Source: Coprinus comatus
Taxonomy: Eukaryota > Basidiomycota > Agaricomycetes > Agaricales > Agaricaceae
Direction of reading: 5' to 3'
Length of the DNA stretch: 64,000 nucleotides
Assembly (NCBI GenBank): GCA_034638255.1
Contig: JAWPGT010000014.1
Coordinates: 124,001-188,000 of the forward strand
The notes under the pieces: generated by a model
Seen by the model: only the letters and a program-made list of their open reading frames with translations
What the model was told of the DNA's origin: nothing
Databases searched by the model: none
Position numbers and translations under genes: made by a program
Part shown: piece by piece, positions 1 through 64,000 of the stretch
How the letters are laid out: every line of letters begins with the position of its first letter
How positions within the stretch are numbered: the first letter of the stretch is position 1

Positions 1-780
1 TCTCCTTTCAATCCCAGACTGAGTTGTGAAGGAAATGAATGCTTTAGACATGTATTCACCTCCTTTATCATCCTGTAGAGCCTTGATCTTGGTCCCCAGC
101 TGGTTCTCAGCCCATGATTTGTATGCTTTGAATGCTTCAAAGGCTTCTGACTTGGCCTTGAGCAGGTACACAGCCCGAAAACGCGTAGAATCGTCTATAA
201 ACGTCACCCAGTACTTGTAGCCTTGAGCTGTAGCTGTAGGAAGTGGTCCATGAAGATCTGAGTGCACTAGATCAAGTGGGGAGTGAGTATGGTGTGTAGA
301 AGGAGGGAATGAGGCTGAATGCATCTTCCCAGCGAGGCAGGGCTCACAAATCGCATCAGGGAGCGTTCCAGAGACCAGGGAAAGGCCAGTAACAAGTTCC
401 TGACTGATTAGCTTCTTCAAATCAGCAAGATTATGGTGTATAAGGCGTCTGTGCCACAGGGAAAGGTCAAGGGGGAGTGTAGAGGCCGAAAATGCAGTCT
501 CTGAAGCGACCACAGTGCCATTGAGCAAGGCATTGTTGGATTCAGTGATGGTAGCAGTAAATAGAGTCTTCCTATCCTTCCTGAAGGCCAGAGAGTGCGA
601 AGATATGTTGATATTAAAGCCCTTATGGCGAGTAAGGTAAAGACAGGCAAGGAGATTGTTTCTCAAAGCAGGAATATGTAAAACTCTAGAAAACTCGACC
701 ACTCTCCCCTTCTTTCCTCTCAACACTGGCTGAAACATCACTGAACCCATTCCAACTGCAAAAACAACTGAATTGTCTGC
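1..780 (-). pseudogene. copia A pol fragment: pre-integrase and integrase N-terminus, copy 1
   Basis: After the frameshift near 795 the sequence still aligns with copy 2 at about 13470-14260. It covers the end of the protease region, the GAG-pre-integrase domain with its LWHRRLIHHN motif, and the integrase core up to the second catalytic Asp. The piece is cut by the window edge, so the remaining pol and the 3' LTR cannot be seen. It is not expressed as a fusion with the upstream frame because of the 2-bp insertion. Confidence 0.8.
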
Positions 781-1877
781 TAAGCGGACAGGAATGCGCG
801 AGCTGGGGAGTAGGTCTTGAACCAGTGAAGGTGTGGGGTCATATGAGAAGTGGCCCCAGTATCTGCAAGCCAATGAAAGTCAGCATCCAGCTGAAGAGGT
901 GATGAAGAAGAGGAAGAGAGACAACTTGCATTGCCAGCAAATTCCTTGATGCAGGTGGCCAATTCAGCGATTGAGGCGGTGGGAGAAGGTGTAGGAGCTT
1001 CTGAGGCCTTGTTGGCCTGAGTTTGACGCGAATTGGAACGCTTTTGAGCGTTTTCTACAGCTTTCTTCTGAGCCTTCTCATACTGCCAGCATTTGGCCAT
1101 AACATGACCAGACCTGCTACAAAAATCGCATTTCTGAGATGAGGAGGAGGGCTGGGACCTTGCTGAAAAAGCAGAAGCATGGGAGGGAAGGTCTACTGCC
1201 CTTCTACGACGTTGAATTTCCTCACTGATGAATGCCTGATGAATGGTGGCCTTGTCAAGTTTGTCAAGGAGGAGGAGAGTGAGAGGTGAAGGAGGAGTAA
1301 TCCTCAGATGGGAGGGCTCTAATAAGAGCCATGGAAGCGAGTTCTTCATCCAGGGAGGCCAGAGAGAAGCCCTGTGGCGAAGATCTTTGATTTTCTTCAT
1401 ACATTCCTCCACCCTGTTGATCAAAGACTGCAAAGACTCCTCATCCCCCTTCCTAATGCTAAAAAGGTCGTCATAGCTGTTGAACCTTGCCCCAGGCCTC
1501 TTCTGCAAATGCACCCCCTCCAAACTCTTCCACATCTTACATGGATCATCCTGAATCCCATTGAAATGAATCCTCTGCTCTGGCTCAACCATGAGGAACA
1601 ACCAGCCAGCAGCCTTGTCAGCCTTGGCTTCCCATGCATCTAGAGCCTCAGAATGAGAGGCAGGGGTTGGTGCAGAAGGGGAAGAGGTAGTGGTTGACTC
1701 TGTGGTGGTGGCAGGTGTTGGTGAAGAAACAGCAGGTAGGGAAGGGGTAGGCTTGGAGTAGGCACCTGAAACGACTTTCCAGAGCCCTGAAGCGCGGAAC
1801 CACGCTTCCATTTCACCTACCCAGGTAGAGTAGTTAATACTGTTGAGTTTGACAAAGTTTGGTGATGAGGAAGCCAT
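781..1877 (-). pseudogene. copia A gag and start of protease, copy 1 (frameshifted)
   Basis: The likely start is the ATG at 1877 (MASSSPNFVKLNS), which follows the LTR and leader; an upstream ATG at 2009 lies inside the LTR. The gag (UBN2/DUF4219-like) ends in a CCHC zinc knuckle (CDFCSRSGHVMAKC) and runs into an aspartic protease motif WLADTGATSHM. Next to copy 2, about 27 residues around 1240-1320 are read in another frame between two compensating indels. A CG duplication near 795 gives a premature stop at 780. Confidence 0.85.
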
Positions 1878-1972
1878 ATTTGATAGAGGAAATACGAAAA
1901 TAGTGCAGAGAGTGAAGTGAGAGACTGAGTGTGTGTGAGATAAAAACGCGCATCTGTAAGTCTTTAAAGTGC

Positions 1973-1985
1973 GGGGCCCATAACC
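1973..1985 (-). promoter_or_regulatory. Primer-binding site, half-tRNA type (initiator Met)
   Basis: The plus strand reads GGGGCCCATAACC directly against the LTR end, so the element strand reads GGTTATGGGCCCC. The complement matches an initiator tRNA-Met anticodon stem-loop, with the CAT anticodon in the middle, and not a tRNA 3' end. This is the arrangement known for Drosophila copia and yeast Ty5, which prime from a cleaved tRNA-iMet half. The same motif abuts the LTRs of two other copia families in this window. Confidence 0.7.
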
Positions 1986-2279
1986 TGTAAGCGCAGGAAC
2001 GTAGAGCACGACGGGACGTGTAGATTAACGAAGGAACGAAGGTGATTGATTAAGAAATGAGTGAGATACACTGCAGACAATGGTATGAGACTAGAACATG
2101 ATGTTATACTATAACTACTCACCTGCAGACAATGGTATGAGACTAGAAGGTCACCAAATGTCTGCAGGTGCTTCTACAAGCTGTGACATCACACAGTAAC
2201 ACCACATGATCAGAAAAGCGATCACAAGCTACAAGTCCATCAACTCCTGACATTGGGACTGCCTGGAGCAATCCTAACA
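1986..2279 (-). repeat. 5' LTR of copia A copy 1 (294 bp)
   Basis: On the minus strand it begins TGTTAGGATTG and ends CTTACA, giving the TG...CA ends of an LTR. It aligns along its length with the 295-bp 3' LTR at 16886-17180 of the second copy. It ends exactly where the primer-binding site begins. Both copies contain an internal near-duplicate of the motif CTCATACCATTGTCTGCAG. Confidence 0.92.
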
Positions 2280-3293
2280 CATCTTCCAGTAGTCTTCACA
2301 ACATCTGGTTGTACACCAGATAACAGCATCTGCATTGTCCCTCCAATCCTAAAGGAATGTCCTGTACACCTTGAGTGTCCCAATTTTTCCCAAATCAAAT
2401 TGCATGTTTTGAGGAATTTGTATTTTGTGAGATTTGTGATCTGTCCTTTTGTGTATGAGAATAGTGGGGACGAAGGAGGTAAAGTGTGTGTCATGTGTAG
2501 AAACCTGGCAAGAACTTTGATTGGGTCTGTCTTTGGTGAATTGCACTGTCTGGTTAGGATAACTATCTGTCCCCTGCTGTCCATTTTTGTTGCTGGTAAG
2601 AATAGTCTCCATACATCATCTTTTGTTGTTGAAATCTTGATGTGATTCCTAGCTGGTCAAAGGGTAGTAGAAAGGTCATTGGTGGTTGTTGGCAAAAGTT
2701 CTCCAAGTCAGCATTGAGTCCAAAAGGCCATTACTGCACATGCCAGTACTGCCATTTCTTCTATATTGATTGTTCTTGTCCAAATGTGTTGCAAAGACCT
2801 CAAGTGCATCGAGTGTGACATATCTCTTTTCACCAATGCCAGTGTCTCTTGGTGTGAGGTTTTTGGATCCTTGTAGGACCTGTTTTAACCTTGTATTACC
2901 ATACCATGGCCAGTCATTGAATGTATGCCATGCTTTCATGGCTGCAATACGGCTGTTTATGGAGGCAGCTGAAAGGGATCCAAGTGACTCCATTGCAAAG
3001 GCACATAGGAGGAACTCAGATGTGGGGGTTTGCTTGTTTGATGGTACTCCTTGGGTATTGCAGAAGTCACAAAACTTCTGTATGGACCTTTTGTAGCCAT
3101 TTGTTGTTGATGTTGCCCAGCTGGACTTCAAGGCATTAACAATGTTATTGTTCACCTCTGTCTTGCAATCTTTGTGTGTGGCAAGGAAATTGGTTGGGAG
3201 AGGGGCGATTGTCCTATGACTTGGGTTGTTGGATTTTATCAAAGATGACTGCTCTTTTATGGAGGGTATAAATATTGGTAGGAACAGTGGCAT
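2280..3293 (-). pseudogene. Tyrosine recombinase of the DIRS-like element (broken, lacks the tyrosine)
   Basis: The N-terminal SAM-like/core-binding part is readable from 3293 (motif TSTTNGYKRSIQKFCDFC). A frameshift near 2740-2770 separates it from the catalytic part, where the other frame gives a CRLGEL motif with the first catalytic Arg. The segment 2584-2280 carries the box II motif TGHSFRIGGTMQ (His and Arg of the active site). The copia LTR at 2279 interrupts the gene just after GR, before the nucleophilic Tyr, so this copy cannot encode a complete enzyme. Confidence 0.82.
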
Positions 3294-3399
3294 TGTATTG
3301 TTCTGTAGGTGTAGTTGTGAAAGTTGAATAGTAGTATGTGTTGTTTTTGATGGCTGGTATTATTTTATTATTATGTAATCTATGTGTTAATGGTAGATG

Positions 3400-3840
3400 A
3401 AAGGAGCCATATATCTTGTCATCTGAAAGGAGTCTCTACATTGGGTGAAACCATTAGGAATGATCTCATGTGAAGGTTTATCTGCCAAATTCAGTTTTGA
3501 GGGTACATATTCTGAGGTCAACCAAATCTTATGTATATGGAGTAAGGTTGTGATATGTTGTAAGACTTTATTCTGTTCGCCACTTTGGGATTTTCCATTA
3601 CTGATTGCATCGATGACACCTGTATTATCTGATTTTAGTATAAAATGGATGTTGTGATATTCTTTATGTATAGCCAGTCAAAGTCCACACTTGATAGCCA
3701 TTATTTCAGCCCATCCAATTGTGTGTTCCGGATGATCATCCTATCTGATTATGAATCTCCATGCCTTCCATTCATCTCCCAGTATGACACCAATTCCCCA
3801 TGATGTTGATGCATCTATCTAGAATTTGATTGTACTTGGG
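3400..3840 (-). pseudogene. RNase H domain of the DIRS-like element (stops)
   Basis: No long open frame is left, but the minus strand keeps recognisable RNase H pieces: a strand-like WGIGVILGDEW segment near 3800 and LKSDNTGVIDAI near 3620, holding the Asp of an RNase H core. Several stop codons and frame changes interrupt them. Its place between RT and recombinase fits a DIRS-like gene order. Confidence 0.6.
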
Positions 3841-5474
3841 ATAGGTGGTGGTGTGATATGGGATGAACAATTCCCATCACATAGGTGGCAAATCCACCAT
3901 TTGGCATCTTCTCTAATGGTCTGATTTGGTGTTCTTTTGGAAAACCAGGAGTTGCTCCTAAAGGAATTAGTGAATTTTGATAAAGCAGGTAGGTGGGATC
4001 TGCCTTCTGGTAGGGCAAGGGAACAGTGAACAAGAGTGCCAAGTAGGATCTCAGCATCCCATTTTGTGGATTTTGAGTGTTGTTTAGACCATGGTATGAG
4101 TCTGACTGAGTATTTGTCTCTCTTATCTTTCGGAATGCTGATTGTTTTATTCTCCAGGTCCCATAGGAAACTGAGATATTTGAAGGTACTTCTGAATGGA
4201 ATTGTTTTGGAAGGTTTCCATGGCCACCCAAGTGGTTTTGCAATTTCTTCAATCAAGTTAATGTTGTATGAGTAGCTTCCTATTGGTGTTTTTAGATCGT
4301 GTTTTTGTTGTTGAAGATATCTCAGAAATAAGAAATTATCCACCCAGTTCTCACATGGGGAACTGGTGTATTTTCTAATGATTGCTGCCATTGTGTCTGC
4401 TAAGCATCCAAATACACCTCCAGAACTACTAGCTCCAAAAGGGATGCAGTGGTCAATATAAAAACTATCCTGCCACTGTACTATGAAATATTTTTGTTGC
4501 AATGGCCTTATTGGGCAACAATGGAAGGCTGCGTCAACATCCATTGTTGCTGCTTGTGTTCCTGGTGGGGCTTGTTCTATGAGTCTGTAGATCTTTGTGT
4601 CAGGTGATGACAGGACAAGTCACCTGACAGGTCAGGTCCTCTGAGTTCCCACGCTATGTCACACAGCACCTATGCCCCTGCTTGAGCCAGTGACTGGGAA
4701 ACAAGACTATACCCTGGTACATATATCTAGTATCAGTTCCTACAATACCTAAGGCCATATAGCTCAGTGGTTAGAGCTCCCAATGCACATTTGGGTGGTC
4801 CTGGGTTCAATCCCTGGTGTGGTCACTTTTCTCTTCTTACACTTTGTGAACATCCCCCAGTCACAAAGAAATTCCTCTGAATTAATGTCTGCATTAATTG
4901 ACTTCTGGTCTAGTTCATTTCTTGGATATGAGAGATCTTGAATTATCCGAAATTCGTCTTTGCTATTTGCCTTAGGAACAGTCCCAAGTGGAGATGACTG
5001 AAAATCTCCTATTAGGAGTCTGAGTTGAGGTCTGGAGTATGGAGCTGTATAGCAGCCAACTTCGATCTCTTTATTGATGTATTCTTTGATCACCTCTGGG
5101 TGATCTGTTGCTGACTTGTGATTATTTGGGGTATATGTATGTGTGATGGGTGTTTTCACACCCATATTAAAACTGAATTGAATACTTGATGGTACATCTG
5201 GGAATAGGTCTATTAATTTTAGGTTATGTAATGTTGAGTTCCATTTTTTGTGAATTAGAGGTGTTATGATTGGAAGTAAATCAGATGGATTTGCAAGATT
5301 GTGCATTGTGATTGGGAGATCGGCAAAGGGTGCAGTGATGTACTCCATGATCTGAGGCTGGGGATTGGTAGCATCCAGTGATGCCATTGAACTTGAAGCA
5401 ATAGAATTTTCCTTCAGAGTCATATCTAATGCTCCTAGGGTTTGGTCTGGGTGGTAGGATGACTGAGTTTCCAT
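3815..5474 (-). pseudogene. Reverse transcriptase of the DIRS-like element, split by a 242-bp insert
   Basis: The N-terminal half reads from 5474 to about 4849 and the C-terminal half from 4599 to 3815. If one copy of the CTTTGTG duplication and the insert are left out, the frame continues through the junction. Motifs visible are GTVPKANSKDEFRIIQDLSYP (fingers/palm), MDVDAAFHCCPI (first catalytic Asp), and WVDNFLFL where YVDD is usual, so the second Asp of the active site is Asn. Both the insert and this change argue that the copy is dead. Confidence 0.8.
4600..4841 (+). repeat. SINE-like insert with a tRNA-like module (242 bp)
   Basis: It is flanked by 7-bp direct repeats CTTTGTG (4593-4599 and 4842-4848) and cuts the RT frame cleanly. 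Positions of about 4755-4828 fold like a tRNA: acceptor arms GGCCATA and TGTGGTC with wobble pairs, a D arm with an A-box (TAGCTCAGTGG), an anticodon stem CCCAA/TTGGG and a B-box-like GGTTCAATCC. The anticodon would be CAC (Val), but the base before it is G instead of U, so it is a tRNA relic and not a tRNA gene. The first bases form a hairpin, TCAGGTGA...TCACCTGA. Confidence 0.72.
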
Positions 5475-7190
5475 TGACCATGTTGGTTGCTGAACATGTG
5501 AGGGCTTGGTGGAGTCTATCTCCGCATAGCATCAAACATGTTGCCACCATATAGGCCCATTTGAGCTATTTTGTTGTTTGTGGAAATTGTTCCCTGGTTT
5601 TCGATAAGGGGTGAATTGTCCAGTTGTTTGATGTGAAGATCTCAATTGGTTGTTTGAATTATTATTAACATAATCCTGTGATTGATGTAATTGCATTCTT
5701 GGGTTCTGTAATTGGAATTGTAACTGATTTGCATTGAATAAATGTGCTTGAATACATCCTGTCTCTACTGTTCTCCAAATTTTTGATTGAAAAGATGATG
5801 GGTCGATTGGATAGTGACAACTCTGTTTCCTGATCTTGATCTCATATGCCAACCATATATCCAAATTTAAGGATTTGTCATCTGCATCAAGGATTTGGTC
5901 ATGATGGATCTTCCATACATTGTCAAGTTGGTCTGAATTTAAGGATTTTATCATGTAGGCCAATCTCCTCCATCCCTGATACCATCTGTCAAAATTTATC
6001 TTGTTTTCATCTGCTTCATTTAGAGGCCTTTCCATTATTATTATTGCACCAGTATTCTCCATCCATACATCTTGGGTGGCAGCAGATTCTGATAATGTTG
6101 TAAAACATCTTTTGTTGGTCAGATAGGTAAGCAGAATATGTGACTCCCACCCTCAACCCTTTCTAAATCTACTCCATATGTTATAATCTTGCCTATACCT
6201 CTGTTGCAGTATAGATGATGTTACAATGGACCTCTTCAAGGTGCTTGTAGGAAGAGAACATCTACTCTTACTGAGACTACTTTCAGGGGATGACCTCCAC
6301 AGTACTCAGACTGTAGATCACAGGTGTTCCTTACTAATAAGCTGTTCATATAAGAGTTAGAGCTGATTCCAAGTTCTAGGTTTATCAAGCAGAGGACAAT
6401 GAGCGAGATAGAGAGAGAACTGAACAAGAGACTTAGAGTATTAAGCTGAAGCTTAATCTCTGTTGCTGTCCATGTATTTATACAACTACAATGTACAGGT
6501 TGTAGGCTGTGCATGATACATGTGAGACAGGAGGGTGAAACTATCTACTGCTGAAATGATAAGTGAAACAACAAGTGGAAGCACATAGAAACTACTAGTC
6601 CAAGGCTATACGAAACACTAGTCCAAGGCTATGTGAAGCAAGTAAGAGAAAGTACACTATTGTCCATCATTAGTACTAATGATTAGTCATGATAAATACA
6701 AAACTGTAACACTATATCTTGTCAGGGATTTCAATTGGTCTCCTGATTCCTTGATAACCTGGGATAAATGACAGGTGTCCTCTACTGATAGAGAGGGGGG
6801 GGTTCTGGTTTACAGTGGGCATCCCATCATAAAGGGAATCTGCCAGGATGTTGTCTGAAATATGGTGTTAGTTAGATATTCTTCTTCATAGTACTGAGTA
6901 TTGGTAATGTGTGTGTATGTGTCAAAGGTTGTTTAATGCATGTAACCATCTATCAGGGATCTGAACTCTAGATACATGTTTTATCTGAGGACATGTAGGC
7001 TCTCCAAAGCATATAGGCATATGCATAAATAGCATGCAAAGGTGATTTTTTTTTTTGGGTCAACATGTGTAGGTGTTTGAGATAAAACCCATGAATGGAT
7101 GTTCATATGGTTTTGCATTGAATGGAAATATATATATATATTGAGATGAACTTACCTCGGATCTGTCTCTGCATTGTATTCAATGACCTG
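5281..7190 (-). pseudogene. gag of the DIRS-like element, interrupted
   Basis: The C-terminal part (5550-5281) carries a zinc knuckle, HHCTLCRSPNHNAQSC (CX2CX4HX4C). The middle part reads from about 6110 to 5532, one frame off from its neighbours. The N-terminal part lies right of the 525-bp insert (about 6850-6721, motif GYQGIRRPIEIPDKI) and seems to be preceded by an intron with donor GTAAGT near 7155. The 5' end is cut off at 7190 by a copia LTR. Confidence 0.6.
6191..6715. mobile_element. 525-bp insert, probably a solo LTR
   Basis: It lies between 5-bp direct repeats ATCTT (6186-6190 and 6716-6720) and splits the DIRS gag reading frame between two Ile codons. Inside it, 6219-6711 has LTR-like inverted ends (TGTTACA...TGTAACA), but these do not coincide with the direct repeats. 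A TATA-like TATTTATACA lies near 6474. No coding potential was seen. The family is unknown to me, and the exact ends remain uncertain by a few tens of bases. Confidence 0.5.
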
Positions 7191-7242
7191 TGTCAGGATT
7201 GCTCCAGACAGTCCTAATGTCAGGAGTTGATGGAGTTGTAGC
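7191..7242 (+). repeat. 52-bp start of a copia A LTR
   Basis: The sequence from TGTCAGGATTG to GTTGTAGC equals the first 52 bases of the copia A LTR at 16886. It stops at the poly(T) that marks the LINE 3' end. It is probably the only remaining part of the 5' LTR of copia A copy 2. Confidence 0.85.
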
Positions 7243-7511
7243 TTTTTTTTTTTTTTTTTTTAATCAACAATTTATATTCGCGGTGCTCGGACGCAGTCCG
7301 CTAGCAACCCCAGAGGGGTTGCAGTAAATACAAACAACTAGTATCTACAGTATGGTACAGAAACAGTCTGGCTAGCTGGATATGGGTGTGCCTAATGCCA
7401 CACCTGGGAGATGGGTCAGTTTAACGCCTGGCCAAATAGGAAGGGGGAACAATATCTCCTGCGCATCAGGAGTTTGCAGGGCAGAGTCGCCCATACTGTA
7501 TCCTTCTAGAG

Positions 7512-10500
7512 TTATCCAACACCTGCTGGGGGATCAGGCCTGAATGCAAATGCAGAGGGATTGTCATTCAGAAATTCAAGAAGGCCTTCAACAGAAGTTG
7601 GAAGACCTCCATGGCGGTGATACCTCCTACAAGAGGTAAATATGTGACTCCGTGTCTCCATGCGATTACCACATGGGCATGAAGTAGGAAGAGTGGGGTG
7701 GAATCTTACCCTATATTCACCTATAGGGGCATGACTGAGGATAGCACAGTACATCTGTGTTGACAATGACACAGATGCCTTGGCAAGTGGGAGCCATGAG
7801 CCACCATGAAGGTAGCTTGGCTGGAGTGGGGTGTTTTTAGACCCCTTGAGGTCCATGAAGTGATGGCCTCGGTACTTGGATGAGCGGAACATAGTGATCC
7901 ATTCGTCTGAGCAGTGTTGAGTGCAATCTTTACAAAGGCACTCAAGAGATGTTGTGGGAACCACACCATGTGGAACCTGTAGTGATGTTGCAAGCTCATG
8001 GGCTTGTTGATGTACTTTCCATTTTGCCTTGGAAGGAACATGGACAAGGTGAATGGAAGATTCTGGTTCTTGTTCGAACCAGTCCCCAAGTGCACGTATA
8101 ATAGCCAGAGCATGGCTCTGTCCTGATTGTACAGTGGGTCTTACTGCTCGTCTTGCAACAGCAATTGAGTCAGTAAATATAAGAATATGTTTGACACCTG
8201 GCAAGGAAACAGCCTTGCAGATCCCAAGATGCATTGCAAATAACTCCCCTCCAGGGGCAGTTACTTTCCCAGCTACTTGCCACAACTGAATGCAGCGAGC
8301 TCCCTGGAACACAACAGCTGCCGAGACAGCTTGGTAGCACCCTACAAGTGGTAGACTTGCATCTACACCTGCATAGACACTCTGTGGGGCACCTTGTACA
8401 TCCTCTAAGAGATGATCAAGGTGTATGATATAATTCTGGAGATGAGCTGCTGCATCTTCTCTAGGTTTGTGATATGCAGTAAACTTGATATGGTCTGGGA
8501 ACTGATCAAGTAACCAAAATCCTGGGCGCGCTTCAGACACAGTGGGGTCAAAGTGTTCACCCAGTTCATGGAGGCGGTTGTTTGCCTCCATAACTGCTGA
8601 CTTGACTTTCAACTGGAAGGTCTGAGTCATGCCAGTGATTGATGTAGGATGGGCATCTGCCTCTCCTTGGTATGGCCTATCAAGCAATGCTCAAAGTGGG
8701 TGTGAAGGTTGAAGAGTCCCTATACGGAAGATAGCACGTTCCGATAGTTTCTTAAGATGTAACTGTATGGGGATGAGCCCTGCAAGAGACTCAACTCCAC
8801 CTGTTGGAGATGTGCGAAATGCACCTGTAACCCACAATGCAGCTTTACGTTGCATTGTGTTGAGAGATTTCAGAGCACCTTTGTATCGGGCACCCTTGAA
8901 GTACCATAGGCGATGCCCATAGGTGGCTATGGGCATCACACATGAGCGATAGAGAAGACGCTTCTGCTGTGGAAGGAGTCCTCGGGTTGAATTACCAAGC
9001 ATGCCCATAGCTTTCACAGTGGACAATGCCTTAGTAGAGTAGAAGCGGACATGCTCTTTAAAAGTAAGAGCACGGTCAAAGTAAAATCCCAAGTACCTCC
9101 AATATGGTTTGGGGCGCAGAGGAGTGTCTTCAGTAAATGGAGGAAATCCCAGGTCAATGGCTGGGTTTTCTGTGTTGTTTGGCTTGCGCGCAAAGTGGAA
9201 TACTTCAGACTTGTCATGTTCCATAACAAGTCCAAAAGATGTGAGGATATTATGAACAATTCCATATGCTCTTTGGAGCGTAGGTATATTGTCTGCTGGA
9301 GTCTTGGCCTGGGCCAGGATAGTACCATCATCCACATAGGAGACCATTGTGGACCTCAGATTGTGTGCCTGTAAATCAAACAACTTCATTACTGGGGACA
9401 TGTAAAGTGCAGATAGTACTGGTGACAAGGCAGAGCCCTGGCCCACTCCTACTGAGGCTGCAAATGGACCTGATTGGAAGTTATTCCACAAATAGGAGGT
9501 CTCTCTCCCAACCAGAGGACATCTACAAGGCGGTTGGAAGCCGCATTGTAGGTACCATTAAGTGCACCCCACAGGGTGTTGAGATTGTGGCAGGGTTGGC
9601 CATTATATTGAATGGCCTCACATGCTGGGAGTTTGCAAGCTTTGACCCAATCCATGAGGTCCCAAGGTCGCTTGTTGGTGGTAGCAATCTCCTTGACTTT
9701 AGCATCAAAGAAGACCCATTTTGCAGTCCTTATTGTTCTGCGGAATGTGGCAAAGTCCTCTGGGAGTCTGCTCTCCCTATAGGTCTGAAGTGTATCTGAA
9801 CATTCCTGGTTCCACCAGGATTTTGCTCTTGAAGAAAGGAAGGCATTCTTGGTACTGGTATTCCAGGCCTCAGAAAAGATTTGAGAGATAGCCAAAGCCA
9901 TCCCCTTTACCTCTGCCTCTGTAGTTAGGGCTATTCCAGCTAGCTGGCTCAGGCCCTGAATGCAAGCATTAAGAAAGGAAACCTCCTCATCAGAATCCTT
10001 TGGTAATACTTTGCGGTGTATCCCTGTCTTGGTGACAGGGATGGGATATGTAAGGGTCAATGGAACATGATCCGATGGACCCCTCAGGTCCAGGCGCCGC
10101 TCAGGAACTAGGTTGATGCTCTGAGTGATGGGGGCAAATACCAGATCTATGACTGTAGATCGTAGACCGGCTGCATGGGGAATATGGGTAGCACCTGGAT
10201 TCCTTGGGAGAACCAGATCTAGGCTAATGTCTGATGCAAAATCTAAGATATTCTGCGCCATGGTATGGTGGTGGTCTACCTCAGGGTTCCAGACTGAGGA
10301 ATGACAGTTGAAGTCTCCACCCATGAATATGTGGGGAGGAAGGTATTCACCTTCTGTTATGAGATGACGGATGGCTGTGTTCTGGGCATCATTGTAAACA
10401 TTCATCAGGTTCATAGTCTGGTCACCATGGAACAGTGACAAGATTAGAATATCCCGATGGTCAATGAGATCTCTTTGTAATGATGGTCTCAAGCTTTGTA

Positions 10501-10804
10501 AACGGTTATGGACATAAGCCATAACACGTGGAGGATCTCCAGGATCTGGAGGGCGGACCATATACAACCACTCAGGGTGTTTGGGTGCACCAATAACATC
10601 CTCTCCCTCAGGGTTAGCTGGGGATGGGGCCTGTCGTATAATATGCCAAGGTGGCTCTTGAATAAAGAAAACATCAAAGTCAGACTTAAGATGTTCCAGC
10701 AACATGTCTACATTCACATAACTATGATTCACATTGAATGTAATGATTCGTATACTACTGATATCCTCCCCAGGCCTCACTTGGTTTTGTCCTGGGTTCA
10801 TCAT
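7512..10804 (-). pseudogene. LINE ORF2: endonuclease, partial RT and RNase H
   Basis: The first part (10804-9449) is an APE-type endonuclease: ITFNVNHSY, IQEPPW, GGDFNCHSSVW and GPSDHVPLT supply the usual Asn, Glu, Asp-Asn and His motifs. The RT region is read from 9491 in another frame and begins at GVGQGSALSP, with active-site SYVDDG. The blocks N-terminal to this are absent, so an internal deletion of several hundred bases lies near 9490. The last frame (8687-7512) has RNase H (YAGVDAS, GGELFAMHLG, FTDSIAVARRA) and a terminal Cys/His motif starting CPCGNRMETRSH. Confidence 0.85.
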
Positions 10805-12360
10805 TTAGTACAGGGTGTATGGGAGCGAGAGTGTTTATCTCTTACCTCCTGATAGCAGGCCTTGATCCAGTCAGAGTCAAAGTGCTTGTCCCAGAATGGG
10901 CATTTGCGATCATTAGCAGCATGATCGCCTTTGCAATTCACACAGTGATTAGCATGTGGGCATGGCTCACCAGCTGTGGTAGGAGCAATTGGTGGCTGAG
11001 CTTTGGCATTACCTTTACACAGACCACAGAGAAGACAATGATGTTCCTCACAATGAGGACCCATACACTGGGGACACTTGATGGCTTGAGCCTTACAAGC
11101 AGAAGAAGGATGACCCCATTTCCAGCAGCGCTGGCAAAGAGGAGTACCAGGGTTGGCATTTGATGCATGGATACGGCATGCATATTGCCTGATGTGAAGG
11201 GTCCTATCAATAAGAGCCTTTGCTCAGGTACCTTTAGAGGAGTCCCAGATTTCAAAGTACACAGTTGCAGTATCTGCGTGACTTGAGTTGTGTCTGAAGT
11301 GAGTTCAGACCCACAGAGATAAGGGGCATCCATGATCTTAAGATAAGATTGTGAGGATGGGAGGTGGATGTATGGCTTTGCAGCCTCATCAAAAAAGTGA
11401 GTGTTACTAGCCTGCAGGACTTCAATGTCCTGAGGTGTAGCAACTCCGGAAGTGGCCATAGAATAGCCCTTGTATGCCCTACTGGTGGATTCAACACGCA
11501 GTGTTGAGCGAGCAGCGACCAGAGCCCAGTTGGCATTCTGGGTGATAGTGAATGGGACCTTGTCTTGGAAGGTCTCAAGTGTAATGATGAGTTGGTGCCT
11601 GGAAGGGCTAGCAGTGGTCATCCTGGGACGCTTGGAGGCAGTCAGAGGAGGAGAAGATGATGCTACCTGATTAGCAATAGTAACAATGCGTTCAGGAGGC
11701 AAAGAAGGGAATGTCTGAGCCAGGGTAGCAATAGCTTCTGGCTTAGAAGGGTTCCGGGAGGACGAGGGAGCATTCTGCTTTGTGACTTGAGCAAACGAGC
11801 ACTTGGAGGGGCGAGGCTTGGTGGCAAGAGGTGGGACAGGAGGAGGGGGACCTAGGAGGTTGGGCCTCTTTGCAGGTGGTTGTTGGGGAGGTGGAGTGTT
11901 GTTTCTGGCCCTCTTCTTCTTCTTGGAAGGGACAGGAGTGAAGTCGGAGTCTCCTAGTGGGTTGGGTGGTCTAGGAGGCGTCATAGAGACATCCTCTGGC
12001 AAAAGGAGGTGCAGGAGGAGGGTGTTGAGGGGGTGGGGGAAGGGGTGGAACACTCGAGCCATCATCAGAAGGTCCAAAGATATGTCCAAGAACATCACCT
12101 AAGGTGGTTTGGTCCTGGAGGGAGGTGCTGACTGTAGACCAGCCAGAAGTAGAGATGCTCTGGCCTAGGGAGGCCAAAGCACCAGCAAGGAGGGTAGACT
12201 GCCTGTCTAGAGAGTCCCAGTTGAAGGAGGCAGCAGAAGAATTAAGCCACTTAGCTAAAATGCCAACAGAGCTTGTAACAACCTCAATTTCCTCCTCAGA
12301 TCGCTCCGGATTGCCAGATAGAGAAAGAACACGAGAGATAGAGTCCTCAGTACCTTCCAT
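10801..12360 (-). pseudogene. LINE ORF1 (gag-like, frameshifted)
   Basis: The candidate start is the ATG at 12360. The N-terminal part is followed by a proline-rich linker with a basic patch (PSKKKKRARNN). The C-terminus has three Cys/His clusters: CQRCWKWGHPSSAC, CPQCMGPHCEEHHC and CVNCKGDHAANDRKC, as in nucleic-acid-binding LINE ORF1 proteins. Frames change near 12000 and near 11250, so this copy is not intact. Its TGA stop (10803-10801) overlaps the ORF2 start codon (10804-10802) in the sequence ATGA. Confidence 0.75.
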
Positions 12361-12503
12361 GTGGAAGGGTGAACCAAGAGGAGGTGGAATGGAGCTGTCT
12401 ATGGGGGGAGATGAGGTTGCTGATAAGGAAACAGAGCAAAATACGATGTTGGGGGTGATGATTCCAAAAAAGGCAGGTGGTGGTACTAAATCAAGAAGCG
12501 ATG

Positions 12504-15500
12504 TACTCCAAGCCTACCCCTTCCCTACCTGCTGTTTCTTCACCAACACCTGCCACCACCACAGAGTCAACCACTACCTCTTCCCCTTCTGCACCAACCC
12601 CTGCCTCTCATTCTGAGGCTCTAGATGCATGGGAAGCCAAGGCTGACAAGGCTGCTGGCTGGTTGTTCCTCATGGTTGAGCCAGAGCAGAGGATTCATTT
12701 CAATGGGATTCAGGATGATCCATGTAAGATGTGGAAGAGTTTGGAGGGGGTGCATTTGCAGAAGAGGCCTGGGGCAAGGTTCAACAGCTATGACGACCTT
12801 TTTAGCATTAGGAAGGGGGATGAGGAGTCTTTGCAGTCTTTGATCAACAGGGTGGAGGAATGTATGAAGAAAATCAAAGATCTTCGGCCACAGGGCTTCT
12901 CTCTGGCCTCCCTGGATGAAGAACTCGCTTCCATGGCTCTTATTAGAGCCCTCCCATCTGAGGATTACTCCTCCTTCACCTCTCACCTCCTCCTCCTTGA
13001 CAAACTTGACAAGGCCACCATTCATCAGGCATTCATCAGTGAGGAAATTCAACGTCGTAGAAGGGCAGTAGACCTTCCCTCCCATGCTTCTGCTTTTTCA
13101 GCAAGGTCCCAGCCCTCCTCCTCATCTCAGAAATGCGATTTTTGTAGCAGGTCTGGTCATGTTATGGCCAAATGCTGGCAGTATGAGAAGGCTCAGAAGA
13201 AAGCTGTAGAAAACGCTCAAAAGCGTTCCAATTCGCGTCAAACTCAGGCCAACAAGGCCTCAGAAGCTCCTACACCTTCTCCCACCGCCTCAATCGCTGA
13301 ATTGGCCACCTGCATCAAGGAATTTGCTGGCAATGCAAGTTGTCTCTCTTCCTCTTCTTCATCACCTCTTCAGCTGGATGCTGACTTTCATTGGCTTGCA
13401 GATACTGGGGCCACTTCTCATATGACCCCACACCTTCACTGGTTCAAGACCTACTCCCCAGCTCGCATTCCTGTCCGCTTAGCAGACAATTCAGTTGTTT
13501 TTGCAGTTGGAATGGGTTCAGTGATGTTTCAGCCAGTGTTGAGAGGAAAGAAGGGGAGAGTGGTCGAGTTTTCTAGAGTTTTACATATTCCTGCTTTGAG
13601 AAACAATCTCCTTGCCTGTCTTTACCTTACTCGCCATAAGGGCTTTAATATCAACATATCTTCGCACTCTCTGGCCTTCAGGAAGGATAGGAAGACTCTA
13701 TTTACTGCTACCATCACTGAATCCAACAATGCCTTGCTCAATGGCACTGTGGTCGCTTCAGAGACTGCATTTTCGGCCTCTACACTCCCCCTTGACCTTT
13801 CCCTGTGGCACAGACGCCTTATACACCATAATCTTGCTGATTTGAAGAAGCTAATCAGTCAGGAACTTGTTACTGGCCTTTCCCTGGTCTCTGGAACGCT
13901 CCCTGATGCGATTTGTGAGCCCTGCCTCGCTGGGAAGATGCATTCAGCCTCATTCCCTCCTTCTACACACCATACTCACTCCCCACTTGATCTAGTGCAC
14001 TCAGATCTTCATGGACCACTTCCTACAGCTACAGCTCAAGGCTACAAGTACTGGGTGACGTTTATAGACGATTCTACGCGTTTTCGGGCTGTGTACCTGC
14101 TCAAGGCCAAGTCAGAAGCCTTTGAAGCATTCAAAGCATACAAATCATGGGCTGAGAACCAGCTGGGGACCAAGATCAAGGCTCTACAGGATGATAAAGG
14201 AGGTGAATACATGTCTAAAGCATTCATTTCCTTCACAACTCAGTCTGGGATTGAAAGGAGACATTCTACTCGCAATAGACCACAGCAGAATGGCCTAGCA
14301 GAGTGCTCCAATTGCACTATGGGTGAGAGAATCACCACAATGCTCTCAGAGTCAGGTTTACCTCCATCTTTCTGGGGTGAATGTCTAGCTGCCATGGTTC
14401 ATGTTTGGAATTTCCTTCCCACCTCACCTCTACCCAACACTACACCTTATGAGGCCTTCTATAAGCGAAAACCCGATGTTTCCCACCTTAGAGTATGGGG
14501 CTGCACTGCCTATGTCTATATTCAGAAGGATAAAACGAAATCTCTGGAGCCTCATATGGAAAAATGCGTTTTTCTTGGTTATCCCACTGGCTACAAGGGC
14601 TGGAAGTTCTACAACCCCACTACAAGGAAGGTTATCATCTCTGAGACTGCTCAGTTTGATGAGAGGTGGTTCCCTGGGCTCTCAAAAGCGAAAATGGATG
14701 CCATTCCTGACTTTGGGCTGTCTCCTCCTCCATCTCCTACCTCTACTTTGCTTTCTTTGCCCTCTAGCTCCTCTATTCCTCCTCCTGACGATGTATCAGC
14801 TTCTGAAGATGAGGGGGGTAGTGTATCACATCCTGTGGTCACTCCTGCTGCTCCAGTTGTTCCTCCTGCTCTCCCTGTGGTCGCTTTACCTCCTGTGGCT
14901 CCAATTCCTCTTCAAGAACCTGTTCCATCTCCATCCATCACCAATACTGTCACCAAAGCACTCACCTCCATCTACACCTCCAATGCCTCCATCCTCTTCT
15001 TTGCCTCCTCCTACCACTCCTGTCCACCAGCAACCTCCCTCAGCTGAACCACCAGCTAGAAGACGAGGTACTCGCATCAGAACAGGCCCCTACAACTGGT
15101 GGGATGCCAAAGAACAGCTAAAACGTCATCCTATAGCTAGACTACCAGTTGAACCAGCTTCAGTAGCTTAGAACAATGGGAATGATGATGATGATGATGA
15201 TGAGCTTGAAGAGTTGGCTCTCTACATGAATGATGAAGATTTTTGGGTGGTAGAGTTTGCAGGAGCTGTTACTGGTGGTGAGCCTGGCTCCTTCAAGGCT
15301 GCTATGGAGTCCTGTGCATCCGAAGATTGGAAAGAAGCCATGGATAAGGAGTTTGGGATCCTGGAGGCTAATGGGACATGGGAACTCGTTCCTTTGCCTT
15401 CAGGACAGAAGGCTATCAAGTCTGGATGGGTCTACAAGATGAAAGAGAACCCAGATGGCTCTATAGAGCGCTACAAAGCTCGCATTGTGGCCAAGGGATA

Positions 15501-16836
15501 TGCACATCTGCCTGGTTATGATTACACTGAGGTTTTTGCTCCTACTTTTCGGCCTGCTTCTCTTAGGCTCATTGTTGCTCTGGCTGCTAAAGAGGGCTAC
15601 AAACTGTGCTCTTTGGATATTTCATCTGCCTTCACCTATGGAGACCTGGAGGAAGAGATTTACATGAAGCAACCTGAAGGATACCACCAGGGCGCTCCCA
15701 ACATGGTTTTTAGGCTCAGGAAGTCGCTCTATGGCCTCAAACAAGCTGCCAGGCAGTGGAACAAGAAGCTACACTCAATTTTCACCTCCCTTGGCTACAC
15801 CAGACTCCAATCTGACAGTTCTATCTATCTCTACTCCAAAGGTCTAGTCAAGGTCATTGTTTCTGTGTTTATTGATGACATTACTCTTGCTTTAAAGGAT
15901 GACAAGGCCATGGATGACACTGTCAAGGAACTCTCAGCTCACTTCAAACTTTGTGACCTTGGTCCAACATCCTGGCTACTGGCTGTCAAGGTTGAACAAG
16001 ACCTTCCCCATCATTCTATCTCTCTCAGCCAAGAGAAATACACCAAGGACCTTCTAGAATGCTTCCAGATGTCCAATTGCAAGCCTGTGAAGACCCCACT
16101 AGCTCCTAGACTTGATCTTTCTACAGTTGTGGTCACTTCAGATGATCAACTCAAGATGAAAGATGTTCCTTACCTCAGTGCAGTTGGTGCTCTGCAATAT
16201 CTGGCCACCATGACTCGTCCTGACATCGCTTTTGCTGTCTCCTACCTTGGGAGATTCAACCACAACCCAGGTCCAGCTCATTGGGCAGCTGTAAAGCATT
16301 TATTTCGCTATTTGAAGGGTACTATGGGCTACAAGCTGGTTTATAAAGGTGATTTGGCATCCAATGAGCCATTTGTGACATTTACAGATGCCTCACATGG
16401 TTCCTGTCAAGCTACAGGAAGGGCAACAGGTGGATATGTGACTCTGGTGTGTGGTGCAGCTGTAGGATGGTCCTCAAAGCGTCAGAGCATGGTTACTCTC
16501 TCTTCTACTGAAGCTGAGTACATTGCTGCAGTTGAGGCTGGAAAGGAGATCATGTGGATGAGAAATATCCTATTAGAGTTTGGTTACACTCCCACTTCCT
16601 CTTCCACCCTCTACATTGACAACCAGTCAGCAATAACTGTGTCCAAGAATCCTGAACACCATGGTAGGATGAAACAACTAGATTTGTGCTTTTTCTGGCT
16701 CAGAGAAGTTGTCCAAAGGAAGATCATTTCCCCTGTCTACATTCCTACCTCTGAACAACTTGCAGACATCTTTACCAAGGCTGTTCAACCCAAGGTTGTT
16801 TCTCATCTTGTTCCTCTTTTTGGTCTATCATCATGA
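12504..16836 (+). pseudogene. copia A gag-pol, copy 2 (one frameshift, one stop, no start)
   Basis: Domains in order: gag with knuckle CDFCSRSGHVMAKC; protease WLADTGATSHM; GAG-pre-integrase LWHRRLIHHN; integrase with FIDDSTRF, DDKGGEYM and QNGLAE motifs; RT with SLDISSAF and VFIDDITL; RNase H with TFTDASHG, STEAEYIA and YIDNQSA. The frame shifts once near 14950-14965 in a proline-rich linker, and one TAG stop sits at 15169-15171. The rest, about 1400 codons, is open, so this copy is fairly young even though it lost its 5' end. Confidence 0.9.
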
Positions 16837-16885
16837 TTCCCTTTCTCTTCCATTGTTTGTTTGGACTGTCTAGATCAGGGGGGTA

Positions 16886-17180
16886 TGTCAGGATTGCTCC
16901 AGGCAGTCCCAATGTCAGGAGTTGATGGAGTTGTAGCTTGTGATCGCTTTTCTGATCATGTGGTGTTACTGTGTGATGTCACAGCTTGCAGAAGCATCCT
17001 GCAGACACTTGGTGACCTTCTAGTCTCATACCATTGTCTGCAGGTGAGTAGTTATAGTATAACTTCATGTTCTAGTCTCATACCATTGTCTGCAGTGTAA
17101 CTCATTCATTTCTTAATCAATCACCTTCGTTCCTTCATTAATCTACGCGTCCCGTCGTGCTCTACATTCCTGCGCTTACA
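16886..17180 (+). repeat. 3' LTR of copia A copy 2 (295 bp)
   Basis: It starts TGTCAGGATTG and ends GCGCTTACA, and matches the inverted LTR at 1986-2279 with few differences. The polypurine tract lies directly upstream. Confidence 0.92.
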
Positions 17181-17927
17181 GTTTCTACTATAGGTACAAG
17201 TACTTTATTGTTTCTTTAGTAGGATTCTAATATATTCTAAAGAATGGCTCATAGCACTGTGAAAACCTAACGGAATATTATGCGACTGCTTGCAAACAAA
17301 AGCCCTCGTTAATGCGGTGCTGGTAACGGTTACCATGTGTAATTTCAATCATTATTGACGGAGATATGATGTAATCACTGTGTATATTATCTCTAATTTC
17401 ATTTATTGCACCACAATTGTTTGCTCAAGTTGTTACTTACCTACACCATTAGTAAGAGACTGTGATCGCCGTTTTGTACATAAAAAGAACATCAAAATTG
17501 GACCATTATAGCATGAGATATTCTATTTTTATAAGACCTGAAGTATATGCTGAATAACTCTGTGGATAATGGTGCCCTTTGGACTCCCAATACAGCACTG
17601 GAACGGCATTTGTCAGCGCTACCGAACAAGTCTTTACACGGCCTAAACGGCCCAGGAATGAGTGTGTGACAACATTTTTATTGTTAATCTATGACATATA
17701 CCATGACACAATACTGCCAGCACACAATGGTGACCATGGTACCAATTGTATCATTAACTAAACCTCAGGGTCTAGTGACAGCACTAGCTCCAGACTTCTG
17801 ACTTGTTTGCTGGCATTATCCAAAATTAGCACATTATGTATGGCATGTTTCTGGGATATAAAATACCTAGGTTTCAGGCAGCAAAAAAATCAGTTTTCAT
17901 TCCTTCCCTTTACTCTGCCTTTCTTTG
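17181..17927. other. Unassigned 747 bp between two copia A LTRs
   Basis: No coding region, RNA gene or repeat family recognised. It could be old host DNA or the remnant of another element. It contains only short chance frames. Confidence 0.4.
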
Positions 17928-18141
17928 TGTCAGGATTGCTCCAGGCAGTCCCAATGTCAAGAGTTGATGGACTTGTAGCTTGTAATCACTTTTCTGATCA
18001 TGTGGTGTTACTGTGTGATGTCACAGCTTGCAGAAGTGTCCTGCAGACACTTGGTGACCTTCTAGTCTCATACCATTGTCTGCAAGTGAGTAGTTATAGT
18101 TTAATATCATGTTCCAGTCTCATACCATTGTTTGCAGTGTA
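17928..18141 (+). repeat. Copia A LTR, 3' truncated by a Tc1 element
   Basis: It starts TGTCAGGATTG and follows the family A LTR for about 214 bases, with more substitutions than the copies at 1986 and 16886. It stops at the TA target of the Tc1 element. No polypurine tract precedes it, so it was probably a solo LTR. The remaining 80 bases of the LTR are not found on the far side of the Tc1 nest at 33399. Confidence 0.85.
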
Positions 18142-18353
18142 CAGTAAGGGACAAAACCATTCCAATGTTTTGAAGTACTGCCAAGATTGCTTTATATCTC
18201 AGGAACTACATAGTCTACTCACTTGTAAATTTAATTGTAGATAGCCTAATCCATTGCCTATTGGTTTCCAAAGTCCCATTATGTAAGCTAAAAATGCGTG
18301 GGAGATATGAATTAATTATTATTTTATACTCATTGGAACAGTTTTGTCCCTCT
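18142..18353 (+). repeat. Tc1 left terminal inverted repeat (212 bp)
   Basis: It is bounded at each end by inverted copies of a 13- to 25-base sub-repeat (AGGGACAAAACCATTCCAATG outward; the inner copy reads CATTGGAACAGTTTTGTCCC). The whole 212 bp reappears inverted at 33185-33396. Confidence 0.9.
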
Positions 18354-18379
18354 CAAAAATTATATGCAAAATGGATATT

Positions 18380-19396
18380 CTAATACTTGGTATAGGCTCC
18401 CTTAGCCTGTAAAACTGCCTGAACCCTTCTAGGCATACTTTCTATCAAATTCTGACATATTTTTGGCTTTATGTCATTTCATTCTTTTTGTACTTTTTCC
18501 CATAGAGTATGCATACTATTAGGAGGAGAATCATACTCTCCTAGCTTTATTTTGAGATGATTCCAAAGATGTTCTATGGGATTAAAATCTGGTGATTGTG
18601 GGGGCCATACCATGATCTCTAATCCAGACTCTTCAAGCCATTTGGTTGCCTTTTTGCTCTTGTGTTTAGGGTCATTGTTTTGTTGAAATACCATATCCTC
18701 CACATTCTTGCCATAATACTCAATGCTTTGCTGCAGTTCATCCTCCAAAATTTGAACATATAGGTCAGCATCCATCTTGCCTTCAATTCTAGTAGCATAT
18801 CCAACCCCTGCCCACAACATACAACCCCAGATTATAAGATTTCCTCCACCAAATTTTACTGTTTCTTCTACCAGCCTATTATTCAACTTCTCTCCAGCCT
18901 TTTTCCATACCCAAACTCTTCCATCTGACCCAAACCGGTTGATTTTAGACTCATCTGTCCAAATTACCCTTTTCCAATCCTCCAATGTCCAATCAGCATG
19001 CCTCTCTACCCATTCCAACCTTTTCCTCCTATGAATTGCATTGAGTTTAGGTCTTTTCCACTTCACTACAGCCTTCATTCCAACACTTTTGAGTCCCCTT
19101 CGAACTGTTTTGGTTGATATAGGCTGGGCAACAACATTTTGGAGTGATTTGATAACTTGAGATGCATTATCAGCTTTGTGAGATGTAATAAGGTGGACCA
19201 AATAATGGATATCAGAGGAAGAAAGCTTAGATGGATGACCACCAACAGATTTAGAAAGGGTAGGTCTGTGTTTGGAACAAAGTCTAGAGATAGTACTAAG
19301 TCCCAAACCAGTCATAGAAGCAATTTGATGAGCAGAGTTGCCTTTATCCAGGTAAGAAAGAACTTAGTTGATTTGGGTAGAAGAAAGAGCACGCAT
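18380..19396 (-). pseudogene. Tc1/mariner transposase (338 codons, two internal stops)
   Basis: The frame starts at the ATG at 19396 (MRALSSTQIN) and ends with TAG at 18382-18380. A helix-turn-helix lies in residues about 11-45 (HQIASMTGLGLSTISRLC). The DDE catalytic core has WTDESKIN, NNDPKHKS and WPPQSPDFNPIEHLW, the last with a Glu at the DD34E spacing. Two stops interrupt the frame: TAA at codon 11 and a TGA at 18481-18479, where Trp would be expected. Between them 278 residues are open (19315-18482). The copy is thus close to intact but unlikely to make full-length enzyme. Confidence 0.88.
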
Positions 19397-19530
19397 AATA
19401 ATAGAAGTGCAGTGGGGGGTTTATTGTATACCAGGGAATCAGTACACCTACTTATACATTATGTGGAATGGTCATGTGATTTTATTTGGATTTATTTGGA
19501 TGTAATAAACAAAGTCATGTGTTCTAGAAC

Positions 19531-19992
19531 TGTTATGAACATTAGCATGTCACCAGATTATTTTAAGGAAGTTCCAGAAATACCACTTGATTCTATTTCT
19601 AACTGAACTATTATTAACTTACACTAATTACTCAGCCAGGCTATAGTTAGTGCAATTATCTTTAGTATAGTTATTTTCTTTCATCTTGTCTCATCCCTTG
19701 TGCTCTTACCAGTTTTATACGTAGTTATTACATGTTTCACTTTTGGTACAAGTTTCAGTAGGAGAAGGGATAGCTATATGTTTCATCTTTGTTTCATGTA
19801 TTATTGGACTACTCATAGACAGTATAAATAGTCACTTGTATTAGCCCTTGGAGCCTCAAGCTTCAAGTTGGTTAACTTCTAATCTACTCATTCTACAACC
19901 TTCTGCCTGAACACCAGAACAGTAGTTTAACTTGTAGAGATTGAACACCTGTCTCAAGCGGCTTAGTGCCCAAGAGATCTAGGATTATAACA
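19531..19992 (+). repeat. Gypsy 5' LTR (462 bp)
   Basis: It begins TGTTATGAAC and ends ATTATAACA. A TATA-like AGTATAAATAG lies near 19820, a likely promoter core. Compared with the 3' LTR it carries TG where the other has CG or CA at several places. Confidence 0.93.
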
Positions 19993-20340
19993 ATAACTTG
20001 AAGCTTTTCCCTACCACTGTTCACCTTCCTCTGGGTTCTATGCTTTATCGCTAGCTATTACACCAGTCCCCATTCTAGTCATCACACTCTATCACTATCC
20101 GAAGACACCCTCATCAAGTATTCAAGCCCTGTTGCTGTCTCTTGACTTACCTGAAGAATCCACTTGTGTAGCCCATTGGTGATTTGACACAAGTTACCCC
20201 GAAATCAAACCCACTCATGTAGCCTCTTGGTGATTTGACATGATACATTCCAGTAGGAATCCCTCCCTTGTAACCCTTGACTCCAGCAGTTCCTGGTCTA
20301 CTACCTCAAGTAGACCCCCAGCAAGATTTCTCTCAGAAGA

Positions 20341-21855
20341 ATGCCTAGCAGAGAGCCCGCTTCCTCTAGAACCCCTAAAGTCCCTAAACCATATCAGAAA
20401 CCTCCCCAATTTCCTACCTGAAGGGATGACCCATTTGAAACACACATCCCAGCCCCAATACAAGCTACCACTTCCTTGGAATACATTCCAGAAACACTTT
20501 CCCCAACCTCCCCAACACCCAACCTGCCACCACCACCACCAAGGAGAGTCTTATTCAACCGTCCTTTCTCAGTACAACAACCAACTACTCCGTACTACCC
20601 TTCTGACCTCGCACCACCACCAGACACACTCAGCCAACTTATCACTGGTTCAACAACTACTTCAAGAAGGCTATCCACCAGATGAAGTGACCTGAATCTA
20701 CCTTCATTTAATCGCAGAGCAACACATACGCCTGACAACACCTCGCCTCCAAACCCAACCCATCACCAGCCAACCCCAATACCACCACTACCCCTGCCTC
20801 CACCACCACCCCCACCAGGCCCAAATCCAGCAATGGCAGGAAATCCACCAGCACACTGTCCCCTCAAACTCCCAAATCCCAAATACTTCACAGGCAGTCA
20901 TTCCACATACGAGAGATGGAAAGAATCCCTTGATCTATTCTACCTCACTGACCCAGATAGATTCCACAATGATGAAACAAAAATCATCTTCACACTTGCC
21001 CTATTGGTTGGACTGGCAGCCACCTGGAAAGCAATGTTCTTACAGTCAAAATGGGACACTACCAATAGTGTCTACAACTTTGGCACATGGAACGCTTTCA
21101 TCACTGCCCTCGAAACAAGTTTCTGAGAAGGCATCAACCCAGCCCTCAGCAACATTGCGATTCTCTCAGGACCTGCCAACACACTCACAGCATGGGAAAA
21201 TGCAGCCCACAGTGCCAACCACATACTTCAAGTTCAACAAAAGTATAGTGAGAAACACCCAATTCAACCGAAAGCTACATTTTATCCATGCTCTCAGCAT
21301 CGCAAAGTTCAAAACTTTCGTCAATCGAACCCTGTCCTGTGTTATGTTCCGCCACCCTCTTACCCAAAAGACCCAAATGCCATGGATATCAACTATATCC
21401 AGAAAGCAATCTACAACATCCACATCAACAAAGATGAGAATGAGGAAATCAATTATGTCAATTCATATGACGAAGAAGCTGAAGAAGAACCCCAGGAACC
21501 AACAGACCCCAAAGAAATGATGGCTGCAATCATTGATCATGTCTTCACTGATGAACAGAAGAAGGACTTCCATGATGGCAAGTGCTTCTTTTGTAAGAAG
21601 ACTGGACACTTCACACGAGAATGCCCAGCAAAATGAAAAGATGCATCAAATCGACCCCGAAACTTCCCTCACCCCAAATACAATAATTGTGGAAACACCA
21701 ATTTTCGAAAAGGGAAATATCAATCAAACTTAATGCAACAAATTAATAATCTCATTACCAACGCAAGTGAAGAAGAAGTTGCAGAAGTTTACAACCACTT
21801 TTCTCAACAGGACGAAGGATCATCCTATGCTGAAGAAATAAAGGATTTTGCTTAA
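20341..21855 (+). pseudogene. Gypsy gag with four in-frame TGA codons
   Basis: One frame runs from the ATG at 20341 (MPSREPASSRTPK) to TAA at 21853-21855 with no indel, interrupted by TGA at 20419, 20683, 21124 and 21634. The N-terminal third is proline-rich. A retrotransposon gag core follows from about 20866 (YFTGSHSTYERWKESLDLFY), and a CCHC knuckle (CFFCKKTGHFTREC) sits near the C-terminus. No shared motif fixes the residue expected at these four stops, but each would be explained by CGA changed to TGA. Confidence 0.8.
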
Positions 21856-24800
21856 AGAGACTAGCCACCATGTCTAGATCTCAGGATTCGTATTCTCAGA
21901 CTGCTGCTACCCCTATTTATCAACCTTTGACTTCCATTCTGACATCTACACTGGCTTTACCAATAGATGCTGTACAGTTACATGGAATTGGATCTCAATC
22001 TATTTATGTTCCCACACATTCAACAAGCGCAGCTCAGAGAAATACTAAAAGCATGGACATCCTTGCCCTGATAGACTCAGGAGCAGGAGGAAATTTCATT
22101 GACCCAGCACTTGTACAAAAATACAATTGGCCAATCAAGAAACTGGACAAACCAATTACAGCTTACAATGCCGATGGAACCAAAAATGGAATTTGCAATT
22201 ACTATTGCCCAATAATAAGCAAAATTAATGGACGACTTACCTGAGTACAAGCCAAAGTAATAGGCCTTGGAAAACCACGAATCATCTTAGGATTCCCATG
22301 GTTGCAAGAACATAACCCAGATATTAATTGGAAAGAGAAAACTCTTTACTGGAGAGAAGAAGACAAGAATAAAACCTGCTATGAAAATCTTATCCAAACT
22401 ATCTCTGAAAATCAAGTGCAGATTAATTGAGTACTCTTAGATGAAGAAAACTCAGTGGAAATTAATGTCAAGACCTCTCATTCCCACACTATTGCTCAAC
22501 AACATGGAGAAAAGAAGGATGATAACCCTTATCGAGTAGTTCCACCCAAATTCCACCCCTATCTCAAAATCTTCGATAAGAAAGCCTCCAAATGATTCCT
22601 GTCTAAAAGACCTTGGGATCACAAAATTGAAATGAAGAACATGTTCAAACCCATTTCAATGAAACCCTATCGACTTTCCCCTATTGAGGAAGAAGAACTC
22701 AATAAATTCCTTGATGAGAATCTCGAAAAAGGCTATATTTGCCCCTCCAAATCACCAATGGCCTCACCATTCTTTTTCATTGCTAAGAAAGATGGAAAAT
22801 TAAGACCATGTCAAGATTATTGGTATTTAAATGAACACACAATCAAGAATGCCTATCCTATTCCTCTCATTTCATCCATTCTCAATAAACTCAAAGGCTC
22901 AAAATGGTTCATGAAACTCAATGTATGCCTTGGATATAACAATATCCATATCTGAAATGGAGACCAGTGGAAAGCCGCATTTAAAACACATAGAGGATTA
23001 TTTGAACCAACCGTAATGTTCTTTGGCATGTGTAACTCCCCCACCACCTTTCAAGCAATGATGGATGCACTGTTCCGCAAACTCATTGATAAAGGAGGAG
23101 TTATAGTCTACATGGACAATATCCTTATTCATGCAAAAACTAAAGAAGAATTATGATGCCTTACCAAAGAAGTTCTAAAAATCCTCTTGGACAATAACTT
23201 ATTCCTCAAAACCGAAAAATGCGAATTTGAAAAATAACAACTCGAATATCTAGGAGTAGTCATCACTCCAGATCAAGTCTCTATGGACCCAGCCAAACTC
23301 AAAGGAATCAAGCAATGGCCCATTCCCAAATCCATTCGAGATGTCCAAAAATTTATCGGATTTTGCAATTTTTATAGGAAATTCATTCATCAATATTCCA
23401 CCCTTGCAGCACCACTCAATGTGTTAACATCGAAAACCAAAACATTTGAATGGACACCAACCTGTCAAAAAGCATTCAAAAACCTTAAAAGCCGATTCCT
23501 CAAAGAACCTATCCTCATGGTTGCCGATCAAACTAAACCCTTTGAAATCAAATGTGATGCTTCCGCTTTTGCTACCAGAGCTGTCCTCCTCCAACAAGAT
23601 ACAAATGGAGTTAAACACCCTGTAGCCTATCATAGCAAGACACTCTTGCAACCTGAATGAAACTATCACTGTTCAAAACAAGAATTTCTCGCCATAATCC
23701 GTGCCCTCAAAGAATGGAGATATTATATTGAAGGTTCCCCCACCAAGACAATCATTTGGTCTGACCACGAAAACCTAAAACGATGGAGAAAACCCAAAGA
23801 CTTAAACCATTGACAAGCACGATGGACCGCTTATTTACAATGATTCAATATTGAAATACAACATATCCCTGGAAAGAAGAACAGACCTGCAGATTCATTA
23901 TCCCACTGCCCAGATCATGCCCCAGCCCTTCACGACAATCACAATGTTGTTGCTATGCCAACTTCATTGTTCAATAATGAAAACAACAATGAAACCAGAT
24001 CAGAAATATCCCGAAATGAAAATCCCAATAAAACCAGATCAACATCATCCCAAAAAGGAAATCCCACTAAAAGCTTAAAAGCTAAACTACCTAATGCCAC
24101 CTCCTATTCAATGCCACTCCCGAAATTAACTTCATCAATCAAAGAAATTACCACATCCATAAATATCATAGATGAAACCCTTATGAAACAAATCAAGGAA
24201 AAGACCCTGAATCAGAATACACCCCCCAATCAACCACCTTATGACATTGATGACAATGAGATCCCCCAATTCAATGGAAAAGTTGTTATCCCTGACAATC
24301 TCACAATACGACGAACCCTCCTCCACTGAGTACATGATCATATTACAGCTGGACACCCAGGCATTAATGAAACTGCTCACAAACTGGCTCAATACTGTTA
24401 TTGGCCAGGAATGAAGACATTTGTCAAAAACTACGTTAAAGGCTGTGGAACATGTCAACAGTACAAGATCAATCATCACCCCATCAAAGTTTCCCTCCAA
24501 CCCATAAAAGGACCAGCTTCTATGAGACCCTTCTCACAGATCAGCATGGACCTCATCACCGATCTTCCCCCAGATGGACCCTATGATTCAATATTGTCCA
24601 TAGTGGACCATGGACTTACGAAGGGGATAATTATAGTCCCAACATCAAAAACTGTCACCGCTGACGAAGTAGCAGAAATTCTGATTGAACGACTCTTTTC
24701 AAGATATGGAACTCCCAAAAAGGTCATCTCTGATCGCAGATCACAATTTATTGCCAAATCAATGCAACAGTTTTATCAAAAACTCAACATCACCCCTTCC

Positions 24801-25117
24801 TACTTGACCGCCTATCATCCCCAATCAGACGGATCAACAGAACATTTCAATCAAGAAATCAAACTATTTTTAGCAATTTATTGTTCATCAAACCCGAATT
24901 CTTGGGCCAGATCACTCCCAATTCTCGAATTCAATCACAATTCTCAAACGCATGCAGGAAGAGATCACACCCCCTTCAAACTGATGTATGGCTTCACTCC
25001 CAAAATATTCCTGACATCTGAAGAACCATCAAACATACCCGCTCTCAACAATTGTTTTGAATATTTGGAACAATCACGAAATCAAGCCCAGATGGCACAT
25101 GAACAAATGCATCAAAT

Positions 25118-25434
25118 TGTTAAAACAAGAGCATAGCATATATGCTAAGGTAGGTACGACTTAGACTTACTGAGGGTGGTTGTTGAGGTAGAAAATGTTA
25201 AAACAAGAGCATAGTGTATGAAACATGGGTAGGTATGACTCTGGACTTACTGAGGGTGTTGGTTGTTAGTAGAAAAGGAACTAAAGTATATAATGCAAGA
25301 GTACAAACTTATATACATATTTACAGTGGTCCGTGCAAGAATATACTGGGTCACATGATATAGATCATGAAGATATATTCGTCAAGCATGATGCCATACG
25401 AGAATGTCATTGTAGAACTAATAATAGTTCAACA
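25118..25434 (-). repeat. 3' LTR of copia B (317 bp, with internal tandem duplication)
   Basis: It is about 100 bp longer than the partner LTR because a segment starting GTTAAAACAAGAGCATAG occurs twice, at about 25119 and 25198. It also differs by substitutions and a short AT-rich insertion. Ends are TG...CA. Confidence 0.85.
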
Positions 25435-25470
25435 CTCCCCTGAATACGAACATGGCAGCTATGAAGCACC

Positions 25471-28400
25471 CTATGTTGGGACCATATTATTTGAGCGCTT
25501 GGCAGCACTATATGTGGGATTAGAAAACTCCAACCCGTAATAGTTATCACGGAAGTATTCAAACTTCACACATCCAAGATTCTTCGTGAGAAGATCTGCA
25601 GGGTTCTCAGTGCCTGGGATAAAAAAGAGCTGAACCTTCTTTTCATCAATTACTTGACGAATGAAGTGGAAAATAATGTCTATGTGTTTTGATCTCTTTT
25701 CGACAGCAGGGTTTTGCATGATAAAGAGAGAGCCCATATTGTCTCCACAAATATCCATTGGTTCATTGTTGTGTAAACCAAGTTCAGTCATTAGGCTTCT
25801 GATCCAGATGGACTGACGGCTACAATCGGAAATAGCCATGTACTCAGCCTCTGTGGACAATAACGCAATAGTCTTTTGTGATCAACTGACCCAGGCCACT
25901 GGACAGGATGCAACAGTGGACAGATAACCAGTTTGGGATCTTTGAGTAGAAGGATCACTAGCCCAATCAGAATCACTATAAGCAATGAAACCCTCATTAC
26001 CAGAACCATCAAGCGTCATTTGTATTCCTGAGTCGCTAATAGGTATCTACAAATATAGAGAGCTCTACATAAATGTTCTTCCGTAGGGTTATGAGAATGT
26101 TGACTAAGCTTAGTCACAGCGAATGAGATGTCCGGACGCGTGCCAATAGCAATGTACAACAGTGATCCAATCACCTGTTGGTACCTAGAACAGATGGAGG
26201 AGTTGATCAGCTTGTCGTTAGGAACTGGATAGTACCCTTCTGGCAGTGGAGTTCACACTGGTTTGGTATCACAGTCAGAACCAGTGATTTTAAACCTTTC
26301 CAGGATCTTTTCTAAATAAGCACATTGATCAAGATAGATCTTTTGATTAGCTCGATCTCTCCTGATGTGCATACCGAGAAATTCTTTGACTTCTCCAAGG
26401 TTGCGGCATTCCCACTTTTTCATGAACTCTCCTTTTAACTTTTTAAGTAAGGCAGAGTCATTTCCCATAAAAAGTATGTCGTCAACATACACGACAGCAA
26501 TGACAAACTTGCCATCTTTTTGACAATATATATAAATACCGGCATCGGATTCACATTGCTTGAAGCCTAGTTGGCTCATGGAAGATGCCATCTCCTTCCA
26601 CCAGGCCAAGCCAGCTTGTTTAAGGCCATACAATGCTTGTTGTAACCTCCACACCATAAATTCCTTTCCCTTAAGTTTGAAACCTTTGGGTTGATCCATG
26701 TAGATTTCCTCATCCAGTTTGCCATAGAGATATACTGTCTTTACATTGACAGACTCAATGTCCCAGTCTTCAAGGGCAGCTAACCTGAGCAGGATTCGAG
26801 CGGACTCATATCTAACTACTGGAGAGAATAATTCATCAAAGTTGATGCCCTCGACTTGAGAAAATCCTTTAGCAACTAGTCTAGCACATTTGCGACTGTT
26901 GCTCTTTTCATTAAAGACCCATCTATTTTTTTTACAGCTTTCCTTCCTTCCAGAAGTTTCACCAACTTGTAAACTTCTCGCTTTTTAAGTGCAGCTAGTT
27001 CTTTGAGACAAGCTTTGTGCCAGTGTTCTCATTCCTCCAGATTCAATTTTACAAGATCACAGAATTGCTCAGGAACAGATGCGGATGCCTTAGCCAATAA
27101 AAAGTTCATCAATTCTAACCCCCCTTCCTTAGTAATCTGTTGAATCTTACAATCTGCATCTTCTTCCATTGCGTCAGGTTGTTGTTCCCTCACATATTGC
27201 CGTGAGGCATCCTCGTGTTGTCTGCATATTTCATCGCAACATTCTCAGACTTCCTCAGGCGAAATAGGATGTGGATCTGCTTTAGGGTGATCTTGTTGAT
27301 TTCGGATTCTGAAATCGTGACCACAGAGACGAACTCTCCCCTGAGGTGGTAGAGGTTCATTGTGATTATAGTCTCGTAGGATCTCGGACGGATGTGTTCT
27401 CTCCCCATAAACATTGCCTTCTCTAAACGGAACAAACTTTTCTCTGCCAGAACGGCGAGGTAAAGGTTCAACTGGTCTAGGAGGTCATTCAGGTGATGGA
27501 GAAATGGGACAGGTGGAGTCAGATCGAGGAGCAGGGCTTGGACTCGGGTGATGAATAGGTGATCCGGGATCAGCATATGATAATGCATCATCATCATCTT
27601 CATCAGTGACTTCCTCAACTGTTGTTTTCCTGGTAGCAGTTTTACTCGGACCAGGAACAGGAGGTTTTTGAGAAGTAGATGGTCCTGGAATCGAACCTTG
27701 CGGTCTAGGCGGTAACGGTGTTCTATCACTGTCATCTTGTCGAGATGTGTCCATAGGATCATCAGGATAAAGATCAGGTGTAGTATCCTTGTCATCTTTG
27801 TCAGACGCCGGAGGAGGAGGATTTATTTTGGGGTTTTTTGTAGAACTGGAGTCCTTACGTTTTTTGTGATCTGGCTTGCATTTGGGATACCAGCCCTCAT
27901 CGAAAATAGCTGGTTCACAGTATAGTGACGCACCAACCTAGTGTGAACATGGTGGAGGGCATCTTCCATAACTTTGAATGTTGTGATGTGTGATACATGC
28001 ATGAACAATTTTCCATTTGAATGAAATATGTTGGTTCGCTTTAAATTTGACTCACTCCTCATTCCTTGCAGCCATAAGGCACCAGGTGAAATGATTCTAG
28101 TGGAGAGAGACTTTAAATAATAGACCGGATACAGTGGAGTCGTTCTAGTGACTCTGTCTACTTCGTGTTGGAAGAGAACTTTCCCATGACCTTTTATGGT
28201 TATGAGGTTGTTGCTGGCATCTCTGACACCACCAAATTCTCCATTCTCTAACTCGATAAAGTTGCTAATGTGTGGTGTGCAATTAAAGCTAGCGCCTGAA
28301 TCAAGGAGCCAAATAGCAGACTCTCTAGCATAATTAGGTTTACTTTTATCTTCACAGAAGTTGCATAAGCAATCATCAAGATGTTTTCCTGATTTGTCAC

Positions 28401-29240
28401 CATTTTTAGGATCTTTTAAATATTTCGTCAGTAAGACAAAACGATCACAAGTTGAAACAGGAGAAGGGATCATATTCAAAACGGGAGTACAAACAGTAGT
28501 AGATGTAGAAAGAGAACTCATAATAGTCTGACTAATGTCCGGCAGTCTGATATGGTGCTCTAGAACATGGGGTCTGATGGAGCCATTGGTTCGTCCCCCT
28601 ATTTGGGGGCATCTCTGTATCTCCCATTTAGTAAGGAAGAACTCTTGAGAGAAGAAAGGAACATACTCATTGTACCAACCATCATTGACCTCATAGTCAG
28701 CATCTTCATCAAAGTTCGGATCATTTATGTAGGCATCGGCCTCAGCGATCGCTTCAGGAACATCAGAAGGAGGGACATAAGAGGGAGACTTTGATTGACA
28801 TGTGGGGGACCCAGGTGTAGAAACTGAAGATGAATCAACTTCCTCTTCAGGAAGGATTGTAGCAACCATTGCATCAAGTAATGGTGGAGGTGACGGGGGA
28901 GAGGGTTCAGCTGGGCCAAAGCTGAGGTGAGCACCCATCCTTTCAAAGACCTCTGTCTTCTTTTTCTGATACCAGGTATGACTGACCAGATGTCTGACTG
29001 GAGGAAGGAGAGTGGCACGAGGAGCAACATAAGGCTCTACTCCGTGCACAACAACTTCATCAGCAGCCTTTTTCAAAGCCACTGCCTTGAGTTGTGGATC
29101 AGTAGTCTTCATCCTCTCAATGAGAGAATGAGTGGAAGAGGGTTTGTTAGTGGGAGTCATGAAAGACTCCAGAATGGTGGGAGACAAGATCATATTTACA
29201 TCACCATCATCACCTTCAGCTTTGGTTGCCGCCATGTTTT
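25471..29240 (-). pseudogene. copia B pol remnant lacking the integrase core
   Basis: From 29240 downwards: an acidic Pro/Ser-rich linker, a protease motif WLLDSGASFNCTPH (near 28300), and a pre-integrase region to about 27900. Then a break, and the frame resumes in the acidic linker that normally follows the integrase (27754-27485). RT follows (MDQPKGFKLKGKEF, AVVYVDDILFMGN near 26490) and then RNase H (MSTEAEYMAIS, CGDNMGSLFIM, 25860-25471). Stops and frame changes occur throughout. The lack of the DDE core suggests an internal deletion. Confidence 0.8.
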
Positions 29241-29245
29241 CCATG

Positions 29246-30420
29246 TCAATGCTTCTTCTTTTTATCCTTATCCCCCCCAGAAGCATCACTGGAACTGGAG
29301 TTCTGGTTCTGATTTGGTCTAGAATTAGACCCAGAAGCTTTCTGTTGTTGTTGTTGGGGCTGCTGTGGAGTGCCACCAGAGGGTTTGGAATAGGGCTTTG
29401 CACCCTTATAGTTTTTAATGCCGGTACTAGTGGCACAAGAAGCAGATGCGGCTCCATGGGAGTCCTGCCAAGCACCCATAATTGTGTCTGAAATGATTTG
29501 GACTGTTAAGGTTGAAAGGGAGTTACCATATTGAACCAGGAGAGCAGCACAAGTAGCACTCCATTGGGGAGGAATGTGTGTCATCAACATGAGAGCCCGA
29601 AGGATCTCAGGAACATTGATGGGGGGCAAGGCTTGCTGTAACTGCGTGAAATAGTTCCGGAAGGTGGAGATCTCCTTTGAGGGATCATTCACACCACTCA
29701 GTCGGAAGGAATCTGCAGAAGCATACAGCTCATAAGCTGCACCTGCTGAAAATGTGCCATATGCAGTTCTCAGGTGGTTCCATAAACCATCAGAGGTGTG
29801 TTGGCCATGCCTAAGCATGTCATCACTCAACCGGGAGTTGATCATCCTGAGAGCAAAGGCCTCACAATTATCAAACTTTTGAATCTCATTGATGTTTGTA
29901 GGGGGTACCATTGCGGTGGTGGCAGTTGCAGAGGAACCACCGACAGCTGCAGGCCTTCCAGTGCTGCCATTGATCATTCTCGCTACACACCATCCATCCA
30001 TGTGTCAGAATGGTAGAGAGTGATGTTGAGAATGAGAGTGAAGTTGAGAGAGAGTTAAGCTCAGACACAGACACAGACACAGAAAGAAGGGAATTGATTG
30101 GATGGTTTGGCTAAGACATGAGGGACTTATATATCTACCAGAACAAAGAACAACCAAAAGGGGAGAACAATAAGCACCCTTGCCAGCACACAAAGGGAAT
30201 ATGTAAGTAACATAATAAGGGAAAAGAACATTATGAAAGAGTCCAGAACATCAGGATAAGATAAGTGGAGTGATTAGGAAAGATGGATAAGATAAGGAGA
30301 TATCTGGGAAAAACCTAACACCATGTGGATCATGTTAGCAACTGACATGATGCGAGCCTCCCAAATTTGGTAGTCTCCAGCACTGGTCAAGATTGGAATT
30401 GAAGGGATTAAAGAGGCCAT
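29246..30420 (-). pseudogene. copia B gag, split by a solo LTR
   Basis: It begins at the ATG at 30420 (MASLIPSIPILTSAGDYQIW), is interrupted at 30325, and continues from 30002 to 29246. Omitting the solo LTR and one CCATG lets the frame continue as NMIHMDGWCVARM. The body is a UBN2-like copia gag. It ends in a Gln/Ser/Asn-rich basic tail (SSSSDASGGDKDKKKKH) with no CCHC knuckle, unusual for this class. Confidence 0.75.
30003..30320. repeat. Solo LTR of an unidentified family (318 bp)
   Basis: It has TG...CA ends (plus strand TGTCAGAATGG to AACCTAACA) and perfect 5-bp flanking duplications CCATG (29998-30002, 30321-30325). On the minus strand a TATA-like TATATAAG lies near 30130. It is the innermost layer of the nest. 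Confidence 0.82.
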
Positions 30421-30704
30421 GATCAAAGTTTGGAGATATAGATCTACAACAAAACAATTGTCAGAACTGTGAACTAAAACAGCATTACTGCGCTTCTGTT
30501 CTACTAAGTTACATGCTGTCCATCTAACCGAGTATGGTAAGGGTATGCATAGAGTACACTGGTAGGTCAAATGTCTCAAGTGAGCGGAACTTGGACTTCC
30601 CTCACAGGTGAATCCAGCTTTACCCTCGAGCTCAGTGCTGCACAACAAGTAGTACTCATCAAGTGCACATCGTGAGTCGTACAGGCTAACCGGGGCCCAT
30701 AACC

Positions 30705-30921
30705 TGTTAAAACAAGAGCATAGCATGTATGCTAAGGTAGGTATGACTTAGACTTACTGAGGGTGGTTGTTGAGGTAGAAAAGAACTTAAGTATATAATG
30801 CAACTACTACAAGGTTTATATACATTAATGCAATGGTCCATGCAAGAACATATTGAGTCACATGTTCATCTAGCATAATGCCATTAGAGAATGTCATGGA
30901 AGAACTAATAATAGTTCAACA
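30705..30921 (-). repeat. 5' LTR of copia B (217 bp)
   Basis: On the element strand it runs from TGTTGAACTATTATT to TTGTTTTAACA and is followed at once by GGTTATGGGCCCCGG, the half-tRNA-type primer-binding site (30692-30704). Confidence 0.88.
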
Positions 30922-31401
30922 CAAATTATGGCCAGTAGAGCCAACCAACCACTCCAAACACTCCAAGTTGGACAAAAGGTCTGGCTAGATAACCGCAATC
31001 TTCCACTTCAATACAAATCTGGCAAAATGGCACAAAGACGAGAAGGCCCATTCCCCATAACAAGAAAACTAGGACCTGTCACCTATGAGCTAAAATTACC
31101 TAAAACATGGAGAATTCACAACAAGTTTCATGTACAACTGTTACAACCCCTCGAGGAGAATGATGTATATGGAAAAATATATGCAGCACCTCCCCCTGAT
31201 CTAGTTAATGGAGAAGAAGAATACAAAGTAGAGGCAATCCTGAAACACAAAGGAGCCCCTGGATGACGAAAATACCTAGTCAGATGGAAAGGATACTCCC
31301 CAACCAAAGACTCTTGGCAAGATGAAACTGATTTGGAAAATGCTGGTGAAACATTAACAGAATATAAGAGACAACATAAAATACACAACTAATCATCCAC
31401 T

Positions 31402-32673
31402 ATGTCTCAACCCACCACTCCCACCCTCACTCCAATCCAAACCAACACTTCTTCCCCATCTACCCTTCAATTACCACCTTCTGCTTCTCCCAATGGCAAC
31501 AACTCCCTACCTTCTTCCAACCCACAGACTCCCGATTTCATTGAGCTCAGGGCTCAGCTGCTCTCTCCCACAACTTCCACCCTTGAATATATGGTTTCAC
31601 TCAAACCATACTTCTATTTCCTCGAATCCATTCATCGAAAGCCTTATGAGCTTGGCTTCTTACTTCACAAAATTTGGCAAGCAATGGATGATTTCCTTTC
31701 TCACTGAGCAAAAGAGGAGCTCTATTGGCAAGAAATCGCCCAATTACATCGTACTTTACAATCATTTGGTCTCCCTGAACCTTACAACCATGTCTATCAA
31801 TGTGTCCTCCATTCCTTGGACAAGAGAAGAAATTCACTTCCTTCGCTCTTCAGCCCTGACTCTAGACCACGACATGAAAGCATTAGGCTCCATGGACTTA
31901 ATCACCATGGAAACCCCAGTCGACCTTCTCAACTGAGTAACATACTCCACAATCAGCTTCACTCAATTCCAGGAATGGTCCTGGGCTCTCAGCTTCTGGG
32001 AATCAGGCTTTCTATTGACTGCTCTGACCAGCGAAATATTCCCACACAACATCTCCAACAACAATCGCTGCCTTGACCAAGACCCACACTTCAGAGGTGC
32101 ATTGCATGTGGTCGATCTGACCATCACTTACCTCAATGCGAAAAGTATTCGTGCCTTTAGTGTGGAACAAATGCCCCCAGACACCTCGTCAAACACTGCC
32201 CCTGTAATCCCTATTGTGGAGCCCCAACCAAAGCAGTGCCTACCCATCTTCTCAAATAACACTACCAATGAAACCCCTTCCTCAAGTGTCATGGTCTCCC
32301 ATGTCTCCACAGAGAACAATCACATCTCAGCCCTGTTGACCCCAACAGGAACCAAATCAGCCAACCCTCCACCTCCAGGAACAGCCTACCTCCTCCAACA
32401 GATCTTTGTTTATCCCTGCTACCAACACCAGCACCTCCCACAATATCAACAATGGGTGTTAGATTTGTTGAAGAACCGGAGATATGCTGCAGTCGATCCA
32501 TCAGGCCAGCCATGACTCTACCTGGATTGAGTAATCCAAGATATCCTATCCACCACACCCGTACATTGCCATGCCCACCACGAGCACCTATGCCACCAGG
32601 AGTCAACTACCGCAATTACGGAGAAGACTACGATCCAGTCGCAGATGCCAACATCACCAGATCCCTGCTCTGA
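31402..32673 (+). pseudogene. Third open region of the gypsy element, downstream of pol (unknown)
   Basis: It starts with ATG 10 bases after the pol stop (MSQPTTPTLTPIQ). It continues through a TGA at 31705, probably shifts frame near 31800, passes a second TGA at 31934, and runs on to 32515, with a possible further segment to 32673. The N-terminus is Ser/Thr/Pro-rich; the middle is hydrophobic and charged (LKPYFYFLESIHRKPYELGF). I see no signal peptide or membrane segment and recognise no domain. It could be an accessory gene of the family or a displaced gag-like piece. Confidence 0.5.
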
Positions 32674-32715
32674 GAATAAGGAAAATGAGGACATTTCGCA
32701 TAAAGAAGAGGATAA

Positions 32716-33177
32716 TGTTATGAACATTAGCACATCACCAGATTATTTTAAGGAAGTTCCAGAAATACCACTTGATTCTATTTCTAACTGAACTATTATT
32801 AACTTACACTAATTACTCAGCCAGGCTATAGTTAGTGCAATTATCTTTAGTATAGTTATTTTCTTTCATCTCGTCTCATCCCTTGCACTCTTACCAGTTT
32901 CATACGTAGTTATTACATGTTTCACTTTTGGTACAAGTTTCGGTAGGAGAAGGGATAGCTATATGTTTCATCTTTGTTTCATGTATTATTGGACTACTCA
33001 TAGACAGTATAAATAGTCGCTTGTATTAGCCCTTGGAGCCTCAAGCTTCAAGTTGGTTAACTTCTAATCTACTCATTCTACAACCTTCTGCCTGAACACC
33101 AGAACAGTAGTTTAACTTGTAGAGATTGAACACCTGTCTCAAGCGGCTTAGTGCCCAAGAGATCTAGGATCATAACA
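32716..33177 (+). repeat. Gypsy 3' LTR (462 bp)
   Basis: Same length as the 5' LTR, with nine transitions between the two. A purine-rich tract (AAAGAAGAGGATAA) directly precedes it and is a likely polypurine tract. Confidence 0.93.
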
Positions 33178-33184
33178 AGAACTA

Positions 33185-33396
33185 AGAGGGACAAAACTGT
33201 TCCAATGAGTATAAAATAATAATTAATTCATATCTCCCACGCATTTTTAGCTTACATAATGGGACTTTGGAAACCAATAGGCAATGGATTAGGCTATCTA
33301 CAATTAAATTTACAAGTGAGTAGACTATGTAGTTCCTGAGATATAAAGCAATCTTGGCAGTACTTCAAAACATTGGAATGGTTTTGTCCCTTACTA
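33185..33396 (-). repeat. Tc1 right terminal inverted repeat (212 bp)
   Basis: Inverse copy of 18142-18353. It follows the right copy of the gypsy target duplication (33178-33182) by two bases, so the gypsy insertion site lies just inside this repeat. Confidence 0.9.
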
Positions 33397-33398
33397 TA

Positions 33399-34089
33399 GC
33401 TGTCATGATAAGTGCTTGGAGATATTGATCTACAACAAAACACAAATTAGCCTCATGTTGTAAGTCGCACATATGTGTGCCAGCAACAGATCTGCAAGCT
33501 TTCTGTCTAACTGAGTACAGTAGTATGGAGCAAGCATCACACTAGAGAGGGAGAGACAAAATCTCTGAGAGCCTGGAACAGGACTCAGTCTCTCCAGGTT
33601 GGTCGATGTGAACCATACATTTCCAGGAGCAAGATGACTTAACCAGTGAGGACGCTAGGTGTCTCATTGAGCTCGAGGAACCATACTGGCTAGTCAGGGC
33701 CCATAATCTGTTGAAAGCAATGCATATGCATGAAGACATAGTAGTTAATAGATACACACAAAGTGGTAGATAGTAAGGTATGCTTTATGGAGAGAGCAGA
33801 GTAAAAGTAGAACTTGGTAGTTCAGGAACTGAAGAATACAGGGGAGAATGTACACTACTTATACTAAATAATGCTGGTCTATGCTATGACAATTAGGAAT
33901 CAGGTGTTAACTACATGTAACTAATTATACATGAAACAGGAGTCCAAACAGGAGTTGAAACACATAGGTGAAATACTAACTATGACCAATGGGAACTGTC
34001 CACATAATGCAAAGCAAGGTGAAACAATATAAGTGAAAAAAAATGAAAATGTCATGTGACTACCTAATAATAGTCCATATTTTCCAACA
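33399..34089 (-). mobile_element. Ty1/copia family C fragment: LTR, primer site and gag start
   Basis: The LTR at 33709-34089 (381 bp, TGTTGGAAAATATGG to CTTTCAACA on the element strand) is followed by a primer site (GATTATGGGCCC, 33697-33708) and a leader. The leader resembles that of copia B (TTTTGTTGTAGATC, GATATCTCCAA). Only the gag ATG and a codon or two remain before the Tc1 target at 33397. The rest of the element is absent on the other side of the nest. Confidence 0.8.
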
Positions 34090-34443
34090 GGCAGTTGGTG
34101 AATTGGCAATAGGGTTGGAAAGAATGTTGGAAAGTGGTCCCCTTACAGTAGATAAAACAGAAGACAGAAAGTAATGGCATAATATTGGAGAATTAAGAAG
34201 CATAGAAATTGTATGGAAATGTCAAACTAAACTGAATAGAATTGATAACTGAAGAATAAAGCAAGATAAGAAAAACCTGGAATTTCCAGAGGACAGAAAA
34301 GTCCCTTTGAATAATAATGAACAATGGAACTTCTGGAAGTTAGGAAATTAGGAAGATTGAAAATCTGGAGATTTGATATCTAATCAGAAATGTGATATGT
34401 GAACTTGGCAGAATTCAGGGTTAGCAGTCATGTGACAGAACAG
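34090..34443. other. Unassigned AT-rich DNA, 354 bp
   Basis: No coding region or repeat family recognised. Confidence 0.4.
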
Positions 34444-34769
34444 AATATGACACAACTTATCAATTGAAATTACACAGAACCAATAAAAGATACTCAATAT
34501 TCCATGTATCAAAATTGAAGAAATATGTAATGAACAACAAAAAGCAATATTCAGAACAAGAGCAAGAACAAGAACAACCAGAAGGAATTACAACAAAGGA
34601 AGGAGAACACAAACATGTAATGGAAGACATAATAGATGAAAAGACAGTAGAATGTGGTGGAAAACAATATCTTATTCAATGGAAAGGTTATAGCAAAGCA
34701 TACAATGAATGGTTACTGAGAAGAGAATTATTGAAGAATGAAGCATTAGAGAAGTGGGAAAAGAAATAA
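34444..34769 (+). pseudogene. Gypsy pol C-terminal remnant with chromodomain
   Basis: The frame opens inside pol (TYQLKLHRTNKRYSIFHVSK), has a Glu/Gln repeat, and ends in a chromodomain (GKQYLIQWKGYSKAYNEW) and TAA. It comes from a different gypsy family than the element at 19531. No LTR was found beside it. It is the last clear transposon piece before the host genes. Confidence 0.8.
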
Positions 34770-34863
34770 AACAATAAAAAATAGAGAAAGAGTGAGTGTA
34801 AGTCATTGACTTACAATGAATACATAAAGGAAATGATATATATATAGAATCATAGTATAAAAG

Positions 34864-35016
34864 ATGCAATTCGTAGTATTAATATTAGTTATCCTACCTT
34901 TCTCTTGTAAATCAACTATCTCAACAATAGATCAAGGTCCTGAGTGCCTTACCCTAAGTGTTTCACATCAGGTCAAGACATGTCCTTTCACAAGCACAAA
35001 TAAAACAATAGAATAA
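34864..35016 (+). CDS. Small open frame, 50 aa, signal-peptide-like (uncertain)
   Basis: It starts MQFVVLILVILPFSCKS, a hydrophobic stretch with a plausible cleavage site, followed by a short Cys-containing part. It lies 94 bp downstream of the gypsy chromodomain remnant. It could be the start of an envelope-like ORF of that element or chance. I do not recognise the protein, and the length alone is not evidence for a gene. Confidence 0.2.
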   Translation: MQFVVLILVILPFSCKSTISTIDQGPECLTLSVSHQVKTCPFTSTNKTIE

Positions 35017-35194
35017 GCAATAAAGTTACCAAAACAACACATTCAAAATACATAAATGACTCCATGCCCACACTCAAATAAAAGGACAGTCCAACAATAA
35101 TGATGGAAAAAAAGTCTTATAGAGGTACAAGCGATAAAAAAGATAAAAATGGTATACAAAACTCAAGAAAGAATCTGATGAATTACAACAACAG

Positions 35195-36204
35195 TTAGTT
35201 GTGTAATATATAGATGATAACTAGATTTACACTCACAGCAAGTAAGACGACAGCAACGACGAAGACCAGAACAAGCATTAGACATGCTGCCCTCCGACCT
35301 GCTTTCCGTTGATATTCTGCTGCCGTACTTAATTCCTGGACAGCTGCTCCAGTATCTGCATTGGTGGATGATATATTGAGTTCAATATTATCTATGAGCA
35401 GCAGTGAGAATTGTATCAAGATTGACAGTGAAACGAAGCACATACCAATCATACTTCCTTGTTGATTCACCAAAGTACCAAGGTCCTGGAATATCTCTGC
35501 CAATTCATGAATCCCAGTTTCGATTTCCCGAATCTCTTCCTCTCGTTCTTGTATCAGGGACTCTTGATAAGCTAGTTCGTGAGGTGAGAGCTGAGATTGC
35601 ATTAACTGTGCTTGTCTTGGTTCTAGCCAGTTATGTTCCTGATTACCAGCTTCTTCTTGTTCTTCCTCAACTGCGAGCCTAACCCCTTGTACAACGGTAC
35701 GTTGTCTCTCGGCACTAACCTGTTGGGCGCGTTGAAACGCTACCAGCGACATTTGAAGATCATGAGAAGTCTTCTGTAAAGCCGTCTTCTGGTTTGGCTA
35801 TTAGGTTACACAGCGTCAGCGGGGCACGAAACCATCATGTATAACTATACTAACCAATGCTACTTGTAAAGCAGAAAGTTTCTTTAGCTCTTCAGATCCA
35901 CGTTTAGCCATAGCCCGAGTTGATTCAGTCAAATCATGCCTGACCATGAATTATTGTTCCAAATACGAGATGCTACGTTGCGTGACACTCACAGTGTCTT
36001 CCTCAGACTCGCAGAGTCCTTCGCAGTACCCAGTTGATCCACAAGTTTCAATATAGCTTGAACATTTGCATTCATTTTGAATACTTGAAGTGACAATGAT
36101 GATTGAAGAGTCTTGAACTCGGAGTCTTCACGGGACTGAGGTATGGAAGACGCTGCAGAGCGCACCGGGTGCGGCTTACCAGCTTCGATATCCTGGAAGC
36201 TCAT
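35195..36204 (-). CDS. Endosomal/vacuolar Qa-SNARE (syntaxin, Pep12/syntaxin-7 type)
   Basis: A membrane-anchored t-SNARE of 278 residues that would act in fusion at endosomes or the vacuole. Four exons: 36204-35993, 35939-35864, 35797-35446 and 35391-35195; frames agree at each junction. The N-terminal helical region includes LTESTRAMAKRGSEELKKLS. The SNARE motif is about residues 165-230, with the zero-layer Gln in HELAEIFQDLG and the typical NQQGSMIDNIE end. A C-terminal membrane anchor (LVLVFVVAVVLLAVSVNLVI) precedes IYILHN. The start MSFQDIEAG is preferred over an upstream in-frame ATG at 36318, which would add a non-conserved tail. Assignment to Pep12 versus Vam3/Tlg2 rests on motif resemblance only. 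Confidence 0.88.
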
Positions 36205-36421
36205 ATTTGAATGGTAAATGGGTATATCGAGAGGAGGAGTCAAGTGGAGAGTCGTGAAGACTGCGTGCAGGTGATAGCCGTGAGGCACGTGCAAAAAATC
36301 CCACAGTAATGGCGTCAATTAGGTCATCGTATTTTCATCAAGTATGCATGACATGGAATAACAGAAAATGAATTGATATTAATGTAATGATCTAAATAGG
36401 ATATATCCAAAGGTCAAGTAT

Positions 36422-38232
36422 TTACGACTTGTCCTTGAAGATTTTTTGGATGGCCTCAGTGGAATACGATTTGGGACGTTCAAGGGCTAGAGGACGCATG
36501 AGATTACAACGGAGAGAAGTATATGAAGACAAGACTTACGGGCGCCAAGAGCACGGTCCCAGATGAGCTGGGCAGCAACACCGAACGCACGGGAAACACC
36601 AAAAAGAACTGTATAGTACTGCATTTGGATGAGACCATAGTGAGCAAGAAGGACACCAGAGTGAGCATCAACGTTGGGCCAGGGGTTCTTAGCCTTGCCA
36701 GCCTAGGGAAAATCTGTTAGATACAAAACAACGCGAATGCATGGTGACATGAACATACCTCGAGGAGGATATCGGGAACAAGGTTATAGATCTGACCAAC
36801 GAGCTTAAAGCTCTTGTCATCAGCGAGGTGCTTCAGAGCGAATTCACGCTGGGCAGTGTAGCGAGGATCTGTCTTCCTCAAGACAGCATGACCGTAACCG
36901 GGAACAACCTGACCACCCTTGAGAGTCGACCAGATATATTCCTTGACAGCCTCGTCTGTAGGCTCCTCACCAATCTTGGATTGCATCTTACGGAGCCAGA
37001 GCAATACCTCTTGGTTAGCAAGACCATGGAGGGGACCAGCCAAGCCATTGAGAGCAGCAGAATACGCAAGGAATGGATCGGAAAGGGCGGAGCCAACAAG
37101 CTTGCCTGTGTGTGCAGAGACATTACCTCCTTCATGGTCACTGAGATAACATGAGGAAAATACTCAGGATAACAAAGAATATACGTACCTGTGAATTGTT
37201 ATGTAGAGGCGCATGAGCTCAACGAAGGCCTTGTTTTCGCCAAAGCCAAGAAGATTGGCCAAATTCCAGGAGTAATCCTTGGTAGCATCGATAGCAGGAA
37301 GCTTACCGCCACCGTAAACATTGCGGTAGATGCGACCAGCAATGTTCGGAAGCTTGGCAATAAGGTCCATGGCATCCTCGAAAGTGGGACCCCAGTATTC
37401 CTTCTTGCTGACACCCTCCTGGTATGCCTTGGCAAAGGCAGAGTTGTGGTTCAGCTGTCAAGGAGAATGAGTAAGATACATGAAGTTGAAGGTAAAGGGC
37501 CCATACAGCAGTGACAGCCAAGCTGAATTGACTCATAGGGTGGAGGGTTGGGGGGCATCGGTCTAGGATCTCCTCAACGAACTCGGGGATGGCAGCACGA
37601 GCTGCCCAATCCTTAGAGAGTTCAACTACCTGCTCCTGGGTGGGGATCTCCCCAGTGACCAAAAGCCAGAAGAGACCTTCCGGAAGAGGCTCCTCGCCAC
37701 CAGGGGCCTTGGGGAGTGCTGCCTGGATTTCTGGGATAGTCTTACCACGGAAGCGGATACCCTCCTCTGCAAATACAGGATGAGAAGACAGACGAGAGAG
37801 CAATTTGTGGTAAGCCTACCAGCATCGAGGACAGAACCGTCCCAAATCAGGGCAGGAAGACCACGCATTCCACTGAGCCGATGATGTCAGGGTCCATAAA
37901 AATCAAAAGAAAGAAGACACGAAAACTGACCCGTAGAGCTGGTCAACAATGACCGGGCCGAAAGACTTTTTGCCATGGGCAGCGCGTGTTGCCTTGACCT
38001 AGAGACAAAATAAGAGATTGGGGAGGTATTGGGTGCAAGTCACACACATTTTCTATCTCAGCGGGGATGAGCTGGGCGAGACGTTCCTTGAGAGTCACGG
38101 GGCGGGCAGTGGAAGACCAGCGGAGACCGGTACGGACTGCGGTGGGACGAGTCTGGGCGAAAGAAGTGAGTATTAATAGGTCGTCGTGTAAGGGAATAGA
38201 CAAACATTGGCGAAGAGGGCGCGGAAGGACAT
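36422..38232 (-). CDS. CIT1: Citrate synthase, mitochondrial
   Basis: Condenses acetyl-CoA with oxaloacetate in the TCA cycle. The gene starts at the ATG at 38232 ([11 protein letters not shown]), has about eight introns and ends in KDKS with TAA at 36422-36424. The N-terminus is Ser/Arg-rich and acid-poor, as in a matrix targeting peptide. Active-site residues are visible: His in [12 protein letters not shown], His in [13 protein letters not shown], and Asp in [10 protein letters not shown]; the signature [14 protein letters not shown] is present. Length (about 465 residues) is normal for the eukaryotic type I enzyme. It is transcribed away from TRM8, with 123 bp between the two start codons. 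Confidence 0.95.
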
Positions 38233-38355
38233 GGTGGAATGGCAAGACGGGGAGAAGCAGCAACCAACGCCAATTTAAAGTGGGCAATCCCGGAGACAAG
38301 ATCACGTGCTCGTATATTTACATTTACCCTTCACCGTAGATCTCTGTCCCGAACC

Positions 38356-39104
<749 letters not shown>

Positions 39105-39110
39105 TAAATT

Positions 39111-39991
39111 TCAAAAATCGTTCATTCTCTCGTCCCCATCCTTATCCACGCCACTGTTCTGGCTACCCATCGTACTCACAAGGGTACCCGTTCGTACCAT
39201 CACCGCATTTTTCATTTCTCTGTGTAGCACCTTTCCTGCCTCACCTGCTAGTCTGAAAATCTCCTCGAACCGATCTACATGTAGCCTAGTTTCCATCGTC
39301 ACCAATGCAACCCTGCTCGTTTTTGGCATCACGGCCACTGTTACATGTGGAACGTCATTTTCCTCCAGGGTGGTAAGATCCAGCATGGGCGACGTCGAAT
39401 GCACACCTCCAGTCACTGCGCAGACAAAATCGACCATAGGAATACCTGCGTTGACAAGTGCGAGTGTTGTTCCGTTGATGCACGCCTGCAACAAACCACC
39501 ATCTTGCTGTAACACTGTAATGTAAACATCGATTTGTGATCGAGGATACAGCGTTGTTTGCACGACGGGCTCAAAAGTAGATTTAATGGTCGATCCTATC
39601 TCTAGTATGCGCCTGACAACATTAGTCCGCTGTATAATACTATCAGAAAAAAATAATTTACTTGTCGCCTCTTGACCTTTTGCGTCGTTCTCCAGTGCTG
39701 AATGCTGCAACGTTGACCTCGACGTTGATGTTAGCTCTGTCATGTATTGTTTGAGAACGCAGCTTTGCCTCTCTGGGCCCAAAGACAGAAACCAAGACTT
39801 GAGTAAGCCCATGAGTAATAACAGCAGTTCCATCTGCCTCTCCCTGCTGTTCGAGATTGATTGTGATATCACGCAGCTCAAACTGACGCCTTCCATCTGA
39901 ACGGTAACCACCGTCGTTGAGAACCTCGACACGCGAACCCTGGACACAGCAGATAAGTCGATATCAGGACCGGGAAATGGAGACTGACCAT
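39111..39991 (-). CDS. RRP41: Exosome complex subunit RRP41 (Ski6), RNase PH fold
   Basis: A structural subunit of the RNA exosome ring. Conserved pieces are VEVLNDGGYRSDGRR, GLTQVLVSVFGPREAK, INVEVNVAAFSTGERRKRS, and the second half starting RILEIGSTIKSTFEP. One intron near 39600-39660 is supported by frame continuity (GDK/RILEIG). For the 5' end, the best model is a first exon of only ATG (39991-39989), a 49-bp intron (GTCAGT...CCAG, 39988-39940), then GSRVEVLND. A longer open frame starting at 40085 is antisense to NPT1 exon 1, so it is not used. Confidence 0.88.
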
Positions 39992-40050
39992 TGATGTGGT
40001 TGAAGAAGAAAAGTGATGGGATCAGGCTTTGACCATCTTTAACGTTAGCC

Positions 40051-41802
40051 ATGACATCTGTCTTACCCAAGTCGATCCTCGACACCGACCTCTACAAGGT
40101 TCACACAATGATTGACCTATTCTATCGCACGTGGCTCTGACCTGTTCGCACACAGCTCACAATGCAGCAGGCCGTTTCCCGGCATTTCCCTCACGCCGAA
40201 ACGACGTACCGATTCACAAATCGAGACAAGCACATCAACTTCTCAAAGGACTGTGTAGACCAGTTTCGCCAGGCAGTGTCCTGTATGCATTGCCAGAAAT
40301 ATTCAAGGATCTGTCCTCATGTCTCTACTAGCATTCAGCACACTGGCCCTTACACCCCAGGAGCGAAACTGGCTTGAACAAACCTGTCCTTACTTCTCCA
40401 AAGAGTACTTGGATTATCTTTCTGCCTTCCGTTTCAAACCAGATCAGGTAAAGATCGAGTTTGTCCCAACAAAAGAGGATGGGTCAACAGGTCAGGTAGA
40501 GATTGAGACCCGTGGACCCTGGGTCGAATCTATTCTTTGGGAGGTGCCACTTATGGCTACCTTGAGTGAGATATATTTCAAGATTGATGACACTGATTGG
40601 ACGTATGAAGGTCAAGAAGGTGTGATACATTTATATGAAGCGAACAACGTTTCTGATTCTCATACCCAGAACTCGCATATGAGAAGGGAAAGGCACTTTA
40701 TGAAGCCAACTGTGTATTTAGCGAGTTTGGAACTCGACGGAGAAGGTCTTTCCGAACTCAAGAACTCGTCGTACAGCAACTCAAACGAGTCTCTGGGGAG
40801 ATCACAAATACCCACGGACGGTTTACTGGTACAAGCAATGTACGTTGCAGTTTCTGTATGTCAGTTGCAATGTGCTTCAACAATATCTACAGGTATATCT
40901 CGCCCAGAAATACAACCTTGCCCCTATTGGCACTATCGCACAGTAAGTGAAACAAATCGTACATTCCAGAAAACGGGATTGACTGACTGTGTATCAGTGA
41001 ATGGTTTATGGGTGTACAAATCCCTTCAGCTGAACTTTGCGAGCAGGAAAACTAACTTACAATATTACTATCCATTCTTAGATTGGTGCATTGCAAGGGT
41101 ATGAACAGGCAAATGATCTCGCACTCCAGCTTTGGGAAGATATCTATTCTAGTTCGCCGAACCTGCTTATTGCATTGACGGACACCTTTTCCACCAAGGC
41201 CTTCTTCAAGGTTTGTAATTACAATCAATTATAAGTCTCATGATCCAGATACCAACATTGTCTTAGAATTTTACCAATAACCCAGAACGCGCAAGGAAGT
41301 GGACCGGCTTACGACAAGATTCTGGGGATCCATTAGCTTTCGCTCCTGCTGTCAAGAAAGTATATGAAGACCTCGGAATAGACTATCATAACAAGTTACT
41401 AGTTTATTCCGATGCCCTGAATCTCAAGAAAGCAATTGAGATAAATGCACAATGCCAAAAACTTGGATTCGGGAAAGGTAAGTCTTTTCTTTTCTTTTTG
41501 AGTGTTGATCCACGCCTGACATTACCCCCTTTCCTAAAGTATTCTTTGGTATTGGGACCTTCCTCAGCAACGACTTTGATACCAAGTCAAGCGGACTAAG
41601 AGAGAAGAGTAAAGCGCTCAACATGGTCATCAAGATATCCACAATCGACGGCCAAGGTTGTGTCAAGATCAGTGATGATTTAAACAAGGTAAAACATCTT
41701 TATACTACCTTCCAACAATATAACAGACTCACGTTAAATTAGAATACTGGAGACAAGGATATAGTAGCACATGTCAAAGATATATTTGACCTGTCTACCT
41801 AG
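40051..41802 (+). CDS. NPT1: Nicotinate phosphoribosyltransferase
   Basis: Makes nicotinate mononucleotide from nicotinate and PRPP in NAD salvage. Exon 1 (40051-40098) encodes [16 protein letters not shown], followed by an intron to 40155 and [12 protein letters not shown], which gives the family's N-terminal signature. Further introns divide the gene into roughly nine exons. Conserved segments include [70 protein letters not shown] and IGTFLSNDF. The GTRRRSF and RQDSGDP motifs are family signatures. The stop is TAG at 41800-41802. It faces RRP41 across 59 bp. Confidence 0.93.
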
Positions 41803-41878
41803 AGGTTAGAGTCACTGGATTATTACATAATATATACTGTATCTTCCCCGGCCTTGCCATATCCCACAACACTACACA

Positions 41879-42703
41879 ATGTCAGATGCTCGCGCACTCC
41901 TCAGAGCCAAGAGACAAGAAGCTCGTATAACCCACCCACTCGCACAATACAATTCTCAAGAACAACTACGTTGTATTATATGTGGTATTCTCGTAAAACA
42001 CGCGTCTGCATGGGAAGGCCACCTTGGTAGCAAAGTTCATCGAACTAATGTAACACGACTCAAAGAGGAGGAGCGGTTAAGAGAAGAGCAGTTAAGAGAA
42101 GAAGCTCGGTCTGAAGAGGAGATAGGCGCCGAGAAGGAAGAAGAACAGACACAAGAATCGGCGATCTTACCCAAGAAACGCAAAGTGGAGGAGGAAGGAA
42201 ACCGCGAAACAAAGAAGCTGAGAACTACCGATTCAAATGGCTTCCCTGCTGATTTCTTTTCGGATCCTTCGCATGGACCAGTCGTTGTTAATGGTTCAGA
42301 TGACGAGGATGAAGAAGCGGATGCTTCCAAGCCAACGGCGCCTGCGCAGGCTCTGTCAACAATTGATCTCGAGTACGAACGATTTCAGCAAGAGCTCTCA
42401 CAGGCTCCCGATGCTCGTGAAATGTATGAACGTGCGACCGTAGTTGCAGAACCTGATTTGGCGGTTAACGTTACCAGCGGATTCCCTGGTGGAGAAGATG
42501 CTGTCGAAAAAGAGCCTGAGCTGACGGAGGAAGAAAAGCGGCAACAGAAAGAAGTTGAAGAAAAAGAAGAGATTATGGACCGCCTACTCGAGGAAGAGCG
42601 AGCGCAGGAAGAGGTCGACATGAAGGTTATGCAATTGAAGAACAGACTCGAAACGTTCAAAAAGCAGAGAGAGGCGGCTCGATTAGCAAAGAAGGCATCA
42701 TAG
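41879..42703 (+). CDS. ZNF830-like zinc-finger protein (spliceosome-associated family)
   Basis: A single-exon protein of 274 residues. The N-terminus SDARALLRAKRQE is followed by one C2H2 finger, LRCIICGILVKHASAWEGHL, with the His pair in GHLGSKVH. The rest is acidic and coiled-coil-rich (repeated KLEEE/REE patterns), with a basic KKRKVEEEG segment that could be a nuclear localisation signal. The pattern matches metazoan ZNF830/CCDC16, found with XAB2-type splicing and repair complexes. Its stop is 60 bp from the COX10 stop on the opposite strand. The family call is fairly sure; the role is by homology only. Confidence 0.8.
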   Translation: MSDARALLRAKRQEARITHPLAQYNSQEQLRCIICGILVKHASAWEGHLGSKVHRTNVTRLKEEERLREEQLREEARSEEEIGAEKEEEQTQESAILPKKRKVEEEGNRETKKLRTTDSNGFPADFFSDPSHGPVVVNGSDDEDEEADASKPTAPAQALSTIDLEYERFQQELSQAPDAREMYERATVVAEPDLAVNVTSGFPGGEDAVEKEPELTEEEKRQQKEVEEKEEIMDRLLEEERAQEEVDMKVMQLKNRLETFKKQREAARLAKKAS

Positions 42704-42763
42704 TGAGGATTTCCAAGGCTTTGTGTCCAAAAGTTTATGATACATGAAATAAATATGTAGATT

Positions 42764-43927
42764 TTAAGCCTCTACAACCTTAGCCACTGTCGCATCTTCC
42801 TCTACCCGCTCTGATTCCTTCAACCACTTGAACCAGTCCATTCCTTGTTTATGGAACATCATAAGCCCCAGCATCACAGGGAGATACCACAGACTATGCT
42901 GAAATACGACTCGTGCTTGCTTTTCACCTCCATGCTTCCACCATTTCCATGCGGCTCTCAGACAGATGAGGTTGGGTGGGAGAGTTGTCAAAGCGAATCC
43001 CCAGGTTGTAAGTCCTGACAAGGGGATGAGGAAAGAACATATAGGAACGAGAAGGACAGCATGGCGGAGGGATACGAGGGCGTTTTTTGCAGGGTCAAGA
43101 ACAGATAGCATTTGGTAGCCAGCCTGTGCGTATGAACCACGTACAATATAGGAGAGTGAATTAAAATGAGGAAATTGCCAGCTAAATAGCAGCCAAAAGA
43201 AGGCAAATGGTGCCAATGGGTTGTCGATTAGGGATACATCAAGCGGCGGTAGTCCCTGGGTAAGGAAGGGAGGTAAGAAAGTCTGTATGGGGTAGTCTAC
43301 GCCAGGCCATAGCTGCCCTCCGCAAGCTGTCCAACCCATGAGAGGCGGGATAGCACCCACAACAGCACCAAACCATGTATTCCATATAGTGTGACGCTTC
43401 ATCCATGTGTATGCTCCTGCATAAAGCGCAACGTTAGCTGCGCCAAGCACAGCCGTGGTTGGGTTAACCATTGCCCAGAGAAGAGCAGGACCGGCGATTC
43501 CTGTGGCAATCGCAAAGCCAGTTGCATGTGCAGGGGAAATTGCCCTGCGACACAGAGGCCGATTGCGGGTGCGGGCCATCTGCGAGTCAAAAGGCACTTC
43601 CTGGATCTGGTTCAGGGAGTTCGCAGATGCCGAGCAAAGGGCTGTTCCAACCGCAGTAGAAAGCAAGATGGGAACCGTTGTTGGAAGAGGCGAGAGGGCG
43701 ACGCCAGACATTGCAGTGAGGACATTGAGGACAGTAAGACGGGACTTTGAGAGTTCTAGGTAGACTTTGGTGAGACGACGGGGGTTGAGAGTGTCAAGCT
43801 TCTTGTAGGAGGGAGTGGATGCATATGGGCTCAGGTTGGTGTTTGGATGCTGCCATTGAGCGTTATGGAAGAAGAAGGACGCAAACAGAGCCGGACGAGG
43901 TTGGGCAGAGCGAGCGATGGCAAGCAT
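42764..43927 (-). CDS. COX10: Protoheme IX farnesyltransferase (heme O synthase)
   Basis: Transfers a farnesyl group to heme B in the inner mitochondrial membrane, the first step in making heme A for cytochrome oxidase. One exon, 387 residues, an N-terminal presequence, and seven to nine membrane segments. The UbiA-family prenyl-binding motif is visible as NSLNQIQEVPFDSQMARTRN, followed by RPL; the second signature region is HFNSLSYIVRGSYAQAGYQM. It diverges from U1-70K with 147 bp between starts. Confidence 0.95.
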   Translation of the reverse strand: MLAIARSAQPRPALFASFFFHNAQWQHPNTNLSPYASTPSYKKLDTLNPRRLTKVYLELSKSRLTVLNVLTAMSGVALSPLPTTVPILLSTAVGTALCSASANSLNQIQEVPFDSQMARTRNRPLCRRAISPAHATGFAIATGIAGPALLWAMVNPTTAVLGAANVALYAGAYTWMKRHTIWNTWFGAVVGAIPPLMGWTACGGQLWPGVDYPIQTFLPPFLTQGLPPLDVSLIDNPLAPFAFFWLLFSWQFPHFNSLSYIVRGSYAQAGYQMLSVLDPAKNALVSLRHAVLLVPICSFLIPLSGLTTWGFALTTLPPNLICLRAAWKWWKHGGEKQARVVFQHSLWYLPVMLGLMMFHKQGMDWFKWLKESERVEEDATVAKVVEA

Positions 43928-44074
43928 TAAAGTATTTTTTTATTTATTTATTTTCATAGCTTATCCTGTCCTCTTACTTTCCCACACTTTTTGCACAATA
44001 TTTTATTAATTATTTCCGCATCTGAATTCCCACGCATCCGTTTACTCTCTCTGCCTTCACAGCATTACTCCTTA

Positions 44075-45500
44075 ATGCCTGGAACACATTTACTTCCCCC
44101 AAATCTCCTCAAGCTCTTCGCACCAAGGCCTCCCCTCCCTTATTCGCGTCCAGTGGATAGGGATATCGACCGCATACGCAAAAAGAACGTCGATGGCGTA
44201 GCACAAATCCTAGCACAAATCAGGGAAGAAAACACAAACAACCTATTCAACGCTGCAAATGCCGACGCAATGGAAGAGGGAGAGGAACCTGTCTTTACCC
44301 ACGCAGAAGAGGTCAAGCGTCAAATACGAAGAGAGGAACGAAGAGCTAAGAAAACAGAAGAGTTCAAAATGGCAAAAGAGAGCTGTGTGTTCTTTCTTCC
44401 ACACAACTGCCACATGTACAAACTGACGCTGTATTCTGCAGACAAACCTGCTGACGATCCAGAGGCCGTTGGTGACCCATACAAAACGTTGTTTATATCA
44501 CGGCTAGTACGTCCCTTGTTTCTCTGTTTCATACACACTGCTTACGCATGCTTCCAGCACAAAAGTGCCACAGAAACAGACCTTCGGCGCGAGTTTGAAG
44601 GTTATGGTACCATTGAACGCGTAAGAATAGTAAGAGACAAGAAAAGTCGGAGCAGAGGTTACGCTTTCGTGGTGTACGAACGAGAACGAGACATGAAAGG
44701 TATTTTTGTTTCCTTTTAAATTTCTTTTTAATATTGACACTTCTTTTTTCTTTTCATAGCCGCCTACAAGGAATCAGATGGTCTGCAAATAATGGGTAAA
44801 CGCATTCTTGTTGATGTAGAACGAGGCCGTACAGTGAGAGGATGGAAACCAAGACGGCTGGGAGGTGGGCTGGGTGGCCGGCCCAAGAAGGTAGAGCCTA
44901 TTGCCCCTCCTCCGCGTCCAGTAAGTGGTGGTTTCCGTGGAGGTATGGGTGGAGGTCGCGGTGGTGGTGGAGGTGGTGGTGGTGGTGGATTTGGTGACAG
45001 AGGTGGGTTCCGAGGTCGTGGTGGATTTGGAGGAGGTCGTGGTGGCTTTGGTGACCGTGGCGGCTTTGGAGGCGAGCGCGGCTATGGCGACCGTGGTAGT
45101 GGTGGATTTGGTGGTGACCGGGGACCACCAGGAGGCTTCAGAGGAGGTTACGGAGGTGGAGGTGGCGATTCAGGTCACAGAGGTGACTCCGGCCCAAGAG
45201 GTGGAGGAGGATTCCGAGGACGTGATGACTTCGGCGGTGGTGGATTCAGGTAACCTTTTTTTCTTTTCTTCTGTCTTCATCTAAATCATCTCTTATAGGG
45301 GCGGCCGCGGCGGTGGTATCGGTTATCAGGGTGGTGGTTTCAACGGTGACAATGCTAACGGCTATGGCCCGCCACCAGTAGGTGCACCCGGAGGACCTGG
45401 AGGTATGCCAGGTGGGTATGGAGGTGGTCCTCGCGGTGATCTAAAACGCGAGGGTCCTGGAGGATATGACGATAGAGATCATAAGCGACCCAGGTATTAG
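44075..45500 (+). CDS. SNP1: U1 snRNP 70-kDa protein (U1-70K)
   Basis: Binds stem-loop I of U1 snRNA in 5' splice-site recognition. The start [19 protein letters not shown] matches the family N-terminus. Introns lie after AKES, after FISRL, after ERDMK and before the last exon. The RRM spans about residues 95-175: KTLFISRL is RNP2, [10 protein letters not shown] is RNP1, and [29 protein letters not shown] follows in pieces typical of U1-70K. The C-terminal tail is a long Gly-rich RGG domain ending KRPRY, where animals have an RS/RD tail. The gene ends with TAG at 45498-45500. Confidence 0.92.
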
Positions 45501-46894
45501 TTTGCCTTTTGGCGACAGAGGTATCTTCTTCTTCTTCCTGTCCCAAACATCCACAGTGCATTCGTTGATTCTTCAAGGGATCAACTTCTCGTGGACATTT
45601 GATTATTGTGCAAGTATTCTGGCTTTATTTTTTGTTTTCTATTTTTCTGCTGTTGCGTAAGTATATCCTACTTCCGGGGTTTACCCCTTGTTATCCCGTC
45701 CGGCTGTGAGTATGAGAAGGTGGGGAGGCTTCAAATACTGTTAGCTACTTAGCTCTATCCTCTGAAGATACTGGATCATGAATCAAACAACTGTAAAAGC
45801 TGTCTGACCAATTAGAAATTTTGCCTCGGGGCACAATAATGGCCCGCATGTGTCGGAAAATTTGGCAATTTGGATGCACATGCTGCCGTATGCCACGCCT
45901 TGCACCCTTGCATGCCAGCCGCGGAAGAGGAACTAGTTGTTCTAGGTTGGTTAAAACTTAAGTTGTCTTCGATGCTTGAAGTTACAAGCTCTGAACTTCG
46001 GTATTCATAGGTGATCTTCGGAAACCTTTCGAAATGACATTACGCCAAATGTAACAAAAGTTACATGGCTTGAATGCGAACTTGATTGCGAACCTTTGCA
46101 GACTCTTGGCGAACTCGCAAGTATTTATTCCACGTGCGCAATATCCTTAATGTACATCTAGGTCGCTGATCCCACTACTTCATCCTTGGTATCATCCCAT
46201 TTATACTTGTCCCTTCTCCTTGTGACACTCAAGCTCATGAAGGAGAGTCTTCTGTCATCTAGTAGCCCCTTCCTTGGAAATTAAAAGTGTATGTGATTAC
46301 ATATTTGCATCGTGGAAATCAACGTACTCCGTAGATATGTAGGTTTAAGGACGACAACTCTTCAAGTACCTGTGAGTTCCTGATCTCCGTCTTAATTCGC
46401 CAACTAAGGTACTTCACTTGATTGTTATCAAGATTGTTTGCCAACGGTACTAAACTCAACAATGAAAACATTACCCTGGTAACAAATTTAATCAACAGTG
46501 ATCATCTCAGACCATTCAGTACTGCATTCCTTTTATAATTATTTGTGGTTGAGACATGCAGTTCACATCCAAACCTACTTTGAACTCCTTCAAGACACTC
46601 TGAGGGACGAGGCTGGAATATGACGAGTATTGAATTCGAAACAATCGTGTTCCTAGATTCGATCGTTGCCTCCATTATTGACGGTGAGACCCTGTCCGAC
46701 AGAAGGGGAGATATTCCCTTGTGTAGTTTTTCGGTTCAAGCTTTTTTCAAAACCCGGAACGGCGCGCTGGCAACTCGTCTCTACTCGTCCACCCTTCCCC
46801 TATCTCACCTTAGCAAATTGGAACAGTATACCTCGTTCGTCGACCCATTTCCTTCATACTACTCTTGTTTTCCCCAGAATTTTGTTGTATCATA
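45501..46894. other. Gene-free stretch, 1.39 kb (upstream of homeodomain gene)
   Basis: No conserved coding region is seen. The length fits a large promoter or 5' UTR for the transcription factor gene. It includes a 91-codon upstream open frame (46620-46895) whose TAA overlaps the next ATG (see findings), and a G/C-poor region with several short inverted repeats. Confidence 0.5.
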
Positions 46895-48113
46895 ATGCTG
46901 GAGGGTTTAATTGACACTCCTAACCCGCTGTCATTGACGGAACAGTATACAGGAGGTATATCTTCTCAGAATGAAATACAATCGTCGAACTATGGCAGGT
47001 CGAAGAAGAAGAGAGCTCGTATTGTAGGAGACCAACTAGATCAATTGGAACGTTATTTTTCAGTGGATCGTAGTCCAACTGCTGCTCGGAGGAAGGAAAT
47101 TGGTTTGCAACTCGGAATATCGGAAAGACAGATACAGATTTGGTTCCAGAACCGGTGTGTAGCCTTACATCGAAAACCCAGGTATACCGTTATAATGATA
47201 ATTTCTTCAAGTCGTGCGAAGGCGAAAAATACCGACGAGAAGAATAAAGTACGTGTGAAAGCAAATTCTGTTGCTCCACCACGGCCCCCTATGCTCTCGC
47301 AGTCAACCCAGACCAAGCTTGAAGAACTCATTGAAGAAGAAGACAGTAAGTCAATGTTATAATTATAACCGCGCACTATTAATTTTGTAATTAGCTTCCA
47401 TCTTCATCATCCCATGCACAAACCTTACCATTGGTCCATGGCGTCGGGTCAACTGTGGAACGCCTCCGGACCTCCTCGCATGGTTCTGTGAGAAGAAGAA
47501 ATGTCTGACCTGGTTCATTACGTCCAAGGAACACAGTTTTAAGATGCAAATCCCCCTCGAGCATATCTCAGGATTGGACTTCCACAACGGTGACGCTGGA
47601 CAGGGGTATATAACCATTGACTTGATCAGAGCTCCAGGGTTTTACTTGAGAAAATACTATCATTCTCATATGGGTTTCTCTAATACAAAGTCAGGAGGAT
47701 GGTGTGCATGCGATGACTGGACAGAGCATAGAGAGGCCAGTCGTAATTTTCGACATATACTTGGTGGTGCAGCACTTCCGTTGGCATACGTCGCCAACTA
47801 TCTCAAGTCACATCAGCGTTCCTTTACCCAGCGACCCTCGTCATATTCTCATTCTCTTGATTCCTCTACCCCTTTATCCTGTACTTCCTACCTGAAGCCG
47901 CTCGATCATCATTATATAGAAGGTTGCCGTCCCATGGTGATGGATTGGGGAACGTCGGGTTTAGAAAACCAACCACAAACCGTTCAACACAACGACTGCA
48001 AGACGTATCTCAGCCATAACCAACCAAGTCAAGCTACACCTCCAAACAACAACGGACTTGGTGGCAATCACTCGGTCGATGATGCAAGGGATGTCAAGAC
48101 AAGCAAGGGTTAG
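46895..48113 (+). CDS. Homeodomain transcription factor (fungal Hom2/Phx1-like)
   Basis: The start at 46895 gives MLEGLIDTPNPLSL; an in-frame ATG at 46865 would add ten residues. The homeodomain (about residues 30-90) ends with the recognition helix RQIQIWFQNRRAKAKN; the WFQNRRAK part is joined across an intron at about 47155-47211. A second intron near 47345-47395 leads to IPCTNLTIGPWRRVN, then FCEKKKCLTWFITSKEHSFK and MQIPLEHISGLDF. This post-homeodomain segment resembles that of fungal Hom2/Phx1-type regulators. The C-terminus is Asn/Ser-rich and looks disordered. Target genes cannot be read from the sequence. Confidence 0.82.
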
Positions 48114-48427
48114 CTCACAAGAACAACTCAGAGGGAGTAACAAGTAACAAATTTCCGCTTGTCAATAATTTACATTCAGTCACACCTTTCTTAATTTCTA
48201 GACTTTATATCATATTTACCTTTATTCGTTATTCAATGCTACGTTGTTTTTTTCTTTTTCTTTTATAATATTAGGACCCAGCCTTTGTTGTTGAGGGTAT
48301 ATTATCAATGTTAACCCTAGTTGACTTCTAATAGTATAATATGATAGGATATTTCCTCTAGGTCCAGAAAGAAAACAATATCTATAAGCTGCCTCACCAC
48401 TAGGTATATTTTCGAATGAAAGGTGGA
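48114..48427. other. Convergent intergenic region, 314 bp
   Basis: 3' regions of the homeodomain gene and TIM13. T-rich and A-rich runs fit polyadenylation on both strands; nothing else was seen. Confidence 0.5.
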
Positions 48428-48973
48428 TTAAAACATTTCGTGTGCTGCACGTTCTCTGTTAAGCTTGGCAACGTAGGTCTTGCTTACAATGTTGACTACA
48501 AAACGAGATGTATCAATGCGAGAGAGACAGAGTGAAACAGAAGCACACTGCTACGACTCACATGCGTCCATATACCTATCAAGACACCGGCTCAAACATG
48601 TCTATAACCAATAGTAATTACTGTCAACAAAACGAGGGAAGACTCGGAAGAATGGCTACTCACCTGTTCTGTACTGCTGAGGGAAGAGCCTGGCTTTAGA
48701 ATACATTTGGTAAAGCACTTTTCGTTAGTTTTCTGAAATTGAGAGACATATCAGTTGGAGATAGTGAAATGCAAAAGAATACATTTGGGTTGCACTGACA
48801 TTGATGAGTTCCTGTGCTTGAACAAGAGCCAGCTCAGTTTTGATTTGGTTCATTATTTGCTCCTTGCGGGCATTCATATCTGTTCAGCAACACTTCAGCT
48901 TACTACTAATGCAGTAATTTAGTAGAAAGGTACCAGTTGGAGCTGCAGTGGATTTGTTGAGAAAGTCGGCCAT
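48428..48973 (-). CDS. TIM13: Mitochondrial intermembrane-space chaperone Tim13
   Basis: A small Tim that, with Tim8, carries hydrophobic precursors across the intermembrane space. The protein of 98 residues is split over five short exons, none long enough to stand out alone: MADFLNKSTAAPT, then DMNARKEQIMNQIKTELAL, then KTNEKCFTKCILKPGSSLS, then TCLSRCLDRYMDA, then FNIVSKTYVAKLNRERAAHE ending MF. The twin CX3C motif (CFTKC and CLSRC) is complete. Introns are about 54-70 bp with GT-AG ends. The start codon at 48973 is 92 bp from that of JJJ1 on the other strand. Confidence 0.9.
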
Positions 48974-49065
48974 GATTGTTTAGAGACAAAACACGTCGGG
49001 TGTGTTTGGTATGCCATATATGGCAAGTACTCAAAATAGGTGATTTAATTCTTCCTCTCGATCTC

Positions 49066-51168
49066 ATGGGTGCTCGAGAGTCCAGGGCATCCAATGAAGA
49101 TGCTGCAGCTGCAGAACAGGTCGACTACTACCAGATACTTGAAGTAGAAGAAAGCGCAACTCAGGACGAGATCAGAGTGATTATACAGCTATGGTTATTC
49201 TTTCACCATTTGCTGATTCGAGTTCACAGCGTTCATTCCGACGGTTGGCTTTGTTACATCATCCGGACAAGAACCATACAGATGTAGAGGAAGCAACAAA
49301 GCGTTTTGCTGCATTACAACAGGCCTATGAGGCATGGACATCCATCATTTCTTACATTTGTGTATACTCTTACACAATCGTATACAGGTTCTCAGTGACG
49401 AGCAAGTGAGACCGTTGCTTCATCCTCTCAACATCATAGTAGTTCTGATCCGAGCATAAGTAGGAAAGGGCGTGGTATGATTCTCACAAAGCTTCATTAG
49501 CTCCTGAACCGGATGCCCAGACCGTATTTGAAGACGTTAAACGAGGAGCACCACCTTCACGAGCCAGGGACCGAGGCTTGACTGAGAAACACTTGGAGAG
49601 ATTCTTTGATCCTACAATTTGGAAGGATTTCACTGAGGGACCTGATGTATATATAATTCTTACTTGTTCCAAGCTGCAAGTTTTCTCATATCTATTTTGT
49701 TCTAGGGGTTCTTCACGCTTTATCGCAACTTGTTTGCTCGCCTTGCTTCAGAGGAGGAGATGTTACTTGGATCTGTTGATTATCCTTCTTTCGGTTATTC
49801 GACATGGACATGGTCTTCAGGAGGTAACAATAACCAAGGGTCGGATGCTGCAAAGGACTTTTACAACTTCTGGCTTAACTTTGGTACCGAAAAGGATTTT
49901 GTGTGGTGTGAACAGTGGAACCTGTCCGAGGCGCCTGATCGCCGTGTTCGAAGGTAAAAAGGTCCAGTTGGACGTCAAGTTAGCATGGACTCAGAGTTTA
50001 ACAGGTTAATGGAGAAGGATAACAAAAAAGCTCGTGAGGACGCGAAGAAAAGTTACAATGAGACAGTAAGGGTAAGCTCAAACGTTGCGTTCTATCTCTA
50101 TGACGTACTTATGAATTACTATTTCAAAAGTCTCTAGTCAGTTTCATCCGGAAGCGTGATCCACGCTATAAAGCACATCTTGCTCAGCAAGCTAATACTA
50201 ACCAAACTTCATCAAATAACGCAAAATACGACGCTGCTGCTGCACTACGCCGAGCACGAGCTTCTGAGAATTATATTGAACAAGAATGGCAAAAAGTTGA
50301 TGCCAAAAACCTTCATGCCGACCTTGAATGGGCAATCGCCGAGAATGAAGAAGAAGAAGAATGGGAATGTGTTGTCTGTGACAAGGTGTTTCGGAGTGAA
50401 GCTGCATGGGATAGCCATGAGCGGTCCAAGAAGCATATCAAAGAAGTTGAGCGTTTGCAACGACAAATGTTAGAAGAGAATGCGGAGCTTGGCCTGGAGG
50501 AGATAATAACACCTCAAGAAGAAATGATAGGGAATGAGGAGGTTGAAGATGAAGGAAAGGAAACATCGAAATCCCTTGAACTAGAATCACAAAGCTCGAT
50601 TACTGTCGAAGTTGAGTCCAAAATCTCAGTATCTCCATCCTTCATACCCGATTCCAAGTCCAATACGCTACATGGAGAGGAAATGGAGGGCACCAACGAA
50701 ACAACTACACGAGAGTCGTCGCCCATCCCTAGTGCAGAAAGCAAGAAGAAATTGCGAAAACAGACTGTGGGTGGTCTCAGATCACTTGAGCCGCTATCCA
50801 AGTCAGAACGACGTGCGCTACGGCGGAACTTGCAGCCTGACCCGGAGGAACGAACACAAACAGGCAATGGTGTACTAGAAGAGGGACAAGAACAAGTTTC
50901 GACCTCAACCCTGGTGCCAGAACTTTCTAAGAGGGACAAACGTCGGGCAAAGCAAGCAAAGAAAGCGGAGACCACCAACAAAGAAGTACCTTTCGATCCC
51001 ACTTGTTACCATTTAACGTCTGAATACTGTCAACAGGTCCGATGCAATGTCTGTAATGAATCATTTCCCAGCAAAACTAAACTTTTTAACCACGTAAGTA
51101 CGATGGGACATGCTGCACCAACTACTGCGAACGAACAAAAAGTTCGTCAAACAAGTAGGAAAAAGTAA
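49066..51168 (+). CDS. JJJ1: J-domain protein Jjj1 (DNAJC21), 60S ribosome biogenesis
   Basis: A cytosolic Hsp70 cochaperone that helps recycle late 60S factors. The J domain (about residues 20-85) starts [18 protein letters not shown] and has the HPD motif in [11 protein letters not shown]. The family segment [16 protein letters not shown] and [10 protein letters not shown] follow, and two C2H2 zinc fingers: [19 protein letters not shown] and [19 protein letters not shown]. Between them is a charged, low-complexity region. The intron after QQAYE (donor GCATGG) appears to use GC-AG ends. The last exon is long. Length and order match yeast Jjj1 and human DNAJC21. Confidence 0.92.
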
Positions 51169-51309
51169 GCTACTTAAAATATATACATGCTTGCTTCGTA
51201 ACCTCGGAATTTGTCGTATTAATGGATATATAACCACTGAAGACAAGATACATACTATGAATGGAACGGTATGGTACAGAATGGCATGTAAAAAAAACAT
51301 GGGAGATAT

Positions 51310-52603
51310 TCATCCCATAAGCTGTGAAATATCCTCGGGTGGATATTTCGTTTGTGAAAAAGTGAGCAGTCTACAAGGTCGATGAGTGTTCGCATATTGG
51401 AGGAGAAAGGTGTGTCATACCGCTTTAGGCTTTGAATGTATTTGCGACTAACTTCATCGTTTAGTACGTGGGCCACCTGGTCTCGAGAGATCTTTTCTCG
51501 GGCAGAACGTTCGTGAATACTAAAAAGTATGGTAAATAGCGGCAATGATTGCTGGAAAAACCTGGTACATACCCAACCATGGTTACACCAATAGGCCAGG
51601 GAGCGTTCCCAATAGACAAGCGGAGGTAAGCATCATTGGCTCGTTGATATTCTCGTCTTTGCATATAGTGGACAATCTCAGCGATTCGAGCAAGCATGTC
51701 GGAGGGTAGCGACTACGACAAAATCAGATAACGTCAATACCTCAGTAAGAAATAACGTACCCGTGAACGGAGATTTTTGAATAGAGGTTTGAGGTACTCT
51801 GCTGACTGAACTTGAGTTGCAGCTGCCATTTTCCCTTGAGTAGAACGCTTAACTTGTTCTGAAGCAGAGTGAGCATGATACAGGGCAGAGAGGGTATGTA
51901 TAAATACCTGGCCGCTCATCCATTGCCTCCCCCCACTCCTTGAGAACCTTCTTGAGAGCGTAATATATCAGAGGATATAGTTTGTCTGGCTCGGTCTTGA
52001 TCAAGTTCAGATCCAAAACGCCAACGTTAATTGGGTCGCCCTCCTTCTTCTTTCCCTTGGGGTTTTTACTCTGAAGCTCTTTCTCTACGCTCTCCACGTC
52101 CTCCAGAGCCTTTTTGAAATCATTATGTCCTCCTCGTTCATGACCACGTTCTTCAATGAGCTCGAGTGCGCGTAATCTCAGGCGGCGATCTTTGTCAGAC
52201 TCTCCAAATAAGCGAATGGGTTGTCCTTTTGCGCGTAGACGACGAATAGTTTCTTCATTTGAAATATTGAAGGAAGATTCCAATTGTACGGAGTCGGTCT
52301 CTTGGCCGGAGATAGGATGTGGTGAATCTGATTTGCGTACAGGCTATTCTCCAGCGTAGTATAAGGACTGAGTATATTAATTATTTGTAAAATAGATCTT
52401 ACTTCCTTCGCAACCTTTTCTGCTTTGCGTGCCTCCTCGCTGTGGGACTTGACTTCTAGCTTGTTCTTTTCCTCTCGTTCCTTAGCCTCCTGTTCTTCTT
52501 TAAGACGTTCCAAATCACCCTTGCGCATATATTTAGTAGGTCTTTCAGAGGTTTCTTCGATAGCTTTACGCTTTTCTGCGACGAGAGCCTTGAGAGAGTC
52601 CAT
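51310..52603 (-). CDS. PRP18: Pre-mRNA-splicing factor Prp18
   Basis: Acts in the second step of splicing with Slu7. The start [17 protein letters not shown] at 52603 leads an N-terminal basic/charged region. The PRP4-like (PSF/SFM) motif is [20 protein letters not shown]. The Prp18 domain follows: [13 protein letters not shown], then [19 protein letters not shown] with [18 protein letters not shown]. About six introns. The protein ends in [15 protein letters not shown] with TGA at 51312-51310. Convergent with JJJ1 (141 bp between stops), divergent from COX12 (119 bp between starts). Confidence 0.94.
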
Positions 52604-52722
52604 AGTTGTAAGGTGGGAGATATTAAGAACCATAACCTCTGATCCAGGCCTGCTTACGTAATTAGGCGAGAAACCTGGTTCCGCCACAACCCGAGCAGCC
52701 AACCACCTCCTTATCCACAACC

Positions 52723-53245
52723 ATGTCTGAAGCCTCCGACCTTTCCAGGTATGTATTTCAAAGTCTGCAAATAATGTTGCTAATATTTTCTATATAGCAA
52801 GTATATCCTCCAAACCGTTGGTTTTGACGGTATGCATTACCTGTCTTGTCAAACATACCCCAACTAAATACACCACATATCTCAGCTCGTTTCCCCAATG
52901 CCAATCAGACCAGACACTGGTGTGTATTCAACGCTCATTATCCTCCAACACTCTGACGCGTCTAAACAGTTTCCAAAACTACACCGACTACTTCAAGTGC
53001 GTAGCCGCCAAGGGTGAAGACTTTGCCCCCTGCATGCAGTTCAAGAAGGCTTACCACGCACTGTGCCCCAGTATGTCTTCAGTTCATCTCCGTGTTACGT
53101 CTTCCTCTGACCTATTCCTTCTATAGACGAATGGGTATGATGGGCTTTTCTCGGTCTATGATCACGACTAACCGCTGCCATGTAGATCTCCAAGTGGGAC
53201 GACCAACGGGAGAACGGTACCTTCCCCGCTTCCCTTGCCCCCTGA
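52723..53245 (+). CDS. COX12: Cytochrome c oxidase subunit VIb (Cox12)
   Basis: An intermembrane-space subunit of complex IV. Six short exons give a protein of roughly 85 residues starting MSEASDLSSKYILQTVGFD. The CHCH fold is complete: CFQNYTDYFKC (CX9C) and CMQFKKAYHALC (CX10C), then PNEWISKWDDQRENG and the end FPASLAP. Introns have GT-AG ends; one separates the first Cys codon. It shares its promoter interval with PRP18. Confidence 0.93.
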
Positions 53246-53587
53246 ACATAGAGCATACATTCATATTCTTTGCATAATCCGGTCTGTTGGTCTACAGTAC
53301 AACTTTTAGCAAAGCCAATATTATTAGACTGTCACGTGAGATCAATGGCGCCATCGTTCTCTTTTGCAATAAACTCTTGTGGATTGTTGATTCTCGTCCT
53401 GTACTCTATCTATTGCTATGATCAGTCCAAAGAGACAAATCCAAAAACCCTGAACAACCCGACATCAACACCGTTCTTCTGCTGTTCCATGCTTTGTGTC
53501 TGGACTATTCTCGACTCGGGTCACGTTTTGTATGACTTATGTGAATTAGGATCCGACCATATCGCTTCTCCCTAATCTTCACAGACG
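53246..53587. other. Intergenic, 342 bp
   Basis: Only a chance open frame with no recognisable motif; presumably the COX12 3' region and the promoter of the next gene. Confidence 0.5.
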
Positions 53588-54833
53588 ATGGACTACTCAC
53601 TCGAACCAGAACATTCCTCTCTTCTTATCCTTCGTGCAAAGGAGCCTTTCAATGCAGAACCAACTGCTGCTGCACTTGTCGAGTTTCCTATCACTCCAGA
53701 AGAATTGGTTTATTGCCGAAACCACGGTCCTGTTCGTGAATTTGACCCAGAAACCTACACAGTAACATTCAAGACCGACGAACATGAAGCAAAGCTCACT
53801 ATCAACCAAATAAAGTCGTTATTCGACAAGGTTGAGGTCGTCTCTGCTCTTCAGGTATGTTGTGCTGGTACACGTTTTTGGATCACAAATCACAGTGGCT
53901 CTGTAGTGTGCTGGAATTCGGCGTAAAGAAATGGGTTCGATTAAGCCCGTTCATGGTGTCCCTTGGTCTGATGGAGTCATTGCCAACTGTAGATGGGGAG
54001 GTGCTCGTCTGAGGGATGTCCTTCAACACCTCGGTCTCTTAAATGCTGAGAATGGGGACCATCATGTCTGTTTTGCGTCTTATGCTACGTTATGTGAAGA
54101 CGATGAATACTATGGTGCCTCGATTCCCATGTCCGCATTCTCGCAGGCCGACTCTAACATTCTTTTGGCATACGAGGTCAGACCACCTAGACTCAAGGAC
54201 TACAGGTTTTGATCCCCCTATTTATAGATGAACGGAGAGGACATCTCTCCTGATCGTGGTGCCCCCCTCCGGATCGTCGCTCCGGGGTATCTTGGCGCAC
54301 GGTGGGTCAAATGGGTAGACACCATTATAATTTCACCATTAGAATCCCCAAACTATTACCAACAAAGAGACTACAAAATCCTGCCTCCCGAGGTACGTCC
54401 CTTGTCATGTAACAAATTTGCTACTAGTAACACATAACACAATCTCTAGGTAGAGACCAAGGCTGCTGCCAAATCTCTATGGGGCAAGTACCCCGCGATG
54501 ACGGCTTTACCTCTCAACTCGGTCATTGGGACGGTATACAAGTCTACCCCCGACACGCTCTACGTTAAAGGATATGCCCTCCCAGGTCCTAAAGGAAATG
54601 TGGAAACTGTACAAGTCAGCATTGATAATGGTCAGAGCTGGCAGAAAGCGAAGATTATCTATCAAGAAAATAAATGGAGCTGGACGATATGGGAGGCTGG
54701 GGTTCCCTGTACTGCAGAAAGTGGCACGGTTTATAGTAGAGCAACAGACACTAGTGGTGATGTTCAGCCTAGAGTTGGAGAGTGGAACCTCCGGGGTGTT
54801 GCGTTCAATGGATGGGGAGTTAAAGAGTGGTAA
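53588..54833 (+). CDS. Sulfite-oxidase-family molybdenum enzyme (no heme domain)
   Basis: A molybdenum-cofactor oxidoreductase; sulfite oxidation is the likely reaction. The start [15 protein letters not shown] is typical of heme-less family members. The Moco-binding core has the ligand Cys in [11 protein letters not shown] (joined across an intron), [12 protein letters not shown], and the loop [20 protein letters not shown] dimerisation domain follows ([31 protein letters not shown]). There is no cytochrome b5 domain before it and no flavin domain after it, as in plant sulfite oxidase. It ends VKEW, not a clear peroxisomal signal. Sulfite is the usual substrate of the family, but this is inferred. 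Confidence 0.87.
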
Positions 54834-55214
54834 TTAAATTGTTACTGAAGCGAAGCAAGTCGATAACACCAAGCGGGTTACTCTGAAATCCTATTAACTT
54901 CAAACGTAAACACTCAGTAACACATGACGTCTCTTTTTTCTGATATCTTTCTTTTCATCTTTATTATTACTGCTGTGTACAGTGATATTACCTCGTTTAA
55001 GGTAGGGTCGCTGACGTTGTAGCCGACGAATGCAGTATCTAGTGTTGCAAATAGCTCCTAAATAGTGTGATTACCATAATAGGATGGGTGGGACATGCCG
55101 GGCTGACTGCGTATTGAACATTTCCCAGTCGGCCAATATAGTGAGCACCCGTCCTTCTTATTAACACTACAACTTGCTCTTATCCATACCTACAAAGCCT
55201 TACCCAATATAATA
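54834..55214. other. Intergenic, 381 bp
   Basis: No coding signal recognised; likely the promoter of the mitofissin gene in the last part. Confidence 0.5.
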
Positions 55215-55499
55215 ATGGCCTTCGGAAGACTATTTCACTACGCATTCGATGCGGTATTGCTTTCAACCATGCTGGCAGGCATCCGACGATCTAGTGGATT
55301 CACGTACGCCCTCTCTTTCCTATTAACCAAAGTAGTCATCTCAAATATTATTCGTAGGCCTGATTCATCCCGAATAACAGACCCTACCTTCCGTTCTCTA
55401 GCGGAAAAGTATCTGGGCGTCGGGGAATCCGTGTACAATATTGTGCAATCAACCGCCGTCAATAACTCTTATTTCAAGAAAGAAGAGAACAAATCATAA
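55215..55499 (+). CDS. ATG44: Mitofissin Atg44 (DUF1748 family)
   Basis: A single-exon protein of 94 residues. The N-terminal MAFGRLFHYAFDAVLLSTML and AGIRRSSGFT are the family's most conserved stretch, and AEKYLGVGESVYNIVQ lies near the C-terminus. The Pfam family DUF1748 is now known as mitofissin: in yeasts Atg44 sits in the mitochondrial intermembrane space and drives mitochondrial fission for mitophagy. A moderately longer middle region separates the two blocks. The function is by homology. Confidence 0.8.
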   Translation: MAFGRLFHYAFDAVLLSTMLAGIRRSSGFTYALSFLLTKVVISNIIRRPDSSRITDPTFRSLAEKYLGVGESVYNIVQSTAVNNSYFKKEENKS

Positions 55500-56946
55500 T
55501 AACTGATGGTACCCGTGAGGACGGAGTACAGGAGGAGGGAAGAAATTGCTCAATTGTATCCCACCACACGCTGCAGTAATCTAGCACCATGTCACCCTTA
55601 TAGGTGGTTTCCTTTTTGGTTTTATATATCTTAACGGAGTTTTAGAAGCACTTGTTAACTTGTGCAATTTCCTGGTTAGGACTCTCGTCAAGAAACCCAA
55701 CATACCACAGTCACTGGAAAGACACCCACAAATTCGCCTAACCACACTGGTCTTGCTCCAACTAGCTTCGGAGTAGGAACATATCTTTAACATTATCCTC
55801 AGGTCACATTGCAATCAAGAAGTTCATCCTCCACACATGTATCTTCCCAATTCAATTTTTTCCGAATGCTTCCCTCAGATGATGTGAACCTCATGACTCA
55901 ACATGGGTGATCGTATGGCAACCGGCATGCATGATCACATCCGAATGTTACCGTAGCTGACGCATTTTTGTACTTGTGGTTAAAACCTCAACAGGGCTAG
56001 CTGAAGGTAGGAGGTATGAGTTTTGTACATTCTGTCACTCGTGCTTCATACAACCCATCATCCTTCACGGAAAGTAAATGACGCAAGACACATGTACACA
56101 CGATCAAGAGATGGTGCCTCATCTACTTTGTAAAAACACGTCACCCGAAGCGAAGCGACATCCACATTTGCATCGGCTGAACCCCAACTCTCAAAACACC
56201 GATGAAACAAAAGACAATGAGCCCTAAAACTTGTCCGGACCTTGTACAGTGTCTCGAGCGGTTATTGAAAACGCCTGTTATGATGGACAAGACAATTCGC
56301 TACACTAACCAAGTCAACAAGCAACTCTATTTTCTGAAAAGGCTGCCCACGTGTAACGGAAGGCCCGTGCTCTGAATTATCCTAAATTGTAACATTATCA
56401 TCGTATTGGTGTGTGTTTCGATACGAGTGAGTTCACTTAAGCTTCTTGGTCCTTCGTGGGTCATATATTGAATTTTGACTCGGTGTAATCTTCTTTTTAG
56501 ATGTATAATACCAAATTATGTTGGCCATATGGTATATATGTTGAAAATAAGACTGTAAGAGCATCACAGTAGTAAGAATAACCAGATGAGCAGTTCCAGC
56601 TAATGTTATCTCCTCCCATAAATCCATTCCACATGGCGTACTACAATGGCATCTACATACTGGGCACCCACAACCTCTTGGAAACACGTCCTTCCACTCA
56701 CACGAGGTGTTTTACTAGGCTTCCTTGGTCTAGATACCATTTCATCGAATCTCGAGCTCGTGGTCTCCCACACGACACCGGCTGTACCAAAAGGACAGCA
56801 AAGTGGCGGCGGCAAAAAAGGAGATGCATATGTGCTTTCCATATGTAAAGAGTAAGTAAAACCACATAAAAAGGACAATCTTAGAACGATGGTTTGGTGT
56901 GGTCAATCTTCCTTCCTCAGTTGCCCCAACCCCCTGTCGTCGACAA
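55500..56946. other. Gene-poor stretch, 1.45 kb
   Basis: Only short frames on both strands with no motif I recognise. Includes an AT-rich segment around 56460-56560. The final few hundred bases are probably the chitinase promoter. Confidence 0.45.
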
Positions 56947-59049
56947 ATGGCCATCCTCAAGAATTATCTTGGACTTCTCTCGTCTTATCTACTTCTGGCA
57001 ATCGGCACCTTGCCATGCTACGCCTTCGATAACTCTAGGAATGATAATGTAACGAACCATTTCAGCGTCCAATGTAAATCTTACTCATAGAATCCATGAT
57101 TTAGGTTGCTGTGTATGTATATATATACATCACTACATATATATATATATGTATATTCACATGAAAATACAGATACTGGGGGCAGAACTCTTATGGAGCA
57201 GCGAACCCCGGAAACAGTGCTAGTTGGCAGAAGACTTTGTCGGCTTACTGTCAGGTACAGTTATACTTCTCCTATATATACTTTGCTAAACAAATCATTC
57301 ATTTAGGATGATGCCATTGATGCTATTCCATTGGCGTTCTTACATGTGTTCTTCTCGACCGGCGGTTTACCCGAGATTAACTTGGCCAATGTGGGTTATA
57401 CTTACCATCGAGTGCATGTACTCGAAAGAATCTAAACTCCATTCAGATTTGCAGCAGCAATAGTGGCGTATTCCCTGGAACAAACTTGGCTAATTGTCAA
57501 TTCCTCGCCGCGGATATCAAAGCATGTCAGGCCAGAGGGAAAATCATTACCATGAGTTTGGGTGGTGCTACAGGAGCAGCCACATTCTCTTCAGATGCCC
57601 AAGCCCAGACTTTCGCTAACACCGTCTGGAATCTTTTCCTTGGTGGCTCAAGCTCGACCCGCCCATTTGGAGACGCTGTTCTCGATGGAATCGACCTTGA
57701 TATCGAAGGAGGATCCAGCACTGGTTACACTGCTTTCGTTAATAGGATTCGAAGCTTGTCAAACGGTGCAAGCAAAAAGTGCGATGATTTTTACGAAACA
57801 GTTTCAATTTATTGCTTACCATTTACACAAGATATTATGTTACCGCGGCCCCTCAATGTCCATTCCCTGATGCTTTCCTTGGTGCTGTTCTTAACTCTGC
57901 CAATTTTGATGCTGTCTATGTTCAATGTAAGCACTTACATACACTTCCCGCGATCCGCTACTCATGACGATTAATAGTCTACAACAACTTCTGTGGGTAA
58001 GTAACGTAAAACTAAACTTCGATTTTCTCTGGCTAACATTATCTAGCTTGGGCAACTTTAATAACCCAAACGTATGTCGCTCTACCTTTAATCACAACAT
58101 CATGTACACTCATTAATATCACAGGCCTGGAACTTTGGATCCTGGGATAACTGGGCTAAAACTCAATCTCCGAACCGAAATGTCAAGATTTACATTGGAG
58201 CACCAGCTTCTTCAAGTGCAGCAGGCTCTGGTTTTGTCGACATCAACACACTCAGTAACATTGCTCGGACCACTCGCAGTCAATATTCGTCCTTCGGTGG
58301 TGTAATGCTCTGGGACGCTTCCCAAGCCGTTGGCATGTTATCCTAGCTTTCTTCCTAATATACTTGGCGCCCTAACACAGTAATATAGGCAATAACAGGT
58401 ATGATCTTGCCATCAAGAATGCACTCAAGAATGGAGGTGGTACAGGTACCACAGTCCCTAATCCTACCACAACACCTACTACCACACCACCCTCAACCAC
58501 AACGCCCCCCTCTGGTGGTTGCTCCGGTACTGCTGCATGGAGATCCGATATTGCTGTAAGTGTCATCCCCGAAACTCAACAGACCCAGTCTGATTGGTTT
58601 TGTCTGCAGTATACAGGTGGACAACAAGTCACATATAATGGTCATCTCTGGAAAGCATCTTGGTGGACTCAAGCCGGTGAGTTCTATTCCTTTCCTACAT
58701 GATCTCAAGTTGTTGACAATGACCACAACCTTATAGATACTCCAGGTGGTATGTATATATCATTCTGTCTCCTGTCATATGTTAAAACTGTCTTTCAGGT
58801 GCTGCTGGTGTTTGGCAAGATCTTGGAGCTTGTTCCGCCAAGCTTGCGGCTCCTACTACGACTGCCCCTGCGACTACCATTGTTAGTTCCGCCAAAGCCA
58901 CCTCTGTATCTGCGGAGAAATCTAACGCTGCTCCCTCTGCTACCGTTCCTGCTGATGCACCCAAGAAGTCAGAGAGTGCAGATGCGCTCGATGATGATGC
59001 TTCGGAGAAGCTCGCTCTTCGTGACTACTCCCGCCTTTTTAAAGCCTGA
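56947..59049 (+). CDS. Secreted GH18 chitinase (class III) with a CBM5/12 chitin-binding domain
   Basis: An endochitinase acting outside the cell or in the wall. The signal peptide is [20 protein letters not shown] with a cut near CYA. The GH18 barrel is assembled from about eight exons: an early VAVYWGQNS piece, [13 protein letters not shown], the catalytic [11 protein letters not shown] (DxxDxDxE), [24 protein letters not shown] and [10 protein letters not shown] Thr/Pro-rich linker ([11 protein letters not shown]) leads to a CBM5/12 module ([35 protein letters not shown]). The tail after it is Ala/Ser-rich and ends RDYSRLFKA with TGA. Exact junctions were not all checked. Confidence 0.88.
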
Positions 59050-59341
59050 TAATACTTTGAATAGGCATAGAATTAATAATGTATTCTAAATTGCTACGTG
59101 AAACATCAACAACTGTATGTACAGTAGTCTACTATGTGATGAATATAATGATACTGTAACTTGATATATACGATTTTTGTGGGAAAAAGAAGCCGGCGAA
59201 CGATCCCTGGAAATGATGGAGGGTAACTGCCTCACATCAGTAACAATTCAGCATTGCGTGCATGTGTTGGTATACCTGCTTTAACGTGTCGATCACGCGT
59301 AGCTATCCCTGTATTTTTCTATCCCCACCCAAATCACACTC

Positions 59342-62300
59342 ATGAGTACGAAAGATCCATTGAAGACTCGTCCAGGTCTGTACTGTATATAGTCTTGGTT
59401 ACGACAGGGTAGTTATACTGAGAACGTTTTCGACAGCTCAGCTTTCGGTTCTTTCTCGCTTACAACACTACTGGCCAGGCCATACAAATGCTCGCGATAA
59501 TTTATCCACAAAGCCTCGAACGAAATCTGTTGGGCCTGCTGTAGCTAAACAACCTCGTTTTTTCAAAGTTCGGATAGTTACATGGAATATGCACGACTCA
59601 TTACCAAAGGTAAGTGGAACCGCTATAGATCAGCCTCCTTCTACACTTACATTTTTTTCATAAAATTATCTTGGTTGTATAGGGTGATCTGGAAGAATTG
59701 TTGGGCAAAGTACCTCCATACGAACCATCCAAATGCACACCATTGACAGAAGGGTTTCCTATTTTTCCGGACGAAGATGTCCATCCTTATCACCTTGTTG
59801 TCATGTAAGTATTCAGTGCTAGTTCCACGCTGTTTTTCTTTTTCTTTGTTGTCGCTAAATTGATTCTTGAATTTTGTAGTGCTGGACAGGAATGTCCAAC
59901 GTTATCGGGTACGGCGTTAATCAGATTGTTTCTGATAATGTCAGACGATACTAAACAATACACACAGGTATCCCTATGGGCCTGGGAGCTGGGTTCAGAG
60001 CTCGAAACCACGAGAGAGAGAGAGAGAAAGACAAATCTAAAGAGCACGTAGAGGGGGTGGAAGAAGGAGTACAACCCCCGGAAAATACACAGAAAAAGGA
60101 AAAGGGGAAGCTCAAGCAAGGATTAGGAAGCGGCAGAGTTGAATATGACAGGGATAAGAGAATGAGCTGGAAGAAATCTGATCAAGAAACAGCATCTCAT
60201 GATCATATTCCGACGGGCTGGACCCAGATGGTTGAAGATTTGCTATGCCATGGCAGGGGAAATGAGAATCGTAATCAACCACTTACGGTTTCCGAAGTTG
60301 GGACGCCCAAGCCACTTATGCGCCGCGTAACTCCAAAAGAACCTAAGTGTGGTTCGTACGAATTACTCATCAAGGAACGGCTAATGGGAATATATATGGC
60401 AATCTATGTACATCGAGATATAAAGCATATGGTCAAAGGTAAATCATGCAATCATCTCCATGCGCATTTCTTAATCTATACTGTCAAGGTACCTCTAAGT
60501 CTGCTATTACAGCTGGATTGATAGGCGGGCGGGTCGGCAATAAGGGTGGTGTTGGCATAAGTATCAACCTAGATGGTACCACTTTTCTGTTCTTGAATAA
60601 CCATCTTGCAGGTGAACCAATACACACTTGTTAAATTGTACCTATCATCTGACTATTTCTAGCTCATGGGAATAGGGTCAACCGTCGACTTGCAAACCTT
60701 TCAAAGATTAAGGTCATTGCTCTTGTTTGTGTGGCGTAACTGGCGTTTTGTGATTAATGCTTTTTCACAGACAGAACTATCTGTGGAATCATACCTGAAA
60801 CAAGATGATCCTAGGATTATGGCAGAAGGTTAGCAGAAGTGTACTACGAATTGTCACCCTGTTTTCCCATTTCTAGCAGACCTTACGGACAGATTCGACT
60901 TTACCTTCCTGTGCGGTGACCTCAATTTCAGGCTCGACGTCACTCGTGTACACGCTGATTGGTTGATATCCCGGAAAGGTTAATCTCTTTATGTTATATA
61001 TGGATTGAGTTTGCTGATCTTCGGTAAAGAATACACCCATGCCTTACACTTTGACCAGCTGAAGAAACTGATGAAAGAAGGCAAAGGATTTGTCGGGTTT
61101 CAAGAGGGAATAATCAACTTCCCTCCTACCTTTAAATATGATGTTTTGCGGACGATGAAAGGCTTCAAACGGAATTCGTCAAAACAAAGCAAAGTTGGTA
61201 CACCCACTCAAGCGTCTTATGAACTGTTGGGGAATCCAAAAATAGTAGCTGAAGTTGAAGAAGACAGCCAGTCTGTGGCATCCAGTAGTTCATCTTCCGA
61301 TAGCTCAATGAACGACCAAGCAAGAAGTACGAGCTTCTACACGTCGCAATTGCCTGAAGAGGTTGCTATATCTGCGAAGGCGGCGCACAGGGCGAAGAAG
61401 ACCTGGTTGACTCTCCTTTCACCATTATCTCTTCGCGGACCAACACGTAAATCTACTGTTATCTCAAGGTTAACCAAACCGAGGGGTAGTCGAGTATCCG
61501 TAGAAGATTCTGAAACATACCCGACGCGGTCTATATCCATAACTACTCCAAGAGATTTATCTGAGGACCAACATGATCCAAGACCACCTGTAATGCCTCT
61601 TATTAACTCAACAAATTCTATTTTGCCAAGCGACAACGCAACAGATGGCCCGGATAAAGGCGTCTATGATTCTTCGACGAAACAGAGAGTACCTAGCTGG
61701 TATTTCAATCTACTGACTTACACATATAACCACTCACTTTCCATGTAGGTGCGACCGAATCTTGTGGAAGTCAACTTTGAAACCGGACCCGGAACCGGTA
61801 GATAGTATCGATAATACTTTAGACGAATCACCTCCAGCAAAATCACCATTCATGAAGCTTTTCGCTATAGCTTGGCGACCCACCCCGGTATTACAATCCG
61901 CTCCATTTTCTCGGTTCGTACAAGAACCTGGTACTATTGTGAATCAAACTCGATCACATGAAAACCTACCAAACAAACTACCAACAATTTCTACCACTGC
62001 AAAAGAAAAGAACGGCCGACCACCGAGACGGATCTATTCCGTGGTTAGCATACCAAATTCTCCATCGACACCTACTCCTGTTCGTCATTCATCGGATGGC
62101 CCACCGCTTAGCAATCCTACACGTCGAGATACTTTTTGGCGATTCGTACCGGCCATCCTTTCTCCTCCGGCCATTTCTCAATCGTCACCAAAGAGTTCTA
62201 CCAGTGTATCTGCTGCTGTTGAGCCAAAACCCCGAAAAGGAGATGTCGTATGTCTCTCGTACAGAACACTCGATGATGCGGGTATGCGACGATTGGAGGG

Positions 62301-62349
62301 AAGGAGTGATCATCGTCCGGTTATTGGTGCTTATGCTGTGTATTTTTGA
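59342..62349 (+). CDS. Inositol polyphosphate 5-phosphatase, type II catalytic core with inserts
   Basis: Removes the 5-phosphate from phosphoinositides such as PI(4,5)P2. The start MSTKDPLKTRPAQL leads to the catalytic domain: RIVTWNMHDSLP, VVIAGQECPTLSG, AITAGLIGGRVGNKGGVGIS, FLNNHLAAHGNRVNRR, FLCGDLNFRLD, FPPTFKYD, RVPSWCDRILWKS and SDHRPVIGAYAVYF. All catalytic motifs are in order. Three low-complexity inserts divide the core: about 130 residues after QECPTLSG, about 190 between FKYD and PSWCDR, and about 165 between LWKS and SDHRPV. Around eight introns. No Sac or membrane domain was seen. Confidence 0.88.
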
Positions 62350-62625
62350 CGCACATAATCAAACCAGGAACATCGTTAAACTCTGAAGATACCCAATAGT
62401 AATGTAGAATATGAATAATAATATAACATGCAATAATAGGCGTACCTCCCAATGCAATAGTTTTTCAAATGAAAGATCAGGTGTAACTGGAATTGACTGA
62501 AAGTTCTGACACTTTGTGATCACACGTTCACCGGTCACATTTTTCCAGCAAAGTAAATTTCAAGACTTGTATCAAAATTACAAAAATACGAGGACGTCTG
62601 AAACCTATACTACAAAACTGACAGA

Positions 62626-63172
62626 TTAAGCAGAGATGGTTACTTCGACCTCGACACCAGGCTCCAAGCTGATGCTGGTCTGAGAAACAATTTGCAAATT
62701 CATCTTTTAGTATACACATTGCAAAATCACTCACGATTTGCTTGACGATCTCGCTGGAAGCGTGCAAGTCGATCAAACGCTTGTGAACCTTGAGTTCATA
62801 ACGGTCCCAGGTCTTGGAACCCTCACCGCAGGGCTATTCATTATATCAGGAATCAATCTATATGGTTTCGAAGGGTATATTATAACTTACAGTCTTACGG
62901 GTGGTGATTTTTAAGACCTTAGTGGGGAGACGGACGGGGCCCTTGACGCGGAGCTGCTTGTCCTTGGCCCTGTTGATGAGGTCGGTGGAGACTGTAAGGA
63001 CGTTACATTTAGTACAATCTATGTGATATGAAAAGAGTGTCAAATACGAACACTTCTCCAAGTTCTTGACATTGCTGCTGGTGAGGGTAATACGGATTTT
63101 GTGGATCTTGGCTCCGGGGACAGGTGCACCCGTAGCATCGTATTCTTTTTCTCCCTTAGCGACGTAACTCAT
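62626..63172 (-). CDS. RPS20: 40S ribosomal protein S20 (uS10)
   Basis: A small-subunit head protein. The start is [20 protein letters not shown] at 63172. The uS10 body follows: [72 protein letters not shown] and SSEIVKQI, and ends EVEVTISA. Four exons with short introns. Length (about 120 residues) is normal. A long 5' untranslated region probably reaches about 63290. Confidence 0.95.
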
Positions 63173-63430
63173 TGTAGCTCTTGAAATGAGTCAGAAGGTG
63201 ACTTTATTTTGCGAAAGGTTGATTAGTTTGGAGATCCCAAAGAAAAAAATAGTGGCAATACCATACCTAAGGCTTGGTTGAGTTGTGTAGATGCAACCGA
63301 AATTAGAGTTCAATATCCACAAAAGTTTCGGCTATTACCGAAGATTGAGTGTCCGCTTTCGGCCAAATTGGCTTGTGTCATGGGGAAAGTGACGTTCATC
63401 GTTTGCTGAGAGCACGGAATACTAGCAATT

Positions 63431-64000
63431 ATGCAAGGCTTCAATAAGTGCGCATTTCTTACCTTTTCCTTCGAATGTGTACTAAATATCTGTTAGATAT
63501 TACCCGCCGGATTATGATCCGTCGCAAGGAAGTCTCAATAAAGTCAGAGGCGAGGCTCGCAACTACTCTAAACCATAAGCACCTCTGACCATACGTCACA
63601 GGTAAACATGCCCTCGGCGACAGGGCTCGAAAGATTGATCAAGGCATCCTAATTACTCGATTCGAGTTACCATTCAACATATGGTGGTACGTTTTAACCT
63701 ATCACTTTCGGTGTTACAATATGTTTCTGAAATTACCCGTTATTTCTTTTTCAGTGGTACATGTAACAATCACGTTGGGATGGGAGTTAGGTATAACGCC
63801 GAGAAGAAGAAGATAGGAAACTATTATTCGACGCCTATATATTCATTCCGCTGCAAGTGTCATCTCTGTGATGGCTGGTTTGAAATACAAACCGACCCAA
63901 AGGTGAGAGTTCTATAAAGGAAACTCTACATCACATTTTATTTACCTCACCATCAACCAGAACACACGATATGTAGTAACCTCTGGAGCTCGTCAAAAAG
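63431..64000 (+). CDS. CWC16: CWC16-family splicing factor (CCDC130/Yju2-like), 5' part
   Basis: The family joins the spliceosome around catalytic activation. Exon 1 is only 17 nt (MQGFNK begins at 63431). Joined exons give YYPPDYDPSQGSLNKVRG, KHALGDRARKIDQGIL, ITRFELPFNIWCGTCNNHVG and MGVRYNAEKKKIGNYYSTPI. Zinc ligands are visible as CGTC and CKCHLC. The gene leaves the window after TRYVVTSGARQK. One intron (63550-63601) appears to use a GC donor. The N-terminal pattern fits CCDC130/Cwc16 better than Yju2/CCDC94. Confidence 0.9.

Follow-up and report, generated by a model that had tools for sequence, protein, structure and literature searches.

Agaricus bisporus belongs to the Agaricaceae, as does the mushroom whose DNA is analysed here, and in Neurospora crassa the main context of RIP is CpA. 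It has been reported, in passages of PMC7473861, that CpG is the main methylated context in A. bisporus and that hardly any methylation lies outside transposons, the methylated repeat clusters being clearly bordered from their flanks. Passages of the same paper argue against RIP in this species from its unchanged AT content. RIP of N. crassa is described in part of PMC4352252 as C-to-T change in repeats. CpG-biased decay of basidiomycete transposons is already in print (passages of PMC4352252, PMC4014442, and PMC5381629), and the case presented in this study is a well-documented further example.

The window analysed is a stretch of 64,000 nucleotides. Positions 19531-33177 hold a Ty3/gypsy chromodomain retrotransposon, which sits inside a Tc1 element and is interrupted by a copia element (Table 1). 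Two LTRs with TG...CA ends, a 5-bp target duplication, and the domain order zf-CCHC, RVT_1, RT_RNaseH, Integrase_H2C2/rve mark it as a chromovirus. The Pfam profiles RVT_1, RT_RNaseH_2, Integrase_H2C2, and rve matched pol pieces lying between stops, and the chromodomain (PF00385) scored above its cut-off after SH3_Tf2-1. A protease profile matched below its cut-off. The last frame in the element contains Cys/His-rich motifs and may be an extra gene of the gypsy family; the single 27-residue piece of it that was examined had no Pfam match. In sister Tc1 copies, the two Tc1 parts are only 2 bp apart. The uninterrupted site was seen in 4 of these copies among 9 loci displayed, the other 5 being displayed at the opposite end. 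The copia start (25118-25435) consists of 78 bp of one LTR followed by a diverged second LTR-like copy (25196-25435). Two copia insertions or recombination may be involved in this irregular end. The alignable 78 bp of the copia LTRs differ at 2 places, 1 of them CpG-type. Since the second LTR-like copy makes the pair irregular, copia LTR dating was set aside.

Table 1. Features of the nested transposons, in window coordinates
Feature	Position	Strand	Details
Tc1-like DNA transposon, larger part (gypsy insertion target)	18140..19530	-	Pfam DDE_3 and HTH_Tnp_Tc3_2; transposase frame about 18479-19363 (-)
Gypsy target duplication AGAAC, left	19526..19530		from sequence
5' LTR of gypsy	19531..19992	+	462 bp; 2 CpG remaining
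gag frame with CCHC zinc knuckle (zf-CCHC)	20317..21636	+	4 in-frame TGA, the last one at the frame end
pol frame: RT, RNase H, integrase	21756..25116	+	11 TGA and 1 TAA; RT box YMDN
Copia target duplication CAAAT	left 25113..25117, right 30922..30926		from sequence
Nested copia	25118..30921	-	RVT_2; repeats; CpG obs/exp 0.37
pol remainder past the copia: SH3-like domain of the integrase C terminus, and chromodomain	30991..31389	+	SH3_Tf2-1 and Chromo on two pieces; 1 TGA within
Downstream frame after pol	31390..32672	+	3 TGA, 2 TAA, 1 TAG
3' LTR of gypsy	32716..33177	+	462 bp; 5 CpG remaining
Gypsy target duplication AGAAC, right	33178..33182		from sequence
Second terminal repeat of the enclosing Tc1	33185..33398	+	100% complementary to 18140-18353; 214 bp inverted repeats

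Other copies of the element were searched for in its own genome (35.7-Mb assembly, 134 contigs) with positions 22000-23500 as the query. At least ten sisters at 88-94% and at least 29 copies at 72-74% were found, both counts being lower bounds as 40 of the 118 candidates were scored. All ten sisters were used for comparison, and 4 of the 29 copies at 72-74% served as the outgroup. A preliminary description of this DNA, made from its letters alone, had claimed CpG hypermutation with both strands hit and proposed counting transitions by dinucleotide context against other copies. In this count, transitions were concentrated at CpG. Between the window copy and the ten sisters, transitions were 5.6 to 31.5 times as numerous as transversions, and 40-62% of the transitions were CpG-type. 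When changes in the window lineage were polarised by the outgroup and columns possibly hiding a CpG were removed, the changed fraction was 0.326 for CpG, 0.040 for CpA, 0.017 for CpC, and 0.048 for CpT, with transversions at 0.002-0.004. The CpA signal of the first polarised count was discarded as mostly due to hidden CpG columns, with TG in one copy and CA in others; the stricter count lowered it from 0.089 to 0.040 in the window copy. Changes found in a single copy of the 11, at sites flanked by unanimous neighbours, numbered 11/50 at CpG, 60/2,412 at CpA, 28/1,732 at CpC, and 28/2,063 at CpT; AT-to-GC transitions numbered 99/9,929 and transversions 38/16,186. At 183 CpG columns, the window copy retains CG at 56 and has another dinucleotide at 2, and the two strands are equal, with 68 TG versus 57 CA. 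Decay of the CpG columns ranged from 17% to 91% across the 11 copies, the window copy ranking fourth highest with 69%.

The decay of the window copy by codon phase 1, 2, and 3 was 35/55, 20/31, and 66/88, and its hits are blind to codon position and coding. Synonymous-type and replacement-type hits numbered 154 versus 132 in the six least decayed copies and 46 versus 75 in the window copy (Fisher P = 0.0047, optimistic because the copies share ancestry). The least decayed copies also have an excess of TG on the sense strand (for example 46 to 25 in L005, 23 to 9 in L079, and 13 to 3 in L080), which, given the synonymous-type lean of the six, fits selection on source elements. CpG decay did not track AT>GC plus transversion changes across the 11 copies (Spearman -0.30, P = 0.37), and it therefore does not behave as a plain clock among them. 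In L002, L004, and L078, the sisters with the strongest CpG decay, CpA-to-TpA change was more frequent than in the other eight copies (27/442 versus 33/1,970). Decay correlated with CpA change at 0.56 (P = 0.07, not significant) and, much the same, with CpC/CpT change at 0.58 (P = 0.06).

Since the two LTRs of an element are identical on insertion, their differences arose afterwards. Nine differences, all transitions, had been described for the gypsy LTRs, and the same nine transitions were found here. Seven of them are CpG-type, in 5 dinucleotides, and the remaining 2 are CA/TA. TG in one LTR facing CA in the other, likewise described at two places, is present at 2 CpG dinucleotides. CpG copies were hit at 7/14 in this pair, and other sites differed at 2/447. 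Four LTR pairs whose target duplications match gave 17/66 hits at CpG copies and 6/1,802 differences at other sites, a per-base ratio of 77. With all six candidates, the counts were 33/114 at CpG and 9/2,657 elsewhere (ratio 85; bootstrap over pairs 55-141); the four matched pairs are given separately because the flanks examined around pairs C4 and C90 had no matching target duplications. The CpG share of hits was homogeneous over the six pairs (chi-square P = 0.71). The CpG rate ratio in vertebrates is roughly tenfold, a figure that the 77- to 85-fold ratio here exceeds. Together, the sister, outgroup, and LTR-pair counts support CpG hypermutation with both strands hit.

For gag and pol, about 14 in-frame TGA codons, one TAA, and no TAG had been reported; we counted 15 TGA, 1 TAA, and 0 TAG before copia. 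The frame continuing past copia (30994-32672), which that count did not include, holds 4 TGA, 2 TAA, and 1 TAG, and pol may naturally terminate at the TAA of 31390. Both frames are continuous save for the stops, in agreement with their description as free of frameshifts, and two sisters with 3,894 alignable columns showed 2 gap openings each. The proposed change of CGA to TGA was borne out: the aligned stretch contains 14 TGA codons, and for 13 of them CGA is present in at least one of the ten sisters. The single TGA for which no sister has CGA is common to 7/10 sisters. The preliminary description had regarded TGA at the same sites in sisters as evidence against its reading. Such TGA was indeed found in some sister at 9/14 codons, but other sisters have CGA there (13/14) or CAA (12/14), and the occurrence of TGA, CGA, and CAA at the same codon is in keeping with a hypermutable CpG that was struck more than once.

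Opposite sister codons that read CGA, the window copy has TGA 13 times, CGA 12, CAA 5, TGC 2, and TGG 1. Its arginine codons thus became stop, Gln, Cys, and Trp, the last two as claimed before. Opposite sister codons that read CAA or CAG, the window copy has TAA/TAG once and CAA/CAG 56 times. The comparison of 13 TGA against 17 CGA/CAA with 1 TAA/TAG against 56 CAA/CAG gave a Fisher P of 1.3e-6, and the TGA excess is not chance. The RT box YMDN had been attributed to a change of CGAT to CAAT. Of the sisters, 7/10 were aligned at the box, 5 with D and 2 with N, and D was present in 4/4 outgroup copies.

The preliminary description had also stated that the Tc1 repeats keep their CpG and that the gypsy layer was targeted. 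In this study, we found that the Tc1 has 4 CpG in 1,391 bp. The proposed comparison of CpG obs/exp across layers gave 0.08 for this Tc1 and 0.35 and 0.32 for the gypsy parts, and the enclosing Tc1 is thus even lower in CpG than the gypsy; copia and the whole 35-kb block are depleted too, the first 12 kb of the window standing at 0.24. Among 12 Tc1 copies, merely 14 CpG columns exist in 1,391 bp, and CG, TG, and CA are all present at 12/14 of them, so the Tc1 decays too. These values and the Tc1 sister copies rule out gypsy-specific targeting. Low in CpG to begin with, the Tc1 continues to lose it. With one CpG in each and slow change at other sites, its repeats look identical. In the Tc1 family (window 18140-19530 and copies L010-L020), the aligned transposase frame is stop-free in 4/12 copies, 2 of which are incomplete matches. 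The family may live with very few CpG.

In one-kb bins, CpG obs/exp was 0.04-0.57 in the 35 bins up to 35,000 and 0.50-1.00 in the 29 bins beyond. A step near 35.0 kb parts a transposon block (1-35000) from a gene block (35001-64000), as a methylation border would. The DNA adjoining the block at 34461-35190, taken as single-copy sequence, has 2 CpG versus 16.8 expected, but a part of it (about 34796-34990) has matches of 72-87% at 3 further places, and the region is a weak test of spreading, with old repeats possible there. A gene for heme farnesyltransferase (COX10) adjoins the block. Among the 7,992 best word-sharing candidates, proteins from Macrolepiota, Leucoagaricus, and Leucocoprinus share 79-81% identity with its product, and Macrolepiota and Leucoagaricus are Agaricaceae in the NCBI taxonomy.

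Candidate CpG methyltransferases were found in the same genome. PF00145 matched at four places; two of these fragments match DNMT1, one PDB 7r76, and one DNMT2. The structure 7r76 was deposited as Rad8, and we take it to be Cryptococcus DNMT5. Exon fragments matching DNMT1 and DNMT5 suggest that the host has CpG methyltransferases of both kinds. The genome also gave 17 matches to Tet/JBP dioxygenase, 14 of them above the Pfam cut-off. A 2025 paper (PMC12730594) reports that DNA transposons of fungi carry TET/JBP genes.

The change at this locus is CpG-specific, struck both strands after insertion, and extends over a transposon block that ends sharply. It is very likely explained by methylation of CpG in transposons and subsequent deamination of 5-methylcytosine, with methylation at this locus read from the pattern of substitutions. 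A chromodomain Ty3/gypsy element of an Agaricaceae-like mushroom inserted into a Tc1, and the host would then have methylated CpG within the transposon block. Over many generations, 5-methylcytosine would have become thymine on either strand. CG turned into TG or CA, and CGA arginine codons into TGA or CAA, with other bases nearly unchanged. Tc1, nested copia, and the remainder of the 35-kb block would have been eroded in this way too, up to the border with the gene block. CpG-concentrated transitions on both strands are consistent with such decay, apart from the extra CpA change of three sisters, which would not be expected from CpG methylation alone. The high CpG ratio and the lack of a plain clock also weigh against the methylation reading.

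Ordinary pseudogene decay has no special context and would ascribe the TGA excess to chance or codon composition. Stops are expected in a dead element, and some of those after copia are TAA or TAG. However, the contrast between CGA>TGA and CAA/CAG>TAA/TAG, the 7/9 LTR differences at CpG, and a CpG rate far above that of every other context speak against it. The context counts refute this explanation, and we assign it almost no probability. Hardly more credible is that TGA was already present when the element entered the genome, either read as an amino acid or carried by a dead passenger copied by other elements. TGA shared with sisters at 9/14 codons, including the CGA-less one common to seven of them, would agree with such an origin, but the CGA and CAA of other sisters at most of these codons do not, roughly half of the LTR CpGs were changed post-insertion, and hits in the body of the element ignore codon position.

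A RIP-like process, in which repeats are recognised before meiosis and their CpG cytosines converted in bursts, with CpA perhaps as a second target, carries more weight but is still unlikely. Such a process would suit the confinement of strong hits to repeat-rich DNA, the uneven decay among copies that other changes do not match, the high CpG ratio of the LTR pairs, and the raised CpA change in the three most decayed sisters. CpG-biased RIP-like change has also been reported for basidiomycetes in passages of the three papers cited above (PMC4352252, PMC4014442, and PMC5381629). A RIP-like process predicts strand runs, but the window copy had 60 runs versus 63.0 expected (P = 0.32), and none of the ten sisters gave P < 0.05 (lowest 0.070). 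The preference for T before CG (TpCpG), the signature reported for Pucciniomycotina in part of PMC5381629, was absent here (0.25 versus 0.21-0.30), and CpA is secondary, being raised in three sisters only. No burst was seen, as CpG and other changes stand in one proportion across the six LTR pairs, and PMC4352252, in the passages concerned, did not find a RID/Masc1 gene in its basidiomycetes. It is a little less likely still that this Agaricaceae lineage has an active CpG-directed hypermutation that acts copy by copy and takes CpA as a second target where treatment was heavy, in genomes whose unchanged AT content was read as absence of RIP. CpG-limited loss would hardly shift AT content.

Under the methylation and deamination reading, this locus would be a clean worked case in which CpG methylation can kill a mushroom retrotransposon, putting stops in place of arginine codons in an otherwise intact frame. 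It is the transposon block, rather than one element, that the damage follows, and AT content alone would overlook such CpG-limited decay. The CpG ratio of 77 to 85 times other bases provides a testable number for plain deamination versus a RIP-like process.

RIP of N. crassa resembles the present case in its C-to-T change in repeats and differs in context, CpA not being the main one here (0.040 versus 0.326 for CpG). Microbotryum and other Pucciniomycotina share CpG transitions in basidiomycete gypsy-like elements, according to passages of PMC5381629, with Horns et al. 2012 as cited there, whereas the element studied here lacks their preference for T before CG. In Rhizoctonia solani AG8, also an agaricomycete, part of PMC4014442 describes CpG>TpG change with TGA as the expected stop codon. 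Genes and repeats are equally hit there and the change lies between nuclei, whereas the genes here keep their CpG. Methylation was measured in A. bisporus and CpG loss was measured here, but the CpG loss has the same layout as the transposon methylation described in passages of PMC7473861.
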